Source: Spartobacteria bacterium LR76 (GTDB lineage: Bacteria > Verrucomicrobiota > Verrucomicrobiia > Chthoniobacterales > Terrimicrobiaceae). Taken from it: a stretch of DNA of 64,000 nucleotides. The notes under the pieces were generated by a model. The model made no database searches, was not told the origin of the DNA, and saw nothing but the letters and a program-made list of their open reading frames with translations. Positions 1 through 64,000 of this stretch are shown here, piece after piece. Made by a program: the position numbers and the translations under genes. The stretch is from positions 1-64,000 of the forward strand of contig QAYZ01000016.1 in the NCBI GenBank assembly GCA_003054655.1. Direction: 5' to 3'. The number at the start of each line of letters is the position of its first letter. Position 1 is the stretch's first letter.

Positions 1-14
1 CCCTCCTTCACCTC

Positions 15-57
15 TGTCACCCATTTCTGGCGGTAATGTGTAACCCATTTCTGGCGG
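15..57. repeat. 24-base-period direct repeat, possible IS end
   Basis: Two copies of a 19-base unit, tgt(c/a)acccatttctggcgg, lie at 15-33 and 39-57, exactly 24 bases apart. Closely spaced repeats of this kind, starting with TGT, are found at the tips of IS21-family and some other insertion sequences. If so, the element would lie mainly outside the window. No transposase is visible here, so the assignment is only a suggestion. Confidence 0.4.
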
Positions 58-136
58 CATGCCTCCCGCCGACCTGCTCGCGTGGCCCACTGAAAAGTGG
101 AGGGGAGCAAAGCGAGCCTGGCTCGTCGTACTCGCA

Positions 137-155
137 GGCCGGCAAGATGCCGGCC
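137..155. repeat. palindromic intergenic repeat
   Basis: Perfect inverted repeat with 7-base arms ggccggc/gccggcc around the loop aagat, just past the 3' end of the minus-strand secreted-protein gene. The unit resembles REP-like elements that are scattered between genes in high-GC genomes. It has no T-run on either side, so it is not a clear intrinsic terminator. It occurs once in this window. Confidence 0.5.
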
Positions 156-177
156 CTACGATGCTGGCGCTGGCTCG

Positions 178-627
178 TCAGCGGGTTGTGTTGGGTTCCG
201 TCTTCGTCCCGATCAGGAGCAGCTTTCCGTATTCCTCGCAGAGGAAAAAGCCGGTGATAAGGGTTCCTTCGGAGTGGATTTCCAGATAGGTCGCGGGCGT
301 TGACGTGGTCGTAAAGCGAACGCCATCGATCACCTTGCTCGCGGGTGCGCCGCCTTGCGGAACATCGAGCCATTGATAATGCAGGTCGTCCTTGAACGGC
401 TGCAACTTTTCCAGCAATCGGCGGAAAGTGCCATTTTGCGTGTTGCGGATATTTTCCTGCGACATGCCCTGTGAATACAGGAGCGAGGTCAGCATGGCCG
501 GGTTGTTCGCTGCAACGGCCATGCGGAAGCCTGACAGAAACGCTTCCTTTTCCCTGTCGCCCGGTGCGGCGTGAAGGCAGAACGTTCCGAGGAAGACTGC
601 AGCCAGTAACGCGAGGTTCAGACGCAT
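178..627 (-). CDS. small secreted protein of unknown function
   Basis: 149 residues. The first ~20 residues (MRLNLALLAAVFLGTFCLHA, ending before APG) form a signal peptide with a signal-peptidase I-like site, so the protein is probably periplasmic or secreted. The mature part is mixed and soluble, with no recognised catalytic motif; it ends in a beta-rich stretch. I do not recognise the family. It is the last minus-strand gene before the left edge and lies 82 bases downstream of the dehydrogenase operon. A hairpin at 630-656 sits directly before its start codon, so it may be read from the upstream operon or regulated at translation. Confidence 0.7.
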   Translation of the reverse strand: MRLNLALLAAVFLGTFCLHAAPGDREKEAFLSGFRMAVAANNPAMLTSLLYSQGMSQENIRNTQNGTFRRLLEKLQPFKDDLHYQWLDVPQGGAPASKVIDGVRFTTTSTPATYLEIHSEGTLITGFFLCEEYGKLLLIGTKTEPNTTR

Positions 628-629
628 GA

Positions 630-656
630 GGTGTTTGGCTTACAAAGCTAAACACC
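630..656 (-). promoter_or_regulatory. hairpin abutting the start codon of the secreted-protein gene
   Basis: Read on the minus strand, ggtgttt-agct and agcc-aaacacc pair around a short loop, giving about 10 pairs. The stem ends two bases before the ATG at 627. On this strand it has no following T-run, so it looks like a 5'-leader or intercistronic structure rather than a terminator. The plus-strand side has a T-rich flank (gttttgtt), but no plus-strand gene ends here. Confidence 0.4.
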
Positions 657-709
657 GTTTTGTTCGGTGTCGAAGCTGAAGCTTTCCAGACGGGCGAGGC
701 TGCGCCTGC

Positions 710-1597
710 TCAGGTGCTCCGACCGCGGAAGGTGAGTTCGGCGACGCCGGATTTGTCGAGTTCGCCGAGATTAAGGGCGACCATGCGGTCGTATTGGGCC
801 TTGGTGGCTTCGGCGAGCGGGAGGGTGAGGCCGAGATCACCGGCCAGTTCGAGGGCGATGCCGGAATCCTTGGCGGCGTGGGCGGCGGAGAAATAACACG
901 AGTGTTCGCGGTTCTGCATGTCCTCGCCGTCGGTTTCCAGCACGCGGGAGTTTGCGCCGGTTTGGGAGAAGACTTCGCGGAGCATGGTGAGGTCGAGTCC
1001 GAGCGCCTCGCCCAGGCCGAGGCCTTCGGCGAGTCCGGCGGTGTTGATGTTCATCACCATGTTGACGAGGGCTTTCACCTTGGCGGCTTCGCCGGCCTTG
1101 CCGACGAAGCGGAGCGAGGAACTGAGCTTTTGCAGGATCGGCTCGACGGTGAGGAAGACATCCTTTTGTCCGCCGACCATAAGATAGAGCGTCCCCTGGC
1201 GGGCCTGCGTGATGCTGGAGGCCATGCAGGCTTCAAGGGCGTAGGCTCCGACGGCAGAGGCTGCTTTCTCGACGTCCTGATGGACAGCCGGGGAAACGGT
1301 GGCGCAGTTGATGAAGGTCTTGCTTTCCGCGTTCTGGAGGAGGTGATCGCTTTCGCCGCTCAAGCCGAAGATCGAGCGCATGGCGGCATCATCCGTCACG
1401 ACGGTGATGATAATGTCGCCGAGGCGGGTGGTTTCGGCGAGCGAATCGGTCGCGGTCGCGCCGATCTCGGCGGCGAGTTCGTGGGCGGCTTCCGGACGGA
1501 CATCGTAAATGCCACCGATGGGATAGCCGAGTTCATGGAGACGGTGGGCCATGTTGCGGCCCATGCGGCCGACGCCGACGAAGGAAATGGTCTGCAT
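710..1597 (-). CDS. NAD(P)-dependent beta-hydroxyacid dehydrogenase (3-hydroxyisobutyrate dehydrogenase family)
   Basis: 295 residues, the usual length for the 6-phosphogluconate/3-hydroxyisobutyrate dehydrogenase-like family (MmsB, GarR, GlxR). The N-terminal Rossmann motif GVGRMG is at residues 7-12. The family's catalytic lysine fits GEAAKVKALVNM near residue 170, followed by the all-helical C-terminal domain. The substrate-loop signature, normally DAPVSGG before GTLxxMVGG, reads EACMASS here although GTLYLMVGG is intact, so the substrate may differ from classical members. The start codon overlaps the upstream MBL gene's stop by one base (TAATG), so it is translationally coupled. The substrate is not known. 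Confidence 0.85.
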   Translation of the reverse strand: MQTISFVGVGRMGRNMAHRLHELGYPIGGIYDVRPEAAHELAAEIGATATDSLAETTRLGDIIITVVTDDAAMRSIFGLSGESDHLLQNAESKTFINCATVSPAVHQDVEKAASAVGAYALEACMASSITQARQGTLYLMVGGQKDVFLTVEPILQKLSSSLRFVGKAGEAAKVKALVNMVMNINTAGLAEGLGLGEALGLDLTMLREVFSQTGANSRVLETDGEDMQNREHSCYFSAAHAAKDSGIALELAGDLGLTLPLAEATKAQYDRMVALNLGELDKSGVAELTFRGRST

Positions 1598-2409
1598 TAC
1601 GGAAAAAACGGGTTGTTTTGCTTCTGCTCACCGACGGTCGTGAGGGGTCCATGGCCGGGGCAGATGATGGTTTCGTCCGGGAGGGACAGGATTTCTTCCT
1701 GATTGGTGCGGAGGGCGTCGGAATACGAAACGCCGCCGCCTCCCATGGACCCGGCAAAAATGGCATCGCCGACGACGGCGAGAGGGCGGTCGAGGCCGGT
1801 CACCACATAAGTGATGCCTCCAGGTGAATGCCCCCAGGTGAGGCGGGAGTCAATGCGAAGATTACCAACCTCGAAGACGCGGCCGGGAGCGAAGGGGGAT
1901 GCTCCCTGCACGGGTTCTCGTTCGCCGATCCAGGCGGTTGCGCCGGTTTTCTCCACGAGGCGGTCGAGCTCGTAGATGTGATCGCCGTGCGAGTGGGTGA
2001 GCAGGATGAGCTCGAGCGTGAGATTCTCCGCCTTGATCGTCGCGAGCATGTCATCGATATCCGTGCCGGTATCGAAGGCGACGGCTTGGCGCGAGGTTTT
2101 GTCCCACACGAGGTAGGAATTCACCATCATATCGTGAAAGGGCGTATTGAATGAGGCGAGGCCCGGCAGCGAAATTGGCTCGGGGATATAATCGCCTCGT
2201 CCCAAGGCGGCGGTGCGATTGGCGCAGAGACCCAGCTCAGGCGAGATCGCCCGGACGACCTCCTCGTCGAACTGTCCGTCAAACACCGCAGCGGCGCGAT
2301 CCTCCGGCACTCCGGTGCGCTGGGCGAGGGAAAACAGGTCGAGGCCGAGGCCTCGGCGGGCCTTGGAGAGGACGTCGGCATACGTGTCTTCGAGCGGAAT
2401 GGTTTTCAT
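1597..2409 (-). CDS. metallo-beta-lactamase-fold hydrolase with N-terminal HTH-like segment
   Basis: 270 residues from the ATG at 2409; a longer reading frame starting inside the upstream gene is less likely. Residues ~10-60 look like an XRE-type helix-turn-helix (ALSKARRGLGLDLFSLAQRTGVPED-like spacing). Residues ~85-265 are a metallo-beta-lactamase domain with the metal motif HSHGDH near residue 140 and further ligands in GHSPGG, VGDAIF and CPGHGPLT. That pattern is typical of glyoxalase II-like thioester hydrolases. The start is 4 bases after the ABC-transporter stop, and the stop overlaps the dehydrogenase start, so the three genes form one operon. The substrate is unknown. Confidence 0.8.
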   Translation of the reverse strand: MKTIPLEDTYADVLSKARRGLGLDLFSLAQRTGVPEDRAAAVFDGQFDEEVVRAISPELGLCANRTAALGRGDYIPEPISLPGLASFNTPFHDMMVNSYLVWDKTSRQAVAFDTGTDIDDMLATIKAENLTLELILLTHSHGDHIYELDRLVEKTGATAWIGEREPVQGASPFAPGRVFEVGNLRIDSRLTWGHSPGGITYVVTGLDRPLAVVGDAIFAGSMGGGGVSYSDALRTNQEEILSLPDETIICPGHGPLTTVGEQKQNNPFFP

Positions 2410-2413
2410 GGCA

Positions 2414-5400
2414 TTAAACCGTGCGGGTGCGGATCTGGTGGTTGAGGATGAGGAAAAGGGCAAAGAAGAGGACGAGGGTGGAGAGGGTCAGCACGCCGAT
2501 GTTGAACCAGATCATGTTGACCTTGATGCCGAGGTATTCCTTCACCGGGCCGAAGAAGACGTTGAGATGGCGGCGTCCCGGCATGTCATTGCGGTAGTCG
2601 GTCTGCTCCATCTCGGCCTTGGAAATGAGGTCTGTCACCTTCTGGTTGATATAGATCTGTTCGGCGGTGACACCCTTGTCGCGTCCCCGGAACTTCGCCC
2701 GGTCGAGCGGGCCGCCGCGGATGACGGTATCGACATCGCGGAGCTTGCGGTCGATATCCTTGGCGTTCTTTCCCTGGAGACCCGAGACGATGGCGAGGAG
2801 GTCCTTCAAATCCTCGAGACGGTCTTCCTGCGCATCGGTCAGGTTCTTGTTCGCAGCGAGAGTGGTGATCTGCTTTTGAATGATCTCCTGCCGGCTGGTG
2901 AGGGGATTGAGCTTGGCCTGGGCAAAGACCAGGGCCTCGTAGGACCAGCGCATGGGCATGAACTCGCAGATGAGCGGCACCTGGAGGTCGCTGCGGGTGG
3001 AACTCATCGCATCCGGGTGACGGCTGGCCCACTGCTCGATGGTATAGACAAAGTCGAGGTTGCGGTTCATTTCCTCGTACTTGATGAGCGCGCCGGCGAG
3101 AATGATCTGCGGGATGAGGACGGCCGGGATCACGAGCACGGCGGTCTTGCTTTCATTCACCAGCGAGGAAATGACGAGTCCGATTGCCACGCCGCTCACG
3201 GTAGTGAGAAACATCGCGGCAAAAACGATCCAGTACACGCCGCGCACGGAGAGCAGCGCGTCGCCAATCCACGTGTAAAGGGCGCACTGGACGAGGGCAA
3301 ACACCGAGAGGGTGAGCGCCTTGGCCGTCACGTAATAGCTGATTCGCACGTTGAGGTTTCGTTCTCGCAAGAGCACGGGCCGATCTCGGAGGATGTCGTC
3401 GACGCTGTTGGTCAGGCCGAGGAACATCGCCACCACCAGCGAGAGAAAGAGGTAGGTCGGGATGTGATAGGCGGAGGAAAAATCGTACGGCCCGCTCTCG
3501 TTATAGCGGAGCACGAAGCCGATGAGCAGCGCCAGCGCCGGGGCGACGAGGATCGTCATGAGCAGGTTGGCGGGCATGCGCATTTTGCTCAGGAAGGCGC
3601 GTTTCAGGAGGACGACGAACTGCCGCCATTCCTCGCGCCAGCGAATCGGTTCGCGGCGGCGGGCGTTGGCCGCGGGGAGCTGCGGCGACGCATCCTTGGG
3701 CGGTGTCGTCTGCTGGACGTCCTTCATGAGGCGGTACGCCTCGTATTTGTCGCGCCAGTAGTCCGGGGAATACCGCCGGGCCGGCACGAGCTGGCCGCGG
3801 TTGTTTTCCTCGAAAATGATGTCGCCCGAGAGATCGCGCAGCGGAGTCTCCAGCACGTCAAAGATGAACTCCGGCCGTGTCGTGCCGCAGGCTTCGCAGG
3901 TGCCCATCTCGGTGCCGAAGTGCTGCTGGTGCTCCGCCTCGGCGAAGTACTTCAGCATCTCCTGAGGAGTGCCAAAGAAGACCAGCTTGCCGCCGCGGTC
4001 GAGCAGTACGGCCTTATTGAACATCTGGAATATCTTCGACGTCGGCTGGTGGATCGTCACGAGGACGATCTTGTTGTGTGACATGCCGCGAATGATTTCG
4101 ATGACGTGCTCGGAGTCCTTCGACGAAAGGCCGCTGGTGGGCTCGTCGAAGAGGTACACGTCGGCCGAGCCGATCATGTCGAGGCCGATATTGAGGCGCT
4201 TGCGCTCGCCGCCGGAGAGGGTCTTCTTGTGGGCGGCGCCGACGACGTAGTTGCGGCGCTCGTTGAGGCCGAGTTCCGCCAGCTTGCTGTCGATGCGGCG
4301 GAGGCGTTCGCGGCGCGAAAGGTGCGGCGCGCGGAGGGCGGCGGCGAAGTTCAGGTTTTCCTCAATGGTGAGGTGCTCGTCAAAGGCGTCGTGCTGAGGG
4401 ATGTAGGTGACGTATTTGCGGAGCTGGTCGTTGTTGGAGTACAGTGAACGCCCGTTGAAAAGCACATCGCCTTGGGCCGGGGCGAAGGTGCCGGAAAGCG
4501 AGCGCATGAGCGTGCTCTTGCCTGCGCCGCTCGCGCCCATCACGCAGACCATCTCGCCACGCTGGACGGAGAAGGAAATGCCATCGAGAGCCACCTGCCC
4601 GTTGCGGAACCGGCAGACGAGGTCGCGCACCTCGAGATTGCGCACGATGTTGCGCTCCTCCTCGATGAGGCGCTCGGTGAAGTTGCAGCGCAGCACCTGG
4701 CCCGCATCGATGCGGATGGTGTCGCCATCGGCCAAGGTGGCGTAGTTGCGCACCGGCACGCCGCGCACCACGATGGGACGGTCGGCCTGGAGCACTTCCA
4801 CCCGGCCTTCCTTGCGGTCGTAGTCGCAGTAGATCTTCAGCAGCACGTCGCCGCCCGTGCCGGCCGAAAGGAGGATGTCGTCCTCATGAAGCAGGCCGGG
4901 GTTGTTCGAGACGAGGTACTCGCTTTTGGAGGCCTTGAGCTGGAAACGACCTCCGTATTGACGCGCCCGGCGGCGGAGGTCGCCGAGGTCGAGCTCGCTG
5001 TCGTTGTGGAAGATGATGTTGTCCTCCAGGGTGGCGTCGACGGTGCGGCCCTGGGTGAGGCGGACGTCGCGGAGCACGGCATCCACGTCCTTGAGCGCGG
5101 TGACCTTCACGCCGAGGCCGAAGGTGACCTGGAGACAGGATTCGCGGGACTGGTTTTTCTCCAGCCGCACCTCGTCGTCCTCGTTCACGGCCACGAAGAT
5201 CTGCGGAGTGGCGACGTTTTTCTTGGCGTTGAAGTAAAAGACGAGGTCCTGGTGGGTGATGACCTGGTCGTCGATGAGGATGCGCTGCCCGGTGAAGATG
5301 CGGCAAAGGTCGCCGTTCTTCAGGACGCGGCCCTGCACGATGAGGTTGCGGCCGCTGAGGTTCTTCAGGATGACGAGTTCCTTGTAGCGGTAGGCGAGGA

Positions 5401-6025
5401 TGCGCTCGTGGTCCTGGAATCCGCGCAATGCCACATCGCAGCTTCCCTGCGGCCCGAAGCTCACCGCCTCCAGCGGTGAGGCGCCCTGGTGATAAATCCC
5501 AGCGTCGCCCTGCTCGTTGGCATTGAGCTGGTAGACGATGTCGATGGCCTGGGCCGCCATGCCGAGCTGCGACATGAAGGAGTAGTAGGCGATGACCTGC
5601 TCCTGCTTGAGGCCCGCCTTGGAGATGAGGTCGTAAAGCTGGACGCCGAGGAGGATCTTGCGCTCGTCGTCGAGTTCCGCGCCGAGTTTCTGCGCGATGG
5701 CGTTGAGATCCTGCTGCTCGTGCAGCGCATCGCGGAAGAGCTTGCGCAGCTCCGAGTACACGGCATCCGGGTAATCGTAGCGCAGGAAGCCGAGGCTGGA
5801 GTCGATTTCCTCTTCCAGAATCTCGCCATCGACGCGCGCGAAGGCCGCAAAGACCTTGATGAGGGTCGGGAGAAGATTTGGGCTTTCCGCAACGGTGCGC
5901 GGTTTGCCGGAGAGGCGGCGAAACATCCGGCGGCTCGCGGCATGTGCCTGGGACGCAAGGAGAAAGATGCCCTCCAACTTGCTGCGGGAGCGGTTGGATT
6001 GGGGTTCTTGGGCCGGTACGTCCAT
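2414..6025 (-). CDS. FHA-domain ABCG-type ABC transporter with TerB-like N-terminus
   Basis: 1203 residues. Residues ~50-165 are helical and resemble a TerB/DjlA-type domain. Residues ~170-460 contain beta-rich segments; the one ending near 460 (RNYATLADGDTIRIDAGQ) fits an FHA-type fold. A full ABC ATPase follows, with Walker A GASGAGKS near residue 500, the signature LSGGERKRLNIG near 600 and Walker B VYLFDEPTSGLSS near 625. About six membrane helices fill residues ~820-1200 (ABC-2/ABCG type). The order ATPase then membrane domain is that of white/ABCG half-transporters. The FHA part suggests control by phosphothreonine-containing partners. First gene of a three-gene operon; substrate unknown. 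Confidence 0.85.
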   Translation of the reverse strand: MDVPAQEPQSNRSRSKLEGIFLLASQAHAASRRMFRRLSGKPRTVAESPNLLPTLIKVFAAFARVDGEILEEEIDSSLGFLRYDYPDAVYSELRKLFRDALHEQQDLNAIAQKLGAELDDERKILLGVQLYDLISKAGLKQEQVIAYYSFMSQLGMAAQAIDIVYQLNANEQGDAGIYHQGASPLEAVSFGPQGSCDVALRGFQDHERILAYRYKELVILKNLSGRNLIVQGRVLKNGDLCRIFTGQRILIDDQVITHQDLVFYFNAKKNVATPQIFVAVNEDDEVRLEKNQSRESCLQVTFGLGVKVTALKDVDAVLRDVRLTQGRTVDATLEDNIIFHNDSELDLGDLRRRARQYGGRFQLKASKSEYLVSNNPGLLHEDDILLSAGTGGDVLLKIYCDYDRKEGRVEVLQADRPIVVRGVPVRNYATLADGDTIRIDAGQVLRCNFTERLIEEERNIVRNLEVRDLVCRFRNGQVALDGISFSVQRGEMVCVMGASGAGKSTLMRSLSGTFAPAQGDVLFNGRSLYSNNDQLRKYVTYIPQHDAFDEHLTIEENLNFAAALRAPHLSRRERLRRIDSKLAELGLNERRNYVVGAAHKKTLSGGERKRLNIGLDMIGSADVYLFDEPTSGLSSKDSEHVIEIIRGMSHNKIVLVTIHQPTSKIFQMFNKAVLLDRGGKLVFFGTPQEMLKYFAEAEHQQHFGTEMGTCEACGTTRPEFIFDVLETPLRDLSGDIIFEENNRGQLVPARRYSPDYWRDKYEAYRLMKDVQQTTPPKDASPQLPAANARRREPIRWREEWRQFVVLLKRAFLSKMRMPANLLMTILVAPALALLIGFVLRYNESGPYDFSSAYHIPTYLFLSLVVAMFLGLTNSVDDILRDRPVLLRERNLNVRISYYVTAKALTLSVFALVQCALYTWIGDALLSVRGVYWIVFAAMFLTTVSGVAIGLVISSLVNESKTAVLVIPAVLIPQIILAGALIKYEEMNRNLDFVYTIEQWASRHPDAMSSTRSDLQVPLICEFMPMRWSYEALVFAQAKLNPLTSRQEIIQKQITTLAANKNLTDAQEDRLEDLKDLLAIVSGLQGKNAKDIDRKLRDVDTVIRGGPLDRAKFRGRDKGVTAEQIYINQKVTDLISKAEMEQTDYRNDMPGRRHLNVFFGPVKEYLGIKVNMIWFNIGVLTLSTLVLFFALFLILNHQIRTRTV

Positions 6026-6031
6026 CGCAAG

Positions 6032-6060
6032 AGATTAGGGTCCGATTCCGGTGAATGCAA
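6032..6060 (-). promoter_or_regulatory. promoter of the FHA/ABC transporter operon
   Basis: On the minus strand: TTGCAT (6060-6055), 17 bases, TAATCT (6037-6032), then only 6 bases to the ATG at 6025. Transcription would start at or next to the start codon, giving a leaderless mRNA. There is no Shine-Dalgarno before this ATG. Confidence 0.5.
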
Positions 6061-6069
6061 GGTAGCGGG

Positions 6070-6097
6070 TTGCAAGCCGCGGCATTTCTGGGATAAT
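6070..6097 (+). promoter_or_regulatory. promoter of the DAHP synthase gene
   Basis: TTGCAA at 6070-6075, 16 bases, GATAAT at 6092-6097, and 14 bases to the ATG at 6112. The predicted 5' leader is only about 7 bases and has no Shine-Dalgarno. It lies back-to-back with the transporter promoter. Confidence 0.55.
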
Positions 6098-6111
6098 GAG
6101 CAGTCCGCCGT

Positions 6112-7179
6112 ATGACAGAAATCGCTATAGAACCACGCCAGCAGGCCGAGGAGGCCTTGCCTTTGGAGAACATCCGCGTGCGTGGTGTTACCCGTCTGAT
6201 CACGCCGACGCAGATCAAGGAGCAGTTGCCCATGTCCGCTGCCCAGCTTGAGACCGTCCTCCGCGGCCGTGAACAGGTTCGCTCCATCCTCCGTGGGGAG
6301 GATGACCGCCTCCTCGTCGTGGTGGGTCCCTGCTCGATCCACGATCCCAAAGCCGCCCTCGATTACGCCGAGAAGCTTGCCGCTCTCAGCCGCGAGGTCG
6401 CCGACAAGTATTTCGTCGTCATGCGCGTCTATTTTGAGAAGCCCCGCACGACCGTGGGCTGGAAGGGATTGATCAATGATCCCCTCATGGACGACTCCTG
6501 CGACATGGCCCATGGCATCGCCCTGGCCCGCCAGATCCTTCTCGATGTGGCCGCGCTCGGCCTGCCCGCCGGCACGGAATTTCTCGATCCCATCATCCCG
6601 CAGTACATCGGCGACCTCATCACGTGGTCAGCCATTGGCGCCCGCACGACGGAATCCCAGACCCATCGCGAGATGGCGAGCGGACTCTCGATGCCCGTGG
6701 GCTTCAAGAATGGCACCGATGGCAGCGTGCAGGTGGCCATCGACGCGATGAAGAGTTCGATGACGCCGCATAGTTTCCTCGGCATCGACCAGGATGGGTC
6801 GACCAGCATTGTCAAAACCTCCGGCAATCCCGACAGCCACGTCGTGCTGCGAGGCGGTCGCATCGGGGCAAACTACGGCCCCGAGCACGTCGCCACCGCC
6901 TGCGAGACGCTGCGCAAGAACGGCCTCAGCCCGGTGGTGATGGTGGATTGCAGCCATGCCAACTCCGGCAAGGACCCGAAGAAGCAGCCGACCGTCTGGA
7001 AGAGTATCCTCGAGCAGCGTGCCTCGGGCCGCCGCGAGATCATCGGTGCGATGATCGAGAGCAACCTCAAGCTGGGCGCACAGCCGCTCGGCACGGACCT
7101 ATCCCAACTCGAGTACGGCATGTCGATTACCGACGCCTGCATGAGCTGGGAAATGACGGAGGAGATCCTGCGGAGTTGA
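6112..7179 (+). CDS. aroG: 3-deoxy-7-phosphoheptulonate (DAHP) synthase, class I
   Basis: 355 residues, the length of the AroF/AroG/AroH family. It condenses phosphoenolpyruvate with erythrose 4-phosphate, the first step of the shikimate pathway. Family landmarks: VVVGPCSIHDPKAALDYA near residue 68, RVYFEKPRTTVGWKG near 105, GARTTESQTHREMASGLSMPVGFKNGTDG near 180-208, and VDCSHANSGKDP near 280. The metal ligands Cys, His, Glu and Asp are expected at GPCS, DCSHAN and later positions. The N-terminal extension that carries feedback sites in class I enzymes is present; which aromatic amino acid inhibits cannot be told. The 3' end overlaps the exonuclease start (TTGA). Confidence 0.95.
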   Translation: MTEIAIEPRQQAEEALPLENIRVRGVTRLITPTQIKEQLPMSAAQLETVLRGREQVRSILRGEDDRLLVVVGPCSIHDPKAALDYAEKLAALSREVADKYFVVMRVYFEKPRTTVGWKGLINDPLMDDSCDMAHGIALARQILLDVAALGLPAGTEFLDPIIPQYIGDLITWSAIGARTTESQTHREMASGLSMPVGFKNGTDGSVQVAIDAMKSSMTPHSFLGIDQDGSTSIVKTSGNPDSHVVLRGGRIGANYGPEHVATACETLRKNGLSPVVMVDCSHANSGKDPKKQPTVWKSILEQRASGRREIIGAMIESNLKLGAQPLGTDLSQLEYGMSITDACMSWEMTEEILRS

Positions 7180-7799
7180 GGGTCGGCGAGACGGAATTCG
7201 CCGCCATCGACTTTGAGAGCGCCGGTGCTCGCAAGGGCAGCACCGACGTTCCCGTGCAGATCGGGATAGCCACCTGCACTGGAGCGGCTACGAATTGCCG
7301 CGCCGCCCTGGCCAGCTATCTCGGGACCGACCAACCGATCGTCTGGAGCGCGCAGAAGGTCCATGGCATCCGCCAGGAGGATCTCGTGGGTGCGCCGACT
7401 TTGCTGGAGCTCTGGCCGCAAGTTTCGTCCCATATGCAGGGTCGGTGGGTGGTCGCGCATGGCGCGGCCACGGAGAAGCGCTTCCTGCGGGCGTTTCCGT
7501 TCCACGGATTCCGCCCCTGGGTCGATACGCTCAAGCTCGCCCGCGCCGTCTGGCCGGATCTGCCGTCGCATTCCCTGGGCGACCTGATCGGACAGCTCGG
7601 GCTGGAGAGTGAGCTGGCGCGTCTTTACCCGGCCTATCGCTGGCATGACGCCGTCTCCGATGCCATGGCGTCACTCGTCCTGCTTGGGCACGTCATCACC
7701 GTCTGCGGCATCGTGGAGGAACCGGCGGAGATTCTGCTGCGGGCGGACGACTCGCATTATCACCGGGCGGCATCCTTCAAGGGCCGCGCATCTCGGTAA
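7176..7799 (+). CDS. DEDDh-type 3'-5' exonuclease (DNA polymerase III epsilon-like)
   Basis: 207 residues from a TTG that overlaps the aroG stop (TTGA); GGAGGAG lies at 7158-7164, 11 bases upstream, which supports this start. Motif I is FAAIDFES (the DxE pair) at residues ~8-15. Motif III is WHDAVSDAMAS, the HxAxxD of DEDDh nucleases, near residue 155. An Asp that could serve motif II lies in the middle (WVDTLKLAR). The family degrades single-stranded DNA or RNA from the 3' end. As a stand-alone exonuclease domain it may act in proofreading or repair, which is not determined. The 3' end overlaps the convergent cyclo-ligase gene by 23 bases. Confidence 0.8.
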   Translation: MRVGETEFAAIDFESAGARKGSTDVPVQIGIATCTGAATNCRAALASYLGTDQPIVWSAQKVHGIRQEDLVGAPTLLELWPQVSSHMQGRWVVAHGAATEKRFLRAFPFHGFRPWVDTLKLARAVWPDLPSHSLGDLIGQLGLESELARLYPAYRWHDAVSDAMASLVLLGHVITVCGIVEEPAEILLRADDSHYHRAASFKGRASR

Positions 7800-8301
7800 C
7801 GACCGAGTCGACCTTCAGGTCGTGATCCTCGCGAGGAATCGCGTCAAAAATCTGGCACTCGAAGCAGAGGCCCAGACGGGGCACATTCGGATGTCCAACG
7901 AGCCAGCGGTCGTAATGCCCTTTTCCCCGGCCGAGACGTCCGCCTGTGGGATCAAACGCCATTCCGGGAACCAAAATCAGATCGGGCGGGGGAGCGATGT
8001 TGCCGTCGCTGGGTTCCTGAATGCCGAGGCCCCCCAGGGTGAATCCGCGGGGAATGAGAAACTCCATCCGGTCGCCATCGATGCGGGGGAAGGCGATGAC
8101 GTGCTCCCCGGCGATGGCGGCGGATTGCCAGTCAGGCTCGCTGGGCAGAGGGTGGTAGGCGTAAATGACGCGGGATTCTTGCCAGATGGCCGACTCCACG
8201 AGGCGGTGGGAAATTTTCTCCGAGGCCGCTTTTCTCTCGGTAAAAGCGGCGAGCGCCCGGCGGGCAGCGGTGCGGAGAATTTGCTTTTCGTTGGGAATCA
8301 T
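7777..8301 (-). CDS. fau: 5-formyltetrahydrofolate cyclo-ligase
   Basis: 174 residues, typical for MTHFS/YgfA. It converts 5-formyl-THF plus ATP to 5,10-methenyl-THF, recycling the folate storage form. The C-terminal signature LVPGMAFDPTGGRLGRGKGHYDRWL is intact near residues 110-135, with the glycine-rich ATP/folate loop GRLGRGKGHYDR. The N-terminus carries the Lys/Arg-rich helix (KQILRTAARRALAAF) common to the family. A good Shine-Dalgarno, aaggagag, lies 8 bases upstream of the ATG. It is monocistronic on the minus strand and overlaps the exonuclease 3' end by 23 bases. Confidence 0.93.
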   Translation of the reverse strand: MIPNEKQILRTAARRALAAFTERKAASEKISHRLVESAIWQESRVIYAYHPLPSEPDWQSAAIAGEHVIAFPRIDGDRMEFLIPRGFTLGGLGIQEPSDGNIAPPPDLILVPGMAFDPTGGRLGRGKGHYDRWLVGHPNVPRLGLCFECQIFDAIPREDHDLKVDSVVTEMRGP

Positions 8302-8321
8302 CAGAAACTCTCTCCTTCGAT

Positions 8322-9239
8322 ATGGTGGTTCGTCTATTGAAGCGCAAGAAGCATAAACCCCAGAATCATGTGGATATGCGCTTGGGCGACGGGTGGCATA
8401 AACGCAACTTTCTCGCTGAGGTCATCCTGCCCTCGATGTTTGCCCGGCGGCGGGGAGAGAAGATCAAGCCGAAGTTTCCCAAGCTCCAGGACGGGCAGCT
8501 TTGCATCACCTGGATCGGACATGCGTCCTTTCTGGTCCAGACGCCGGAGCACAGCGTCCTCATCGACCCCAACTGGGCCAAGTGGCTGAAGATCATCAAG
8601 CGCATCAAGCACCCGGGCCTGGAAATTCACGACCTCCCAGCCATCGACCTCGTGCTCGTGACGCATGCCCATTTTGACCACCTCGACAAGCGCACTCTGC
8701 GCGCTGTGGCGCGCGACCAGCCCATCGTCGTCCCGCAGAATGTCGGCAATCTCGTCCACGGCCTCGGATTTGACCGGGTCCAGGAGATGAAAAGCTGGGA
8801 TACCTTCGAGCACGGTTCGCTCAAGATCACGATGACCCCGGCGAAACACTGGGGTGCGCGAGTGCTGCACGACAGTCACCGGGGATTCGGCGGCTTCATC
8901 ATCGAATATGCGGGGAGATCGGTCTTTCATTGTGGCGACACGGCATATTTTGACGGATTCCGGGAAATCGGCGAGCGGGTGCCGGTGGAAATCGCCCTGC
9001 TGCCCATCGGAGCCTACGATGCGCCGACGAAGCGCGACGTGCATATGAATCCCGAGCAGGCTATCCAGGCGTTTCTGGAGTTGGATGCCAAGATGATGAT
9101 CCCCATGCACTTCGGCACATTTCGCCTGAGTTATGAACCTCTGGACGAGCCGCCCGTGCGGCTGATGGAAAAGGCGCTGCAACTGGATCTGCTGGAGCGA
9201 GTGCGGCTGCTGAATGAGGGAGAGCCCACCGTCTTTTGA
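8322..9239 (+). CDS. MBL-fold hydrolase, UlaG/NAPE-PLD-like
   Basis: 305 residues. The metallo-beta-lactamase fold starts with ITWIGHASFLVQ and IDPNW near residues 60-85, then the metal motif HAHFDH near 112-117. Further ligands are in AKHWGAR, FHCGDTAYFDGF (~205) and MIPMHFGTF (~265). This combination is typical of the UlaG/YtnP and N-acyl-phosphatidylethanolamine phospholipase D-like branch. The basic N-terminus (RLLKRKKHKPQ) suggests contact with membrane or nucleic acid. The substrate is unknown. It is divergent from the cyclo-ligase and precedes yajC, which has its own promoter. Confidence 0.8.
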   Translation: MVVRLLKRKKHKPQNHVDMRLGDGWHKRNFLAEVILPSMFARRRGEKIKPKFPKLQDGQLCITWIGHASFLVQTPEHSVLIDPNWAKWLKIIKRIKHPGLEIHDLPAIDLVLVTHAHFDHLDKRTLRAVARDQPIVVPQNVGNLVHGLGFDRVQEMKSWDTFEHGSLKITMTPAKHWGARVLHDSHRGFGGFIIEYAGRSVFHCGDTAYFDGFREIGERVPVEIALLPIGAYDAPTKRDVHMNPEQAIQAFLELDAKMMIPMHFGTFRLSYEPLDEPPVRLMEKALQLDLLERVRLLNEGEPTVF

Positions 9240-9264
9240 CGGCGAATTCCCTCGTAATTCCCGT

Positions 9265-9293
9265 TTGCCTTGCGGCGGAGGTCTCCCTATCCT
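9265..9293 (+). promoter_or_regulatory. promoter of yajC-secDF
   Basis: TTGCCT at 9265-9270, 17 bases, TATCCT at 9288-9293, and 10 bases to the yajC ATG at 9304. The predicted leader is about 3-4 bases. The -35 hexamer is identical to those before the cupin gene and before the leader ORF at 39.7 kb. Confidence 0.55.
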
Positions 9294-9303
9294 CCCACGT
9301 TCC

Positions 9304-9657
9304 ATGAATCTCCATACGCTCCTCATCCTCGCTCAGTCCACCCCCGCTGGCGGCGGCGCGCCCCAGCAGAACGTGCTGGTGCAGATGATCCCTTTGGTTC
9401 TCATTTTCGTAATCTTCTACTTCCTGCTGATCCGTCCGCAGCAGAAGCGCCAGAAAGAGCATGAGAAGCTCGTCAGCGCGATCAAGACCGGCGACCGCGT
9501 GGTCACCAATGCCGGCATCCATGGCATCATCGTCAACGTCAAGGATCGCACCGTCCTCATCAAGGTGGCGGACAACGTGAAGATCGAATTTGATCGCGCG
9601 GCGATCGCGACTGTCGACAAATCCTCCGACACGGCTGTCGAGGAAACCAAAGCCTAG
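9304..9657 (+). CDS. yajC: preprotein translocase subunit YajC
   Basis: 117 residues from the ATG at 9304; the in-frame upstream extension runs into the previous gene and lacks membrane character. A Gly/Ala/Gln-rich N-terminus is followed by one membrane helix (MIPLVLIFVIFYFLLI, residues ~22-38). Then comes the conserved RPQQKRQKEHEKLVSAIKTGDRV segment and a small beta domain (GIHGIIVNVKDRTVLIKVADNVKIEFDRAAI). YajC is an accessory part of the SecDF-YajC complex that helps protein export across the inner membrane. It directly precedes secDF, 40 bases away. Confidence 0.93.
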   Translation: MNLHTLLILAQSTPAGGGAPQQNVLVQMIPLVLIFVIFYFLLIRPQQKRQKEHEKLVSAIKTGDRVVTNAGIHGIIVNVKDRTVLIKVADNVKIEFDRAAIATVDKSSDTAVEETKA

Positions 9658-9697
9658 TCCTCCCAAACAGGCAGTATCTGCCTGATCTCTGCTTCGT

Positions 9698-12025
9698 ATG
9701 TCTCCGATCATCACCTTCTTCTCGGGCCTCGGCCTGTTGATTCTCTTCGGCTGGTATTTTGCGACGGATATCCCGTCCCGCAAGCGCTGGCTGGGCCTTA
9801 CGCTGACCGTTCTCGTAACGGCTTTCTGCCTGCAGCAGGCCATCCCGCCGAAGAAGAACATCCGCCTCGGCCTGGACCTCAAGGGTGGCACGTCCTTCCT
9901 GCTCAAGCTGGGCGAGAGCGGGAATGAGGACATTTCGACCAATACCCTCGATCAGGCGGTGGAGGTCATCCGCAAGCGAGTCGATGCCTACGGCGTCGGC
10001 GAACCGGTCATCACTCCGCAGGGCAAGGATCGCATCCTCGTCCAGATCCCGGGCCTCGATGCCAAGCAGGTGGAGGAGACAAAGAAGTCGCTCCAGCAGG
10101 TGGCTCGCCTGGAGTTTGCCACGGTGGCACCCGGTGGACAGGCGCTCATCCAGCAGATCGAGTCTGGACAGGTCGTTCGCGATCCCAGCTACGTCATCAA
10201 GGACTACAAGACGACCAACTCCGAAGGTACGGAGGTCACCTACAAGCTCCTGGTGAAGAAGCGGCCGGAAATCTCCGGAGATCATGTGAAGCACGCTTTC
10301 GCGTATTTCGACCAGCGCGGCTGGGGTGTCTCGCTGGAGCTCGACAGCCAGGGAGCCAAGGATTTTGACGCCATCGCGGCGCGCCACCAGGGTGAGCAAC
10401 TCGCGATCATGCTCGATGGCGAGGTGATCTCGGCTCCGACGCTGCAGGCCAGCGCCTACTTTGGCCACGCTTCCATCACGGGCAACTTCAGCGAGAAGGA
10501 AGCGCGCGATCTCTCCAGTTCGCTGGAGAATCCGCTCCGCGTGCCGGTGACGATCGAGGAGACGCACACCGTCTCGGCCTCGCTGGGTAGTGATTCCATC
10601 CGCAGCGGCATTCTTTCCGGTGTCTTCGGCCTGATCCTCGTCACCATCTTCATGGTGATCTACTACCGCCTCGTCGGTTTCATCGCCATCATCGCGCTGA
10701 TCATCAACTGCATCATGGTGATCGGATGCCTGAGCATGTTCCACAGCGTACTGACGCTGCCGGGCATCGCAGGCTTGATCCTGAGCCTCGGTATCGCGGT
10801 CGACGCCAACGTGCTCATCTACGAGCGTCTGCGTGAAGAGCTGGATGCGGGCAAGGGCCTCCGCGCCGCCGTCAATTCCTCGTACCAGAAGGCATTCAGC
10901 GCCATTTTTGACGCGCACGTCACTCAGTTCCTTACCGCTGCCATTCTCTTTTGGCTGGCCTCCGGTCCGGTGAAGGGCTTCGCCCTCACGCTGACCATCG
11001 GTATCGTGGCGTCGATGTTCTCGTCGCTGCTGGTGACGTACACCTGCTTCGATTGGGCGTTTCATTTCAACGCCATCAAGAAGGTGTCGATGCTGCACCT
11101 CATCCGGGCCAAGCGGTTCAACTTCCTCGGGCATGCTCGCCCGTTTATCATTGCCTCGGTCGCGCTGATCGTCCTGAGCATCGGATACTTCACCTGGCGT
11201 GGTCCAGCGAACTATGACGCCGACTTCAGGGGCGGCGATCTCATCGTCTTCTCCTTCAAGGAAAAGGTGACTCCTGACGAGGTTCGCAACTCGCTGGTGG
11301 GCACGCATCTCGACAACAGCGTGATCCAGTCCGAGCAGGTGGCGGGGCGCGAGTTTATCAGCGTTCGCACCAGTGCCGGTCACGCTACGGAGCTGCAGCA
11401 GATTCTCACGGAGAAATTCCCGTCATCGGGGCTCGTCTTCGAGCAGATCGATCATATCGGGCCGCTCGTGGGTCAGGAACTCGCCTACAAGAGCGGTCTG
11501 GCTCTCGCGCTCGGCCTGCTGGGCATCTTCATCTACGTGTCGTTCCGATTCGAAACCTCGTTTGCCGTGGGTTCCATCATCGCTCTCCTGCATGACCTGA
11601 TCATTACGATCGGTGTCTTTGCCCTGAGCGGTCGCGAGCTTTCACTCATCATGGTGGCGGCGATCCTCACGATCGCGGGTTACTCGATCAACGACAAGAT
11701 CGTGGTCTTTGACCGCATCCGCAGCGGCTTCCGCGAGCGCGGGCGTCGTTCCATCGCGCAGGTGATGAACGATTCCATCAACGACACGCTCTCGCGTACG
11801 ATCCTGACGGGCGGCACTGTCTTGCTGACGGTGGTGGCGCTGTACGTCTTCGGCGGACCGGTGCTGAACGACTTTGCCTTCTCGCTCATCGTGGGCGTGC
11901 TGGTCGGCACCTACTCCTCGATCTTCATCGCTTCTCCGATCGTCCTCTGGTGGTCCTCGCTGACCACCGGCGGCAGGGGCCTCGATGCGGAACTCATCGA
12001 GACCAATACGGAAAGCAAGGCGTAG
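9698..12025 (+). CDS. secDF: fused protein translocase subunit SecDF
   Basis: 775 residues combining SecD (~1-470) and SecF (~480-775) in one chain, as in several bacterial phyla. The SecD part has two N-terminal hydrophobic segments, then RLGLDLKGGTSFLLKL (the D1-type motif) near residue 58. A periplasmic P1 region follows, then the five-helix RND block with LGIAVDANVLIYERLREEL. The SecF part starts near ANYDADFRGGDLIVFSF and has a second helix block with AGYSINDKIVVFDRIRSG. The conserved Asp residues in the membrane helices support proton-driven export. It forms an operon with yajC. Confidence 0.95.
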   Translation: MSPIITFFSGLGLLILFGWYFATDIPSRKRWLGLTLTVLVTAFCLQQAIPPKKNIRLGLDLKGGTSFLLKLGESGNEDISTNTLDQAVEVIRKRVDAYGVGEPVITPQGKDRILVQIPGLDAKQVEETKKSLQQVARLEFATVAPGGQALIQQIESGQVVRDPSYVIKDYKTTNSEGTEVTYKLLVKKRPEISGDHVKHAFAYFDQRGWGVSLELDSQGAKDFDAIAARHQGEQLAIMLDGEVISAPTLQASAYFGHASITGNFSEKEARDLSSSLENPLRVPVTIEETHTVSASLGSDSIRSGILSGVFGLILVTIFMVIYYRLVGFIAIIALIINCIMVIGCLSMFHSVLTLPGIAGLILSLGIAVDANVLIYERLREELDAGKGLRAAVNSSYQKAFSAIFDAHVTQFLTAAILFWLASGPVKGFALTLTIGIVASMFSSLLVTYTCFDWAFHFNAIKKVSMLHLIRAKRFNFLGHARPFIIASVALIVLSIGYFTWRGPANYDADFRGGDLIVFSFKEKVTPDEVRNSLVGTHLDNSVIQSEQVAGREFISVRTSAGHATELQQILTEKFPSSGLVFEQIDHIGPLVGQELAYKSGLALALGLLGIFIYVSFRFETSFAVGSIIALLHDLIITIGVFALSGRELSLIMVAAILTIAGYSINDKIVVFDRIRSGFRERGRRSIAQVMNDSINDTLSRTILTGGTVLLTVVALYVFGGPVLNDFAFSLIVGVLVGTYSSIFIASPIVLWWSSLTTGGRGLDAELIETNTESKA

Positions 12026-12105
12026 CGGCTGTCTTTCGCCTTTGTGGCGGAAATTAGGATAGCTAATGCTTTATTTTCGATCCGGCTGTGCCAGTATGGG
12101 ATAAA

Positions 12106-12768
12106 ATGTCAGTGGCATTCGACCCCAGCCTGGCCGCCAAGATTGAAAAGTGCGGCATCATCGCTGTCTTGATCATCGACCGAGTCGATGACGCAGTACC
12201 TCTCGCCCGCGCGCTCCTCGCCGGGGGAGTGAACGTCATGGAGCTTACCCTACGGACGCCTGCGGCAATCGACGCGCTCAAGGCCATCACGGCCGAGGTG
12301 CCGGAGATGGTGGCAGGCGTGGGGACGGTGCTTACCCCGGCCCAGGCGAAGCTCGCCAAGGAATCCGGCGCAGCTTTCGCGGTGGCTCCGGGCTTCAACC
12401 CTCGCGTCCTTGAGGCTGCTCGTGAGCAGGGCATTTCTTTTGCTCCGGGAGTTCTTACTCCGACAGACATTGAACTCGCGGTGGAAGGCGGCTGCAAGCT
12501 GCTGAAGCTCTTCCCGGCCGAACCCTCGGGAGGGCTGAAATATCTCAAGGCCGTGGCGGCTCCCTACGCCCATCTCGGGTTGAAGTATATCCCGCTCGGC
12601 GGGCTGAACTCCGCCAACATGGGCTCTTACATTGCCGATCCGCTTGTATCGGCGCTGGGCGGCTCGTGGCTGGCCCCGAAGGACCTCATCAAGGCTGGCA
12701 AGTGGGATGAAATCACCCGCCTCGCCAAGGAATCGACCGAGATTATCGCAAACACGCCTCGGTCCTGA
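12106..12768 (+). CDS. eda: bifunctional KHG/KDPG aldolase
   Basis: 220 residues from ATG 12106; an in-frame GTG at 12088 is an alternative. It cleaves 2-keto-3-deoxy-6-phosphogluconate to pyruvate and glyceraldehyde 3-phosphate (Entner-Doudoroff) and/or 2-keto-4-hydroxyglutarate. The catalytic Glu is in VMELTLRTP (~42) and the Schiff-base Lys in KLLKLFPAE (~130). VAGVGTVLTPAQ and PLGGLNSANMGSY shape the phosphate pocket. TATGGG-like bases at 12095-12100 immediately before the ATG could be a -10 for a leaderless mRNA. It is monocistronic and ends at a strong terminator. Confidence 0.92.
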   Translation: MSVAFDPSLAAKIEKCGIIAVLIIDRVDDAVPLARALLAGGVNVMELTLRTPAAIDALKAITAEVPEMVAGVGTVLTPAQAKLAKESGAAFAVAPGFNPRVLEAAREQGISFAPGVLTPTDIELAVEGGCKLLKLFPAEPSGGLKYLKAVAAPYAHLGLKYIPLGGLNSANMGSYIADPLVSALGGSWLAPKDLIKAGKWDEITRLAKESTEIIANTPRS

Positions 12769-12808
12769 GATCTTTTCGGTTCGTTCCTGACGAACCGGTC
12801 ATTCAAAC

Positions 12809-12843
12809 AAAAGCGCCGATCCGAAAGGACCGGCGCTTTTTGT
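12809..12843. terminator. bidirectional intrinsic terminator between eda and ppc
   Basis: aaaagcgccgatcc pairs with ggaccggcgctttt around the tetraloop gaaa, with one mismatch. A-rich and T-rich flanks on both sides let it serve eda on the plus strand and ppc on the minus strand. Confidence 0.85.
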
Positions 12844-12865
12844 TTATTTGAACTGTTCCGAGATC

Positions 12866-15670
12866 CTATCCCGTGGTGCGCAGGCCGCTGGCAATGGCGT
12901 TGATCGAGAGGAGGACCTTGGGTTGGAGCCTCTCTGTCTCCTGGGAGCCGCTGGCTTTGGCTCCGCGCCATCTCTTCAGGATCTCGATCTGTTGCTCGTG
13001 CAGGACGCGCAGGGCGTGAGCGCGCAGGCCGAGCGTTTTGAGCATGCGCGGGCGGCGAGCTTCCAGGCTGCCGCCAAAGACCTCCGCCATCATCTGATGG
13101 GTGAGATCAAACTCTGCGAGGATGACCTGGAGGATGGATTCCCGTGCCGTGTCGTCGGTGACCAGATTGGCATAAGCCTCCATGATGCTCTTGTCGGCGC
13201 TGGCGATGTTGGTTTCGACATTCGTCAGCACGTAATAGACGAGCGGCGAGGTCTTGAGCATGCCGCGCAGTTTCTCGATGGCCGAAGGATCACTTTCCGC
13301 GAGAGCCTTGAGGCCGGAGCCGACGCCAAACCAGCCCGGCAGGTAGTACCGGCTCTGGTTCCAACTGAAGACCCAGGGAATGGCGCGCAGGTCGGCGAGG
13401 GTGCGCTGGCCGGTGCGGCGCGATGGACGTGAGCCGATGCTGCTGATCTCGAGGGCGTCGATCGGGGTGGCCTGCGAGTAGAAGGTCATGAAGCCCTCGG
13501 AGCGGATGAGATTCGAGTAGGCCTGCTGGCTGCTTTTCGCAAGCACTTCCCACATCTCCTGGTCTTCCTGGATGATGGGCGGTTTGTTTCCCTCCAGGAG
13601 GGAGAAGCCGGTGACGCCTGCGAGAAGGAGCTCCAGGTTGTAGGTACAGGTGATGAGGTTGGCGTATTTCTGGGCGATGGTCTCGCCCTGCTCCGTCAGG
13701 CGCAGGTCGCCCTGGATGGAGCCGAGCGGGAGCGCGCCGAGGAAGCGGTGCGTCGGGCCTGCGCCTCGGCTGATGGTGCCGCCGCGGCCATGGAAGAAAC
13801 GGATCTTGATGCCGTATTTCTTGCCAGCCGATGCGATCCCGGCCTGAGCCTTGTGGAGAGCCCACTGGCTGGCGAGGATGCCGCAGTCCTTGTTGCTGTC
13901 GCTGTAGCCGATCATCACCTGCTGGACTGGCGTGCTGTGCGGGAGCGAAAGCACCTTGGTGCGATCCACCTGATGGTGGGCGAGACTGCGCTGGGTGATG
14001 GGGTGGGCGAGGAAGCGGTCGATCAATCCTGCGCTGAGCTCAAGGTCGTCGAGAGTTTCGAACAGCGGCACGACCGGCAGCTCGCAGAGGAGTCCCTCGG
14101 GCGTCCACTTCATCAACCCCGCTTCGCGGGCGAGGACATACACCACGAGCAGGTCGGAGAACTGCCGCGTCATGCTGACGATGAGCGAGCCGAGGCCGTC
14201 GCGACCGTAGTTCTTCAGGTATTCCTTGAGAACGGCGTAACAGGAAAGAACGGCGTCGGCTTGTTCTCCGATGCCGGAATGCTCGTAAAGGAACGGGCGG
14301 GGCGACTCGAGCTCCTTGGTGAGAAACTCGACTCGGCGTTCCTCGTCCCATTCGCCAAAATCGGGAGCGGGCTGGCCGATGGCAGCCAGGATCTGCATGA
14401 GCGCCTGATCATGAAATTTGCTGTTCTGGCGGATATCGAGCGACGCCAGATGAAACCCGAAGATGTCGAGAGCGCGGCGCACCGGCCAGACCGCAGTGTT
14501 GGCCAGGCGTTTGGCACCGACCTTGACCAGCGAATCCGACAGGAGGGAGAGATCCTCGTCGAGTTCGTCCGGAGTGCGGTAGTGGTGCTTGGCCTCCTCG
14601 ATGGCGGTGGGTTTGTCACCCACGCCCACAGAAAGCGGGAGCTTGGCCTGAAGGAGCAGGACGTACTGGCGCCACGGCTCGTCTGAGTATTGACGGGCGA
14701 GGGTTTCGGCAAATTCCGGGTTCTCCCCCCAGAGGCGGACGATGGCTTTTTCAAGCTCCGGCGGAGCCTGCTGGAAGTTGCTCGAGAGCGGGAGTTTGGA
14801 GGCGAGAGCGGTCAGGTGGCGGTGAATGACCACGAGGGCGTTCAGGCGTAGTTCGGCGAGCGTGGCTTTGGTGACGCTGGCAGTGACAAACGGGTGCCCG
14901 TCGCGGTCGCCGCCGACCCAGTTGCCGAAGCGCAGCCGGGGCCATACATGGGGATTGTCGAGCAGGGTGCCGTCGAATCCGGTATCCTTCCAGGCCTGGC
15001 GAAGGCGGGCGTCGAGCTGGTTGACCGCAGCGGGAAAAACCTCGCGCAGGTAGAAAATGACGTCGCGACGTTCCGAGGCGACCTCGGGTTTCTCAAGCAG
15101 GATCTCTCCGCTTCTCCAGAGGCGCTCAAGGACGATCTTGATCTCGTCGCGAATGGTGCTGCGCTGTGACGGCGTGAGGGTCTTGTTTTCCAGCGAGGTG
15201 AGGAGCTGATAGATGGCGTGATGCTGCTCGAGGACTGCGGCGCGCTTTGCCTCGGTCGGGTGAGCGGTCAGGACCGGCTCGACGCGGACTTCGCGCAGGG
15301 AGCCAACGATATTCTCGGGCGTGATCCCTGCATCGCGGACTCGAGCGAGCTGTTCGCCCCAGAGACCGGGTTCGTCCGTGAGACCATGCTCGATCTCGCG
15401 CAGGCGGCGGGTCTGGCTGGCTGCATTTTCCTCGACCATGTTGAGCAGTTGGAAAGCGATCGAGTAAGCCTGCTCAATGCGTGAGGGAGGCTGTTTTGAG
15501 TCATGAACCTCCCCGCTGGCTTGCCAGGGGAGGAACTTGGCCGCCTGCTCTTCCCCAAGTTCATCGAGAACCTCGCGCAGGCATTCCATTAAGAAGTTCA
15601 GATCCGCGTCGATCTTCGCGAATCCCGATGAGATATAATCAGCCGTTGTATTCACCCCGCGCGGCATCAT
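12866..15670 (-). CDS. ppc: phosphoenolpyruvate carboxylase
   Basis: 934 residues, close to the usual 880-970. It forms oxaloacetate from PEP and bicarbonate and so refills the TCA cycle. Landmarks in order: VEPVLTAHPTEAKR near residue 130 (catalytic His), GNWVGGDRDGHPFVT near 250, the phosphate/PEP segment IGYSDSNKDCGILASQW near 590, and the Gly-rich loop FHGRGGTISRGAGP near 630. The canonical QNTG C-terminus is replaced by LRTTG. The exact start is uncertain (MM at the extreme 5' end). It is a single gene between the secretin and the shared terminator. Confidence 0.96.
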   Translation of the reverse strand: MMPRGVNTTADYISSGFAKIDADLNFLMECLREVLDELGEEQAAKFLPWQASGEVHDSKQPPSRIEQAYSIAFQLLNMVEENAASQTRRLREIEHGLTDEPGLWGEQLARVRDAGITPENIVGSLREVRVEPVLTAHPTEAKRAAVLEQHHAIYQLLTSLENKTLTPSQRSTIRDEIKIVLERLWRSGEILLEKPEVASERRDVIFYLREVFPAAVNQLDARLRQAWKDTGFDGTLLDNPHVWPRLRFGNWVGGDRDGHPFVTASVTKATLAELRLNALVVIHRHLTALASKLPLSSNFQQAPPELEKAIVRLWGENPEFAETLARQYSDEPWRQYVLLLQAKLPLSVGVGDKPTAIEEAKHHYRTPDELDEDLSLLSDSLVKVGAKRLANTAVWPVRRALDIFGFHLASLDIRQNSKFHDQALMQILAAIGQPAPDFGEWDEERRVEFLTKELESPRPFLYEHSGIGEQADAVLSCYAVLKEYLKNYGRDGLGSLIVSMTRQFSDLLVVYVLAREAGLMKWTPEGLLCELPVVPLFETLDDLELSAGLIDRFLAHPITQRSLAHHQVDRTKVLSLPHSTPVQQVMIGYSDSNKDCGILASQWALHKAQAGIASAGKKYGIKIRFFHGRGGTISRGAGPTHRFLGALPLGSIQGDLRLTEQGETIAQKYANLITCTYNLELLLAGVTGFSLLEGNKPPIIQEDQEMWEVLAKSSQQAYSNLIRSEGFMTFYSQATPIDALEISSIGSRPSRRTGQRTLADLRAIPWVFSWNQSRYYLPGWFGVGSGLKALAESDPSAIEKLRGMLKTSPLVYYVLTNVETNIASADKSIMEAYANLVTDDTARESILQVILAEFDLTHQMMAEVFGGSLEARRPRMLKTLGLRAHALRVLHEQQIEILKRWRGAKASGSQETERLQPKVLLSINAIASGLRTTG

Positions 15671-15737
15671 TGGAGAAATGTGCCGAAAATCAACGCAGAA
15701 GATTCATTCTCTGCGAGATAGTGCGAAAAAAGTGGGC

Positions 15738-18014
15738 CTAGAAGGACAGCAGGTCCTTGCGGGCGGCGCTTTGGACCTTGTTGAGCTCCTGAATGACGCT
15801 CAGGGTGCGCTCTTCTTTTTTCACGAGCTGGCTGATGGCCGAAGGGTTCTGATCCTCAAGGAGCTGGATCTCCGTGAGGAGCATCTGGGCGGAGTTGATG
15901 ACCGAGGCGAGCTGGCGCATCGACTCCTTGTCTGTTCGGTTTTCCTTGGTTACCTGCCGGTAGTATTCGACCTGGCGCTCCAGCCAGCGGGCAGCCTCGT
16001 CGATGGCGGCCTCTCCTCCCACGAGCCGACCCTGCGGCGTAAAGGCGGGCGGGGTGGGTTCGTTGGGTCGCACCGGGATCACGCTCTGCGGCACCTCGGC
16101 GATGCCAGGGGTGGCGGAGCGGTTGGTGATGATCGTCGGAGTGATGAAAATGATGAGGTTTTTCTTGCTGCGTGCGCGGCCCTTGGATTTGAAAAGCTCG
16201 CCGATGCCGGGAATGTCTCTCAGGAAGGGAACGCCATTGCGGGCATACTCGTCGAAGGCCTGTTCGAGGCCGCCGACGGCCAGAGTATAGCCTGAGTCCA
16301 CCTGCAGGGCGGCATTGTAGATGCGCGACGATGCGATGGGGTAATCGTTGCCCTGGATGGTGGTGGTGCCCACGATCGAAGAGATGGTGATCGCAACATT
16401 CAGCACGACCGAGTTGTCGGGCATGGTCTTGGGCAGGATGTTGATGATCGTGCCGATGGGGAGGTACTCAACTTCGGCGGTCGTGGTGCCGCCGACGCCG
16501 GGCGTGACAGACGACGAGGAGGCGAGGACCGGTTGGTTGACAACGCTGCGGATGACGACCTCACGGTTGTTGATGGTGAGTACGCGCGGATATTGCACCG
16601 TAGTCGTCTCGTTATCGGTGAGGAAGGCCTGGAGCGCGGCGGACACATCGTGTACCGAAAGCACCGCCGAGTAGGGCATCGCAGCGGAAACAGTGTAGTC
16701 CTTGCTGTAGGTCGAGTAGTCGTAGGGAGATGAGCCGGAAGGAAGCTGGCCGGATTGGCGCAGGTCCTGGTTGTTGGTGTCGATGTTGATCGAGCCGCTG
16801 GGGGACGCCTGGATGTTCGTCAGAGAAACGTCGAAGCCCCCCTGGAGCGTTCCGGCCCAGTTGATGCCGAGCTCTTTGGATGGGTCCTTGGTCGTCTCAA
16901 AGAACTTTACCTCGATGCCAATGAGCGCCTGAGGGCGATCGACGGCACTGAGATAGCCTTCGACCCACTGGTGCTGCTGACGGGTGGCGATAACGTACAC
17001 CGTGCCGGAATCCGCATTGTAAATGACCTGCGGGCCGCCATCGCCAGTGCTATTGGCGGCTAGCTGGCTGCCGGGTGCGGCGGCGGTGGGCGTGGTTTGC
17101 AGGGAGCCGAAGTTTTCCACGCTGGCCTCGTCGGCATGTGCAGCCGAGACCGAACTGGTGGGAATGCCGAGCAGAGACTTGATCTGCTCGATGAGCTTGG
17201 GCGTCTCCACCTTGAATACCGTGGTGGCACCCTGCATGTTGATGTCGCCGATGCCTACGCCGCTGGATGAACTCGAACTGGAGTTGGCGCTGCCTCCGGT
17301 GGTGCCGTTGCCGCCCTCGTACTTGACGTTATCCTGCGGGTTGAACTTGATCTTGTAGATGCGCCCGACGAGCTCTTTTTCGTTGGTGGGGCGCATGAAC
17401 CATACGCCGTTTTCGTAGAAGATCGTGACGCCGTTGGCTTTGGCGACGGTCTCGAGGGTGCGGAACGGACTGGCCTTCAGGGTGAAGGTGACGAGCGTGT
17501 TTTCGGCGGCCGAGGACTCCTGAAGGGCGACAAAGGGTATGCCGGCATCGTCCGCGAGGAAGCGGAGGACGTCGCGGAGAGAGGCCCGATCAAACTCGTA
17601 AAGCTTGGCCGGGGCATTGCGGAGCTTGGATGCCATGGCGTTGCCCCAGTTGTAATCGGGGTAAACCTCGAAGGCCGGAGCCGGAATCGTCTGCGGTGCC
17701 AATGGTACGGTCATCTGGGCGACGGGGGTCGCATTGGCCAGCGCAGCAGGCGTGGCGGCCACGATGGGCGCGGGAGCCAGAGCAGCCGGAGCTGGCACGC
17801 TGACGCGAATCGAAGGAGGCTGCGATGGCTGGGGCGGTGGTGTCTGTGTGACGACAGCGGGCGGCTGTTGCGCGATGACGATTGGTTCGCTCTGCTGGGC
17901 GACGACTCCGCATAGGCTGGATGCAAGTAAACTAATCACCAACGCGGACTGCTTGCCGGGGCAGGCAATAGCGTTCCGAGCCTCACGGGCAGAACGAAAA
18001 CACAGGCTCTTCAT
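15738..18014 (-). CDS. secretin of a type IV pilus/type II secretion-like machine
   Basis: 758 residues. A basic N-terminus and hydrophobic segment (~18-40) form a signal peptide. A Pro/Ala-rich spacer (~45-95) leads to a secretin-TonB short N-terminal domain (LRDVLRFLADDAGIPFVALQ, ~145), then an N1-like domain. The C-terminal secretin domain is clear: VEVKFFETT near 370, repeated beta motifs, and the closing VPFLRDIPGIGELFKSKGRARSKKNLIIFITPTII near 650. A C-terminal coiled-coil tail (~690-758) is extra. It should form the outer-membrane pore for the pilus encoded divergently at 18.2-35.6 kb. The closest analogy I know is the Amuc_1098-type secretin of Akkermansia. Confidence 0.88.
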   Translation of the reverse strand: MKSLCFRSAREARNAIACPGKQSALVISLLASSLCGVVAQQSEPIVIAQQPPAVVTQTPPPQPSQPPSIRVSVPAPAALAPAPIVAATPAALANATPVAQMTVPLAPQTIPAPAFEVYPDYNWGNAMASKLRNAPAKLYEFDRASLRDVLRFLADDAGIPFVALQESSAAENTLVTFTLKASPFRTLETVAKANGVTIFYENGVWFMRPTNEKELVGRIYKIKFNPQDNVKYEGGNGTTGGSANSSSSSSSGVGIGDINMQGATTVFKVETPKLIEQIKSLLGIPTSSVSAAHADEASVENFGSLQTTPTAAAPGSQLAANSTGDGGPQVIYNADSGTVYVIATRQQHQWVEGYLSAVDRPQALIGIEVKFFETTKDPSKELGINWAGTLQGGFDVSLTNIQASPSGSINIDTNNQDLRQSGQLPSGSSPYDYSTYSKDYTVSAAMPYSAVLSVHDVSAALQAFLTDNETTTVQYPRVLTINNREVVIRSVVNQPVLASSSSVTPGVGGTTTAEVEYLPIGTIINILPKTMPDNSVVLNVAITISSIVGTTTIQGNDYPIASSRIYNAALQVDSGYTLAVGGLEQAFDEYARNGVPFLRDIPGIGELFKSKGRARSKKNLIIFITPTIITNRSATPGIAEVPQSVIPVRPNEPTPPAFTPQGRLVGGEAAIDEAARWLERQVEYYRQVTKENRTDKESMRQLASVINSAQMLLTEIQLLEDQNPSAISQLVKKEERTLSVIQELNKVQSAARKDLLSF

Positions 18015-18179
18015 TGGTTAGGGCGGCATCCGCAAGTTCAGTCTGCGGGATGTGAATAAGTAGGGGGTTGGCAGGGTATTTACCAGCCCAAAGTGCATTG
18101 GGATAGTCCAAAAATTCAGAGAATTTACGCATTCAGTTGCATAAGGCGGGTTCTGTCCAAAGTGCTTTCACGGAGTTTT

Positions 18180-18209
18180 TTGCTGGTATCTGGAAGGGGG
18201 ACTGATCAT
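18180..18209 (+). promoter_or_regulatory. candidate promoter of the pilus operon
   Basis: TTGCTG (18180-18185), 18 bases, GATCAT (18204-18209), then 9 bases to a GTG at 18219. This matches the short-leader layout seen at other genes here and supports GTG 18219 as the start. The same divergent region has a 9-base direct repeat, ccaaagtgc, at 18088-18096 and 18157-18165, which could be a regulator site. Confidence 0.35.
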
Positions 18210-18218
18210 TGTTGTTGC

Positions 18219-20708
18219 GTGAAGTCGGTGAAATCTGCGCCTTGCGTCTGGGCGTTCACCCTGGTCGAGATCCTTTTGGCCATAGCGGTGATCTCCGTTT
18301 TGACTTCAGCGGGCTATTATGTCGCGGCCACCACGAAGGAGACGGCGCGGGAAAACAAGCTCCGCTCGGACGTTACGAACCTTAATACGGCGGTGCAGCT
18401 TTACGTTGCCAATGGCGGGACGATCCCGGCTAATGCCACGGCGGAGCAGGTTCTCACCAAGCTGCAAAGCCGGGCGACAGGAGCGTCTGCGGCTGTGGCC
18501 ATCGGGCTTTCGGGCAGCTTTGTCGATCCGCGGCTGACCCCTGCGGCGCAGTCGTCGGATCAGGCCTCGAGCAGCGAACTGCGCGCGGTCTGGGTGCCGG
18601 CGGCTGGCAGCGGGGAGACGGGAAAGTTTGCCGTGGCCACGACGGGGCAGGGAATACGGGAGTTTTCCATCGATGAGAGCAAGACGGCGGCGGGGGCTTC
18701 GACTCCGGTGCCGGAAACGCGCCAGCAGACGATGGAGGCCGTGTCGCTAAGCGAGTCAACCCCACACTGGGTCTGGGGTGTGGCGGATGCCCAGCCCGCC
18801 GCGACAGAGCTGGGCGCGACGCCGACGACCGGGGTCGCGGCGGGGCCTTCCGCGACTCCGTCCACGAATGATCTGGAGCAACTGGACCCGCCGACATTCA
18901 GCCGGGGAGGCGGCTCCTATGATCTGAGTCTGTTTCCCATGGCGGACCTGACGCTGAGCAACCCCAACACGGCTCCGTCCAAGATCTACTATCAGGTCGC
19001 GGGAGGTGCTCCTCAGGAATATACCGGTGGCAGCCTGCCGTCGTTCCATCCGGATACCCAGGTGACGGCATGGGTGAAGTCCAACTCCGCCGCGTATTCG
19101 GACAGTTCGATGGCGAATGCGACCTACGATAATCTGGTCAAGACGCTTGAGGTGTCCCTGAGCGGTCCGTCAAGTCTGACCTATCAGCAGGCGGGCGGAG
19201 CGATGTACGGGGAGACCTCGACGGTGACGCCAGTCGCAACGGCGACGGTCACGACATCGGGGATCGCCTCGGCTTATCAAGGGACATCCTATTACGTGAT
19301 TTACACGAGCGTGGGCTCCACGACGCCCTTGACGTCGGGCACCTCAAGCGGGAGTGCGACTACTGCGGCGATTGATCTTTCGCTGTCCGGTTGGGGCACG
19401 GCGTCATCGTTGACGGTGGCGGCGGCGGCAAAATCCCTCAGGGAGGATTATTTTGCCGACAGCTCCACGCAGAGCCTGACAGTCAGCCAGTCCAAGACGT
19501 CTCTTTCCACGCCTTCGATCACTCCGGCTACCGGTCAGCGCTCGGCCCTCGTCGCTGTGACGATCACGGCGGCGGGGACTTTGCCTGCGGGGTTTCAGAT
19601 TTATTATACGCAGGATGGTTCAGATCCGGGGGCTGGGGCGAACGGGCGCCCGACCAGTGCGGCGGCGACGCTGCTCAGTCTGGGTGGCGGAACGAGCGGT
19701 ACTTTCACGCCGGAGTCCGGCGGGACGGGGGAGTTGACGGTGAAGTCCCGGGTTTATGGTCCGTCAGGTTACGAAAGCTGGTTCACGCCGAGCAGCGTGG
19801 CCTCTGTGACCTACACGTCGGCTTCATCTGGCATCCCGGAGGGAGCGCTGGTGGGAAACGCGTCGGTGAACGGGACATTCTACGGTTCGCTGATCTATAC
19901 GAACGAGAAGGGCAACCTACCCAGTTATATTAACTTTAACAGCGGCTCCACCATCGCGCAGGGCAATGTGTACTTCCCGGGCCTGCCAAAGCTCGTCTTC
20001 AACGGGAGCGAGAGTTCGATCATCCTCGGGCGGCAGTATAACTCGGATGGCACCGAGGTTGTTCCCGCGACGGATACGCGCCGCGTGGTCGATCTGACGG
20101 GGGCGACCACGCCTGTCTATCAGGTGACTTTCAACAATGGCGCGGTCGTCCAGGGCAAGGTTTATCGGCGGGCCACGCCGCCCTCGATGCCCGTGGTGAC
20201 GGCTCCTTCGGGTCCCACGAACAGTAATACCTATAGTCAGAACAGCGGCACCGCCACCATCTCGGCAACGAGCTATGCGAACGTGAATCAAAATCACGGC
20301 ACGCTGACCTTAACGCCTGGGAATTATGGTCAGGTGAATGCAAATGAAACGATCATCATCGGAGTGGCGGGAGCGACGACTCCATCCGTCTACAGCTTTA
20401 CCTCCATGAATCTGAACTCCAATGCGAAGGTCGTCGTAGTGGGGCCTGTGGTCGTGACCATGGCGGGCAACCTCACGCTCAATAGCGGAGTCACGCTGGG
20501 AAACTCGGCGAATCCGGACTATCTGCAATTGAACATGTACAGCGGGGACTTTACCATCAACAGCGGCGGGGCTGGCTATGGCAAACTGGTCGCGCCGAAC
20601 AACACGGTGAATCTTAACGGAACCTTTAATGGAAGCGTGGTAGCCAAGACGCTGACCATCAACAGCAATGGCGTAGCCTTCACCCTGCCGCCGGTGATTT
20701 CCGGATAG
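18219..20708 (+). CDS. large modular prepilin-like surface protein
   Basis: 829 residues from a GTG. The class III leader is VKSVKSAPCVWA, cleaved before FTLVEILLAIAVI; Glu+5 is present and -1 is Ala rather than Gly. A pilin helix follows (to ~75). Around 220-300 lies a segment like the C-terminal beta-sandwich of chitobiase/hexosaminidase (FSRGGGSYDLSLFPM, IYYQVAGGAP, TAWVKSNS). A second such segment is near 450-540 (IYYTQDGSDPG). The last ~220 residues are Asn/Gly/Val-rich beta strands (TITNSG-like repeats). Ordinary pilins have 130-200 residues, so this may be a tip adhesin or minor pilin. First gene of the plus-strand pilus operon. Confidence 0.75.
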   Translation: MKSVKSAPCVWAFTLVEILLAIAVISVLTSAGYYVAATTKETARENKLRSDVTNLNTAVQLYVANGGTIPANATAEQVLTKLQSRATGASAAVAIGLSGSFVDPRLTPAAQSSDQASSSELRAVWVPAAGSGETGKFAVATTGQGIREFSIDESKTAAGASTPVPETRQQTMEAVSLSESTPHWVWGVADAQPAATELGATPTTGVAAGPSATPSTNDLEQLDPPTFSRGGGSYDLSLFPMADLTLSNPNTAPSKIYYQVAGGAPQEYTGGSLPSFHPDTQVTAWVKSNSAAYSDSSMANATYDNLVKTLEVSLSGPSSLTYQQAGGAMYGETSTVTPVATATVTTSGIASAYQGTSYYVIYTSVGSTTPLTSGTSSGSATTAAIDLSLSGWGTASSLTVAAAAKSLREDYFADSSTQSLTVSQSKTSLSTPSITPATGQRSALVAVTITAAGTLPAGFQIYYTQDGSDPGAGANGRPTSAAATLLSLGGGTSGTFTPESGGTGELTVKSRVYGPSGYESWFTPSSVASVTYTSASSGIPEGALVGNASVNGTFYGSLIYTNEKGNLPSYINFNSGSTIAQGNVYFPGLPKLVFNGSESSIILGRQYNSDGTEVVPATDTRRVVDLTGATTPVYQVTFNNGAVVQGKVYRRATPPSMPVVTAPSGPTNSNTYSQNSGTATISATSYANVNQNHGTLTLTPGNYGQVNANETIIIGVAGATTPSVYSFTSMNLNSNAKVVVVGPVVVTMAGNLTLNSGVTLGNSANPDYLQLNMYSGDFTINSGGAGYGKLVAPNNTVNLNGTFNGSVVAKTLTINSNGVAFTLPPVISG

Positions 20709-20765
20709 GGACGAGAAAAGGTGCTTTTCGGAAAACCCGGGACTCCATAAAATACGTGGCTCGCC

Positions 20766-21827
20766 ATGCGTCTGCTTGACCTTCCCCCAGAATCGCCTGT
20801 TGCCCAGCGCATCAAGGAATTGGCGACTTCAGCCTCTGTCAGTGACTTTTATCTGACTCCGTTTGAGCGCATGAGCTACAAGTACAACGGGCAGTTGATC
20901 TACGACGATATCGTTTTTGAGATGGCCGTGCCGGAGCACCTGGAGCCGGGTTGTGATGATAGCGCGATGGATCTCTTCGATTACCGCTTTCGCGTCAACC
21001 AGATGGTGACTCGAGGGAGGCTGCGATGGGTGCTTCGTCTCCTGCCGAGCAAGATCCCCGAGCCGGAGGCCATCCGGGTGCCTACGCCAGCCATCAAGGC
21101 TTTTCTGGAGGCCAAGAATGGACTCTTCCTGATCTGCGGAGCCACGGGCAGCGGCAAGTCGACCACGATCGCCTCGATGGTGCTGCACCGGGCGAAGCGA
21201 CGCCGCGAGCACGTGATTTCCTTCGAGGACCCGATCGAGTTTGTCTATCCGGACGGCCTCCCGTCGCTGGTCTCCCAGCGTGAAATGGGATCGGACGAGA
21301 TTGATTTTTCGCTGGCTCTGCGGGCGGCCCTGCGTCAGGCCCCCGACGTGATCATCGTGGGTGAGATTCGCGATGGCGAGACGGCTGAGATCGCCTTGCA
21401 GGCGGCGGAAACTGGTCACGTGGTGGTGGCTACTCTGCACACCTCCTCGGCCTCCCAGACGGTGCAGCGCTTTTTGAAGCTCATTTCCTCAGATCGCCTG
21501 GAAAGCTCCCAGGAGACCCTGGCCGACACGCTCCGACTTGTGATGTGCCAGCGGTTGCTGCTGGATGAGGGATTGGGCAAGCGATTCCCGATCCACGAGG
21601 TGATGCTGCAGTACGATGGCATCGTCAACATCATCAGGCGGGGAGATTTCAAGAAGATCGACCAGGAGCTCGAAACGGGCTGGAAACGCGGAATGTTCAA
21701 TTTTGAAAAGAGCATCCAGGTTCGGGCGGACGAGGGCTATCGCAGCAGCTCGGGCGTGTCGAAGATCGGAAACTCCTGGGAGGAGATAGAAGAGTATCTG
21801 GAGAAACAGGTGGAGGTTGCGCCATGA
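20766..21827 (+). CDS. pilT: PilT-like type IV pilus retraction ATPase
   Basis: 353 residues, the length of PilT/PilU. Walker A GATGSGKST is near residue 124, the Asp box FEDPIEFVYP near 155, Walker B DVIIVGEIRDGETA near 197, and the His box TGHVVVATLHTSS near 218. The N-terminal ~95 residues form the PAS-like domain, with poor similarity to classical PilT. PilT hexamers power pilus retraction or DNA uptake. A candidate -10, CATAAAAT, lies near 20746-20753, and a short hairpin (gaaaag/cttttc) separates this gene from the large prepilin. It overlaps the next gene by 4 bases. Confidence 0.88.
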   Translation: MRLLDLPPESPVAQRIKELATSASVSDFYLTPFERMSYKYNGQLIYDDIVFEMAVPEHLEPGCDDSAMDLFDYRFRVNQMVTRGRLRWVLRLLPSKIPEPEAIRVPTPAIKAFLEAKNGLFLICGATGSGKSTTIASMVLHRAKRRREHVISFEDPIEFVYPDGLPSLVSQREMGSDEIDFSLALRAALRQAPDVIIVGEIRDGETAEIALQAAETGHVVVATLHTSSASQTVQRFLKLISSDRLESSQETLADTLRLVMCQRLLLDEGLGKRFPIHEVMLQYDGIVNIIRRGDFKKIDQELETGWKRGMFNFEKSIQVRADEGYRSSSGVSKIGNSWEEIEEYLEKQVEVAP

Positions 21828-22693
21828 CGTTGAAGGATATCGTTTCGGTATTGAATTTTGCGGCCTTCCGTCCGGAGCCGGATGATCCGTCGGCCAGTTG
21901 GCGTCGTCGTTTCCCGACGCACCGCACCGTGCTGGTGGGGGCGGGAAAGGCTTCCCTCGGCTGGCGTGGAGTGCAGAAGACCGGCCGCTTTACCGAGGGA
22001 GGGCTGATCCGGGGGGAGCTTAAGGAGTTGATCAATCAGGCCTCGATCCAGATCAAGGATCTGGCGGACGATGGGTGGTGTGCGGTCTCGCTGAATACCC
22101 GCTATGTCATCAGCCTGGAGACAAACCTCTCCCGGCGACCGGGCAGCGAGGACGTGATCAAGACCACGCCGCGCAACGTCCTGGGTGCGCGCTATGAGCG
22201 AGGCAAGCGGTATGCGGTAACGCATAATCCGGAAACCAACGCGAGCATCCTGCTGTCCACCGACGAGGACTACATCAAAAAGCTCGAGGGAATGCTGAAG
22301 GAGGCGGGGCTCAGCGTGGGACGAGTCTGCTGCGGTTCCTACGTGCTCCTCCGTCACGCTCTCTCGGCGACCAACGCGACACGGGGAGGGGAAAAGACGG
22401 CGACCTGCTTTTATGTCGTCTGCTGCATGGGGGCGGTCTGCGCCCTGGTGCAAGACCAGGACCGCTGGCTGGAGCTTCGCTCTCGTACGGATGTGTACGA
22501 GGAGACCCTTGATCCGGTGATCGATCTGGTGACGCCTTTCAAGCAGCGTGTGGCCCCGGAGAGTGAAATCGTCCTGATCTGCGATCAACCCTATGAGGGG
22601 CTGGCGGAAGCATTGCAGGAATTGTTCACGGGCCATAAAATCACGGATCTTTCCCAACCCGATCTGCTCTGGAGCCTGATCGCCCAGTACTAA
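21824..22693 (+). CDS. PilM/GspL-like cytoplasmic assembly protein (divergent)
   Basis: 289 residues, soluble, no membrane helix. Assignment rests on its position: 4-base overlap with pilT and one-base overlap with the PilN-like gene, as in pilMNOP. Actin-like ATPases of the PilM family start with a GIDIGSSSIK-type loop. Here the only Gly-rich loops are LVGAGKASLGWRG near residue 36 and VVCCMGAVCALV near 205, so ATP binding may be lost, as in GspL. The Cys-rich patches (GRVCCGSY, YVVCCMGAVC) are unusual. Confidence 0.5.
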   Translation: MTLKDIVSVLNFAAFRPEPDDPSASWRRRFPTHRTVLVGAGKASLGWRGVQKTGRFTEGGLIRGELKELINQASIQIKDLADDGWCAVSLNTRYVISLETNLSRRPGSEDVIKTTPRNVLGARYERGKRYAVTHNPETNASILLSTDEDYIKKLEGMLKEAGLSVGRVCCGSYVLLRHALSATNATRGGEKTATCFYVVCCMGAVCALVQDQDRWLELRSRTDVYEETLDPVIDLVTPFKQRVAPESEIVLICDQPYEGLAEALQELFTGHKITDLSQPDLLWSLIAQY

Positions 22694-23283
22694 TGCAAAT
22701 CCTCGCCAAATCGATCGATGACCTGAAGACGGAGCGCAAGGGGGTAAGCCCTCCGCTGCCGCCGCTCTTTCGCTTGCTGCCGATGCTGTTTTATTTGACG
22801 ATAGCCGCCTCGATCGGACTCAATGGCATTTTCTTTCTCCGGCTCAGCCAGGAAGTGCAGCGCAAAGAGGCAGCGATCAAGCGCAAGTCGGACTACGATG
22901 CCGCGCTCAAAACGGCGCAGACGGAGCGCCGGGATTTGGAAGGCGAAGCCAAGAAGGCCTCCGACATTCTCTCCTGGGTGGATACCACCCGGCCGCTGCA
23001 GCCGCTGGTCGTCGAAATCGCGCGGAGCGTGGCTCCCGACTCCACCATGGTGGAGTTGCGCATGGAGCGCGATGAGGATTCGCCGAACCAGATCAAGCTC
23101 TCGATGCGGCTCAACAGCGACTCGACCCGGCAACTCGACAACACCCTTGAGAAGATATCGTCTCAGCGGTATCGCACCTACTCTCCTCAGCAGACCGTGA
23201 ACGGGCAGGAAATCGACTACAAGGCCACCTTGCTCTGGCAGGATGCCTCCCGACCTCAACCCCCGGAGCCCGCCGCCAAATGA
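22693..23283 (+). CDS. PilN-like inner-membrane assembly protein
   Basis: 196 residues. A cytoplasmic N-terminus of ~30 residues with a PPLPPLF motif is followed by one membrane helix (LLPMLFYLTIAASIGLNGIFF, ~32-54). Next come a coiled coil (~55-95) and a small alpha/beta periplasmic domain (MVELRMERDEDSPNQIKLSMRL), the build of PilN/GspL C-terminal domains. In type IV pili PilN binds PilM in the cytoplasm and PilO in the periplasm, linking motor to secretin. Genes on both sides overlap by 1-4 bases. Sequence similarity is weak; the call rests on architecture and order. Confidence 0.6.
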   Translation: MQILAKSIDDLKTERKGVSPPLPPLFRLLPMLFYLTIAASIGLNGIFFLRLSQEVQRKEAAIKRKSDYDAALKTAQTERRDLEGEAKKASDILSWVDTTRPLQPLVVEIARSVAPDSTMVELRMERDEDSPNQIKLSMRLNSDSTRQLDNTLEKISSQRYRTYSPQQTVNGQEIDYKATLLWQDASRPQPPEPAAK

Positions 23284-23819
23284 ACAACAAGCACATCGCC
23301 TGTGTGATCGTCCTGATCATGCTGCTCGGGCTGCTCCAGGTGACGAGCTGGATGAACAGCCGCATGGTGAAGATGCAGGGTGAAGCCTCCAGCGCAACGC
23401 AGGCGGCGGATCTGGCATCGGTTCAGTTGATGGGGGAGCGGCGGCAGCTTGAGGAGTTGAAGAAGAGCTCCAAAAGACTGATCGACTTCCTCAATACCTG
23501 GCAGCCCTATTTCGCGCAGACAGACTCGTCCCAAAACGCCGAGTTGCGCATTTCCCTGCGGATCAAGCAGGACAATCTTGTGAGCCTTTCCCAGCGCTAT
23601 GAGGTGACATCGATCAAAAACAACAAGTCTCTTCCGTATGTGATGCGGGCGCACCTGTCATTTGAGGATAACTATGCGCGGCTGCTGAATTGGTTTGGGG
23701 CGATTGAGACGGAGCTGCCCACCCTGCGCATATCGAGTATTCGCATCGCTCCGGGTACGGGAGAGAGCGATCTGAAGGTCGATGCCATCCTGGAGCAGCC
23801 AATATCCAGCACCCGATGA
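23280..23819 (+). CDS. PilO-like inner-membrane assembly protein
   Basis: 179 residues. An N-terminal membrane helix (IACVIVLIMLLGLLQVTSWM, ~5-25) is followed by a coiled coil (~30-70) and a ferredoxin-like periplasmic domain (RAHLSFEDNYARLLNWFGAIETELPTLRISSIRIAP, ~120-155). The last segment is typical of PilO/GspM and is the clearest motif in the PilN-PilO pair. It should pair with the preceding PilN-like protein. The Akkermansia protein Amuc_1100 belongs to a comparable locus, but I cannot align it here. Confidence 0.62.
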   Translation: MNNKHIACVIVLIMLLGLLQVTSWMNSRMVKMQGEASSATQAADLASVQLMGERRQLEELKKSSKRLIDFLNTWQPYFAQTDSSQNAELRISLRIKQDNLVSLSQRYEVTSIKNNKSLPYVMRAHLSFEDNYARLLNWFGAIETELPTLRISSIRIAPGTGESDLKVDAILEQPISSTR

Positions 23820-24364
23820 AAAAGAGCATTCTGATTTGCATTTTTCTGGCAGGCAGCGTCCTGGTGCGCGGTCAGGAGATCGGGCTTTTGCCACAGCAAA
23901 AGGTCGCCCTGGCGGTATCGTCCAGTGAACGGAATCCTTTCGGGAAAAAGCCTGCCAAGAAAGCCGTGGAGCAGGCCAAGGTCCCCGTCGAGAGTGAAGA
24001 AAGCAAGCTGCGGGATGCGATCAGCGAGTTGCCGCTGGCGGGGGTGGTGGAAGCTCGGGGCGGAGTCAAAGTGCTCCTCGGCTCGATCGCCATCCAGGAG
24101 AATGAGCTGTTGCCCTCCTTGATCTCCGGACAGACAGAGCAGATCCGTGTGATTTCGGTGACCCCCAAGGAGGTCATGCTGGCATTTGTCGATTCCGATG
24201 GCACAGCGAACAATCGCAAGATCCGCCTCCAGGTGGATATGACTCCCTCGGTGCGCTACAAGCTGGGTGGCAGCTCTGCCACCGCCGCGAAGGATGAAAC
24301 CAAGCAAGAGTCCGCCCTCGGAGGCGTGTATAAGAGAAATGACTCTGCTCCCCCCCAGCAATAG
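23816..24364 (+). CDS. PilP/GspC-like periplasmic assembly protein
   Basis: 182 residues. A signal peptide of ~20 residues (MKKSILICIFLAGSVLVRG) is followed by a disordered basic stretch. The motif SSERNPFGKKP near residue 38 is the NPF motif found just before the homology region of PilP and GspC. A small beta domain follows (LAGVVEARGGVKVLLGSIAIQENELL, ~75-150), where PilP/GspC contact the secretin. The Ala/Lys/Gln-rich tail looks disordered. It completes the M-N-O-P order and overlaps the next prepilin gene by 26 bases. Confidence 0.65.
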   Translation: MKKSILICIFLAGSVLVRGQEIGLLPQQKVALAVSSSERNPFGKKPAKKAVEQAKVPVESEESKLRDAISELPLAGVVEARGGVKVLLGSIAIQENELLPSLISGQTEQIRVISVTPKEVMLAFVDSDGTANNRKIRLQVDMTPSVRYKLGGSSATAAKDETKQESALGGVYKRNDSAPPQQ

Positions 24365-25316
24365 ATGGCAGTCCTCCGTCGGAGGCGGCAATCGCCGGGC
24401 GATCCGGGGATTTAGCTTCTCGGAGCTGCTCATGGCCGCGGCCATAGCGGTCTGCGTGTTGACCGTGGCAGTCATCGCGTTTCGCGTGGTCTCGCAGTCG
24501 TCAAATCGCTACGGTCAATACACAAAAATCCACCTTCCCAGCGGCGCGCTTTTTACCTTGTACGGCCTGGGCGGTACGGATTTGCAGACCTGGGTGGCGC
24601 CGAATTACGGTCGGGTGGCGCAGGCGGAGTTGCTGAGAGACACCTTTTACGAGGATATTTCCCATGCGACCGCAGTTTATTGCCTGGCCCGGACGGGGAG
24701 GGATGAGATCGTTCGCCCGACATCGATCGATATCGACCAGGGCCTGTATCCCAACTTTGATGCGAGGACCCTGGGTACGCCGGATGTCTTTCGGGATTTT
24801 CTCGAGCAGAACGGTATTGCGGATGCCGGATTTTTTTTCGGCTATCGAGGCGCAGCCGGACGAACCAATCTCTCGATTTTCATCCTCCAGCCATCGACCT
24901 CCGAGACCGCGTTGAGCGTCCGTGCCGTGTATGAACTCGACTTGATCGCCACGGAGGGAACGCCCACCGGCACCTATGTTTCCGTGCGGCGGTACGACAA
25001 CTATAGCGCCCAGAATCGGGCCCCGACCGACTACTACGATGTCTTTTATCCGGAGAGCGATCCGGCGGACTTTCCCGTAACGGCGGTTCATTTTGAGTTA
25101 AGCCGACGTCTGGCACCGAGTGACACGGCGTACGACCTTTTCAAGGTGGCTCCCGAAAAGCCGTTTTACTTTCTCTGGTGGCCGGACCCGGCCGCTCCAG
25201 TGCTGGCCAATGACTCGAACCCGACCTACGGCGGGGGCGATCCGCGCTCGGCCTATGGCCAGATGGGGAGCCGGACGTCGTTCTTCCTGGTCGTGCCGAT
25301 GTTCCCCGCCTTATGA
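24339..25316 (+). CDS. large prepilin-like protein (PilW-type)
   Basis: 325 residues from ATG 24339. The leader ends RRAIRG and is cut before FSFSELLMAAAIAVCVLTVAVIAF, a class III site with Glu+5. The ~280-residue soluble part is Tyr/Asp-rich with no known domain. The size and position next to PilX- and PilV-like genes suggest a PilW-type minor pilin that primes pilus assembly. An alternative start further upstream overlaps pilP more and has no pilin leader. Function is inferred from context. Confidence 0.65.
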   Translation: MTLLPPSNRWQSSVGGGNRRAIRGFSFSELLMAAAIAVCVLTVAVIAFRVVSQSSNRYGQYTKIHLPSGALFTLYGLGGTDLQTWVAPNYGRVAQAELLRDTFYEDISHATAVYCLARTGRDEIVRPTSIDIDQGLYPNFDARTLGTPDVFRDFLEQNGIADAGFFFGYRGAAGRTNLSIFILQPSTSETALSVRAVYELDLIATEGTPTGTYVSVRRYDNYSAQNRAPTDYYDVFYPESDPADFPVTAVHFELSRRLAPSDTAYDLFKVAPEKPFYFLWWPDPAAPVLANDSNPTYGGGDPRSAYGQMGSRTSFFLVVPMFPAL

Positions 25317-26647
25317 GACGCGAGAGGAAATACTCGTCCGGCTCGGTGCTGGTGTACGCCCTCCTGGTTTGTATGGTGGGCGGGGCCCTTCTTGCTTCGT
25401 GGATCTCGCTTCTGGGCAGCCGGGTCAGATACGTCGAGGAGGCGGTCAAGCCGGCGATCAAGAGGCGTATCATCCTGGAAAACAGCCGGGCCCTCGCGAC
25501 GGAGTATCTGTTGGAAAATGTATTGCCCTATTCCTATCAGGCCCTGCCAGAGATCGACTTTGATGTCCTGGACGGCTGGGGCGAGTTTTCCCTCGATGCC
25601 TCCGCGCAGACCCTGACGCCACTGAACTCAACGACTGTGCAGCATGGAGTGAGCGGAGGTGCCAGCTTTGGACAGGTGAACCATTTTTCGCCGGGTCTGG
25701 GCATCGGGTTCCAGTCGGTCATCTCCGGGCAGCTTTCGGATGGCGAGGAGATGAACGCCTGGACGTTTTACGCCAAATCGCGGAGCCCCATATTTGCCGG
25801 GGACCTGCTGACGATGCAGAGAAGCGGCGTGGTTTCTCCGGTGGCTGGCAATGTCTTTCTCGGCGGGGCCATCATGGGCGCGGCAAATTTCGTTGCCTGG
25901 CAGGCAGGTGCCTATGGATTGACGGCCAATAGCTTCCAGGCGGCGACGGTGGCGGGAGTGTCGACCATTGCCGGTCCCGACGGAGCTCTGGTGCAACTGG
26001 ACTTTCCCTTCATCCCGGTGACAGCGGGAAGCGGGTATTATGACGGGTCGCTGAATGTGGTGAGTCCGGGAGGCAATATCAACTCTCTTGCCAGTCGGCT
26101 TGCCGGCATGGCTCCCGTGCTGGTCGATCCCCAGATGGCCCAAGCGATGGGGGGAGCCACCACCGACGGCACGGGTGCGGTCACGATCGACCTGAGCCAG
26201 ATTTCGGGAAATTACCGTATTTCAGGCAACATGACCCAGCTCACGCTGGTGGGTGTTGAGAATGCGGTGACAGGGGAGAGTTATCCCATGGCGCGTATTG
26301 TCTACATCCAGACTCTGGCCTCGGCCGGAGCCGCCATGCCCATTGTGCTTTCGGGGGACAACACGCGCCGGGTGTATCTCGGCCTTAAGAAACTCGATGG
26401 CAGCGCCACGGTTTCTCTCGCTGGTGCTGGCGGGGCGTCCTGGCGGCTGGCCGGCTCGTTTGAGGCCTGCCCGGTGACCTTTAGCCTCGGCGGTCAAGGC
26501 CTGACTGTGACGGGGGGATTTCGGACGGACCGGGGCTTTCAGATTACCGGAGGCGGTTCCGTGACGATCCAGCGGGACGTCGCCGCGTGGGGAAACCTAG
26601 AGTCGTTTGCCGATCGGAATGCCTGGCTGGAGGTTTATCGCCAATGA
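25313..26647 (+). CDS. PilX-like membrane-anchored protein with beta-rich tail
   Basis: 444 residues. A short basic N-terminus (RRERKYS) leads into SGSVLVYALLVCMVGGALLASWISLL. That hydrophobic helix resembles PilX-type minor pilins, which lack Glu+5, so processing by a prepilin peptidase is uncertain. Residues ~120-444 are Gly/Val/Thr-rich and should be beta-structured, much like the last third of the large modular prepilin at 18.2 kb. It overlaps both neighbours by 4 bases. It may be a pilus-tip or surface component; no enzyme motif is seen. Confidence 0.55.
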   Translation: MRRERKYSSGSVLVYALLVCMVGGALLASWISLLGSRVRYVEEAVKPAIKRRIILENSRALATEYLLENVLPYSYQALPEIDFDVLDGWGEFSLDASAQTLTPLNSTTVQHGVSGGASFGQVNHFSPGLGIGFQSVISGQLSDGEEMNAWTFYAKSRSPIFAGDLLTMQRSGVVSPVAGNVFLGGAIMGAANFVAWQAGAYGLTANSFQAATVAGVSTIAGPDGALVQLDFPFIPVTAGSGYYDGSLNVVSPGGNINSLASRLAGMAPVLVDPQMAQAMGGATTDGTGAVTIDLSQISGNYRISGNMTQLTLVGVENAVTGESYPMARIVYIQTLASAGAAMPIVLSGDNTRRVYLGLKKLDGSATVSLAGAGGASWRLAGSFEACPVTFSLGGQGLTVTGGFRTDRGFQITGGGSVTIQRDVAAWGNLESFADRNAWLEVYRQ

Positions 26648-27033
26648 AAAACCGGGGATACACGCTCGTTGAGACGCTCGTTGCGGCGGGAATCCTGGTC
26701 GCAGCGATTGGAGCAGCCGCGGCCCTGGCCGTGACGATGACGGCCTTTGAGGAAGGAAACGCGACGGTTTCGCGAGCCTTCAACTATCAGGAGCAGGCGG
26801 CGAGGCTTTACCGGCTGGGTTTCTCCCCGGATGAAGTGATCGCCCTCCTGCCGCCGGAGTCCAGCGTGCAGAGCCTGGTATTTACCACAGACGCTGTGAA
26901 CATCGATCACCTCGGCACCGTCGAGATGGCGACGCTGGAGATGGTCTATGTATCCGGGGCGGAGATCACCTCAGCGACTGCTGGCGTGAATCAAGCGAAT
27001 ACGATAACAGTGGTGCGCCCCAGCATCCGCTAG
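26644..27033 (+). CDS. PilV-like prepilin
   Basis: 129 residues from ATG 26644, which overlaps the previous stop. The leader is MKNRG, cut before YTLVETLVAAGILVAAIGAAAALAV, with Glu+5 and Tyr instead of Phe at +1. The remainder is a short globular domain with no cysteines, so there is no disulfide-bonded D-region. The very short leader and the position after the PilW/PilX-like genes fit a PilV-type minor pilin. The GspF/PilC gene starts 3 bases after its stop. Confidence 0.72.
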   Translation: MKNRGYTLVETLVAAGILVAAIGAAAALAVTMTAFEEGNATVSRAFNYQEQAARLYRLGFSPDEVIALLPPESSVQSLVFTTDAVNIDHLGTVEMATLEMVYVSGAEITSATAGVNQANTITVVRPSIR

Positions 27034-27035
27034 CC

Positions 27036-28298
27036 ATGCTCAAGAAGGTCGTCCTCACCAACATCCACACCGCCCGTTCGTTCCCGGTCATCGTCGATAC
27101 CGACGATGATCAAAAGGCTATCCTGGGGGCTGGCAAAGCGCCGAATGAGACTGCGGTGGTCACGGATATTGTCGGTGTCGACGAGGCCGTGCATCGCGGC
27201 ACGACCAAGGCTCCAGGCAAGGAGGAGATGGTGATCCTTTTTGGCGGTCTGGCGCGATGCCTCGAGAGGAACATCTCAACGATCAAAAGCCTGGAGCTGA
27301 TTTCCGGACGGTTGACGACTCCTCGATATCGCGGAGCCGTTGCGGACATCGCACATAAGGTTCTCGATGGTGAGAAATTGAGCGATTGTTTTGCGAGGCA
27401 TCCCGACCTGTTTACCGAGGACATTGTTGCGCTGATCCGCGCAGGCGAGGAGTCGGGTCAGGTTCATGAAGTGTTTCGGCAGGTGGCTCGATCAAATGAC
27501 AAGACCCAGCGAGTCCTGAAGAAGCTCCGGGCGGGATTGATTTATCCAGCCATCGTATTGGTGCTCTCGGTGGTGGTCGTGATCGTGATGAGTTTTACGT
27601 TGGTGCCGGCCATTTCAAAGCTGTACGGAGCGATGAACGTGAGTCTTCCGCTTGCCACCAAGATCATGATGGGGTTTTCGCAGATACTCCTTCAACAACC
27701 TTACTATGTACTGGTCCCCATAGTCGGGCTGTTTGCCTTGTTTAAATACTGGCCCAAAATTTATCGGATGCCCAAGGTTCAGATTTTCCTCACTCGGGTG
27801 CCTACGGTTGGGAATATCATTAGGAAATCTGCGGCGATGGTGAGTTTTCGATGCCTGTCACTTCTTTTGCATGCCAATGTGCGGATCGGTACTGCGTTGG
27901 AGATCGCGGCCCGCAGCGCGAATCACGTGGAGTACGAGCGGTTTTTCCTCCGGGTGAAAGAGCATATCAATGATGGTATGTCGCTGCCCGAGGGCTTCCT
28001 TATCGAATCTCACTTGCTGGGCCCCGATGGACGAATGATCGCGGGTGTCGTTCAGATGGCGGGCGAGACGGGGGGAGTGAATGAACTCCTCGATGATATT
28101 GCTGCCGACTACGAGGAGGAGCTGGATATCATCGCTGGACAGCTCGATAAGATCATGGAGCCGTTCATGATCGTATTTCTGGCGACCATTGTCGGGTTCC
28201 TGATCTACGCGATCTACGGGCCGATCTTTAACCTAAGCAAGGTCATATTGCCCAAGAAGCCTGGTCAGTCGGTGCCGACTGCGCAGACAACGCCTTAA
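27036..28298 (+). CDS. pilC: type II secretion/type IV pilus platform protein GspF/PilC
   Basis: 420 residues. There are two T2SF domains: one near 75-200 (FGGLARCLERNISTIKSLELIS, LIRAGEESGQVHEVFRQVA) and one near 280-400 (VSFRCLSLLLHANVRIGTALEIAARS, MAGETGGVNELLDDIA). Membrane helices lie near 172-195, 222-242 and 378-400 (IVFLATIVGFLIYAIYGPIF). In both machines this protein couples the ATPase to pilin assembly in the inner membrane. The N-terminal ~70 residues resemble a divergent cytoplasmic domain. Its stop overlaps the histidine kinase start (TAATG). Confidence 0.92.
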   Translation: MLKKVVLTNIHTARSFPVIVDTDDDQKAILGAGKAPNETAVVTDIVGVDEAVHRGTTKAPGKEEMVILFGGLARCLERNISTIKSLELISGRLTTPRYRGAVADIAHKVLDGEKLSDCFARHPDLFTEDIVALIRAGEESGQVHEVFRQVARSNDKTQRVLKKLRAGLIYPAIVLVLSVVVVIVMSFTLVPAISKLYGAMNVSLPLATKIMMGFSQILLQQPYYVLVPIVGLFALFKYWPKIYRMPKVQIFLTRVPTVGNIIRKSAAMVSFRCLSLLLHANVRIGTALEIAARSANHVEYERFFLRVKEHINDGMSLPEGFLIESHLLGPDGRMIAGVVQMAGETGGVNELLDDIAADYEEELDIIAGQLDKIMEPFMIVFLATIVGFLIYAIYGPIFNLSKVILPKKPGQSVPTAQTTP

Positions 28299-30751
28299 TG
28301 AAGCTTAAGAAGGGCACGGTTTACTCCAGGGCGCTGGCGATCTTTTTGCTAGCCTCCCTGCTTCTCTTGGGGGCCGTCGCGATATTGACGCAACTGATCA
28401 TCCTGCGGGAGTTCAGCCAGACGGAAAGTCGGGAGCTGAAAGCGACGATGCAGCGGGTGGCGTTGCTGCTTGAGAGGGAGGAGGGAGCCTTGGATGCTGT
28501 CATGCGGAACTGGCCTCAAGTGCCGTTCTATCGTGGTCTGGCCCAGGCCAAAACAGCCAGCGAGTCCGATAGCGATGAGGTCGTTCGTTCGCTGGCCAAC
28601 CTGCGTGCGGATTTCCTGGCTGTCGTCGGACCGGATGGACGTGTGAGGCGGATTTTTTTCCGTAACGATATCTCTCGTCGCAGCCTGGGCGCGGAGTTGA
28701 GCGTCGTGCTCTCTCGGGTGGCGAAGGAGCAGCCTGCTGAGAAGAACTCCGGCTTCATCTCCGTCGGCAATTTGCTGTGCAGTGTGAATATGCTGAAGAT
28801 CGATGGCGTCTCCGGCAGATTGATGGTCGGCCGGGTTTTCGATCAGGATGCCTGGAAGTTCATCGAGCAGATGTTCTCCGCCGAGATCAGCTTCAGGTCG
28901 TTTTCCGAGCCTGCGATGGGTGTTATTTCTCCAGAAAATATCGTCGATCTCTTTAATGAGCGGGATGTCGTCATCAATGTCGAAAATGCCGAGCGGATCA
29001 CGGGCATACGCCTGGTCAGAGGCATCGATGGCTCTCCGCTAGGCTACTTCAAGGTGTCTCAAGGCCGCCCGCTCAGGCAGGAAGGGCTGCACGCGAGCAG
29101 TATTTTCCTGATCGGCATATCGCTCGCCGGCGGGGCGCTCGTGTTTCTTGTGTGGCTGCTGCTGGACCGCACCATCCTTGCCCGCATCAGCGACCTGACG
29201 AACAAGCTGGAGAAGGAGAAGCAGTCGGGGAGGCTGCCTGTGCGATTGGATTTTCGCGGATATGATGAACTGGGAACCCTGGCTCGCAGCATTGAGGACC
29301 TTGCTTCCCGGTTGGAGCATTCTCAAGATCAATACCGGGCGATTGTCGAAGACCAGACGGAGTTGATCTGTCGTTTTGATGAAGGGTTTGGTCTCACCTT
29401 CGCCAACGAGGTCTTTTGCCGATATTTGTTGAAAGGCCGGGAGGATATCACGAATGTCGCCTTGCTGGATGTATTGCCCGATGATGGGGGAGGCGAGATA
29501 CGGCGGGCTTTCGGGTCTTTGACGAAAGAGCGCCCGATCACCACGCAGACATTGGAGTTTTCTTTCTCAGATGGATGGAGTCCCATGTGGCTGCGCTGCA
29601 CGCTCCGCCGGAGTTTTGATGAACATGGCCGGGCTCGCGGAGGTCAGTGGGTGGCCTCCGATGTTACCACGCAGGTGCTCGCGCAAAAGCAGTCGCTGGA
29701 GACGGAGCGGAGATTCCGGCGTCTTTTCGAGACTTCCTCGGATGGCATTTTGTTGATCGATGTCGTGACCATGTTCGTCACGGACATCAACACGAGTCTC
29801 TGCCGGATGCTCTTTCTGGCGGGCAGTGATGTTTTGGGCAAGCGATTGCAGGAGCTTCCGACGTTTTCCCCTTGTATGTCCTTGATATCGGATGTGTCAG
29901 TCCTGCCTGCGAAAGAGTTGTACTCGGGGAGCAAACGGGAATGTCGCCTTGAGCGGGTGGATGGGACTTTTCTCCATGCCGAGGTGCGCTGTGCCAGCTA
30001 TCTCGTCGGTGACCGCAGTTACATTCAGTTGAATTTTCGCAACATCAGCGACCAGGTCGAGGGCGAGCACCAGATGCGACTTCTCTCCGCCAAGCTCCTC
30101 CGCCTGCAGGATGAGGAACGGCGCCGCATTGCGCGGGAGTTGCACGACTCCACGGCTCAAAATCTCTCTGCCCTGGAGATGAATATCAGCCTGCTGGAGC
30201 CGCTCATCCAGCCGGCGAATGGACGGGCCTCCCGGATCATCAAGGAAACCCGGGAGATCGTGCAGGAATGCTCCAAGGAACTGCGGAATATCTCCTATCT
30301 CCTCCACCCGCCGCTTATTGACGAAGTCGGGCTGGCCTTTGCCGTGAAATGGTTTGTCGATGGATTTACGAAGCGCACCGGGATGGCGGTGCATCTCGCG
30401 GTCGACCCGCAATTTCCCCGCCTCGCGGCGGAGATCGAGATGCCGCTCTTCCGGGTGGTGCAGGAGGCGATGACCAATGTCTACCGGCACTCTCGGGCGG
30501 ACGACGTCTGGATCACGCTGCACCATACGGAAAATGAGGTCTCGCTGGAGATCCGGGATAATGGCAGGGGATTTCCCGATCCCGGGTTGCTTGAGGCTGG
30601 AGGCATTGGCGGAGGGGTCGGGTTGGCGGGAATGAGGGAGAGATTGTCCAACCTGGGCGGCACGCTGGATGTGGCGAGTTCATCATTTGGGGTTGTCGTG
30701 ACTGCCACTCTGGGGCTTGATTCCCATCATGTCCGACCAACCGCCGATTAG
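28298..30751 (+). CDS. NarX-type sensor histidine kinase with two PAS-like domains
   Basis: 817 residues. Membrane helix 1 is ~13-37, a ~230-residue periplasmic sensor follows, and helix 2 is ~270-290. A HAMP-like linker (~290-340) leads to PAS-like segments near 350-460 (IVEDQTELICRFDEGFGLTFANEVF) and 475-590. HisKA_3 dimerisation follows, with the phosphorylated His in RRRIARELHDSTAQNLSALEM (~616). The HATPase has NVYRHSRADDVWI, LEIRDNGRGFPDPG and GGGVGLAGMRERL. Its position inside the pilus operon and 23-base overlap with the regulator gene suggest it controls pilus or prepilin expression. The signal is unknown. Confidence 0.9.
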   Translation: MKLKKGTVYSRALAIFLLASLLLLGAVAILTQLIILREFSQTESRELKATMQRVALLLEREEGALDAVMRNWPQVPFYRGLAQAKTASESDSDEVVRSLANLRADFLAVVGPDGRVRRIFFRNDISRRSLGAELSVVLSRVAKEQPAEKNSGFISVGNLLCSVNMLKIDGVSGRLMVGRVFDQDAWKFIEQMFSAEISFRSFSEPAMGVISPENIVDLFNERDVVINVENAERITGIRLVRGIDGSPLGYFKVSQGRPLRQEGLHASSIFLIGISLAGGALVFLVWLLLDRTILARISDLTNKLEKEKQSGRLPVRLDFRGYDELGTLARSIEDLASRLEHSQDQYRAIVEDQTELICRFDEGFGLTFANEVFCRYLLKGREDITNVALLDVLPDDGGGEIRRAFGSLTKERPITTQTLEFSFSDGWSPMWLRCTLRRSFDEHGRARGGQWVASDVTTQVLAQKQSLETERRFRRLFETSSDGILLIDVVTMFVTDINTSLCRMLFLAGSDVLGKRLQELPTFSPCMSLISDVSVLPAKELYSGSKRECRLERVDGTFLHAEVRCASYLVGDRSYIQLNFRNISDQVEGEHQMRLLSAKLLRLQDEERRRIARELHDSTAQNLSALEMNISLLEPLIQPANGRASRIIKETREIVQECSKELRNISYLLHPPLIDEVGLAFAVKWFVDGFTKRTGMAVHLAVDPQFPRLAAEIEMPLFRVVQEAMTNVYRHSRADDVWITLHHTENEVSLEIRDNGRGFPDPGLLEAGGIGGGVGLAGMRERLSNLGGTLDVASSSFGVVVTATLGLDSHHVRPTAD

Positions 30752-31391
30752 GATCGTCATCGCCGACGACCATGAGATCGTCCGCCAAGGGGTTCGCAAC
30801 CTGATCGAGAGCGAGCCGGACATGGAATTGTGCGGCGAGGCCACCATCGGGCGGGATGCCGTCGATATCGTTACACAGACGTCGCCCGATGTCGTCGTGC
30901 TCGATATCAGCATGCCGGGACTCAACGGGATCGAGGCGACGAGGCAGATCTTGAAGCAATCGCCAAAGACCCGGGTGCTGATGTTCACGATGCACGATGC
31001 CGAGCAGCTCGTGCTGGAGGTTTTTAATGCCGGGGCGCACGGGTATCTGCTCAAATCGGATGCGGGGCGGCATCTGGTCACCGCGATCCGCACCGTGGCC
31101 TCGGGTTCCCGCTATTTTAGCTCCAAGCTCTCGGAGGTGATTTTTGAGAGCTTCCTGCACAAGGATTTGCCGCACACGCCGGAAAGCACGCAGCCCAAGC
31201 CGAGTTCCCGTGAGCGGGAGATCATCCAGTTGCTGGCGGAGGGCAAGAGCAACAAGGAAGTCGCCGCGGTGCTGGGAATCAGCGTCAAAACTGCGGAGAC
31301 TCATCGGGCCGCAGTAATGCGGAAGCTGGGGCTTCACTCGATCAGCGAGTTGGTGCGATACGCGATACGCAACAAGATTATTGAGGCGTAA
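30729..31391 (+). CDS. NarL/FixJ-family response regulator
   Basis: 220 residues from ATG 30729; an ATG 12 bases upstream is an alternative. The receiver domain has the acidic pair ADDHE (~13), the phosphorylated Asp in VVVLDISMPGLNG (~59) and the Lys in YLLKSDAG (~110). The LuxR-type DNA-binding domain is SSREREIIQLLAEGKSNKEVAAVLGISVKTAETHRAAVMRKLG (~160-205). It overlaps the kinase gene, so they are a cognate pair. Two short palindromes immediately after its stop, upstream of four prepilin genes, are plausible binding sites. Confidence 0.92.
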   Translation: MSDQPPIRIVIADDHEIVRQGVRNLIESEPDMELCGEATIGRDAVDIVTQTSPDVVVLDISMPGLNGIEATRQILKQSPKTRVLMFTMHDAEQLVLEVFNAGAHGYLLKSDAGRHLVTAIRTVASGSRYFSSKLSEVIFESFLHKDLPHTPESTQPKPSSREREIIQLLAEGKSNKEVAAVLGISVKTAETHRAAVMRKLGLHSISELVRYAIRNKIIEA

Positions 31392-31426
31392 CGCAACTGT
31401 TGCGTAAGTCACTACAGGGAATCCCT
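31391..31426 (+). promoter_or_regulatory. paired palindromes before the prepilin genes, candidate operator
   Basis: acgcaac-t-gttgcgt (31391-31405) and aggga-a-tccct (31416-31426) are perfect dyads with one-base centres, spaced about 21 bases centre to centre. They lie between the response-regulator stop and the first small prepilin. A weak -10-like catgat (31475-31480) sits 9 bases before the prepilin ATG, with no good -35, as expected for an activated promoter. Binding by the adjacent NarL-type regulator is inference. Confidence 0.45.
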
Positions 31427-31489
31427 AGGAGAGATTGCGGGTTTCCTGTTGTCGCCTGATTCTGAAGTTCTTGCCATGATGACGACGCT

Positions 31490-31909
31490 ATGAAATCCAA
31501 GCATCTCTCGTCGGCTCAGGGCTTCAGCCTTGTGGAACTCCTCGTCGTTATCGCAGTGATCGCGATTATCGCGGCCATTGCCATTCCGAATATCGCCAAC
31601 ATTACCAGTGGCGCGACCACGGCCAAGGATCAACGCAATGCGCAGAACATTGCTTCGATCGCCATGGCTGCGCGAGCGGCTGGATACACGAACGAATTTG
31701 CATCGGTTACCGCACTGATTACTGCGCTGAGAGCCAATGATGGTCAAGGCATCACCATGACGAATGTCAATGGAGCTGCGTTGAACTTTGGAGTTAATGG
31801 TCTGGTGGATGCGGATGCTACCGGCGCCGGGCGGTTCCTTAAAATCGTCGGTACGGGCGCTAACAATCAACTGGTCTACAGCCAGACCACCAACGCAACT
31901 ACAAACTAA
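31490..31909 (+). CDS. type IV prepilin
   Basis: 139 residues. The leader MKSKHLSSAQG is cut before FSLVELLVVIAVIAIIAAIAIP, a textbook class III site with Gly-1 and Glu+5. The mature pilin is ~128 residues, Ala/Asn/Thr-rich and without cysteines. It is first of four consecutive prepilin genes and follows the candidate operator, so it is the best candidate for the major pilin. That ranking is inference; expression data would decide it. Confidence 0.88.
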   Translation: MKSKHLSSAQGFSLVELLVVIAVIAIIAAIAIPNIANITSGATTAKDQRNAQNIASIAMAARAAGYTNEFASVTALITALRANDGQGITMTNVNGAALNFGVNGLVDADATGAGRFLKIVGTGANNQLVYSQTTNATTN

Positions 31910-31924
31910 TCCCGAAGCTAGCTG

Positions 31925-32371
31925 ATGAGCTTTCCTCGCCAACTTAAAAGCTGTTGGGCTGGGAAAGCCTTCACCCTGATCGAACTCCTCGTAGTCATCG
32001 CCGTCATTGGAATCATGGCGGCGCTGATCATCGCCTCGATAACCAACACCGCGCGGGATACCCACGCGGTGTTGGCTCGTCAACAGGCGGTGGTGGTGCA
32101 GGAGGCGCTCAATGCCTGGATCGCGGCGGAGTCCAGCGGGACACGGAGCCTTCAGGAAGCACGGTCAAATTATAACGCCGCCGCCACGGGGGCGCAGAAA
32201 CTCGCTCTGATCCAAAACTATCTCGATAGCTCGACCCGGGGAAACCTGACCGCGGTCGGCAATTACATCCGCAGTGATTCCATGATCATGCAGGGAAATG
32301 CCTTGAGCTTCACCACCTGGCCAGCTAATGGCTCCCCCAGCGTTCAGCTTTCCACCTACACCCCCCAATGA
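31925..32371 (+). CDS. type IV prepilin
   Basis: 148 residues. A 14-residue leader (MSFPRQLKSCWAGK then A) is cut before FTLIELLVVIAVIGIMAALIIA, with Glu+5 and Ala at -1. The mature part is helix-rich near the membrane (ARQQAVVVQEALNAWIAAES), with a small C-terminal region (SFTTWPANGSPSVQLS). It starts 15 bases after the previous prepilin and overlaps the next by 4 bases. No disulfide-forming Cys pair is present. Confidence 0.85.
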   Translation: MSFPRQLKSCWAGKAFTLIELLVVIAVIGIMAALIIASITNTARDTHAVLARQQAVVVQEALNAWIAAESSGTRSLQEARSNYNAAATGAQKLALIQNYLDSSTRGNLTAVGNYIRSDSMIMQGNALSFTTWPANGSPSVQLSTYTPQ

Positions 32372-32760
32372 ATTTCCTGATCCGTCATCGCGGGTTTTCA
32401 CTCGTCGAGGTGCTGGCTGCTGTCGCCATCATCGGGATCATTACATTTCTCGCCATCCCCAATCTGATTCGCATCAAGGAGGACAGTGAAAAGAATCTGG
32501 CCATCGCACGAGCCGAGAGTCTGAACATGGCGATGGCGACCTACGTGCAGGCGACCGGACAGGCCGCCGCGACGGCGAACTGGACAGGCGCGAATACGGA
32601 CGAACTGAAGTATAGCCAGCTTGCGCCGTATCTGGCCTTTGCTCCCGGAACCCTGGCGGACTACATGCCGCTCGGCTATACGGTGACTTTTCCTGCCGCG
32701 GTGGTGCCGCTTTCCAAGGCGACATTGAACGGGCCGGATAATGCGGCCATCGCCTATTAG
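32368..32760 (+). CDS. type IV prepilin
   Basis: 130 residues. A short leader MNFLIRHRG is cut before FSLVEVLAAVAIIGIITFLAIP, with Glu+5. The mature protein has a long Ala-rich helix and a small globular end (YMPLGYTVTFPAAVVPL). It overlaps the preceding prepilin by 4 bases and is separated from the next by 9 bases. It is probably a minor pilin. Confidence 0.85.
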   Translation: MNFLIRHRGFSLVEVLAAVAIIGIITFLAIPNLIRIKEDSEKNLAIARAESLNMAMATYVQATGQAAATANWTGANTDELKYSQLAPYLAFAPGTLADYMPLGYTVTFPAAVVPLSKATLNGPDNAAIAY

Positions 32761-32769
32761 GAGACTGCA

Positions 32770-33288
32770 ATGTTGACTGCCCCCCATCCCGTCGTTCCGT
32801 GGGGGAAGAAGGGGCTGATGGGTTTTTCCCTAACAGAAGTAATAATTGTCATCGGGGCTATTGGCGTTCTTGCGGCGGTATGCATTCCGATCATTGGGGG
32901 CCTGACGACGCAGTCGAAGGCGGCAGTGGCGGAAAAGAATATGCGGTCGCTCAACGCAGCCGTTCAGAGCTTCAACCAGTCCAACTGGGAACTAGAGTTA
33001 GCGTCGCAGGAGGGAACGGACGACGAGCTTGCTATTTTCCTGTCATTACAGTATAGAGACAGTGCCGTGTCGCGACAAGCGCCCGGTTCGCCGTATCTCA
33101 ATCCGATGTTTGATTTCGTCCGCTCGAGCGATCCCCAAGATTATCGGGCCATCTGGAATGGCCGAATGTTCGAGATGGTGAGTCCAAGTGCAACAGGTGA
33201 CGGTATCAATCTGATGCGTCTCGGAGAGATGTCGGGCGGTGGAGCCTCATTCCCCGATGGCTATAGACCCGTAGGAGCACCCTGGTGA
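32770..33288 (+). CDS. type IV prepilin with long leader
   Basis: 172 residues. An unusually long leader (~18 residues, MLTAPHPVVPWGKKGLMG) is cut before FSLTEVIIVIGAIGVLAAVCIP. Glu+5 is present but Thr replaces Val/Ile at +4. An internal ATG at the Met just before Gly-1 would leave too short a leader, so the long form is kept. The C-terminal part is polar with YRDSAVSRQAPGSPYLNP. Its stop overlaps the GspE/PilB start by 4 bases. Confidence 0.8.
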   Translation: MLTAPHPVVPWGKKGLMGFSLTEVIIVIGAIGVLAAVCIPIIGGLTTQSKAAVAEKNMRSLNAAVQSFNQSNWELELASQEGTDDELAIFLSLQYRDSAVSRQAPGSPYLNPMFDFVRSSDPQDYRAIWNGRMFEMVSPSATGDGINLMRLGEMSGGGASFPDGYRPVGAPW

Positions 33289-35570
33289 AAGACAACGACT
33301 GGAGATTTTTGCAGGACGCGCTTCGTAGCTGCGGCTACGAGGTCGATGAGTCCGTGTCTCCGGGCGAGGAACTGCATGTCGTGCTCGCGCAGCGAAACGG
33401 CGTGCCGCCCGAGCAAGCGCTGGAGTGGCTCGCCTCGTTGTTCCAGATCCTGCCGCTCGATCCCAATCGTACGGCCTGCTCGACCCAGGCCGAGGCGCTG
33501 TTTCGCCGTCTGGCGGTGGCGACCGATGATGCGGAACCATGGCTGCCGCTGGGCACTGTCGGCCCCCTCTTGATTTGCGCGCACTACAACCCGGCCTGCT
33601 CGGAGTTCTGGAAGATTCCCGCCGAGCTGCTGGTGCCGGTCCTGATTCCCAAGGCGAAGTACGACACGTTGCGCCGGGATGTGTTTGACCGGGTGGCGAC
33701 CAGTCCGCTGGAGAACACCAGTCGCATCCGATTTTCCGAACCCCTCCAGCCGGACCAGGGGTACTCCGAGGTGCTTGGGTGGATGCTCCGGGAGTTTCCG
33801 CTCGATGATGTCGAGATCCGGGCAAAGCTCGAGCAGGAGCGCCGTTCCCTGGCCGAGGGAGCGCACCATGATTACTCGGCCCTGAAGGGGCTGCCCCGGC
33901 ATTACGCCTGCACGGTTCATCATCTCGCGACCGGAGAGTCGTGCTTCAATCCGGAATACGCCCCCTCCCAGACGATGTTCTCCGAGAACCTCCTCGAGAA
34001 GCACGCGGTGTACCCGATGTATTGCGGGAGCAAGGTGGTTTACCTCCTCTCCGCGGAGAAAAACAATTTCGCCTTTGAGGACGAGTGGCTCTCCAGCGGC
34101 AATGAGGCGATTGATTTTCGCACGATCTATGCCGATCGCGACACGATCATGGCGATCATCGCCAAGGAGCGCGGCCGGGTGGCGGCTTCCGGGTCGGTGG
34201 AGCTTTCTGGCGACCTGACCTATTCCGACGTCGCCAACATCGTCGAGATCGACCTCCAGGAGGTGCAGCGGATCAATCCGTCGAGCATCAATGTGACCTC
34301 CGAGCAGGTCGTTCACTGGGTGCTTTACCGGGCGATCACGGGACGGGCGAGCGACCTGCACATCGAGAAGTACTTCAATACGGCCCGCTTCCGTGCGCGT
34401 ATCGACGGCGAGATGAAGGTCATCCACTCCTGCCCGGAGGAAATGCTGGCGCGATTCATCAGCCTCATCAAAAACTACGCAAACATGGGGCAGCGCCGCC
34501 AGGATGCGCAGGACGCACGGTTTTCGCTCATCCTGGGCAAGAAGCGGGTGGATTGCCGTGTCTCGGCCATTCCCTGCCGCAAGGATCTCCAGAAGATCAC
34601 GATCCGCTTCCTCGACAAGGATGGGGGGCTGAAGAAGCTCTCGGAGCTCAAGCTCTCGCCGCGCCAGACCAAGCTGCTGACCGATGCGATGGGCCGAGAC
34701 CAGGGACTCATCCTGATCACCGGCCCGACCGGCAGCGGCAAGACGACGACCCTCTACGCGCTGCTCAACAGCATCAACAGCGACAATATCAACATCCACA
34801 CGGTGGAGGACCCGATCGAGTACGAGATCGAGGGCATGAACCAGACGCAGACGGACCCGATCCACAATCTGGATTTTGCGGAAGGCCTGCGCCGCCTGAT
34901 GCGTGCCGATCCCGACGTGATCCTCATCGGTGAGTGTCGTGATAACGAGACGGCGATGGCGGCGATCAACGCCGCCCTCACGGGTCACCTCGTGCTGACC
35001 ACGCTGCATGCCAACGACTGCCTGCGTGCGGTAAGCCGGTTGATTTCCATGGGCGTACCCGCCTACCTGCTGGCGGACTCGCTCGCTCTCACCCAGGCCC
35101 AGCGCCTCGTGCGCCGCCTGTGCACCTTCTGCAAGCGCCCGACACCGATCACGCCGGAAATCCAGGCGATCTTCGACGCCAACATGGTGCCGATCAAACC
35201 CGAGGTGACATCGATCTATTCGAAGAACGGCTGCCCGGAGTGCAATGAGAGCGGGTACAGCGGGCGGCTGGCCTTGATGGAACTGGTCGCGATCGACCAT
35301 GCACTGGGAGATCTGATTTCCCGCAATGCTCCCCAGAGCCAGATGCGCCGCCTCGCCTTCCGGCAGGGCATGCTGACCCTGTACCAGGAGGGCCTCGTGC
35401 AGGTGCTCAACGGCAATACCTCTCTCGAGGAAATCAGTTGCCTGAGCTACACCTCGATTACGGCTGAGAATCATGACGACGATCCGCCGGACGGCAAGAT
35501 CGTGGGCATGCCCGTGCGCAGGGCTCCCACCGTGGAGAATGAGGTGCTCGACTCGAAATACGAAGCCTGA
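33285..35570 (+). CDS. pilB: GspE/PilB-type assembly ATPase
   Basis: 761 residues, longer than the usual 560-580. The N-terminal ~290 residues are divergent from the MshEN/N1 domain. The C-terminal motor is standard: Walker A LITGPTGSGKTTTLYALL near residue 485, Asp box HTVEDPIEYEIEGMNQTQ near 508, Walker B DPDVILIGECRDNETA near 545 (Cys replaces the usual Ile), and His box TGHLVLTTLHAND near 567. A four-cysteine zinc motif (CTFCKRP and CPECNESG) is near 610-655. It should power pilus extension, opposing the PilT-like ATPase at 20.8 kb. It ends the pilus operon. Confidence 0.9.
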   Translation: MKDNDWRFLQDALRSCGYEVDESVSPGEELHVVLAQRNGVPPEQALEWLASLFQILPLDPNRTACSTQAEALFRRLAVATDDAEPWLPLGTVGPLLICAHYNPACSEFWKIPAELLVPVLIPKAKYDTLRRDVFDRVATSPLENTSRIRFSEPLQPDQGYSEVLGWMLREFPLDDVEIRAKLEQERRSLAEGAHHDYSALKGLPRHYACTVHHLATGESCFNPEYAPSQTMFSENLLEKHAVYPMYCGSKVVYLLSAEKNNFAFEDEWLSSGNEAIDFRTIYADRDTIMAIIAKERGRVAASGSVELSGDLTYSDVANIVEIDLQEVQRINPSSINVTSEQVVHWVLYRAITGRASDLHIEKYFNTARFRARIDGEMKVIHSCPEEMLARFISLIKNYANMGQRRQDAQDARFSLILGKKRVDCRVSAIPCRKDLQKITIRFLDKDGGLKKLSELKLSPRQTKLLTDAMGRDQGLILITGPTGSGKTTTLYALLNSINSDNINIHTVEDPIEYEIEGMNQTQTDPIHNLDFAEGLRRLMRADPDVILIGECRDNETAMAAINAALTGHLVLTTLHANDCLRAVSRLISMGVPAYLLADSLALTQAQRLVRRLCTFCKRPTPITPEIQAIFDANMVPIKPEVTSIYSKNGCPECNESGYSGRLALMELVAIDHALGDLISRNAPQSQMRRLAFRQGMLTLYQEGLVQVLNGNTSLEEISCLSYTSITAENHDDDPPDGKIVGMPVRRAPTVENEVLDSKYEA

Positions 35571-35614
35571 GATTTAGGCTCGTCGCCCTCGCCGCTGCCG
35601 CTATGCTGGCGCGC

Positions 35615-36259
35615 ATGCCGAGCGTGAAGTCCCTGCTGACTGTTATTTCCCTCGCGGTAGCGAGCGGAGCCGCCTTTGCCCAAAATCAACCGCAACCGAC
35701 TGGCTGGGTCGTGGAGGACAACTCGATCGGAGTGATCCAGCAGCCTGTAGTCGTGCAGCCGCAGCCTGCGCCTCCTGCTCCGCCCCCGAACTGGGCCGTG
35801 GCCGCGATGTTGGCGCTCGATCCGAAATATGTTGGGGGAATCGTCGATGTGACAGCCTCGGGAGGTACACCGGAGCCGAAGCAGTGGATCATCCTGGCGA
35901 GGGACACGTCCAATCAAGGCGTGCTCCACCGTCTCACCGTGGCGGACGGGCAGGTCATCGCGGATGTGCCTTCGCTGAATCTGGTCGAGAGCATGCGCCA
36001 AAGGGTGAGTATCGATCCTCAGGCGGTGCAGGTGGATTCCGGCGACGCCTATCTCGTGGTCGAGCCAATCGCGGCGGCCAATGGCAAGATCATCGGCCAT
36101 GTTGACTACTCACTGCATCAGGAGGCCTCCGACACGGCTCCGATCTGGACCTTGAACTGCTTTGACCTCAACGGCGTCTACATCGGCAAGGTCAACCTGC
36201 TCGCCACGACGGGCAATGTGCTCTCCTCGCCGGGGTTCAAGAACGTACCGGGGAATTGA
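35615..36259 (+). CDS. secreted protein of unknown function, paralogue of the 40983-41495 protein
   Basis: 214 residues from ATG 35615, where TATGCT (35602-35607) lies 7 bases upstream. The signal peptide is MPSVKSLLTVISLAVASGAAFA, followed by a Pro/Gln-rich stretch (~45-60). The ~150-residue domain shares a pattern with the protein at 40983-41495: (D/P)xKY, (G/N)GTPxPxQW, a DGQ turn, GK then IGxVxY, DxAPxW, and GxYIG then LLATTGxVxSS at the end. I do not recognise the family. It follows pilB, but whether it serves the pilus is unknown. Confidence 0.7.
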   Translation: MPSVKSLLTVISLAVASGAAFAQNQPQPTGWVVEDNSIGVIQQPVVVQPQPAPPAPPPNWAVAAMLALDPKYVGGIVDVTASGGTPEPKQWIILARDTSNQGVLHRLTVADGQVIADVPSLNLVESMRQRVSIDPQAVQVDSGDAYLVVEPIAAANGKIIGHVDYSLHQEASDTAPIWTLNCFDLNGVYIGKVNLLATTGNVLSSPGFKNVPGN

Positions 36260-37229
36260 CCACGTTGGCGGGCGTTCCCGACAGGAAGGCCCGCACGTTG
36301 CCGACCACGGCATCCATCAAGCGCTGGCGGGCCTCGACGGTCGCCCATGCCACATGGGGGGTGATGACGGAGCGCGGAGCGGAAATAAGCGGGCTGCCAT
36401 GAACGGGAGGCTCGGCGAGAAGCACGTCGCCACCGTAGCCGCCGAGGTGCCCCGCCGCAAGGGCTGCCGCCACCGCCTGCTCCTCGACCAGAGGGCCACG
36501 CCCCGTGTTGATGAGGAGGGCGGAGGGCTTCATCGCGGCGAGCGTTTTGGCATTGATCAGATGATGCGTTTCGGGCGTGAGGGGGCAATGCAGGCTCACG
36601 ACGTCCGAGTGCTGGAGCAAATCCGCGGTCGAGACCCAATCGACCGGGAAGTCGACCTGCTTGGGGGATCTGGCGGTGGCGAGGATCTTCATGCCAAAGG
36701 CGAGGCCGATGCGGGCGACGGCTTGCCCGATGGCTCCGAGGCCCACGATGCCGAGGGTTTTCCCATCGAGTTCGCGCAGGGGAGCAACGGTGAAGCAAAA
36801 ATCCGGGCACGCCTGCCAGCGGCCCGCCTTGACCTCGCGATCCAGCGGCCCGGCCTGGGAGCAGAGCTCAAGGATCAGAGCGAAGACATGCTGGGCAACC
36901 GACATGGTCGAATAGCCGGGGACATTCGTCACGGTGATGCCATGCTCGCTGGCGGCCTTCAGGTCGACGATATTGGTGCCGGTCGCCATGACGCCGATGT
37001 ACTTCAGGAGGGGCAGCCCGGCGATCGTCTCGCGGGAAAGAGGGGCCTTGTTGGTGAGCACGATCTCAGCATCGGCGGCGCGATGGGCGATTTCCGTAGA
37101 AGCCGTGCGGTCATGCACATTCAGCTCACCGAGAGCGGCCAGGGCGGCCCACGAGGGATGATCGGGCGAGGATTCCGTGGCGGGTAGCGGGTTCAGCGTG
37201 TAGCCATCGAGGACGACGATCTTGGGCAT
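36237..37229 (-). CDS. D-2-hydroxyacid dehydrogenase (glycerate/hydroxypyruvate reductase type)
   Basis: 330 residues from ATG 37229; longer frames extend through the divergent promoter. Landmarks: the Rossmann motif GKTLGIVGLGAIGQAVARIGLAFGMK near residue 145 and the catalytic Arg in LLINTGRGPLVEE near 235. A Glu in VLLAEPPVHGSP near 262 and a His in ITPHVAWATVEARQR near 288 complete the triad. That triad is typical of glyoxylate/hydroxypyruvate reductases and phosphoglycerate dehydrogenase-like enzymes. Lying divergently from glcD, it fits glyoxylate-glycolate-glycerate exchange. Substrate not proven. Its 3' end overlaps the secreted-protein gene by 23 bases. Confidence 0.88.
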   Translation of the reverse strand: MPKIVVLDGYTLNPLPATESSPDHPSWAALAALGELNVHDRTASTEIAHRAADAEIVLTNKAPLSRETIAGLPLLKYIGVMATGTNIVDLKAASEHGITVTNVPGYSTMSVAQHVFALILELCSQAGPLDREVKAGRWQACPDFCFTVAPLRELDGKTLGIVGLGAIGQAVARIGLAFGMKILATARSPKQVDFPVDWVSTADLLQHSDVVSLHCPLTPETHHLINAKTLAAMKPSALLINTGRGPLVEEQAVAAALAAGHLGGYGGDVLLAEPPVHGSPLISAPRSVITPHVAWATVEARQRLMDAVVGNVRAFLSGTPANVVNSPVRS

Positions 37230-37267
37230 GGGCGGTTGTGGGTTTCGTGCAGATTGAAAACTGGGGC

Positions 37268-37296
37268 TTCGAACCGCAAGGGCAATCGTGTATGCT
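37268..37296 (+). promoter_or_regulatory. promoter of glcD
   Basis: TTCGAA (37268-37273), 17 bases, TATGCT (37291-37296), then exactly 6 bases to the ATG at 37303. The predicted start site falls at or next to the start codon, so the mRNA would be leaderless; no Shine-Dalgarno is visible. Confidence 0.5.
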
Positions 37297-37302
37297 CGCC
37301 GG

Positions 37303-38703
37303 ATGAGTAGTGAATCCTCGCCCATTTCGATCGTCGCAGCCGAGCTAAAGCAGAAGCTGGGGGCTGACAATGTGATTTCCGATGCGGGCGATCTGGCAAA
37401 GTTCGGCGGCGACAAATGGTTCGCGAGCCATCAGCCGGATCTGGCGGTTTTTCCCCGCAACGCCGAGGAAACTTCACTGGTGATGCGACTGGCCCATGAG
37501 AACGAGATTCCGGTCACCACGCGCGGAGCAGGCTATGGGTATGTCGGTGGATGTGTGCCGGTGCGCGGCGGGATCGTGCTCGGTGTGCGGAACCTGACCC
37601 GCATCAAGGAGATTCACAACACGGACTTTGTCGCGGTCGTCGAGCCGGGTGTCATCACTGGAGACCTGCAGGACGCGGTGCAGGCGCAAAAGCTCTTTTA
37701 TCCGCCCGATCCCGCCAGCCTGCGCGATTGCAGCATAGGGGGAAACATCGCGACGAACGCGGGCGGCCCGCGCTGTCTGAAATACGGCGTGACCCGCAGT
37801 TATGTGCTTGGCCTGGAGGTCGTGCTGCCCGGCGGAGACGTGGTGCGCTGCGGCGGGCGCACCCACAAGAATAAGACGGGGTTCGATCTGGTGGGGCTTT
37901 TCTGCGGCTCGGAGGGTTTGCTCGGCGTGATCACCGAGGCGACGCTGCGGCTATTGCCTCTTCCTCCAGCCAGGGCCTCGGTTTCGGCGGGTTTTGTCGA
38001 CATGGCGGCGGCGGCGAAAGCCTTGCAGGCGGTTTTTGCCGAGGGCTTCCTTCCGGCGGCGCTGGAAGTGGCCGATGGGTTTACTCTCAACGCGGCGCGC
38101 AATTACAAGCCGGGCGCGCACTTTCCCCCAGGTGATGCGTTGCTGCTCCTCGACCTCGACGGGCAGAGGGAAAGCGTGATGAACGAGGCCCGTGTGCTCG
38201 GGAGGCTGCTGGAATCCTGCGGCTCGACCGGGGTGGAGGTGGCTACGACCGAGGCGGACCGGGAGAAGATCTGGGATCTTCGGCGCGCCTTCTCGCAGAG
38301 CCTCAAGGCCACGGGGCTGCGCAAGCTCAATGAGGACATCGTCGTGCCCCGAGGACGGCTGGTCGATCTCGTGAATTTCGCCCGCGATTTGCAGGCGCGC
38401 AGCGGGTTTCCCATCGCATGCTTTGGCCACGCGGGAGATGGCAATATCCACACCAACATCATGGTGGGCGACTATGATAATCCGGAGATTCGCGCACGGG
38501 CCGACGCCGCGCTCGACGAGCTCTTTGGGCAGATCATCGCCTGGGAAGGCGCGATCACCGGAGAGCACGGCATCGGTCTGGCGAAGATGCGCTGGTGGGA
38601 CAAGGCGCTCTCTGCGGAGAACCGCGCCTTGCACCAGCGGATCAAGCAGGCCGTTGATCCGAAGAACCTGCTGAATCCGGGGAAGTTTGTTTCGCTGGAT
38701 TAG
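37303..38703 (+). CDS. glcD: FAD-linked glycolate/lactate-type oxidase (GlcD family)
   Basis: 466 residues, the length of GlcD. The FAD-binding PCMH fold is marked by VTTRGAGYGYVGGCVPVRGGIVLGV near residue 60-85, PPDPASLRDCSIGGNIATNAGGPRCLKYG near 130, and GLFCGSEGLLGVITEATLRL near 200. The C-terminal oxidase cap ends with FGHAGDGNIHTNIMVG near 375 and GAITGEHGIGLAKMRWWD near 415. GlcD oxidises glycolate, and relatives oxidise D-lactate; no GlcE/GlcF partners are in the window. The start was set by the -10 element at 37291-37296. The 3' end overlaps the convergent transporter gene by 62 bases. Confidence 0.9.
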   Translation: MSSESSPISIVAAELKQKLGADNVISDAGDLAKFGGDKWFASHQPDLAVFPRNAEETSLVMRLAHENEIPVTTRGAGYGYVGGCVPVRGGIVLGVRNLTRIKEIHNTDFVAVVEPGVITGDLQDAVQAQKLFYPPDPASLRDCSIGGNIATNAGGPRCLKYGVTRSYVLGLEVVLPGGDVVRCGGRTHKNKTGFDLVGLFCGSEGLLGVITEATLRLLPLPPARASVSAGFVDMAAAAKALQAVFAEGFLPAALEVADGFTLNAARNYKPGAHFPPGDALLLLDLDGQRESVMNEARVLGRLLESCGSTGVEVATTEADREKIWDLRRAFSQSLKATGLRKLNEDIVVPRGRLVDLVNFARDLQARSGFPIACFGHAGDGNIHTNIMVGDYDNPEIRARADAALDELFGQIIAWEGAITGEHGIGLAKMRWWDKALSAENRALHQRIKQAVDPKNLLNPGKFVSLD

Positions 38704-39610
38704 GCGACTCCTTAAGCAGGCTCACGCCGAGTCCTCCAACAAGTGTGAGGAGGAATCCGCCAAACTGGGCAAAGTTGGGGCGTTCTCCGAGCACGGCCCA
38801 AGCCAGAGCAAAGGTTGTCACTGGTCCCACGGTCGAGATGATGGCGAAACGCTGTGCCCCGGCGCGCTTGAGTCCGATGCTCATCAGCAGTGCGGGTAAT
38901 ACCGTGCCGAAAGTCGCAAGGATCAGACCATACCCGTAGACGGCTGGCTTTTGATTCGCCAGTCCTGTGATGTCGCGTGTGAGTATTTCATGGGAGAGGA
39001 TGAAAATGCAGGAGAATCCCACCGCAATGCCTGTGAACCGCATCGATCCGACGCGGCTGATCGTGTCGCCGCTTAGCAGGATGAATGCGCCATAGCTCAC
39101 CGCGCTCGCAAAAATGAGCATCGCTCCGAAAGCGGCATGACCATTTGCGACCGGGTTGTGCATTTCTCCACCAAAGGCGGCGAGGATGCCCAGCCATGTG
39201 ATGGAACTGGCCAGCCAAACGGCGGGGCGTACGGGTTTCTTCAGCACCAGCGCGGAGAAGGCTAGCAGCAGGGTCGGGTAGGTATAGAGGATGACCCGCT
39301 CCAGCCCGACGCTGACGTATTGCAGCCCGGTGAAGTTCACGAGCGAGGAAAAGTAATACCCCACGAAACCGAGGCCCGCTAGCTTCAGCCACATCGCAGC
39401 GGTCAGCGGGGTTTGTCCCCGGGAGCCGAGGATGACCATCACAATAAAGAAGGGCAGGGCAAAGCCCATGCGGAGCGACAGTACGGTGAGCGCGTCTGCA
39501 CCAAGAGAATAGGCGAGCTTGGCGAAGACGCTCTTTGAGCAAAACAGGACGGAGCTCATCGCTACGATGAGAAAGGTCGAGATTGCATTGGTGGATCGGT
39601 GGGTGGTCAT
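38642..39610 (-). CDS. EamA/DMT-family transporter under a leader attenuator
   Basis: 322 residues from ATG 39610. About ten membrane helices lie in two EamA repeats (first ~10-140, second ~155-295). Typical features are the Pro/Gly-rich helix ends and ERVILYTYPTLLLAFSALVLKKP. The last helix is followed by a charged, disordered tail. DMT proteins usually export small metabolites or amino acids; the substrate is unknown. An intrinsic terminator ends 7 bases before this ATG and a 23-codon leader ORF lies upstream, so expression is probably controlled by attenuation. An in-frame TTG at 39685 would translate through the terminator and is unlikely. Confidence 0.85.
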   Translation of the reverse strand: MTTHRSTNAISTFLIVAMSSVLFCSKSVFAKLAYSLGADALTVLSLRMGFALPFFIVMVILGSRGQTPLTAAMWLKLAGLGFVGYYFSSLVNFTGLQYVSVGLERVILYTYPTLLLAFSALVLKKPVRPAVWLASSITWLGILAAFGGEMHNPVANGHAAFGAMLIFASAVSYGAFILLSGDTISRVGSMRFTGIAVGFSCIFILSHEILTRDITGLANQKPAVYGYGLILATFGTVLPALLMSIGLKRAGAQRFAIISTVGPVTTFALAWAVLGERPNFAQFGGFLLTLVGGLGVSLLKESPNPAKQTSPDSAGSSDQRPA

Positions 39611-39617
39611 GGATACG

Positions 39618-39648
39618 AAAAAACCCGCCGGAGTTGCCTCGGGCGGGT
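39618..39648 (-). terminator. attenuator terminator before the EamA gene
   Basis: On the minus strand acccgcc(39648-39642) pairs with ggcgggt (39629-39623) around an inner gag-gcaa-ctc stem. Six T residues follow (39623-39618). The start codon of the transporter is only 7 bases further on, so this terminator lies in the leader rather than between genes. Confidence 0.75.
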
Positions 39649-39713
39649 GAGCGGTGACTTGCTGGAAAAGAAACTTACACGGCAATAGACCACGCTCCCG
39701 CCCGCAGGCGGAG
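39640..39713 (-). promoter_or_regulatory. mutually exclusive leader RNA stems (attenuator)
   Basis: Region 1 is ctccgcc (39713-39707). Region 2 is gggcgggag (39703-39695) and can pair with region 1 as a protector hairpin. Region 2 extended, cgggcggg-agcg (39704-39693), also pairs with region 3, cgct-ca-cccgcccg, by 8 plus 4 base pairs around a 2-base bulge. Region 3 supplies the left arm of the terminator, so pairing 2:3 excludes termination. Regions 1 and 2 lie inside the leader ORF, so ribosome position would choose the fold. Confidence 0.65.
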
Positions 39714-39746
39714 AATCCAAATCGTGGTTTTGCCGAGTTTCAGCAT
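39675..39746 (-). CDS. 23-residue leader peptide of the EamA attenuator
   Basis: ATG at 39746, TAA at 39677-39675, 23 residues. The sequence begins MLKLGKTT, has Ile-Trp-Ile at 9-11, the basic stretch LRLRAG at 12-17 and Trp at 19. Trp10-Ile11 lies just before region 1 of the attenuator (39713-39707), so a ribosome paused there would mask region 1 and free region 2 to form the antiterminator. The ORF is preceded by TTGCCT-17-CACACT-6-ATG. The RAG core superficially recalls the arrest peptide SecM, but the essential Pro is Ala here. It is too short for routine gene calling. Confidence 0.55.
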   Translation of the reverse strand: MLKLGKTTIWILRLRAGAWSIAV

Positions 39747-39752
39747 GGCAGG

Positions 39753-39781
39753 AGTGTGAGGGTGAATTCCCGCTTAGGCAA
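39753..39781 (-). promoter_or_regulatory. promoter of the leader-EamA transcript
   Basis: On the minus strand TTGCCT (39781-39776), 17 bases, CACACT (39758-39753), 6 bases, ATG 39746. The -10 is weak (3 of 6), but the spacing matches the cupin and transporter promoters exactly. The transcript would start at the leader ORF's first codon. Confidence 0.45.
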
Positions 39782-39789
39782 GGAGAGTT

Positions 39790-40302
39790 CTAATATTTTC
39801 TTTCAGCGGCTTTCTGCCAGCCAAGCAGGAGAAAGCCGACCACCGGCAGCAGGATGTCGCTCCAGAGCATGATGCCCGCGTTGCCGGGAGCCATGTTATG
39901 CTCGGTGACGATCTGATAGATGTGGCCGCCCGCCGCACCCCAGAGGAAGAAGGCGGGTCCAATCAATGCGGCGGCTCGGAAAGAAATGCCGCTCCATGTC
40001 GCGATGATTCCCACGATGCCGAAACCGAGGCTCGCGTAGCCGACCTCATATTGAAACGGGCTGTTCGCCCAGCCAATGAACTTCGCGGCCATCTCGGCGA
40101 AGAAAACGTGCATCGCGAAGTTGTAGAGGAAACTCAGGCCGATGGAGAAGAAAAGGAACCAGCCGAGAAAAATGCGGGCGGTGTCGAAGCGCTTCCGCTC
40201 CGGAGAAAGCGTCGAGCACCGGATGAATGCGCCAACGATGCCGAGCACGAAGAATGTGAGCGTAAAGTTGCTCAGGATAAAGGTGACGAAGGCTTCAATC
40301 AT
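39790..40302 (-). CDS. small integral membrane protein (DUF6790-like)
   Basis: 170 residues with four or five hydrophobic segments: ~5-27, ~45-65, ~85-110, ~112-130 and ~147-163. Conserved-looking pieces include ERKRFDTARIFLGWFLFF, GWANSPFQYEVGYASLGFG, and GHIYQIVTEHNMAPGNAG between the last two helices. This resembles the DUF6790 membrane family, recalled and not verified. Function unknown. It overlaps the PfpI-like gene upstream by 8 bases, so they form one operon; the leader-EamA promoter starts 9 bases past its stop. Confidence 0.7.
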   Translation of the reverse strand: MIEAFVTFILSNFTLTFFVLGIVGAFIRCSTLSPERKRFDTARIFLGWFLFFSIGLSFLYNFAMHVFFAEMAAKFIGWANSPFQYEVGYASLGFGIVGIIATWSGISFRAAALIGPAFFLWGAAGGHIYQIVTEHNMAPGNAGIMLWSDILLPVVGFLLLGWQKAAERKY

Positions 40303-40978
40303 GGGGGAATAACTTCTGGCGCAGCCGGGAGACGATGGCGGCGCGTTCGTTCACGGTGGGGCGCAGGGTGGTATTGACTGCCTCGAGGATCGACGCCGGG
40401 CTGGTTTCCGGCGTGCCGCCGGGGAAGGGCGGGGCGGGGGCGTACTCGATATAAAGCTGGATTTGCCGGGTGACATCCTCTCCGGCGGCGAGGGCGGCCA
40501 CTTGAAGGGCTGCGTCGATGCCCGATGTCACCCCGGCGGCGAAAACGAAGGGCAGATCGACCACGACGCGGCTTTCCTGGGGAAGGGCTCCCAGATCGGA
40601 AAGGAACTGCTTCGCGGCCCAGTGGGTGGTGGCCCGCCGTCCCTGGAGCAATCCCGCTGCGCCGAGGATGAGCGCTCCGGTGCAGACCGAGAGCGTGATC
40701 GAGGCAGCGGAGACTTGTGCCCGGATGAAGTCCAGCGTCTCGTCATCCTCCATCAGGCGATTCACGCCGGAGCCGCCGGGAACCAGGAGGATATCGAGAT
40801 CCGGGGCGGAGGTGAAATCGTGGGTCGGCGTGAGGATCAGCCCCTTGGCATCCTTCACAGGAGAAAGGTCTTTGCCGATGACGAGAAAATCCGCCTCCGG
40901 CAGACGGGAAAGGATTTCGAACGGGCCGGTGAAATCGGCTTGATCGATGCCCGGAAAAATCAGCCCGCCGACGTTCAT
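40295..40978 (-). CDS. DJ-1/PfpI-family protein (isonitrile hydratase-like)
   Basis: 227 residues, class I glutamine amidotransferase-like fold. The nucleophile elbow SVCTGALILGAAGLLQGRRATTHW (Cys near residue 100) is the signature of DJ-1/PfpI members related to isonitrile hydratase and to the N-terminus of GlxA-type regulators. Here no AraC domain follows. GLIFPGIDQADFTGPFEIL at the N-terminus and LLVPGGSG near 68 are family-typical. Enzyme activity is unproven. It is second of three minus-strand genes, 4 bases after the paralogous secreted protein and overlapping the membrane-protein gene. Confidence 0.82.
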   Translation of the reverse strand: MNVGGLIFPGIDQADFTGPFEILSRLPEADFLVIGKDLSPVKDAKGLILTPTHDFTSAPDLDILLVPGGSGVNRLMEDDETLDFIRAQVSAASITLSVCTGALILGAAGLLQGRRATTHWAAKQFLSDLGALPQESRVVVDLPFVFAAGVTSGIDAALQVAALAAGEDVTRQIQLYIEYAPAPPFPGGTPETSPASILEAVNTTLRPTVNERAAIVSRLRQKLFPHD

Positions 40979-40982
40979 CGTG

Positions 40983-41495
40983 CTATTCGCTGGAAATCAC
41001 GGTGCCCGTGGTGGCGAGGAGCTTGAGAAATCCGATGTAGCTGCCGCCCTTGTCATAGCACCAGATGGACCAGAGAGGGGCGGCGTCCTTGCCTTGCTGC
41101 TGGAGGACGTAGCTCACGCTGCCCAGTTTTTTTCCTTTTCCCGTGCAGTAGCTGGACGCGGCATTCCATGCCTCGGTCGAGCCGATGCGGATGGCTGAAA
41201 GATTCAACGGACTGTTTTGCAGCGCGGAGCGCAGGTCGAGGGAGAGCTTTTCACTGGTGATCTGGCCATCCGTAATCGTGATGGAGTGAATCGTATCGCT
41301 CGCGCCGGAGTTCAGGGCGGTGATGTACCACTGCGGGGGATTGGGGGTGCCATTGTCGGCGGAAAGTTTCAGCACGCCGTCCCGGTATTTCGGCGGCAGG
41401 GCATTGAGAGCGGCGAGCGCACCCCCAGAGTCCTGGGCAGAGAGGTTGAGGACGCCGGAGATCAAGACGACAAGGAAGGATAGGGCGAGTTTCAT
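40983..41495 (-). CDS. secreted protein of unknown function, paralogue of the 35615-36259 protein
   Basis: 170 residues. The signal peptide is MKLALSFLVVLISGVLNLSA, cut before QDSGG. The domain shares with the 35615-36259 protein the order PPKY, NGTPNPPQW, IHSITITDGQI, GKKLGSVSYVL, DAAPLWSIWC, GSYIGFLKLLATTGTVISS. One Cys in YCTGKG and one in WCYDKG may pair. I do not recognise the family. It leads a minus-strand operon with the PfpI-like and membrane-protein genes; role unknown. Confidence 0.68.
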   Translation of the reverse strand: MKLALSFLVVLISGVLNLSAQDSGGALAALNALPPKYRDGVLKLSADNGTPNPPQWYITALNSGASDTIHSITITDGQITSEKLSLDLRSALQNSPLNLSAIRIGSTEAWNAASSYCTGKGKKLGSVSYVLQQQGKDAAPLWSIWCYDKGGSYIGFLKLLATTGTVISSE

Positions 41496-41583
41496 TGCGC
41501 TTTCAGCGGAAGCTTACGCTCTCGATCCCGGCTGTCGAGTTTTCGACGTGAAAGAAATGCGGAAACCCTTTAGCCTGACGGCA

Positions 41584-42402
41584 ATGCCCCTCCTTCGTCG
41601 CATGGTTGCGTGGATCATTGTCTTCATCGTTCTTTTCGCCGTTCTTCTGGTGGCAGCTTACGTTTATCAGGATCATCTGATTTTTCATCCGTGGCGGGGA
41701 GATGCGGCCAGCCTGGAAACGGAGGCAAATCTCGCGGGGTTGATTCCATGGCGGGACGCTCAGGGCACGCGCATCGGATGGCAGTCCAAGGCAGGCGATC
41801 CCCGGCAGGTTATCGTTCTTTTTCACGGCAATGCCGGAGCGGCGCTGCATCGGGCCGACTACCCCTCGTTCTTGCATGGGAACTCCCGAAAGTTCTACAT
41901 ATTGGAGTATCCGGGCTATGCGGATCGATCTGGGCGGCCCGGGGAAAAGCCAATGACGGCGGCTGCCGTACAGGCACTGGATGAACTCGCGCGCGGGGGA
42001 GCTCAAAGCGTCTGGGTGTTGGGCGAGTCCATAGGTACTGGCGTGGCGTGCGGAGCGGTGCGAGAGCGCCCGAAGCTTGTTCAGGCGCTCGTCCTGATCA
42101 CGCCGTTTGATTCCCTCGTTCATGCCGCGCAGGTGCATTACCCCATGCTGCCTGTGTCCTTGCTGATCCGGCATCGGTTCAACTCGGTTGCGAATCTCAA
42201 GGAGTTTCCCGGCCCCGTGGCTTTCCTCCTCGCGGAAAACGACCGCACCGTCCCGGCGGCGCTTGGGCGTGCGCTGTATGAGTCCTATCCCGGCGTGAAG
42301 CGACTCTGGATCACGCCGCAGGCCGATCATAATGACACGCCGCTCATGCTCTCTGTCTGGCCGGAGGTTACGGCGTGGCTGAAAGATCAAGGGGCAAAAT
42401 AA
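41584..42402 (+). CDS. membrane-anchored alpha/beta hydrolase
   Basis: 272 residues from ATG 41584 (ATG 41557 is possible). GTGAAA-17-TAGCCT lies 7 bases before 41584, in the short-leader style. An N-terminal signal anchor (MVAWIIVFIVLFAVLLVAAYVY, ~7-28) precedes an alpha/beta hydrolase with the oxyanion region VLFHGNAGAA near 82. The nucleophile Ser is in WVLGESIGTGVA near 140, and the acid and base residues are in LAENDRTVP (~215) and QADHNDTP (~242). This is the BEM46/FrsA-like group often found at membranes. The substrate is unknown. A terminator follows directly. Confidence 0.82.
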   Translation: MPLLRRMVAWIIVFIVLFAVLLVAAYVYQDHLIFHPWRGDAASLETEANLAGLIPWRDAQGTRIGWQSKAGDPRQVIVLFHGNAGAALHRADYPSFLHGNSRKFYILEYPGYADRSGRPGEKPMTAAAVQALDELARGGAQSVWVLGESIGTGVACGAVRERPKLVQALVLITPFDSLVHAAQVHYPMLPVSLLIRHRFNSVANLKEFPGPVAFLLAENDRTVPAALGRALYESYPGVKRLWITPQADHNDTPLMLSVWPEVTAWLKDQGAK

Positions 42403-42432
42403 AAGGCGCGACCGGAGACCGGCCGCGCCTTT
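42402..42432. terminator. bidirectional intrinsic terminator between the hydrolase and icd
   Basis: aaaggcgcg-accgg pairs with ccggc-cgcgccttt around agac. The minus-strand side is followed by ttttattttg, so it ends icd; the plus side has a short T-tract and can end the hydrolase transcript. Confidence 0.82.
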
Positions 42433-42458
42433 GGTGATTCCTTGGCGGAATCGGGGAC

Positions 42459-43712
42459 TTACATGTGGGCGATGATGTTGTCGCCGAATTCCGAGCACTT
42501 GATCTTCGTCGCACCTTCCATGAGGCGGGCGAAGTCGTAGGTGACCTTCTTGGAGCCGATCGCGCCGTTGAGACCCTTGATGATGAGGTCGGCGGCTTCG
42601 TTCCAGCCGAGGTAACGGAACATCATCTCGCCGGAGAGCACGACGGAACCGGGGTTCACGACGTCCTGGTTGGCGTACTTCGGAGCTGTTCCGTGGGTGG
42701 CTTCGAAGATGGCGTGGCCGGTGAGGTAGTTGATGTTGCCGCCGGGGGCGATGCCGATGCCGCCCACCTGCGCCGCGAGGGCGTCGGAGAGGTAGTCACC
42801 GTTGAGGTTGAGCGTCGCGATGACGTCGAAATCCTCGGGGCGGGTGAGCACCTGCTGGAGCGTGATGTCGGCGATGGCGTCCTTGATAATGATGCCATTC
42901 GGGAGCTTGCACCACGGGCCGCCGTCGATCTCGACCGCGCCGAATTCGCTCTTGGCGAGTTCGTAGCCCCAGTCACGGAAGGCGCCTTCCGTGTACTTCA
43001 TAATGTTGCCCTTGTGGACGATGGTGACGGACTTCTTGCCCTGCTCGATCGCGTACTGGATCGCGGAGCGCACGAGGCGCTGGGTGCCCTGCTTGGAGAC
43101 GGGCTTGATGCCCACGCCGACGGAGGCGATGTCCTCCTCGCCGAAGCGGACCTTCTTGAAATCCTTCGGATAGTTGGCCTTGAGGAACTCGAGGGTCTTG
43201 AGCGCCTGCTCGCTGCCAGCCTGGAAATCGATGCCAGCATAGATGTCCTCGGTGTTCTCACGGAAGATGACCATGTCGACCTTCTCGGGAGCCTTGACCG
43301 GCGAGGGCACGCCGGTGAAGTACTGCACGGGGCGCAGACAGACGTAGAGGTCGAGGAGCTGACGGAGGGCGACGTTCAGGGAACGGATGCCACCGCCGAC
43401 CGGGGTCGTGAGCGGGCCCTTGATGCCAACGAGGTATTCGTTGAAAGCCTCGACGGTGTCGTCCGGGAGCCAGTTGTCGAACTTGGTCTTGGAAGCTTCA
43501 CCGGCGAAGACCTCGAACCACACGATCTTCTTTTTCCCGCCGTAAGCCTTCTCCACCGCCGCGTCAAAAACGCGCTCGCTCGCCGCCCAGATGTCCGGAC
43601 CGGTTCCGTCGCCGCGGATGAAGGGAAGCACCGGATTATCCGGCACATTGAGCTTCCCGTTCGTGATCGAGATTTTTCCCCCTGCTGGTGGTGTCACTGT
43701 CGTGTAGGCCAT
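42459..43712 (-). CDS. icd: NADP-dependent isocitrate dehydrogenase
   Basis: 417 residues from ATG 43712, the size of the E. coli-type enzyme. It converts isocitrate to 2-oxoglutarate in the TCA cycle. Landmarks: [14 protein letters not shown] near 32, the substrate/phosphorylation loop [17 protein letters not shown] near 108 (with Ser113-type residue), [16 protein letters not shown] near 155, [23 protein letters not shown] near 235, and [18 protein letters not shown] and [17 protein letters not shown] near 310-350. NADP use is inferred from similarity. Longer frames upstream lack homology. Confidence 0.96.
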
Positions 43713-43788
43713 AGATTTTTGTGAACTTGTAAGCAACCGGGCCACAAGAAAAGTAAAAACTCGCCGTGAGCGCCCTCGGGGGCAGATT

Positions 43789-44499
43789 TTACTTTCCGGC
43801 GGCTTTTTTCCGGGCGTTGCGGATCTGTTTTGCCTTGCGGACGAGGAGGAGCCAGGTGAGGTCGCCTTTAGCCCGCACCCAACGCCAGACGAAAAACGCC
43901 ACAACCAGCGAGAGGATGATCGAGACGGTCACATCCGAGGGGTGGTGAGCCCCGATGACGACGCTGGCCCAGGCGATGAGGGCCGCCGGGACGAGGGCGG
44001 CAATCCCGATCCAGGGGCTGGCAAACAGAACGACCCCGGCGAAACCAAAAGCCGTCGCCGTATGCCCGGATGGGAAGGAATTATACTTCGGATCGCCGAT
44101 GAGCAGCTTGCCATTGTGCCAGGGACCGTAGAAGCCCTGCTCGATCTTGGGGCTTTCGCGGGGCCGGGTGCGGCCTGTGGTGAGGCGGGAGGCGTTGGCG
44201 AGCATCCCTGCGAGAGTGGAGGCGATGATGGCGGCGACGAGGATGCGCATCCACTCGCGGCTCCGCATCTTCCAGGCAATCAGGAGGCCGACAATCCCCA
44301 ACGCGAGGATCTGGGGATAGTCACCGAATTTACGAACGCTGGTGTAGAATTTATAGTCGTCGCTCTTTTTCCATTTCTTTCCCTGGGCTGTCACCAGCGC
44401 CTGGCGGATCTCGTGATCATACCGGAAGGCAAGAGTGACAGCGGTGATGCTGGCCAGAGCCAGCACGATGATCAGGGCGAGACGGGCGGAAGGCGACAT
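43789..44499 (-). CDS. PAP2-family membrane phosphatase
   Basis: 236 residues. Membrane helices lie near 8-25, 65-80, 85-105 and in the C-terminal half. Phosphatase motifs are [11 protein letters not shown] near residue 108, [13 protein letters not shown] near 142 (PSGH), and GAHHPSDV near 190 with the catalytic His. The first motif's usual Lys is an Arg or absent. PAP2 enzymes remove phosphate from lipids such as undecaprenyl pyrophosphate or phosphatidate; which one is unknown. A basic C-terminal tail ([15 protein letters not shown]) follows. It lies 16 bases after the LolA-like gene, likely one operon. Confidence 0.85.
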
Positions 44500-44515
44500 G
44501 GCGCGAGTGGGGGAA

Positions 44516-45358
44516 TTACTGGATGGTCGGCGTATCGCTCGGTGCAGCGGTTGGAGCGATGTCCTTTGTCTTGAGGGAGTTCATGATGACGAAGAGCACG
44601 GCATCGAGATGGTCGGCGTCGGTGTGGTAGATATCGGTGACTCCGGCTGGAGGTTCCCACATGGCGGGCTGGAGAGCGGGGCCGAACTTCAGGTCGGTGA
44701 TCGTGACAGTGGCGGAGAGATCCGGCTGCTTGATGGTGATGCGGCGGGGGATGTACCCCGGTGCAATCCAGAGCTGGGCGCGAAAGCCTTCCGCCTTGGC
44801 GGCCCTGGCGAGATCCGGCATAAGCCCGGTCGTAATCAGGCGGCAATCCTCGCCGTCGAGATTGCTGATTTCCGCCGTATCGGCGTTATAAATGGTGAAG
44901 AGGGCGGGAATGAAGGCGGCTTGCTGCGCCGTGAGCGGCAGAAAGATCGGGGTGCCCTTTTTCACGGTCTTGCCGGGCTTCACCTTGAACTGCTTGAGGA
45001 GGTACTCGACCTTGGCACCGGGGACGGCCCAGACATCATTGCCATTGCGGCAGACGGTGATTTCCTCACCGAGGACGGGGGCCTGGAGGCGGACCTTGTC
45101 CGGAAACTCGACGGCGGCTTTGAGAATGGAACCTTCCATTTGCTTGGGCAGATGGCCGGTGACCTCGGTCATGGTGAGCGTCATCACGCAGGCGTTGTTG
45201 GTGCCCTTGCCGCCCGACAGGAGGACAGGCATGAAGGGGGCAAACATCCGGCCGATGACGTCGTAAGGGTTGTCGCGCGGCGGGCCATCCTGGGCGCGCA
45301 GGGTCGGGGAGCCGATGAGGACCGTGGCGGCAAGGAGGCAAGTGAGGCGGGCTGTCAT
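44516..45358 (-). CDS. secreted lipoprotein-carrier (LolA)-like protein
   Basis: 280 residues. A signal peptide of ~22 residues (MTARLTCLLAATVLIGSPTLRA) is followed by a region with alternating beta strands. Near 170-240 it has EDCRLITTGLMPDLARAA then AQLWIAPGYIPRRITIKQPDLSATVTITDLKFGPAL. The end, MWEPPAGVTDIYH, is the closing loop common in LolA/LolB-fold periplasmic proteins that bind lipids. The call is tentative. It has no paralogue here. It starts 85 bases from the divergent TolQ-like gene and precedes PAP2. Confidence 0.5.
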   Translation of the reverse strand: MTARLTCLLAATVLIGSPTLRAQDGPPRDNPYDVIGRMFAPFMPVLLSGGKGTNNACVMTLTMTEVTGHLPKQMEGSILKAAVEFPDKVRLQAPVLGEEITVCRNGNDVWAVPGAKVEYLLKQFKVKPGKTVKKGTPIFLPLTAQQAAFIPALFTIYNADTAEISNLDGEDCRLITTGLMPDLARAAKAEGFRAQLWIAPGYIPRRITIKQPDLSATVTITDLKFGPALQPAMWEPPAGVTDIYHTDADHLDAVLFVIMNSLKTKDIAPTAAPSDTPTIQ

Positions 45359-45443
45359 GACGGCCCTACATAAGCAGGAAATGGTTGGGTGGCAAAAAGT
45401 TTAGTGACTCCGGGCGGGACTTGGGCAAATCTTTGCCCCGGTA

Positions 45444-46211
45444 ATGATGGCAACTGGAATCACGCTGCCGCTGGCAACGGGTCTGGTGTACGCCTTTCTC
45501 GAGTCGACCGTCGAGGGAAAGGCTGTGCTCCTCGGGCTCTTTCTGGCGTCTATCTTCAGCTGGTCGGTCATGGTGACCAAGATCCGGTACCTGAACTTCG
45601 CCAAGAGGCAGTCGGGTCGCTTCTCCGTGCTCTTTCACCGCGACCGCGCTCCGCTGCGCATTTACGAGCAGGGGCTTCGCTTTGAGGGATCGCCGCTTTA
45701 CGAGATCTACAAGGCGGGCTGCGGCGAGCTTTGCTTTCAGATGCTCGGCTCGACCGAGGTCGACGAAACCTTTCGTGCCCGGCTGGATAGCGCCGACAAG
45801 ATTTCCCCGGCCCAGATGCGGGCGGTGACCGTGGCCATGGAGCGGGCAGTGGGCGAGGCGGGGCTGAAGCTCGAGTCGCAGATGATCATACTTTCCACGG
45901 CGGTCAGCGGCGCGCCATTCCTAGGTCTCCTCGGTACGGTGTGGGGCGTGATGGATGCCTTTTCCGGCATCGCGCAGTCGGGCAGTGCAAATCTCGCCGC
46001 GATGGCTCCCGGTGTGTCGGGTGCCTTGATCACCACGGTCGTCGGCCTGCTCGTCGCCATCCCGGCCATGTTTGGCTACAATTTCCTCGTCACCAGCGTG
46101 CGGTCGATGATCGTGCAGGCGGAGAATTTCGCCGCGGAGCTTTCCTCGGAGATCGAGCACAAGTTTGTGGATCACGGCGGGCGCGAGCCGCGCAAATCCT
46201 ATACGCACTAA
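45444..46211 (+). CDS. MotA/TolQ/ExbB proton-channel subunit
   Basis: 255 residues. Three membrane helices: ~28-44 (GKAVLLGLFLASIFSWSVMV), ~145-175 and ~185-210. The family signature SGAPFLGLLGTVWGVMDAFSGIAQSG and MAPGVSGALITTVVGLLVAIPAMFGYN lies near 150-205, with the Thr/Gly-rich helices that line the proton path. The partner is the following TolR/ExbD-like protein. Family sequence alone cannot tell TolQ from ExbB. A ~100-residue cytoplasmic loop separates helix 1 from the rest. Confidence 0.9.
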   Translation: MMATGITLPLATGLVYAFLESTVEGKAVLLGLFLASIFSWSVMVTKIRYLNFAKRQSGRFSVLFHRDRAPLRIYEQGLRFEGSPLYEIYKAGCGELCFQMLGSTEVDETFRARLDSADKISPAQMRAVTVAMERAVGEAGLKLESQMIILSTAVSGAPFLGLLGTVWGVMDAFSGIAQSGSANLAAMAPGVSGALITTVVGLLVAIPAMFGYNFLVTSVRSMIVQAENFAAELSSEIEHKFVDHGGREPRKSYTH

Positions 46212-46214
46212 GCC

Positions 46215-46646
46215 ATGCGCCGCTTCAGCAGCCGCAACTCGCTTTCGACGCTCACGGAGCTGAACATCACACCGCTCCTCGACCTGTGCTTCGTGCTCCT
46301 GATCATCTTCATGATCACCACGCCGCTCATGGAAAACAGCCTCGATCTCGTGGTGCCATCGAGTTCCACGGCCAGGAACGAGGTGAATCCCGCGCAGGTC
46401 CAGATGATCGAGATGGATCGTAATGACAGTATCAAGCTCAATGGCGAGGTGACCTCGCTGGCGCTCCTGCCGGAGCAACTCGCCGCATTGAAAGCCCAGG
46501 ATCCTCAGATTGCGGTTGTTGTGCGACCGGATCGCGATCTGGCCATCCAGAAGTTCATCGGCGTGATGGATATCCTCAAAAAGGTGGGCATCGCCAAGGT
46601 GGGCGTCATGACGCGCACCGAGGAAGGTGCGCCTCCCCGCAACTGA
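46215..46646 (+). CDS. TolR/ExbD-family protein
   Basis: 143 residues. The signature is LTELNITPLLDLCFVLLIIFMITTPLMENSLDLVVPS near 13-48, in which the Asp of the membrane helix is the proton-binding residue. A periplasmic domain follows with LPEQLAALKAQDPQIAVVVRPDRD (~85) and the DILKKVGIAKVGVMTR end. It starts 3 bases after the channel gene and overlaps the TonB-like gene by one base. Together they form an energised envelope complex. Confidence 0.9.
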   Translation: MRRFSSRNSLSTLTELNITPLLDLCFVLLIIFMITTPLMENSLDLVVPSSSTARNEVNPAQVQMIEMDRNDSIKLNGEVTSLALLPEQLAALKAQDPQIAVVVRPDRDLAIQKFIGVMDILKKVGIAKVGVMTRTEEGAPPRN

Positions 46647-47701
46647 TGGGCGACCGCCAATTTCGGCGCAATTTGCTCATCATCGCCCTCGTGCACATCC
46701 TCGTGCTGGGGGCGATCCTCTTCTTTGCCCGCCGCGAGATCAGGAAGCCGCAGGGCGAGGTGATCTGGATGGACCCCGGCGCGTTCTCTGCCGCCGCTGC
46801 GGGTGATGCCGGAGCGGCCAATACTCCGGAACCTGAGTCCAATCCCACGCCCGAACCAACCCCGGAGGCAACACCCGAACCCACGCCGCCGCCGACCCCG
46901 GAGCCGACTCCGGAAATGACTCCTCCGCCTCCGACGCCGGAACCTGCCACGGAGGAGACGATTCCCTTGGCTACGCCCACTCCAACACCTACCCCGACTC
47001 CGACACCCGAGCCTACTCCAACCCCCACGCCCAAACCGACCCCGACTCCCACACCGAAGCCAACGCCTACCCCGACTCCGAAACCAACGGCCACGCCTAC
47101 GCCGAAACCGTCGCCGAAGCCGAGTCCGTCGGTGACACCCAAGCCATCGCCAAAACCTTCGCCCTCGGCCTCGCCGAAACCAAAGGCCAGCGCGTCGCCC
47201 AAGGCATCTCCCAAAGCTTCGCCCAAGGCCAGCGCCTCGCCATCGAAGAAGCCCGACGCAGGTTCTTCCAAGGCCACGCCCAAGCCGGGCGCGACGCCTG
47301 GTTCCGGCGGCGGAGCAAAAAGTTCGCCGTCCGACAAGCCGACGACCAGCGGGGACTCCGGCGCAGGCGGCGGCGCATCATCTGGCAAGGCCGGGGGAGC
47401 CGCGGGTAACGCCTCGCAATTTGGCTGGTATCACGAGTTGATCCACGACCGGTTTTACAGCCAGTGGGAGCAGCCGACCTCGATCTTTGACTCGGCCAAG
47501 AACTTCGTTTGTACCGTACAAATCCGCATCAAGGCGGACGGCTCAATTGCCGATGTCAAAATCGTGCGCAGCAGCGGCAATGTCGTTATGGACAATTCCG
47601 TGATGGAGGCGGCCAAGCGCGTTTCCCAGATCGACCCGCTCCCGTCGGGACTCGGCAGCGGCGGCGAGTACACGGTGAATATCAATTTCGAGCTGCAATA
47701 A
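46646..47701 (+). CDS. TonB/TolA-like energy transducer with Pro/Thr-rich linker
   Basis: 351 residues. A membrane helix (LLIIALVHILVLGAILFF, ~8-26) is followed by a linker of ~180 residues made of PTPTPxP-type repeats, then a basic Ser/Lys/Pro stretch and a Gly/Ser-rich bridge. The C-terminal domain is VCTVQIRIKADGSIADVKIVRSSGNVVMDNSVMEAAKRVSQIDPLP, the TonB_C/TolA fold, near 285-350. Given the neighbours it should transmit proton-motive force to an outer-membrane or Pal-type partner; no TolB or Pal gene follows. The linker repeats may vary in number between strains. Confidence 0.85.
   Translation: MGDRQFRRNLLIIALVHILVLGAILFFARREIRKPQGEVIWMDPGAFSAAAAGDAGAANTPEPESNPTPEPTPEATPEPTPPPTPEPTPEMTPPPPTPEPATEETIPLATPTPTPTPTPTPEPTPTPTPKPTPTPTPKPTPTPTPKPTATPTPKPSPKPSPSVTPKPSPKPSPSASPKPKASASPKASPKASPKASASPSKKPDAGSSKATPKPGATPGSGGGAKSSPSDKPTTSGDSGAGGGASSGKAGGAAGNASQFGWYHELIHDRFYSQWEQPTSIFDSAKNFVCTVQIRIKADGSIADVKIVRSSGNVVMDNSVMEAAKRVSQIDPLPSGLGSGGEYTVNINFELQ
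46832..47250 (+). repeat. short tandem repeats encoding a Pro/Thr/Ser/Lys linker
   Basis: Imperfect six- to twelve-base units of the type ccnacnccnacn encode PT/PTPK repeats. The reading frame is kept throughout, and codon choice varies between units, so this is a protein-level repeat rather than a recent DNA expansion. It is not a CRISPR array, because no constant spacer structure exists. Confidence 0.8.
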
Positions 47702-47791
47702 GCGACGCGCGCTGCTTGCGGTGGCGTGTTTTGCAAGTTGATTGGCGTGATTTGCGAGTGAGAAACCTCGGCGGTGAGCTATGGTGTGTCC

Positions 47792-48843
47792 ATGGCTAAC
47801 ACGAACGTCCGCGCGTATGCGGCCCAAGACGCCGCTTCCTCACTCGCTCCCTTCTCCATCACCCGCCGGGAACCCGGTCCGCTCGATGTCGAGATCGACA
47901 TTCTCTACTGCGGGGTCTGTCACTCGGACCTGCACCAGGCCCGCAACGAATGGCACAACACGATCTATCCGTGCGTGCCGGGTCATGAGATCGTCGGTCG
48001 CGTTGTGCGAGTCGGCGAGAAGGTGACGAAGTTCAAAGCCGGCGACCTGAGCGCGGTCGGATGCATGGTGGATTCCTGTCGCGAGTGCCCGAGCTGCAAG
48101 TCGGGTCTGGAGCAGTATTGCCAGAACATCGCGACATTTACTTACAATAGTGAGGATCACCATCTTGGCGGACCGACCTTCGGCGGTTATTCCGACCGCA
48201 TCGTGGTCGATCAGGATTTTGTGCTTCGCGTACCGGAGGGTCTCGACCTCGCCGCGACCGCGCCGTTGCTCTGCGCGGGCATTACGACCTACTCGCCATT
48301 GCGCCATTGGAAGGTGGGGCCGGGCCAGAAGGTCGGCATCGTCGGCCTCGGTGGGCTGGGGCACATGGGCGTGAAGTTCGCCCACGCCTTTGGCGCGCAT
48401 GTCGTGCTCTTCACCACCTCACCGGGCAAGATCGAAGACGGTCTGCGTCTGGGTGCGGATGAGGTGGTCGTATCAAAGGACGCTGACGCCATGGCAAAGC
48501 ACACCGCGAGTTTTGACTTCATCCTCGATACGGTCTCGGCCCAGCATGACATCAATGCCTATCTCTCACTGGTAAAGCTCGATGGCACTCTCACGCTGGT
48601 TGGGGTACCGGAGCATCCGCTGCCGGTGGCTGCCTTCAACGTCATCATGCCTCGACGCAACTTTGCCGGTTCCGGTATCGGCGGTATCGCGGAGACCCAG
48701 GAGATGCTGGATTTCTGCGCCGAGAAGGGAATCACCTCCGACATCGAAATCATCCCAATCCAGAAGGTTAACGAGGCCTGGGAGCGCCTGCTCAAGCAGG
48801 ACGTGCGCTATCGCTTCGTCATCGACATGGCGTCGCTGAAGGC

Positions 48844-48847
<4 letters not shown>
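47792..48847 (+). CDS. zinc-dependent alcohol dehydrogenase, cinnamyl-alcohol/YahK type
   Basis: 351 residues from ATG 47792, which lies 6 bases after TATGGT (47780-47785). The catalytic zinc motif is CGVCHSDLHQARNEW near residue 37. GHEIVGRVVRVG follows near 58-70. The structural zinc loop SCRECPSCKSGLEQYCQN is near 93-110. The Rossmann motif VGIVGLGGLGHMGVKFAHAFGA is near 178-200. This is the NADPH-dependent aldehyde reductase/alcohol dehydrogenase group. It overlaps the AraC regulator start by 4 bases and lies upstream of an aldo/keto reductase, suggesting aldehyde or carbonyl reduction. Confidence 0.92.
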
Positions 48848-50879
<2,032 letters not shown>

Positions 50880-50891
50880 TCGTCCCGGGAA

Positions 50892-50920
50892 TTGCCTTCC
50901 TGAGGAACCGGCGGGATAAT
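50892..50920 (+). promoter_or_regulatory. promoter of the cupin gene
   Basis: TTGCCT (50892-50897), 17 bases, GATAAT (50915-50920), then exactly 6 bases to the ATG at 50927. Leaderless mRNA is predicted, and there is no Shine-Dalgarno. It is one of the best examples of the recurring layout. Confidence 0.6.
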
Positions 50921-50926
50921 GCGAGC

Positions 50927-51388
50927 ATGCCCGCCGGTTACCATCTCATCACGCCGGAAGACCTTTCCTGGCGTCCGTCCAACCTGATGAAGATCCCCAA
51001 CGCCGACTTCCTCGAGCGCACGGGGAGCGAGAAGATGGGAGCGCGCCTCTGGCGCATGCCGCCAAAGAGTGCGAATACGGTGCACAAGCATATCCGGGCC
51101 GAGGAGTTTTACTTTGTCCTGGAAGGAACCGGCAGGCTGCGCATCGGCAACGAAACCGTGACTGTTCCGAAACACGGCGGAGTCTGGGTTGCACCCGAGT
51201 TGATCCGACAGGTGTTCAACGACTCGGACGAGGAGGTGCTCTGGCTCATCTTTGGCGCGCCGGAGGAAATGGAGTTTCTTCTGGGATCGAAGTCCCAGAT
51301 GGATCTTTCGTTGATTTACCCAACCGACCCGACGGAGCTTCCCAAAGAGCTCGACGGCGTGGAATGGCCGCCGAACGAAGATGGTTAG
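50927..51388 (+). CDS. cupin-domain protein
   Basis: 153 residues from ATG 50927. The cupin barrel motif 1 is VHKHIRAEEFYFVLEGTGRLRIGNETV near 52-78 (two His and a Glu as metal ligands). Motif 2 is PELIRQVFNDSDEEVLWLIFGAP near 92-115, in which the usual His is not obvious. The C-terminal ~35 residues are acidic. Cupins of this size bind metals or small ligands and act as dioxygenases, isomerases or sensors; which applies is unknown. It is expressed from its own promoter next to the aldo/keto reductase. Confidence 0.8.
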   Translation: MPAGYHLITPEDLSWRPSNLMKIPNADFLERTGSEKMGARLWRMPPKSANTVHKHIRAEEFYFVLEGTGRLRIGNETVTVPKHGGVWVAPELIRQVFNDSDEEVLWLIFGAPEEMEFLLGSKSQMDLSLIYPTDPTELPKELDGVEWPPNEDG

Positions 51389-51807
51389 CGTTTAGCGATG
51401 ACCAACAGGCCGGAGAGCATGAGCGAGCCGCCGAGAATGGTTCTCCAGGTGATCTGCTCCTTAAGAATGAAATAGGCGCAGACCACGGCGATGATCATGC
51501 TGCCCTTGTCGATCAGGGCGATAGTGGAGACCTGGCCGTCCTTGAGCGCCCTGTAATAGAAGATCCACGACAGCGATGTCGTGACGCCGGAGATGCCGAG
51601 CCAGAAGAGATTTTCGCGGGTCACCGTAGCGAGCTGCTGCACGGGCACCACGACGAAGGCAAAGCCGAGAACGAGTGCGAAAACAAAGCATGTCCGGATG
51701 GCCAGTCCGAGTTCGCCGGAGATGCCTGAGAGGCCCATCTTGGCAATGACCGAGGTCAGGCCGGCGAAGACCATCGAGATAATGGCGTAAACCACCCACG
51801 ATTTCAT
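51385..51807 (-). CDS. single-domain EamA-family membrane protein
   Basis: 140 residues from ATG 51807, with a GGAGA sequence 15 bases upstream; ATG 51828 is an alternative. About four or five membrane helices form one EamA repeat, ending ALIDKGSMIIAVVCAYFILKEQITWRTILGGSLMLSGLLVIA. One-domain EamA proteins act as dimers and may move small metabolites. Its 3' end overlaps the convergent cupin gene by 4 bases. It is divergent from the porin, and the two promoters may share a palindromic TTGTCAA/TTGACAA -35 region at 51858-51864. Confidence 0.82.
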   Translation of the reverse strand: MKSWVVYAIISMVFAGLTSVIAKMGLSGISGELGLAIRTCFVFALVLGFAFVVVPVQQLATVTRENLFWLGISGVTTSLSWIFYYRALKDGQVSTIALIDKGSMIIAVVCAYFILKEQITWRTILGGSLMLSGLLVIAKR

Positions 51808-51857
51808 AAGTGCGATAGTTTTCTCCATTGCCAGCGAAAAGCCAGTCTCGTTTGGAG

Positions 51858-51885
51858 TTGTCAAATTTCGTTTCCCGCCTAGGAC
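51858..51885 (+). promoter_or_regulatory. candidate promoter of the porin gene
   Basis: TTGTCA (51858-51863), 16 bases, TAGGAC (51880-51885), 10 bases to ATG 51896. The -10 is poor (3 of 6). On the opposite strand the same bases read TTGACA, a consensus -35 for the divergent EamA gene, but I see no good -10 there. Confidence 0.35.
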
Positions 51886-51895
51886 TCTCCGCAAG

Positions 51896-53341
51896 ATGTG
51901 CACGAGGAGCCGAGGGGTTGGCGACCGATATCCGCTGCTGCGTGAAATGCTCCGCGCGGCCGTCGCCGTATTGGGCGTGATCCTTTTGGAAAACGCCGGG
52001 GCTCAAATCGCCGCCGACGGTCGTACCGGGCGGGTGGGTCCGTTCCGGGGCGAGCAGACAACCTTCATGTTTCAGTGGAACCTGTCGCCGGAGGACTACC
52101 TGCAAAAGAACTGGCTCGATCAGCCGCAGGCGCTCGGCGCGATGTTCGGCTTTCGTCCCTGGGCGCTTGAGCATGGCGTGACGCTGGCCGGCACTTATAC
52201 CGGCTCTGTCATGGGATCTGTTCTCGGGGGAAAGTCGCAGGGAGTTGCCTACATGGACGTCTTTTTCATGAGCGCCATCCTGGACCTGGGCAAACTGATC
52301 GGGCTGAACGGATGGTCGATCTCCATCTCGGCCCGGCAAACGGACGGAAGTTTCATCGCCGATATCGTGGGTTCGACTCCGCTGATGAGTCCGGTGTCGG
52401 AAGCCAATCGCAGCTTCCGGCTTGGGCAGCTTAGCTTAAACTGGGAGGGCTTTGACGATAAGCTTCAGATTTCCGCAGGGCGTTTGGTGTTGAATAACAC
52501 GTTTGCCCATATCCCGCAGTCGTCCCTCTTTATGAACGCCTCGATGAGCGGCTATCCCGGGGCGATTTCCAACGACGTGGCCTTTACCGGGACGAACTCG
52601 GCGCGTTGGGGGGCGTTGATGAATGTGCAGCCCGTCGAATACGCCTATTTCCTCGCCGGGGTGTTCAGTGCGGATACGTCGCTGGAGATCAATAGCGCGC
52701 ATGGGTGTGATTTTTCCATGCGCCCGAGATCGGGAACCATCGAGATCATGGAACTCGGTTTATACACGGGCACCTACAATGTGGCATCGGATGGAAAGGC
52801 GGTCGCGCCTTCCGCCAGCGGACCCGAGACGTGGTTTGGGGGGAATCCGGGGGCTTATAAACTCGGCGGCATCATCTCGACCGCGCCGTACGACGATTTT
52901 CAATCCGGCGACCAGGTCTGGGGAAACTGGGGGATGTACGCGACTGCCAGCCAGATGGTCTACCGGGAACCCGGCGGGATGGGAGGGCAGGAAGGGCTGA
53001 CGCTTTTTGGGGCGGTGACGTATTTTCCTCCGGATCGCAACTACGTGCCGTGGTTCTTTATGGGCGGAGCGTTTTACCAGGGCCTGATCCCCGGGCGGTC
53101 CCGCGATCAGTGCGGCGTGGCGTTCTCGTGTGCGTTTTTCAGCGACGATCTGCGGGAGATGGAGCAGTCCGCAGGCAAGCTCGGGCCGACTAATGAGATG
53201 GCGCTGGAGTTTGCCTACTCGATCTCGATCACGCCGTGGGCATATGTCACCCCGGACCTCCAGGTATTGGTGAATCCTGGTGCGACGGGGGCCTATCCGA
53301 CCGGTGTGGTTATCGGGTTCGAGACCGGAATCACGTTTTAG
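51896..53341 (+). CDS. carbohydrate-selective porin (OprB-like)
   Basis: 481 residues. A basic stretch and hydrophobic core (LREMLRAAVAVLGVILLENAGA) form the signal peptide, then an 18-strand beta-barrel-like pattern to the C-terminal Phe (GVVIGFETGITF). QRB-type features: GVTLAGTYTGSVMGSVLGG near 95, LGQLSLNWEGFDDKLQISAGRLVLNNTF near 180, and PDRNYVPWFFMGGAFYQGLIPGRSRDQCGVAFS near 385. OprB porins pass sugars through the outer membrane. It is followed convergently by an MFS transporter. Whether they share a substrate is unknown. Confidence 0.85.
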   Translation: MCTRSRGVGDRYPLLREMLRAAVAVLGVILLENAGAQIAADGRTGRVGPFRGEQTTFMFQWNLSPEDYLQKNWLDQPQALGAMFGFRPWALEHGVTLAGTYTGSVMGSVLGGKSQGVAYMDVFFMSAILDLGKLIGLNGWSISISARQTDGSFIADIVGSTPLMSPVSEANRSFRLGQLSLNWEGFDDKLQISAGRLVLNNTFAHIPQSSLFMNASMSGYPGAISNDVAFTGTNSARWGALMNVQPVEYAYFLAGVFSADTSLEINSAHGCDFSMRPRSGTIEIMELGLYTGTYNVASDGKAVAPSASGPETWFGGNPGAYKLGGIISTAPYDDFQSGDQVWGNWGMYATASQMVYREPGGMGGQEGLTLFGAVTYFPPDRNYVPWFFMGGAFYQGLIPGRSRDQCGVAFSCAFFSDDLREMEQSAGKLGPTNEMALEFAYSISITPWAYVTPDLQVLVNPGATGAYPTGVVIGFETGITF

Positions 53342-54639
53342 GCGGCCTCCTGGATTCGGAATTCCCTTCTCCATGCGATCAGCGAGATCGCGCACCCGGC
53401 GAGAAAGGCACCGCTGAGGATGATCCCGCCGCTCAGGTCACCCAGGCCCTGCGCGATCCAACCCATGGCGACCGGGCTGATCAAGGCTCCGGCAAAACCG
53501 GCGGCATTGACGAGAGGAATCCCCACGGCGGCTTTTTCTCCGGCCAGTACCTCGGGAGGCAAACCCCAGAAGGTCACGGAAAGCGAAAGCATCGCCGCGG
53601 TGGCGATCGTCATGAGGCCGAGGACGATCCAGCGATCCTGCACGACTCCGGCCAGGCCGAAGGCCAGGGCGGCGCAGACCGCAGACACGGCTGCGACTTT
53701 GCCAAAATCGCGGCTGTGATCGGCGATACGGCTGGCGATGACAATGGCGATGGAGCCGAAGGTCCACGGGATCGCGCTGATCCAGCCGATCACCTGAGCG
53801 CTCTCCCAGCCTGGACGGCGAAGGAACTGCGGTAGCCAGAGCACGATGCCAAATGTCCCTCCCACGAGCAGGAAATACGTCACGCACAGCCGCCAGACCA
53901 CGGGCGAGCGCAGCGTGACGAGCGACTGCCGCCAGGTCACCGGGCGCGGTGTGGTGCCAGCCAGAGTCGATGCTGCGGCGATCCCGGTGGCCTCAGACGG
54001 TGCCAGCCATCTGGCTTCGCGAGGAGTGTCGGGCAAGGTTGCCAGAATCCAGAGGCCGACCAGAATCGATGGAGCGCCTTCGCAGAACATGAGGGCACGC
54101 CAGCTTTCCGATTCTCCCGGTGCGGCAAATACCGTCATCAGCCAGCCCGCCAGAGGTCCGCCGATGATTCCGGCGACCGGCACGCCCTGGCCATAGATGG
54201 CGACAGTCTGGGTACGCATCCGCGTGGGAAACCACCAGGAGAGATAGAGCACGATGGCTGGGACAAATCCCGCCTCCACGGCACCGAGCAGGAACCGTGC
54301 GACATACAGCTCTGTCGGAGTGCGAACGAAGCCCGTGAGGCAGACGATCAGGCCCCAGCCAATCGCCAGAAGCCCGAGCCAGCGTCGCGCCCCGATGCGC
54401 ATGAGCCCGATATTGGCGGGGATCTGGAACAACAGATAGCCGATGGCAAAGCACGATCCCGCCCACCCGAAGCCGATCGGGGAGAGACCCAGAGAGGCCT
54501 CCATCTGGAGCCCGGCGAAGGAGATATTGAACCGGTCGAGATAATTGAGAAGGAACGCGACCGAGATCGCGGGCAGGAGATGGCAAGTCACCCGACGCGT
54601 GAGATCGTCTGAAATATCGGGTTGTCCTCCGGTGTTCAT
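53338..54639 (-). CDS. MFS transporter, anion:cation symporter (ACS) type
   Basis: 433 residues with twelve predicted membrane helices. The first helix region has AFLLNYLDRFNISFAGLQMEASLGLSPIGFGWAGSCFAIGYLLFQIPANIGLMRIGARRW, the ACS-family signature (sialate, tartrate, glucarate, phthalate or nitrate-type anion symporters). The helix 4-5 region YVARFLLGAVEAGFVPAIVLYLSWWFPTRMRTQTVAIYGQGVPVAGIIGGP is also typical. The substrate is unknown. Its stop overlaps the porin's by 4 bases. It lies 68 bases before the small membrane protein's 3' end on the same strand. Confidence 0.88.
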   Translation of the reverse strand: MNTGGQPDISDDLTRRVTCHLLPAISVAFLLNYLDRFNISFAGLQMEASLGLSPIGFGWAGSCFAIGYLLFQIPANIGLMRIGARRWLGLLAIGWGLIVCLTGFVRTPTELYVARFLLGAVEAGFVPAIVLYLSWWFPTRMRTQTVAIYGQGVPVAGIIGGPLAGWLMTVFAAPGESESWRALMFCEGAPSILVGLWILATLPDTPREARWLAPSEATGIAAASTLAGTTPRPVTWRQSLVTLRSPVVWRLCVTYFLLVGGTFGIVLWLPQFLRRPGWESAQVIGWISAIPWTFGSIAIVIASRIADHSRDFGKVAAVSAVCAALAFGLAGVVQDRWIVLGLMTIATAAMLSLSVTFWGLPPEVLAGEKAAVGIPLVNAAGFAGALISPVAMGWIAQGLGDLSGGIILSGAFLAGCAISLIAWRREFRIQEAA

Positions 54640-54707
54640 CCCTGATGGTGCAATCGCACCCTAGCCGGGGATTTCGCACTGACAATCTTTCCGCGACTGC
54701 GGAGGGG

Positions 54708-54998
54708 TTATTTGCGGATTTCCTCGGAACCCGGTGCCTTGGGAGCGATTCGCGCCACGATGTAGGCACCTACGGCAAACACGATACCCAGGCCGATGAT
54801 GACGGAAAAGAGGGAGGAAGCCCATGGGGAGATGCCCTGGATGATGGAATCGCCCGTCTCGGCAATCGCCAGCGCAACCCGGGGAAGGAAGAGTATGATG
54901 CCCGCGCAAACAGCGATGAAGACAAGCAGGCAGCGATTGATGAAAAGCTCTCGGGAAATCTCCTCAAGTTTTCTGGTCAGGTCATCGTTCTCGCTCAT
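54708..54998 (-). CDS. small two-helix membrane protein, unknown
   Basis: 96 residues. A charged N-terminus (SENDDLTRKLEEISRELF) is followed by two membrane helices: ~21-40 (NRCLLVFIAVCAGIILFLP) and ~60-83 (SPWASSLFSVIIGLGIVFAVGAYIVA). A short tail ends EEIRK. No known family. It lies between the MFS gene and the large intergenic gap on the minus strand. Confidence 0.6.
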   Translation of the reverse strand: MSENDDLTRKLEEISRELFINRCLLVFIAVCAGIILFLPRVALAIAETGDSIIQGISPWASSLFSVIIGLGIVFAVGAYIVARIAPKAPGSEEIRK

Positions 54999-55481
54999 GG
55001 CGGGGAATACTTTCGAAAATCCGCCGTTTTATCCATGCAGTTTTGACCTGTCGGCGAAGGATGCGGACATTTTTTGAATTCGCTGAGCGGTCTGCCTGGA
55101 ATGTTCTCCGGCGTGTACGTGGCTATCCGTATATTGCGAGGTGGCAGGCCAGCAAAGCAACGAAGTTTCGAAATAGCTAATATTGGCATGGCCCTGCCAA
55201 AGGGGAGCGTGGTTTTCAGAACGTGTCTGGTCAACAGCATTGGCCTCCGGATTCTTTCCGCTCGGATCGAGTGCCAGGTCCTTCATTTCGCCATCGATAA
55301 AGTGTGTGGGGATTGCTGCCCGGACGCAGGCGGCGGCCTGGCAGCCTGAGGGGGTGTCTGTTCCATTTCCTCGTGGGGAGATGAAGATCTGCGGGACCGG
55401 ACTTAGTGTTCGATTTCGGCCTTGCTGAGGCCGCTTTTTCACATGCTTAGAAAAAGCGGTCTTTACCAAAATGTCCTGCGC
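54999..55481. other. intergenic region of ~480 bases without a convincing gene
   Basis: The only long frame (minus strand, 55029-55550) is low in complexity and would overlap the 5' end and promoter of the next operon, so I do not call it a gene. An inverted repeat ccgctttttc/gaaaaagcgg (55431-55440 and 55450-55459) with a 9-base loop may be a terminator for transcripts entering from the left. Nothing else is clear, though the composition (less GC) differs from the neighbours. Confidence 0.5.
55431..55459. terminator. hairpin upstream of the MoxR/VWA operon
   Basis: Ten-base arms ccgctttttc and gaaaaagcgg with loop acatgctta; the T-run lies inside the arm, so termination is less typical. It may insulate the following promoter. 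Confidence 0.35.
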
Positions 55482-55510
55482 TTGACCAAGGCAGTCGCTC
55501 TCCCTATCTG
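55482..55510 (+). promoter_or_regulatory. promoter of the MoxR/VWA operon
   Basis: TTGACC (55482-55487), 17 bases, TATCTG (55505-55510), then 9 bases to ATG 55520. The -35 is 5 of 6 of consensus. Start near the first codon is expected, so the first gene would again be nearly leaderless. Confidence 0.6.
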
Positions 55511-55519
55511 AAGAGTCGA

Positions 55520-57055
55520 ATGGTCCCTTCCCGGATTCCGCAAAAAGCACGGCTGGAACGACGCTGGTGCCGGGAGCGTGCTTTTGCCTCCATCGCCTGG
55601 TGGAGCGTGGCGATTTGCGGGGTGGCGATTCTGCTTGGGCTGGTGCTCGCCTTCATTGCGCTCTCCCGGTACGGGGTGTTGATCTCGCTGGGAGTGCTCT
55701 GTGCCGCCTGGATGCTGGGTTTGGGCGCTGTGGTTCTCAATGTGCTGCGCAAGCCGGGTCTGGGAGCCTTGGTGAAGCGGGCCGATGCCGTGCTCCGATT
55801 GCCGGATGATTTGCTCACTCTCAACGAGTTGACGGATGAGCAGAAAAGCGAGCCGTGGAGGGCGGCCACGTGGCAGAAGCTGGAGGACCATCTCAACCGC
55901 CTCAATCTCCGCGAGGCCTGGCCGGTGCGTCTCTCCCGCCGGGGAGCATGGATGCTGACGGCTGCGGTAATCGTCACGGGGCTGACGGCCTGGCTGGGGG
56001 GATTTCGCTTGCAACAGGATGATGAACGGCTCGCCCGGGAGGCCGAGGCACAGGCGGAACGTCTCGCCGCAGGCGAGGAATTGCTGAAAGACTGGAAGGA
56101 GTTTGCCGAAAAGACGGATGATCCGGAATTGAAGAAGCTCTTTGCCGAGGCGGAAAAGATCCGGGAAGCGCTGAAACAGGGTGATCCGATGGTCGCCATG
56201 CTCGCCATGGACCGCCTCGATCAGCAGCTCAACTCGCTCCAGGCCGAGATCGACAAGGACAGCCTCTCCGCGCAGGCGGGCGGGATTGCCGATGCGATGG
56301 AGTCTTTCGCCGGGGCGGGAGCGATGAGTGCGGCCTTGCGCAACCAGAACTACGAGCAGGCGGCAGCCGAGGCCGAGAAGATGAAGGAAAAGCTCGCCAA
56401 GGATCCCTCGGGAAAGACCGAGGTGAAGCGCGACGCGGCCGCCTCCGAGATGCTCCAGACCGAGGCAAAGAAGGCGGCCAACCGCGGCAATCAAAGCCTC
56501 TCCTCTACGCTGAGTGAACTTTCTCAACTTGCGCAGACGGGATCGGTGGCGAATTCCGATTTGCAGGCTCCGCTGCAAAAACTATGGGAGCAGTATCTCC
56601 AGGAAAGCTCGCGTCAGGGGCGGGGAATGGCCTCCCGACTGGGGAGGAAACAGATGGAGACTTTGCGCCGGCGGCTGCGAGGCGAGGAGCCGAAGGATTC
56701 CTTTTGCCTGTCGCTTTGCCAGTCGTGTCTCAAGCCCGGCAACAAGCCGGGAGGTAACAAGGCCGGGCGAGGTGCCGCGGGTGATCCGAGAGGCACGCCC
56801 ACGGAACTTGCCAGTGCAGGCGTGCAGGAGCAGGTCTCAGGCACGATGACAGACGGCGAGACCGAGGTAACGGTCAGTTCCTCCGCCTCCGGGTCGGGGG
56901 GCGTGGTCAATAGCGGACGCAAGGCGACCTTTTCCGATTATGTCGAGCTTTCGCAAAAGGCCGTCGCCGATGAAAATCTCCCCCTGGCCTATCGCCAGGT
57001 GATCCGAGCGTATTTCGAAAAAATCCGACCAGTTGCCGAAAGCCAGAATCCATGA
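55520..57055 (+). CDS. membrane-anchored coiled-coil protein at the head of the MoxR/VWA operon
   Basis: 511 residues, unrecognised. Two membrane helices near 27-49 and 53-72 and a third near 143-160 (GAWMLTAAVIVTGLTAWLGGF). Residues ~165-330 are charged and helical, with strong heptad-like spacing (RLAREAEAQAERLAAGEELLKDWKEF, AAEAEKMKEKLAKD). A Lys/Arg-rich segment and a Gly/Ser-rich tail follow, ending in an Ala/Tyr-rich helix (YVELSQKAVADENLPLAYRQVIRAYFEK). The stop overlaps the MoxR start by 4 bases. A scaffold or sensor role for the MoxR complex is guesswork. Confidence 0.7.
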   Translation: MVPSRIPQKARLERRWCRERAFASIAWWSVAICGVAILLGLVLAFIALSRYGVLISLGVLCAAWMLGLGAVVLNVLRKPGLGALVKRADAVLRLPDDLLTLNELTDEQKSEPWRAATWQKLEDHLNRLNLREAWPVRLSRRGAWMLTAAVIVTGLTAWLGGFRLQQDDERLAREAEAQAERLAAGEELLKDWKEFAEKTDDPELKKLFAEAEKIREALKQGDPMVAMLAMDRLDQQLNSLQAEIDKDSLSAQAGGIADAMESFAGAGAMSAALRNQNYEQAAAEAEKMKEKLAKDPSGKTEVKRDAAASEMLQTEAKKAANRGNQSLSSTLSELSQLAQTGSVANSDLQAPLQKLWEQYLQESSRQGRGMASRLGRKQMETLRRRLRGEEPKDSFCLSLCQSCLKPGNKPGGNKAGRGAAGDPRGTPTELASAGVQEQVSGTMTDGETEVTVSSSASGSGGVVNSGRKATFSDYVELSQKAVADENLPLAYRQVIRAYFEKIRPVAESQNP

Positions 57056-58071
57056 CTGAAGAGCCCAGAGTATCCCCGGAAGAGCAGATCGCGATGCTCC
57101 AGCATCGTTTCGCCACCATGCAAAGCGCCATTCAAAAGGCGGTGGTCGGGCAGGACGAGATTGTTCGCTACACGCTTATGGCGGTGGTGGCGGGCGGTCA
57201 TGTGCTGCTGGAGGGCGTGCCCGGTCTCGGCAAGACCCTGCTGGTCAAGACGATCGCCTCGGCGTTGCACCTGAAGTTTCAGCGCGTGCAGTTCACTCCG
57301 GACCTGATGCCGTCGGATCTGCTCGGCACGACGCTGCTGGTCGATGATGGCCGGGGGCATCATCAGTTTCGTTTTGAACCCGGGCCGATCTTTTCCAATG
57401 TCCTGCTCGGCGATGAGATCAACCGCGCCACGCCCAAGACGCAGTCGGCCCTGCTGGAGGCGATGCAGGAGGGGCATGTGACCGTGGGGGGAGAAACACG
57501 CCACCTCCCGCAGCCGTTTTTCGTCCTGGCAACCCAGAATCCCCTGGAGATGGAGGGTACCTATCCGCTGCCCGAGGCTCAGATGGACCGTTTCTTCTTT
57601 CAGCTCATCGTGCCCTATCCGGCGGAGGAAGAGTTTGCCCGCATCCTGGAACTGACCACCTCCGGCAGAAAGGAGGAGGTGACTCCGGTTCTCTCCGGTC
57701 AGGAACTCCTTGAGATGCGCACGGCGGCGGCCGCCGTACCTGCCACGGCCACGATGCGCCAGCGAGCTGTGCGCCTCGTCATGGCCACGCACCCGGAGTC
57801 GCCCTATGCGACCGCCGAGGTAAAGCGCTACGTCCGCTACGGGGCCAGCCCGCGTGCCGGTCAGGCGTGTATCGCCGCAGCCAAGATCGCAGCGGCGTTG
57901 GCGGGACGCTTCCATGTCGCCTCCGAGGATCTCATCTCGGTGGCGCACCCGATCCTGCGGCATCGCATGATGCTGAACTTTGAGGCGCAGGCCGATGGAC
58001 TCACGGCTGACCGCATCCTCGATGGCGTGGTGAGCGAATGCCGTGCCGCCTGGGCACGCGAGGCGAGCTAG
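57052..58071 (+). CDS. moxR: MoxR-family AAA+ ATPase
   Basis: 339 residues. Walker A is VLLEGVPGLGKTLLVKTIA near residue 53. Walker B is NVLLGDEINRATPKTQSALLEAMQEGHVTVGG near 115-145. Sensor 1 is PFFVLATQNPLEMEGTYPLPEAQMDRFFFQL near 155-185, and the C-terminal lid contains VRYGASPRAGQACIAAAKIAAALAGR near 260. MoxR ATPases act as chaperones for VWA-domain partners, which here follow in the operon (DUF58 and two VWA proteins). It overlaps the preceding gene. Confidence 0.95.
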   Translation: MTEEPRVSPEEQIAMLQHRFATMQSAIQKAVVGQDEIVRYTLMAVVAGGHVLLEGVPGLGKTLLVKTIASALHLKFQRVQFTPDLMPSDLLGTTLLVDDGRGHHQFRFEPGPIFSNVLLGDEINRATPKTQSALLEAMQEGHVTVGGETRHLPQPFFVLATQNPLEMEGTYPLPEAQMDRFFFQLIVPYPAEEEFARILELTTSGRKEEVTPVLSGQELLEMRTAAAAVPATATMRQRAVRLVMATHPESPYATAEVKRYVRYGASPRAGQACIAAAKIAAALAGRFHVASEDLISVAHPILRHRMMLNFEAQADGLTADRILDGVVSECRAAWAREAS

Positions 58072-58088
58072 TCTGCTTCCCCCGGATC

Positions 58089-58976
58089 GTGGCTGAACTT
58101 TTCCCGGCGGATTTCCTCAAGCAACTGGAGGGACTGCACCTGCTTGCGCGCCAGATCTCGCGAGGTCGCATGCGTGCGGAGCGGCGCAGCGTGAAGCAGG
58201 GTGCCGGGCTGGAGTTTGCGGACTACCGTCAGTTCTCTCCCGGCGATGACATTCGCGCGATCGACTGGAATGTCTACGCGCGCAACCGCCATCTTCTGCT
58301 CAAGCTCTTTGAGGAAGAGGAGGATTTGCATGTGCATCTCCTGCTGGATTGCACGGCCTCGATGGCCTGGGGTGCTCCGCAGAAATTTGACCCCGCCCGG
58401 CAGATCGTGGCCGGGCTGGCCTATCTCGCGCTGGCCAATCTGGATCGCGCCGGCGTGGCGATGATCGGCCCGCATGCCCAGACGCCATGGTCGCCGAGCC
58501 GCGGACGCGCACGGTTCCTGCGCCTCCTGCGTCACCTGGAATCCTGCACCACCAACCCGGGGCCATGCGGGCTGGCCGACACCGTTGGCCGCTGGCTGGC
58601 GACCCGTCCCCGGCGCGGACTGGTGATCTGGGTGACCGACGCATGGGGAGCCGCCCCGGACGATGCCTTCAACGCCCTCGACCGCCTGCGCTACGCGCGC
58701 CACGACATCGGGATCGTACAGATCCGGCATCGCGACGAGGGCGATGCGGGAGAACTCGGCGAATACGAGTACGAAGAAATCGAGACCGGAGAGATCAAGG
58801 CCATGATCGTCGATCGCACGGTGGCCGCCGCCTATCGCGAGGCGGTGGTCGCATATGAGGAACGGCTCAAGGAATACTGCCGCCGCCATGGCGTGGCCCA
58901 CCTGCGTGCGGATGCCTCGGAGCCTGCCGCAGAAGTGCTGCGGCGCTCGCTGCTGGAGGGAGGATTCATCGGATGA
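58089..58976 (+). CDS. DUF58-domain (VWA-like) protein
   Basis: 295 residues from GTG 58089; an earlier in-frame start at 58038 overlaps moxR more and is less likely. The DUF58 core is GAGLEFADYRQFSPGDDIRAIDWNVYARNRHLLLKLFEEEEDLHVHLLLDCTASMAWG near 38-95. It holds the DxSxS-like metal site (DCTAS), then VIWVTDAWGAAPDDAFNALDRLRYARHDIGIVQI near 190-225. It pairs with MoxR in most genomes that have this operon. It lies 17 bases after moxR and overlaps the next gene by 4 bases. Confidence 0.9.
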   Translation: MAELFPADFLKQLEGLHLLARQISRGRMRAERRSVKQGAGLEFADYRQFSPGDDIRAIDWNVYARNRHLLLKLFEEEEDLHVHLLLDCTASMAWGAPQKFDPARQIVAGLAYLALANLDRAGVAMIGPHAQTPWSPSRGRARFLRLLRHLESCTTNPGPCGLADTVGRWLATRPRRGLVIWVTDAWGAAPDDAFNALDRLRYARHDIGIVQIRHRDEGDAGELGEYEYEEIETGEIKAMIVDRTVAAAYREAVVAYEERLKEYCRRHGVAHLRADASEPAAEVLRRSLLEGGFIG

Positions 58977-60622
58977 GTCTGCTCTTTCCCGCTGCGCTTT
59001 GGCTGTCGCTTCTCGGCCTCCCCATCATCGGCTTTTACCTGCTGAAGACCCGCCAGCGTCGTCGCCAGGTGAGCACGCTCCTTTTCTGGCAGCAGATCAA
59101 ACCCAAGATCGAGAACAGCCCGCTCTGGCGGAAACTCCGCCGCTGGTTGTCTCTCCTGCTCCAGCTCCTCATCCTGATGCTTGTGGTGCTGGCCATCTGC
59201 CGCCCGGCCTTTGATTGGGAAAAGCGTGCCGCCCAGCGCACTGTGGCGGTCTTTGATCCGTCGGCCAGCATGCAGGCGGCCGATGGCAAGGCGACCCGCT
59301 GGCAGACCGCCCGCACGCGGCTCGATGAGGCGATAGCCCGCCTGCGCGTCCAGGATGAGATGGCGATTCTCAGCGCGGAAAATCCCCCGAGAATTCTCAG
59401 CGGCTGGACGTCGAGCAAACGGACGCTCCGCGAGGCAATCACCGGAGCAGGGGAGTTGCGTACCGGCACCGACCCGCGTGCCGCTCTCGACCTGGCTCGC
59501 GAGCTGACGGTCGTGCGGGAAAACGCCCGCATCGAGGTCTACTCGGACTCCGTCTGGCCCGAGGTTGCGAGGGATGCGGTGAAGCCGGATCTCATTTTGC
59601 GAGGCGACCGCAACGACAAGGCGGTGAATGCAGGCATCACCCTGCTCGCCGTGCGGCGTTCTCCGGTCTCCCCTGGTGACTGGCAGCTCGATGCCGAGGT
59701 GGTCTCCCCGGTGGCCTTTGCCGGCACGCTGGAGATGCGACGGGATGGCATGCCAATGGACCGCGTGGAGGTAAAGTGCGAGCCGGGGCAGCCATGGAAA
59801 AAGAGCTGGCGGGGCAGCACGGAATTTGGCTCCACCTTTGCCGCGACGCTCCAGGTTTCTGCGGGCGATGCCCTGCCGAGCGATAATCAGGCATCCTGTG
59901 AACTCGCCCCTTTGCGGCCTTTGCGCGTGCTGCTGGCGGGGCCGCCGGACCCCTACATGGAGGCGCTGCTGGAGTCGATACCCCTCGTGCAGACATCGCG
60001 CGTCCTGATGTTTCCTCTCAAGGCTCCCGATGGCACGGACTTGATCATCGGCAGCGGTTCCCATGGTCCGGAGGAGCGGTTCCCCTCCACTCCAGTACTG
60101 TTGGTCAATCCGACAACCAGTGGGCTTTGGGGGAAGCTGGAGGGAAGCTTGAAGGACACCCCGGTGACGGATCTCGACAAAAAGTCCACTCTCGTAAGTC
60201 ATGCCAATCTCGGCTCGGTCGTCATCGAGGAGTCGGGGCAGTGGAAACCCGCCCCGGGAGCCAAGGTGCTCGCGGCCAGTCTGGGGAATCCGCTCATCTT
60301 CGGCCAGTGGGATGAGCGCGCAAAATGGATGGTTATCGGATTTGATCCGGCGAAGTCCGACCTGCCTCTGCGTACGGCATTCCCCATCTTCGTCAGCAAC
60401 CTTCTCCAGTCCCTCAGGGACGAGTCGGGCGGGGGCAAGGCCATGGCCGTGCTACCGGGCCGGGTGGAGTCCGAACTGCATCCCGTGGCTCCAGCGGAGA
60501 ATTTTCAGTCTATGCAGGGCAGTTCCCTGCCTGTCTTTCCTGGCTGGTGGCTGGTGCTGCTGGCGGGCGTGGTGGTTTTGATGTTGGAGTGGTTTTTCTA
60601 CAGCCGGAGGTTGACGGATTGA
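58973..60622 (+). CDS. BatA-N-like membrane protein with VWA-type domain
   Basis: 549 residues. The N-terminal region MSLLFPAALWLSLLGLPIIGFYLLKTRQRRRQVSTLLFWQQI is the BatA_N/aerotolerance-regulator start, with two membrane helices (~8-26 and ~62-82). VWA-like residues follow: VAVFDPSASMQAADGKATRWQTARTRLDEAI near 92 (DPSAS metal site) and TDPRAALDLARELTVV near 165. The C-terminal part is beta-rich and ends in a membrane helix (WWLVLLAGVVVLMLEWFFY). It is likely a periplasmic stress sensor or structural partner of MoxR. The 3' end overlaps the next gene's TTG start. Confidence 0.8.
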   Translation: MSLLFPAALWLSLLGLPIIGFYLLKTRQRRRQVSTLLFWQQIKPKIENSPLWRKLRRWLSLLLQLLILMLVVLAICRPAFDWEKRAAQRTVAVFDPSASMQAADGKATRWQTARTRLDEAIARLRVQDEMAILSAENPPRILSGWTSSKRTLREAITGAGELRTGTDPRAALDLARELTVVRENARIEVYSDSVWPEVARDAVKPDLILRGDRNDKAVNAGITLLAVRRSPVSPGDWQLDAEVVSPVAFAGTLEMRRDGMPMDRVEVKCEPGQPWKKSWRGSTEFGSTFAATLQVSAGDALPSDNQASCELAPLRPLRVLLAGPPDPYMEALLESIPLVQTSRVLMFPLKAPDGTDLIIGSGSHGPEERFPSTPVLLVNPTTSGLWGKLEGSLKDTPVTDLDKKSTLVSHANLGSVVIEESGQWKPAPGAKVLAASLGNPLIFGQWDERAKWMVIGFDPAKSDLPLRTAFPIFVSNLLQSLRDESGGGKAMAVLPGRVESELHPVAPAENFQSMQGSSLPVFPGWWLVLLAGVVVLMLEWFFYSRRLTD

Positions 60623-63135
60623 GCTTCGAGATTCTTCGCCCCGCCTGGTTGTTTCTGCTTCTGCTCGTGCCGCTGGTGTGGTGGGTGCATGCGCGCTCCA
60701 TCGCGCCCCTTAGAGGAAGGCGGCGATTGGCGACTGTCATCATTCGCAGCGTGTTGATCGTGCTGCTTGTCTTTGCCCTGAGCGAGCCGCGCTGGGTGCG
60801 TCCCTCGGATCGCGAGGAGGTCATCCTGCTGGTAGACGAGAGCCGCAGTGTCGATGGCAAGGCGGTGGAGGCTGCGGAGAAGTTTGCCCGGGAGGCGAAT
60901 TTTGCCGGGGCCGATGTCGTCTGGATGGGATTTGCCGGGGGCGGCAGGATTTTTCGCGGGATCGAGGAACTGAAAAAAGCCGATCCAGCCGATGTGCGTC
61001 CTGCGGAGACCCGGTTCGACACTGCGCTGTCGCTGGCGGCGGCGAATTTCCGCCCGGGACGAGTCAAGTCGGTGGTGCTCTTTTCCGATGGCGTGGCGAC
61101 CGGGGGGGATGAGAAGCAGTTTTCTCTCCTGAAAGAGCAGGCGATCCGGGTGCATGCCGTGCCGGTGGCTCCGCCCGATCGTCCCGAGGTCCTGGTGCGG
61201 GAGGTGAATGCTCCTGCCTCCGTAAGGACGAATGAGCCGATGCAGATCACGGCGACCGTGCAAACCAACCGCCCAGGCCCTGTCGACGTTGATCTGTACC
61301 GAAACGGGGTGCGTATCGCCACACGCAAGGTGGACTTGAAGAACGGCCCCAACGAAGTGCGTTTCGAGGACCGGGCAGACCGTGAAAAGCTGCTTCTCTA
61401 CGAGGTTGGCGTTCGCTCGACGCAGGACTCCATCGCAGAGAACAATCAACTGGGTGCAGCCGTGATCTCGGAGGGTGCGGCGAAGGTGCTGCTCGTGACG
61501 GATCGCCCGGAATCGGCGAGGTATCTGGAGTGGGCGCTGCGACAGGAGGGGATCGAGTTGAGCGTGCGGCCCGGGCAGGGGATGCCCTCCCAGATGAGCG
61601 ACATTCAGAATTTCGATACGCTGGTCATCGACAACGTTCCGGCCTCTGACCTGTCCCGGCAGCAGATGGATCTGCTCCACTCCTATGTGCGCGATTTCGG
61701 CGGCGGGCTGCTCATGCTGGGCGGCGATCAAGCGTACGGACTTGGCGGGTATTACCGTACCCCGGTGGAGGAGGTGCTGCCCGTGAGCTGTGATTTCCAG
61801 CGGGAGGAGGAGGTGCCCTCCCTCGCTCTCGCCCTGGTGATCGATCGCAGCGGCAGCATGCAGGGGGAGAAGATCGAGATGGCCAAGGCGGCGGCCAGGG
61901 CGAGCGCGGAACTGCTCGGGCCGAAAGATTACGTGAGCGTGATCGCCTTTGACAGCGGCTGTTATCCCGTCGTGCCGCTGCAATCCGCCGGCAACAGCAG
62001 CGTTGCAACGCAGATCGCATCCATCGAGGCCGCGGGAGGAACCAATATGGCTCCGGCCATGGAGGAGGCTTTGCGCCAGCTCTCCGGGAGCAGCGCCAAG
62101 CTGAAGCACGTGATCCTGCTCACCGACGGCATCTCGGAGCAGGGACCGTTTTACGAACTCACCAACCAGATGTCCCAGACCGGCATCACGGTCAGTACCG
62201 TCGCAGTCGGCGACGGGTCGGACACGGAACTCCTCTCGCAGATCGCGCAGTGGGGCGGCGGGCGTTACTACGAGACGAACGACCCGTCGACGGTGCCGCA
62301 GATTTTCACCAAGGAGACGATGACGGCCTCGAAATCTGCCATCCAGGAGTTTCCCTTCCTGGCCAAGCCGGTGCGTGCGGTCGACTTTCTCGAGGGAGTT
62401 CCCTGGAGCGACTCCCCATTCCTGCTCGGGTATGTGCGGACCAAACCGAAGCCGACTTCGGAGACATGGCTGGTTACCGAGCGGGGAGATCCTTTGCTGA
62501 CCACCTGGCGCTATGGACTCGGCACGACGGCGGCCTTCACCTCCGACGCCCGCAATCGCTGGGCGGTCGAGTGGCTGCGCTGGAATGGTTTTGGCAAGTT
62601 CTGGGCGCAGCTCCTGCGGCGTCTCAGCCGGCCGGAGTCTCTGGGACTTTCCGAGGTCGCGATCAAGGAAAAGGACGGAACCCTCCACGTCACCGTCGAT
62701 GCGCTCGACCCGGTGGAGGGATTCCCGAGCGGTCTGACCGGGTCGATTCGTCTGGCCGATCCGGATGGCAAGGCCCGCGAACTGCCGCTCGAGAAAACCC
62801 TGCCGGGCCGCTGGGAGACGAGCTTTGCCACGCCGCTCAAGGGCATTTATTCCGCCCAGATGCTGCTGGCCCGTGACGGGCAGCCGGTGGATTCCCGCTT
62901 TTTTACCTACTCCCGGGGTTACTCGAAGGAGTTCCTCTTTGACCCGCCGGACCGCGAATTTCTCTCGAGTCTGACCTCTGAGACCGGGGGCGTGATCGAT
63001 CCCGATCCGAAGACCGTCTTTACCAGGAAAGATCGCAGGGCCTCGCTCGAGGAAGAGCTGTGGCCGCTGCTCGCGCTGCTGGTCCTCGCCGGTTTCGTGC
63101 TGGATGTGGCGATCCGACGCTGGCCCGAACGATAG
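60619..63135 (+). CDS. large membrane protein with two VWA domains
   Basis: 838 residues from TTG 60619 (GGAGG 8 bases upstream, TTGA overlap with the previous stop). Membrane helices near 10-25 and 40-55 are followed by a first VWA-like region (VILLVDESRSVDGKAVEAAEKF, ~75). A beta-sandwich/TonB-like stretch (~200-290) and a glutamine-amidotransferase-like segment (LLMLGGDQAYGLGGYYRTPVEEVLPV, ~365) follow. The second VWA region is ALVIDRSGSMQGEKIEMAKAAARASAELL near 410-440, with a full DxSxS site and TDGISEQ. Its C-terminus has one membrane helix (WPLLALLVLAGFVLDVAI). Typical partner of MoxR/DUF58 proteins. Confidence 0.85.
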   Translation: MSFEILRPAWLFLLLLVPLVWWVHARSIAPLRGRRRLATVIIRSVLIVLLVFALSEPRWVRPSDREEVILLVDESRSVDGKAVEAAEKFAREANFAGADVVWMGFAGGGRIFRGIEELKKADPADVRPAETRFDTALSLAAANFRPGRVKSVVLFSDGVATGGDEKQFSLLKEQAIRVHAVPVAPPDRPEVLVREVNAPASVRTNEPMQITATVQTNRPGPVDVDLYRNGVRIATRKVDLKNGPNEVRFEDRADREKLLLYEVGVRSTQDSIAENNQLGAAVISEGAAKVLLVTDRPESARYLEWALRQEGIELSVRPGQGMPSQMSDIQNFDTLVIDNVPASDLSRQQMDLLHSYVRDFGGGLLMLGGDQAYGLGGYYRTPVEEVLPVSCDFQREEEVPSLALALVIDRSGSMQGEKIEMAKAAARASAELLGPKDYVSVIAFDSGCYPVVPLQSAGNSSVATQIASIEAAGGTNMAPAMEEALRQLSGSSAKLKHVILLTDGISEQGPFYELTNQMSQTGITVSTVAVGDGSDTELLSQIAQWGGGRYYETNDPSTVPQIFTKETMTASKSAIQEFPFLAKPVRAVDFLEGVPWSDSPFLLGYVRTKPKPTSETWLVTERGDPLLTTWRYGLGTTAAFTSDARNRWAVEWLRWNGFGKFWAQLLRRLSRPESLGLSEVAIKEKDGTLHVTVDALDPVEGFPSGLTGSIRLADPDGKARELPLEKTLPGRWETSFATPLKGIYSAQMLLARDGQPVDSRFFTYSRGYSKEFLFDPPDREFLSSLTSETGGVIDPDPKTVFTRKDRRASLEEELWPLLALLVLAGFVLDVAIRRWPER

Positions 63136-63143
63136 ACCCCATT

Positions 63144-64000
63144 ATGAAAACTTCCCCATATTTTCTCCTGCTCCTCTGCCTGTGGCTCATTGCGGCCCGG
63201 CCAGTGATGGCCGAGGCCGAGCTCAATCAGCAGATCGCGGATCGGTATGAGCTACTCCTTATCAAGTCTCCCCAGGCCGGGGTACCGTTTGACCGGGTGG
63301 TGGAGTGGTACTCGACCGGCGGCGGGGGTATCGAGGTGCTGCAGCAACGCTGGAAAGATGCCGCCGCGAAGGACGCGGGCGCGAGGTCGTCTTACCTGCT
63401 GCTCCAGGGCCTGCTCGCCGAGAGGCGCCGCGATGCGGAGGCTGCCCGCAAGGCCTACCAGGACGCACTGGCGCTGGGGGCGAATCCTGCGCAGGCCGGG
63501 CGCTTGCTTGGGGCGCTGGAGACGACGGAAGGGCATTTCGACGCCGCTGCCATCGCCTATGAAAAGGCGCTCGCCGTCGATGAACTGCCCTCGGTCGACC
63601 GGCTCGATCTCATGCGCTCGCTCGCCCTGCTTTATCAGCGCTCTTTTCATGAAGACAAGGCTCTCGCGGTATGGCGGGATGCGCTCATCCGTTTCCCCGG
63701 CGACCAGTATGTGCTCGAGGAGTCTGGCGAGGCCTTTCTGGCGGCTGGCGACTATGCCGAGGCGCGCAAGGCCTTCACCGCGATGCGCGATGCCGGTGCC
63801 AGTGACCCGTTTCGCCGCGTAGCGGCCTCGCTTCGCCTTGCCCGCACGGCCGAGGCCGAGGGAAAACTCGACGAGGCCGTGAGCATCTACGATCACGCCC
63901 TTGAGGAGACGAGTGAGGGAAGCTGGATTCAGCGCGATGTGCGTAATCGGATCGAGGAGCTCTTTCGTCGGAAAAATGACCTTCCCGGATTGCTGGCATA
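63144..64000 (+). CDS. TPR-repeat secreted protein, cut by the window edge
   Basis: At least 285 residues; the frame is open to the window end, so it is incomplete and easily missed. The start ATG 63144 lies 8 bases after the VWA gene. The signal peptide is MKTSPYFLLLLCLWLIAARPVMA, then EAELNQQ. Tetratricopeptide-like helices: ARSSYLLLQGLLAERRRDAEAARKAYQDALALGANPAQAG and HFDAAAIAYEKALAVDELPSVDRLDLMRSLALLYQRS. A third is YVLEESGEAFLAAGDYAEARKAFTAMRDAG, then LDEAVSIYDHALEETSEG. It is likely the BatC/BatD-like TPR partner of the operon. The remaining part lies beyond the window. Confidence 0.85.
   Translation, partial: MKTSPYFLLLLCLWLIAARPVMAEAELNQQIADRYELLLIKSPQAGVPFDRVVEWYSTGGGGIEVLQQRWKDAAAKDAGARSSYLLLQGLLAERRRDAEAARKAYQDALALGANPAQAGRLLGALETTEGHFDAAAIAYEKALAVDELPSVDRLDLMRSLALLYQRSFHEDKALAVWRDALIRFPGDQYVLEESGEAFLAAGDYAEARKAFTAMRDAGASDPFRRVAASLRLARTAEAEGKLDEAVSIYDHALEETSEGSWIQRDVRNRIEELFRRKNDLPGLLA

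Follow-up and report, generated by a model that had tools for sequence, protein, structure and literature searches.

In the available portions of the published accounts, leader-peptide attenuation takes several forms. The trpL RNA of Sinorhizobium meliloti begins at the leader ATG (PMC7298713), and in Actinobacteria a tRNA synthetase gene, and not only a biosynthetic operon, can be the target of an attenuator (PMC1262725). Attenuation by a leader peptide is also known for an exporter, bmrCD (PMC4191407), and an assay of the his leader indicated that readout at one codon is possible (PMC4046918). Among the papers listed by an open-licence literature search, none described an attenuator on an EamA/DMT gene or one in Verrucomicrobiota. 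The available part of PMC2965389 contained no mention of DUF6, Verrucomicrobia or tryptophan, and the word transporter was not found in the available part of PMC1262725.

A window of 64,000 nucleotides from Spartobacteria bacterium LR76 (contig QAYZ01000016.1) was analyzed, where an attenuator-like element was found on the minus strand between a DUF6790 gene (stop 39790) and an EamA/DMT transporter gene (ATG 39610). A sequence-only reading had proposed a complete leader-peptide attenuator at this place, and its named parts were all located; the layout was conserved in relatives. Conservation of the layout, the position of a Trp codon where a control codon is expected, and the overlap of the alternative pairings were shown by computation, while we infer where transcription starts, that the leader ORF is translated, and that the element responds to Trp. 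The element is judged to be a real and conserved attenuator with Trp as its likely control codon. It probably belongs to the trp/his type of transcription attenuators, in which the ribosome is the sensor, with a single conserved Trp codon as the one that is read. No described family accounted for it: at the gathering score, the Rfam model RF00513 (Trp_leader) matched neither the window nor 17 further loci, made up of L015 and 16 leader loci. As a control, the trpL region of E. coli matched at 93.1 bits. No riboswitch or T-box family was matched either, and the Rfam scans gave nothing beyond one match of 15.4 bits (gathering score 49.5) and one tRNA in L034. The earlier statement that no such attenuator had been described thus held for both the Rfam matches and the literature search.

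Table 1. Features of the proposed attenuator and its target gene in the window.
Feature	Position	Strand	Basis
Promoter-like pair, TTGCCT, 17 nt, CACACT	39781-39776 and 39758-39753	-	Sequence; 6 nt before the leader ATG
Leader ORF, 23 codons, MLKLGKTTIWILRLRAGAWSIAV	39746-39675	-	ORF listing; conserved in congeners
Trp10 codon TGG, proposed control codon	39717..39719	-	Sole invariant column among aligned leaders
Protector hairpin (1:2), CTCCGCC with GGCGGGAG	39713-39707 and 39702-39695	-	7 pairs and a bulge, by eye
Antiterminator strand 2, CGGGCGGGAGCG (CGGGCGGG-AGCG)	39704-39693	-	Sequence, folding
Antiterminator strand 3, CGCT-CA-CCCGCCCG	39653-39640	-	Overlaps terminator 5' arm; sequence, folding
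Intrinsic terminator hairpin and T run (T6)	39648-39623 and 39623-39618	-	-18.4 kcal/mol
EamA/DMT transporter gene, 322 aa, putative regulated gene	38642..39610	-	Pfam PF00892, E 1.9e-27

The protector hairpin lies directly 3' of the codons for Trp10 and Ile11, and strands 2 and 3 of the antiterminator form 12 pairs, of which the congener L003 keeps only an 8-pair core and not the AGCG:CGCT part. In the window, the terminator and antiterminator share the same bases and are mutually exclusive by sequence and folding. The T run of the terminator is separated from the EamA ATG by 7 nt. The whole leader, from the ATG to the T run, folded at -53.9 kcal/mol (z -3.71), and none of 200 shuffles was as stable.

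The genes just upstream, encoding DJ-1/PfpI and DUF6790 proteins (40978-39790, minus strand), were alignable in two congeners. Farther upstream, at 42432-42402 on the same strand, a terminator-like hairpin had 14 pairs, the most in the scanned 18 kb; the ORF directly before it presumably encodes an isocitrate-dehydrogenase-like protein.

Close EamA homologues were sought in overlapping genome sets: at E 1e-20, 5 of 58 relatives had one; at E 1e-60, 6 of 213 members of the order did; and at E 1e-65, 7 of 68 genomes from one family did. With at most five candidates per genome scored, one was present in 10 of 384 genomes of a class sample (E 1e-55) and 5 of 387 of a phylum sample (E 1e-60). A contig search for EamA yielded 21 loci, including MAGs labelled Puniceicoccaceae (L011) and Verrucomicrobiales (L012). 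In 17 loci, EamA was preceded by both a leader ORF and a terminator; these loci represent 12 lineages from several families of Verrucomicrobiota, with transporters 36-96% identical to that of the window (L037 and L039-L042 left out). The counts leave out L001, L008, L009, and L010, as well as repeat records of the same loci (L029, L030, L036, L038, L057, L058, L060-L064, and L067), and the lineage counts also leave out the near copies L003, L004, L037, L039, and L041. The independence of the lineages is partial because some share a genus (L005, L006, and L007). A thirteenth lineage (L035 and L059), not among the 12, had no leader, and in both of its loci the upstream frame extends up to EamA. 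In a tree where all verrucomicrobial leader-bearing rows and L015 were labelled by hand, L059, which carries the same genus label as L035, fell outside the leader clade; the placement of L059 and L015 was unsure, with long branches, and that of L035 was uninformative, its sequence being in the wrong frame.

Among two congeners, the leader ORF was identical to that of the window at 70/72 and 68/72 nt and the terminator at 31/32 and 32/32, while the promoter gap was identical at 33/43 in both and the EamA gene at 94% and 86%. The leader ORF and terminator were better conserved than the promoter gap and spacer. Much of the EamA gene was as well conserved as the leader ORF, with 28% and 7% of its 72-nt segments reaching the identity of the leader ORF in the two congeners. 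Across the wider set, the distance from the leader stop to the terminator was 26-42 nt in 10 of the 12 lineages. In the genus that includes L033, L037, and L039, this distance was 93-95 nt, over double the usual length, with strong folding of the spacer; in L037, the T run was interrupted.

The promoter-like pair of the window is a weak match to the consensus (7 of 12 positions), and a consensus promoter scan of the window did not list TTGCCT-17-CACACT. Across lineages, a TTG at -48 to -34 recurred in 11 of 12 (shuffle mean 1.96, with none of 5,000 sets reaching 11). In 16 of 17 loci, a TTGNNN hexamer ahead of the ORF was followed 16-18 nt on by a hexamer resembling a -10 element, and the best promoter-like pair ended 6-18 nt before the leader ORF. 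The predicted 5' end of the RNA would thus be at the leader ATG or a few nucleotides before it, making the leader near-leaderless.

The weakness of this promoter would also agree with a reading in which no attenuator exists, where the hairpin terminates an upstream gene or operon, the ORF is due to chance, and the promoter of EamA lies inside or after the hairpin. Additionally, the DUF6790 and DJ-1 genes of the window run into the hairpin on the same strand. However, at all 17 leader loci a terminator counterpart was retained ahead of EamA, while the upstream neighbours of EamA varied. In L005 and L006, the neighbour was another, divergent gene, which we take to be murI-like, and the terminator cannot serve it because it points away. 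As the ORF and its Trp were conserved as well, this reading is barely plausible.

The stretch from promoter to terminator contained a short leader ORF in 12 of 12 lineages. In each of them, an ORF with the motif [LISG]W[LIR] was present within 230 nt upstream of the terminator, against a mean of 0.30 lineages and a maximum of 2 of 12 among dinucleotide shuffles (n=400), although the motif was defined after the leaders had been seen and the test was not blind. When ORFs were listed without a Trp filter (ATG or GTG start, 15-50 codons, terminator 15-110 nt past the stop), 15 in total qualified in the 12 lineages. Among 15 aligned leaders, Trp was the only invariant residue column, and the peptides were otherwise divergent, with a mean column identity of 29% apart from Trp. 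The placement of Trp10 and Ile11 just ahead of segment 1 in the sequence-only reading was correct, and Trp proved to be the sole invariant residue of the two. Of the cross-genome conservation on which that reading was to be judged, the layout of ORF and terminator was borne out, but the peptide codons beyond Trp were not conserved. A run of several control codons, which is usual for such attenuators but does not strictly define them, was absent, with one Trp codon per leader in 8 of the 12 lineages, two in three lineages, and three in one.

The divergence of the peptide also bears on whether the nascent chain itself is sensed. In such a mechanism, similar to TnaC or SecM, arrest on a metabolite, for example free Trp, would induce an exporter when the metabolite is in excess. 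L-W-[IL] is common to most leaders, which would suit such an arrest, and Trp residues matter in TnaC and SecM. However, the low column identity leaves little of the peptide conserved beyond Trp, and synonymous changes did not exceed nonsynonymous ones in any of 8 leader pairs, although within genera the changes are too few for a strong test. For example, L005 and L007 differed by 6 synonymous and 11 nonsynonymous changes in the frame of the ORF; the other frames gave 1/15 and 2/14. The specific arrest core suggested earlier, Leu-Arg-Leu-Arg-Ala-Gly (LRLRAG), was not supported by the same 8 of 8 pairs, and the stretch was absent from leaders outside the genus. Moreover, folding with a ribosome positioned at the stop codon left the antiterminator paired at 0.45 or less in all 17 loci, and an arrest at the stop in the manner of TnaC should therefore not switch on EamA. 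Control by nascent-chain arrest is considered very unlikely.

The pairing expected during translation was then considered by placing the ribosome at each codon and folding the free RNA up to the terminator loop, as a nascent transcript. For most lineages, the terminator 5' arm remained highly paired with upstream sequence until the ribosome reached Trp, and this pairing dropped shortly after it; the exceptions were L012, where the drop was late, the L033 group, which was noisy, and L042, which had no clear drop. An unsupervised search placed the step at 19, 16, 17, 26, 19, 38, 13, 20, 24, 21, 13, and -4 nt from the TGG in the 12 lineages. In nine of these, it fell 12-24 nt after the TGG (mean 2.1 with permuted Trp, P 5e-5), including the window at 19 nt after the Trp10 TGG, while L007 (26), L012 (38), and L042 (-4) lay outside this zone. 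The step of the near copy L041 was at 29 nt, as compared to 21 nt in L040. The standard deviation of the step was 9.4 nt around the TGG, 12.4 nt around the start, and 8.9 nt around the stop. In E. coli trpL, thrL, hisL, pheL, and leuL (K-12 record), the step was 20, 14, 14, 14, and 20 nt past the last control codon, with pairing dropping within three codons of it. The leaders thus showed a control codon for a single amino acid in a fixed position ahead of strand 2.

The folds of individual loci were less distinctive. With the ribosome at Trp, antiterminator pairing compared to composition shuffles of the spacer gave values of at most 0.05 in 6 of 17 loci, 0.07-0.105 in four, and unremarkable ones in seven. 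The antiterminator of the window alone is not significant in this comparison (0.105), and it is conservation that carries the case for an element beyond chance. In the full RNA at equilibrium with the ribosome at Trp, the terminator still won in 7 of 17 loci (about 0.93 or more). This outcome is not telling and only the nascent fold is informative, because the terminator also won in the full RNA for four of the five E. coli controls at their control codons.

In ribosome-free RNA, the nascent fold already preferred the antiterminator in 13 of 17 loci (0.90 in the window), while in the full RNA from the ORF start the terminator prevailed in 16 of 17; the window was evenly balanced, at 0.49. The protector hairpin of the window was present in the full-length fold and absent from the nascent one. 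Adding 20 nt of 5' RNA lowered the full-RNA terminator to 0.02 in the window and 0.09 in L004, so the start site matters. As the nascent RNA favours the antiterminator and the full RNA depends on the start, the 1:2 protector is not the robust element that had been claimed.

The preference of the ribosome-free nascent RNA would also suit a general sensor of slow translation for a drug exporter, comparable to bmrB-bmrCD, which would respond to ribosome-targeting drugs or stress. Any ribosome stalled before strand 2 would then antiterminate, and the Trp codon would merely be a slow step. Similarly, in many loci a ribosome stalled at most of the codons as far as Trp gave high antiterminator pairing, and the transporter belongs to a drug/metabolite family. 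The bmrCD genes provide a precedent for such a sensor (PMC4191407). However, it does not account for the Trp codon being invariant in the position of a control codon, and the early leader codons were not conserved. We consider it rather unlikely.

Under the preferred reading, that of a Trp-codon attenuator, RNA polymerase would start at the leader ATG or a few nucleotides upstream of it. When Trp-tRNA is plentiful, the ribosome would pass the Trp codon and cover strand 2, and the terminator would form before EamA. When Trp-tRNA is short, the ribosome would wait at the Trp codon with its leading edge just short of strand 2, which would remain free to pair with the emerging terminator 5' arm, and EamA would be transcribed. 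An attenuator read in this manner would imply that EamA rises when Trp-tRNA is short.

A detector combining a W ORF, a hairpin, and a T run fired at all 11 EamA loci (L006 left out), at one of 14 trpS loci (L101), and at one of 13 trpE loci (L055). Each of the 14 genomes had one trpS match and a trpE match. The ORF detected at L055 forms the end of a 421-aa frame. The trpE count leaves out L052, which was viewed separately by eye and had W ORFs and no clear terminator, and the trpE gene of the window genome (L051:1-1600, reverse complement) abuts the preceding gene and has no leader. Since the detector fired at EamA loci and only rarely at trpS and trpE, the Trp attenuator was assigned to the transporter, and as far as seen it is not on trpE or trpS.

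The candidate trpS match in L101 (reverse complement) consisted of a W ORF within a 50-aa open frame, about 350-170 nt before trpS of G491, with a hairpin of -9.1 kcal/mol before trpS.

A profile of the leader peptides searched against the 384 class genomes returned known EamA leaders as its five best matches. Noise began at about E 0.004, and one further known leader (L067) lay within it. The sensitivity of the profile is poor, as the window was missed at E 0.5, and other regulated genes may therefore exist. The 24 other profile loci that were checked by script, seven of them also by eye, were rejected as coding sequence or for missing parts; the match G341:C160 (E 0.0045) was left out of this set.

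A possible cousin was observed in an unplaced MAG with a more distant EamA (L015:1632-1742), 36% identical in its best segment. Its near-leaderless ORF, MQPTTAFHAWILPLWTT, is followed after 29 nt by a hairpin of -24.5 kcal/mol with a weak T run, and pairing dropped after the second Trp codon. No clear leader was seen by eye at the distant homologues L013, L014, and L016-L019.

A structure model of the window EamA supported the ten-helix DMT fold and nothing narrower. It matched SLC35B1, the triose-phosphate translocator, and LicB at Z 21-27, while a sequence search of the PDB with the protein gave no match at E 0.01. The structure matches include LicB, an importer, and 5i20 (title 'Crystal structure of protein'), which we take to be the aromatic exporter YddG, and as both directions are represented, the matches fit import as well as export. 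A permease of the Mtr/TnaB type (PF03222) was found in none of 14 genomes, which agrees with EamA as an importer and does not prove it. At the level of a guess, EamA could import Trp or an aromatic precursor, or export an analogue of Trp that inhibits tryptophanyl-tRNA synthetase.

EamA transporters are among the commonest uncharacterised membrane proteins, and a regulator that names an amino acid therefore makes substrate tests concrete. It is tentatively suggested that the leaders form a near-leaderless attenuator family, often with a single Trp, that controls an orphan DMT transporter across scattered verrucomicrobial families and in at least one bacterium from outside that transporter clade (L015). 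If so, the transporter would be part of Trp supply or of a defence against inhibitors of tryptophanyl-tRNA synthetase in bacteria that show no leader of this kind at trpE. Trp would then be the first functional clue for this orphan EamA clade. Judging by the papers listed in the literature search, a control-codon attenuator, often with a single codon, would be new to both the phylum and the class of transporter.

Among known systems, the element resembles the E. coli trp attenuator (trpL) in its short leader ORF, Trp control codon, and alternative antiterminator and terminator, as well as in a pairing step after the last control codon, at 20 nt in trpL. It differs from trpL in having mostly one Trp codon instead of two and in its target, a transporter and not trpE. 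The remaining comparisons draw on the available parts of the respective papers. The predicted start at or near the ATG is similar to that of the leaderless trpL of S. meliloti, which contains several consecutive Trp codons and controls a biosynthetic operon (PMC7298713). Similarly, the actinobacterial trp and trpS attenuators are Trp leaders outside Proteobacteria, although with double or triple UGG (PMC1262725). The bmrB-bmrCD system of Bacillus subtilis also places an export-type gene under leader-peptide attenuation, where the target is an ABC exporter and the trigger is ribosome-targeting drugs instead of amino-acid shortage (PMC4191407).
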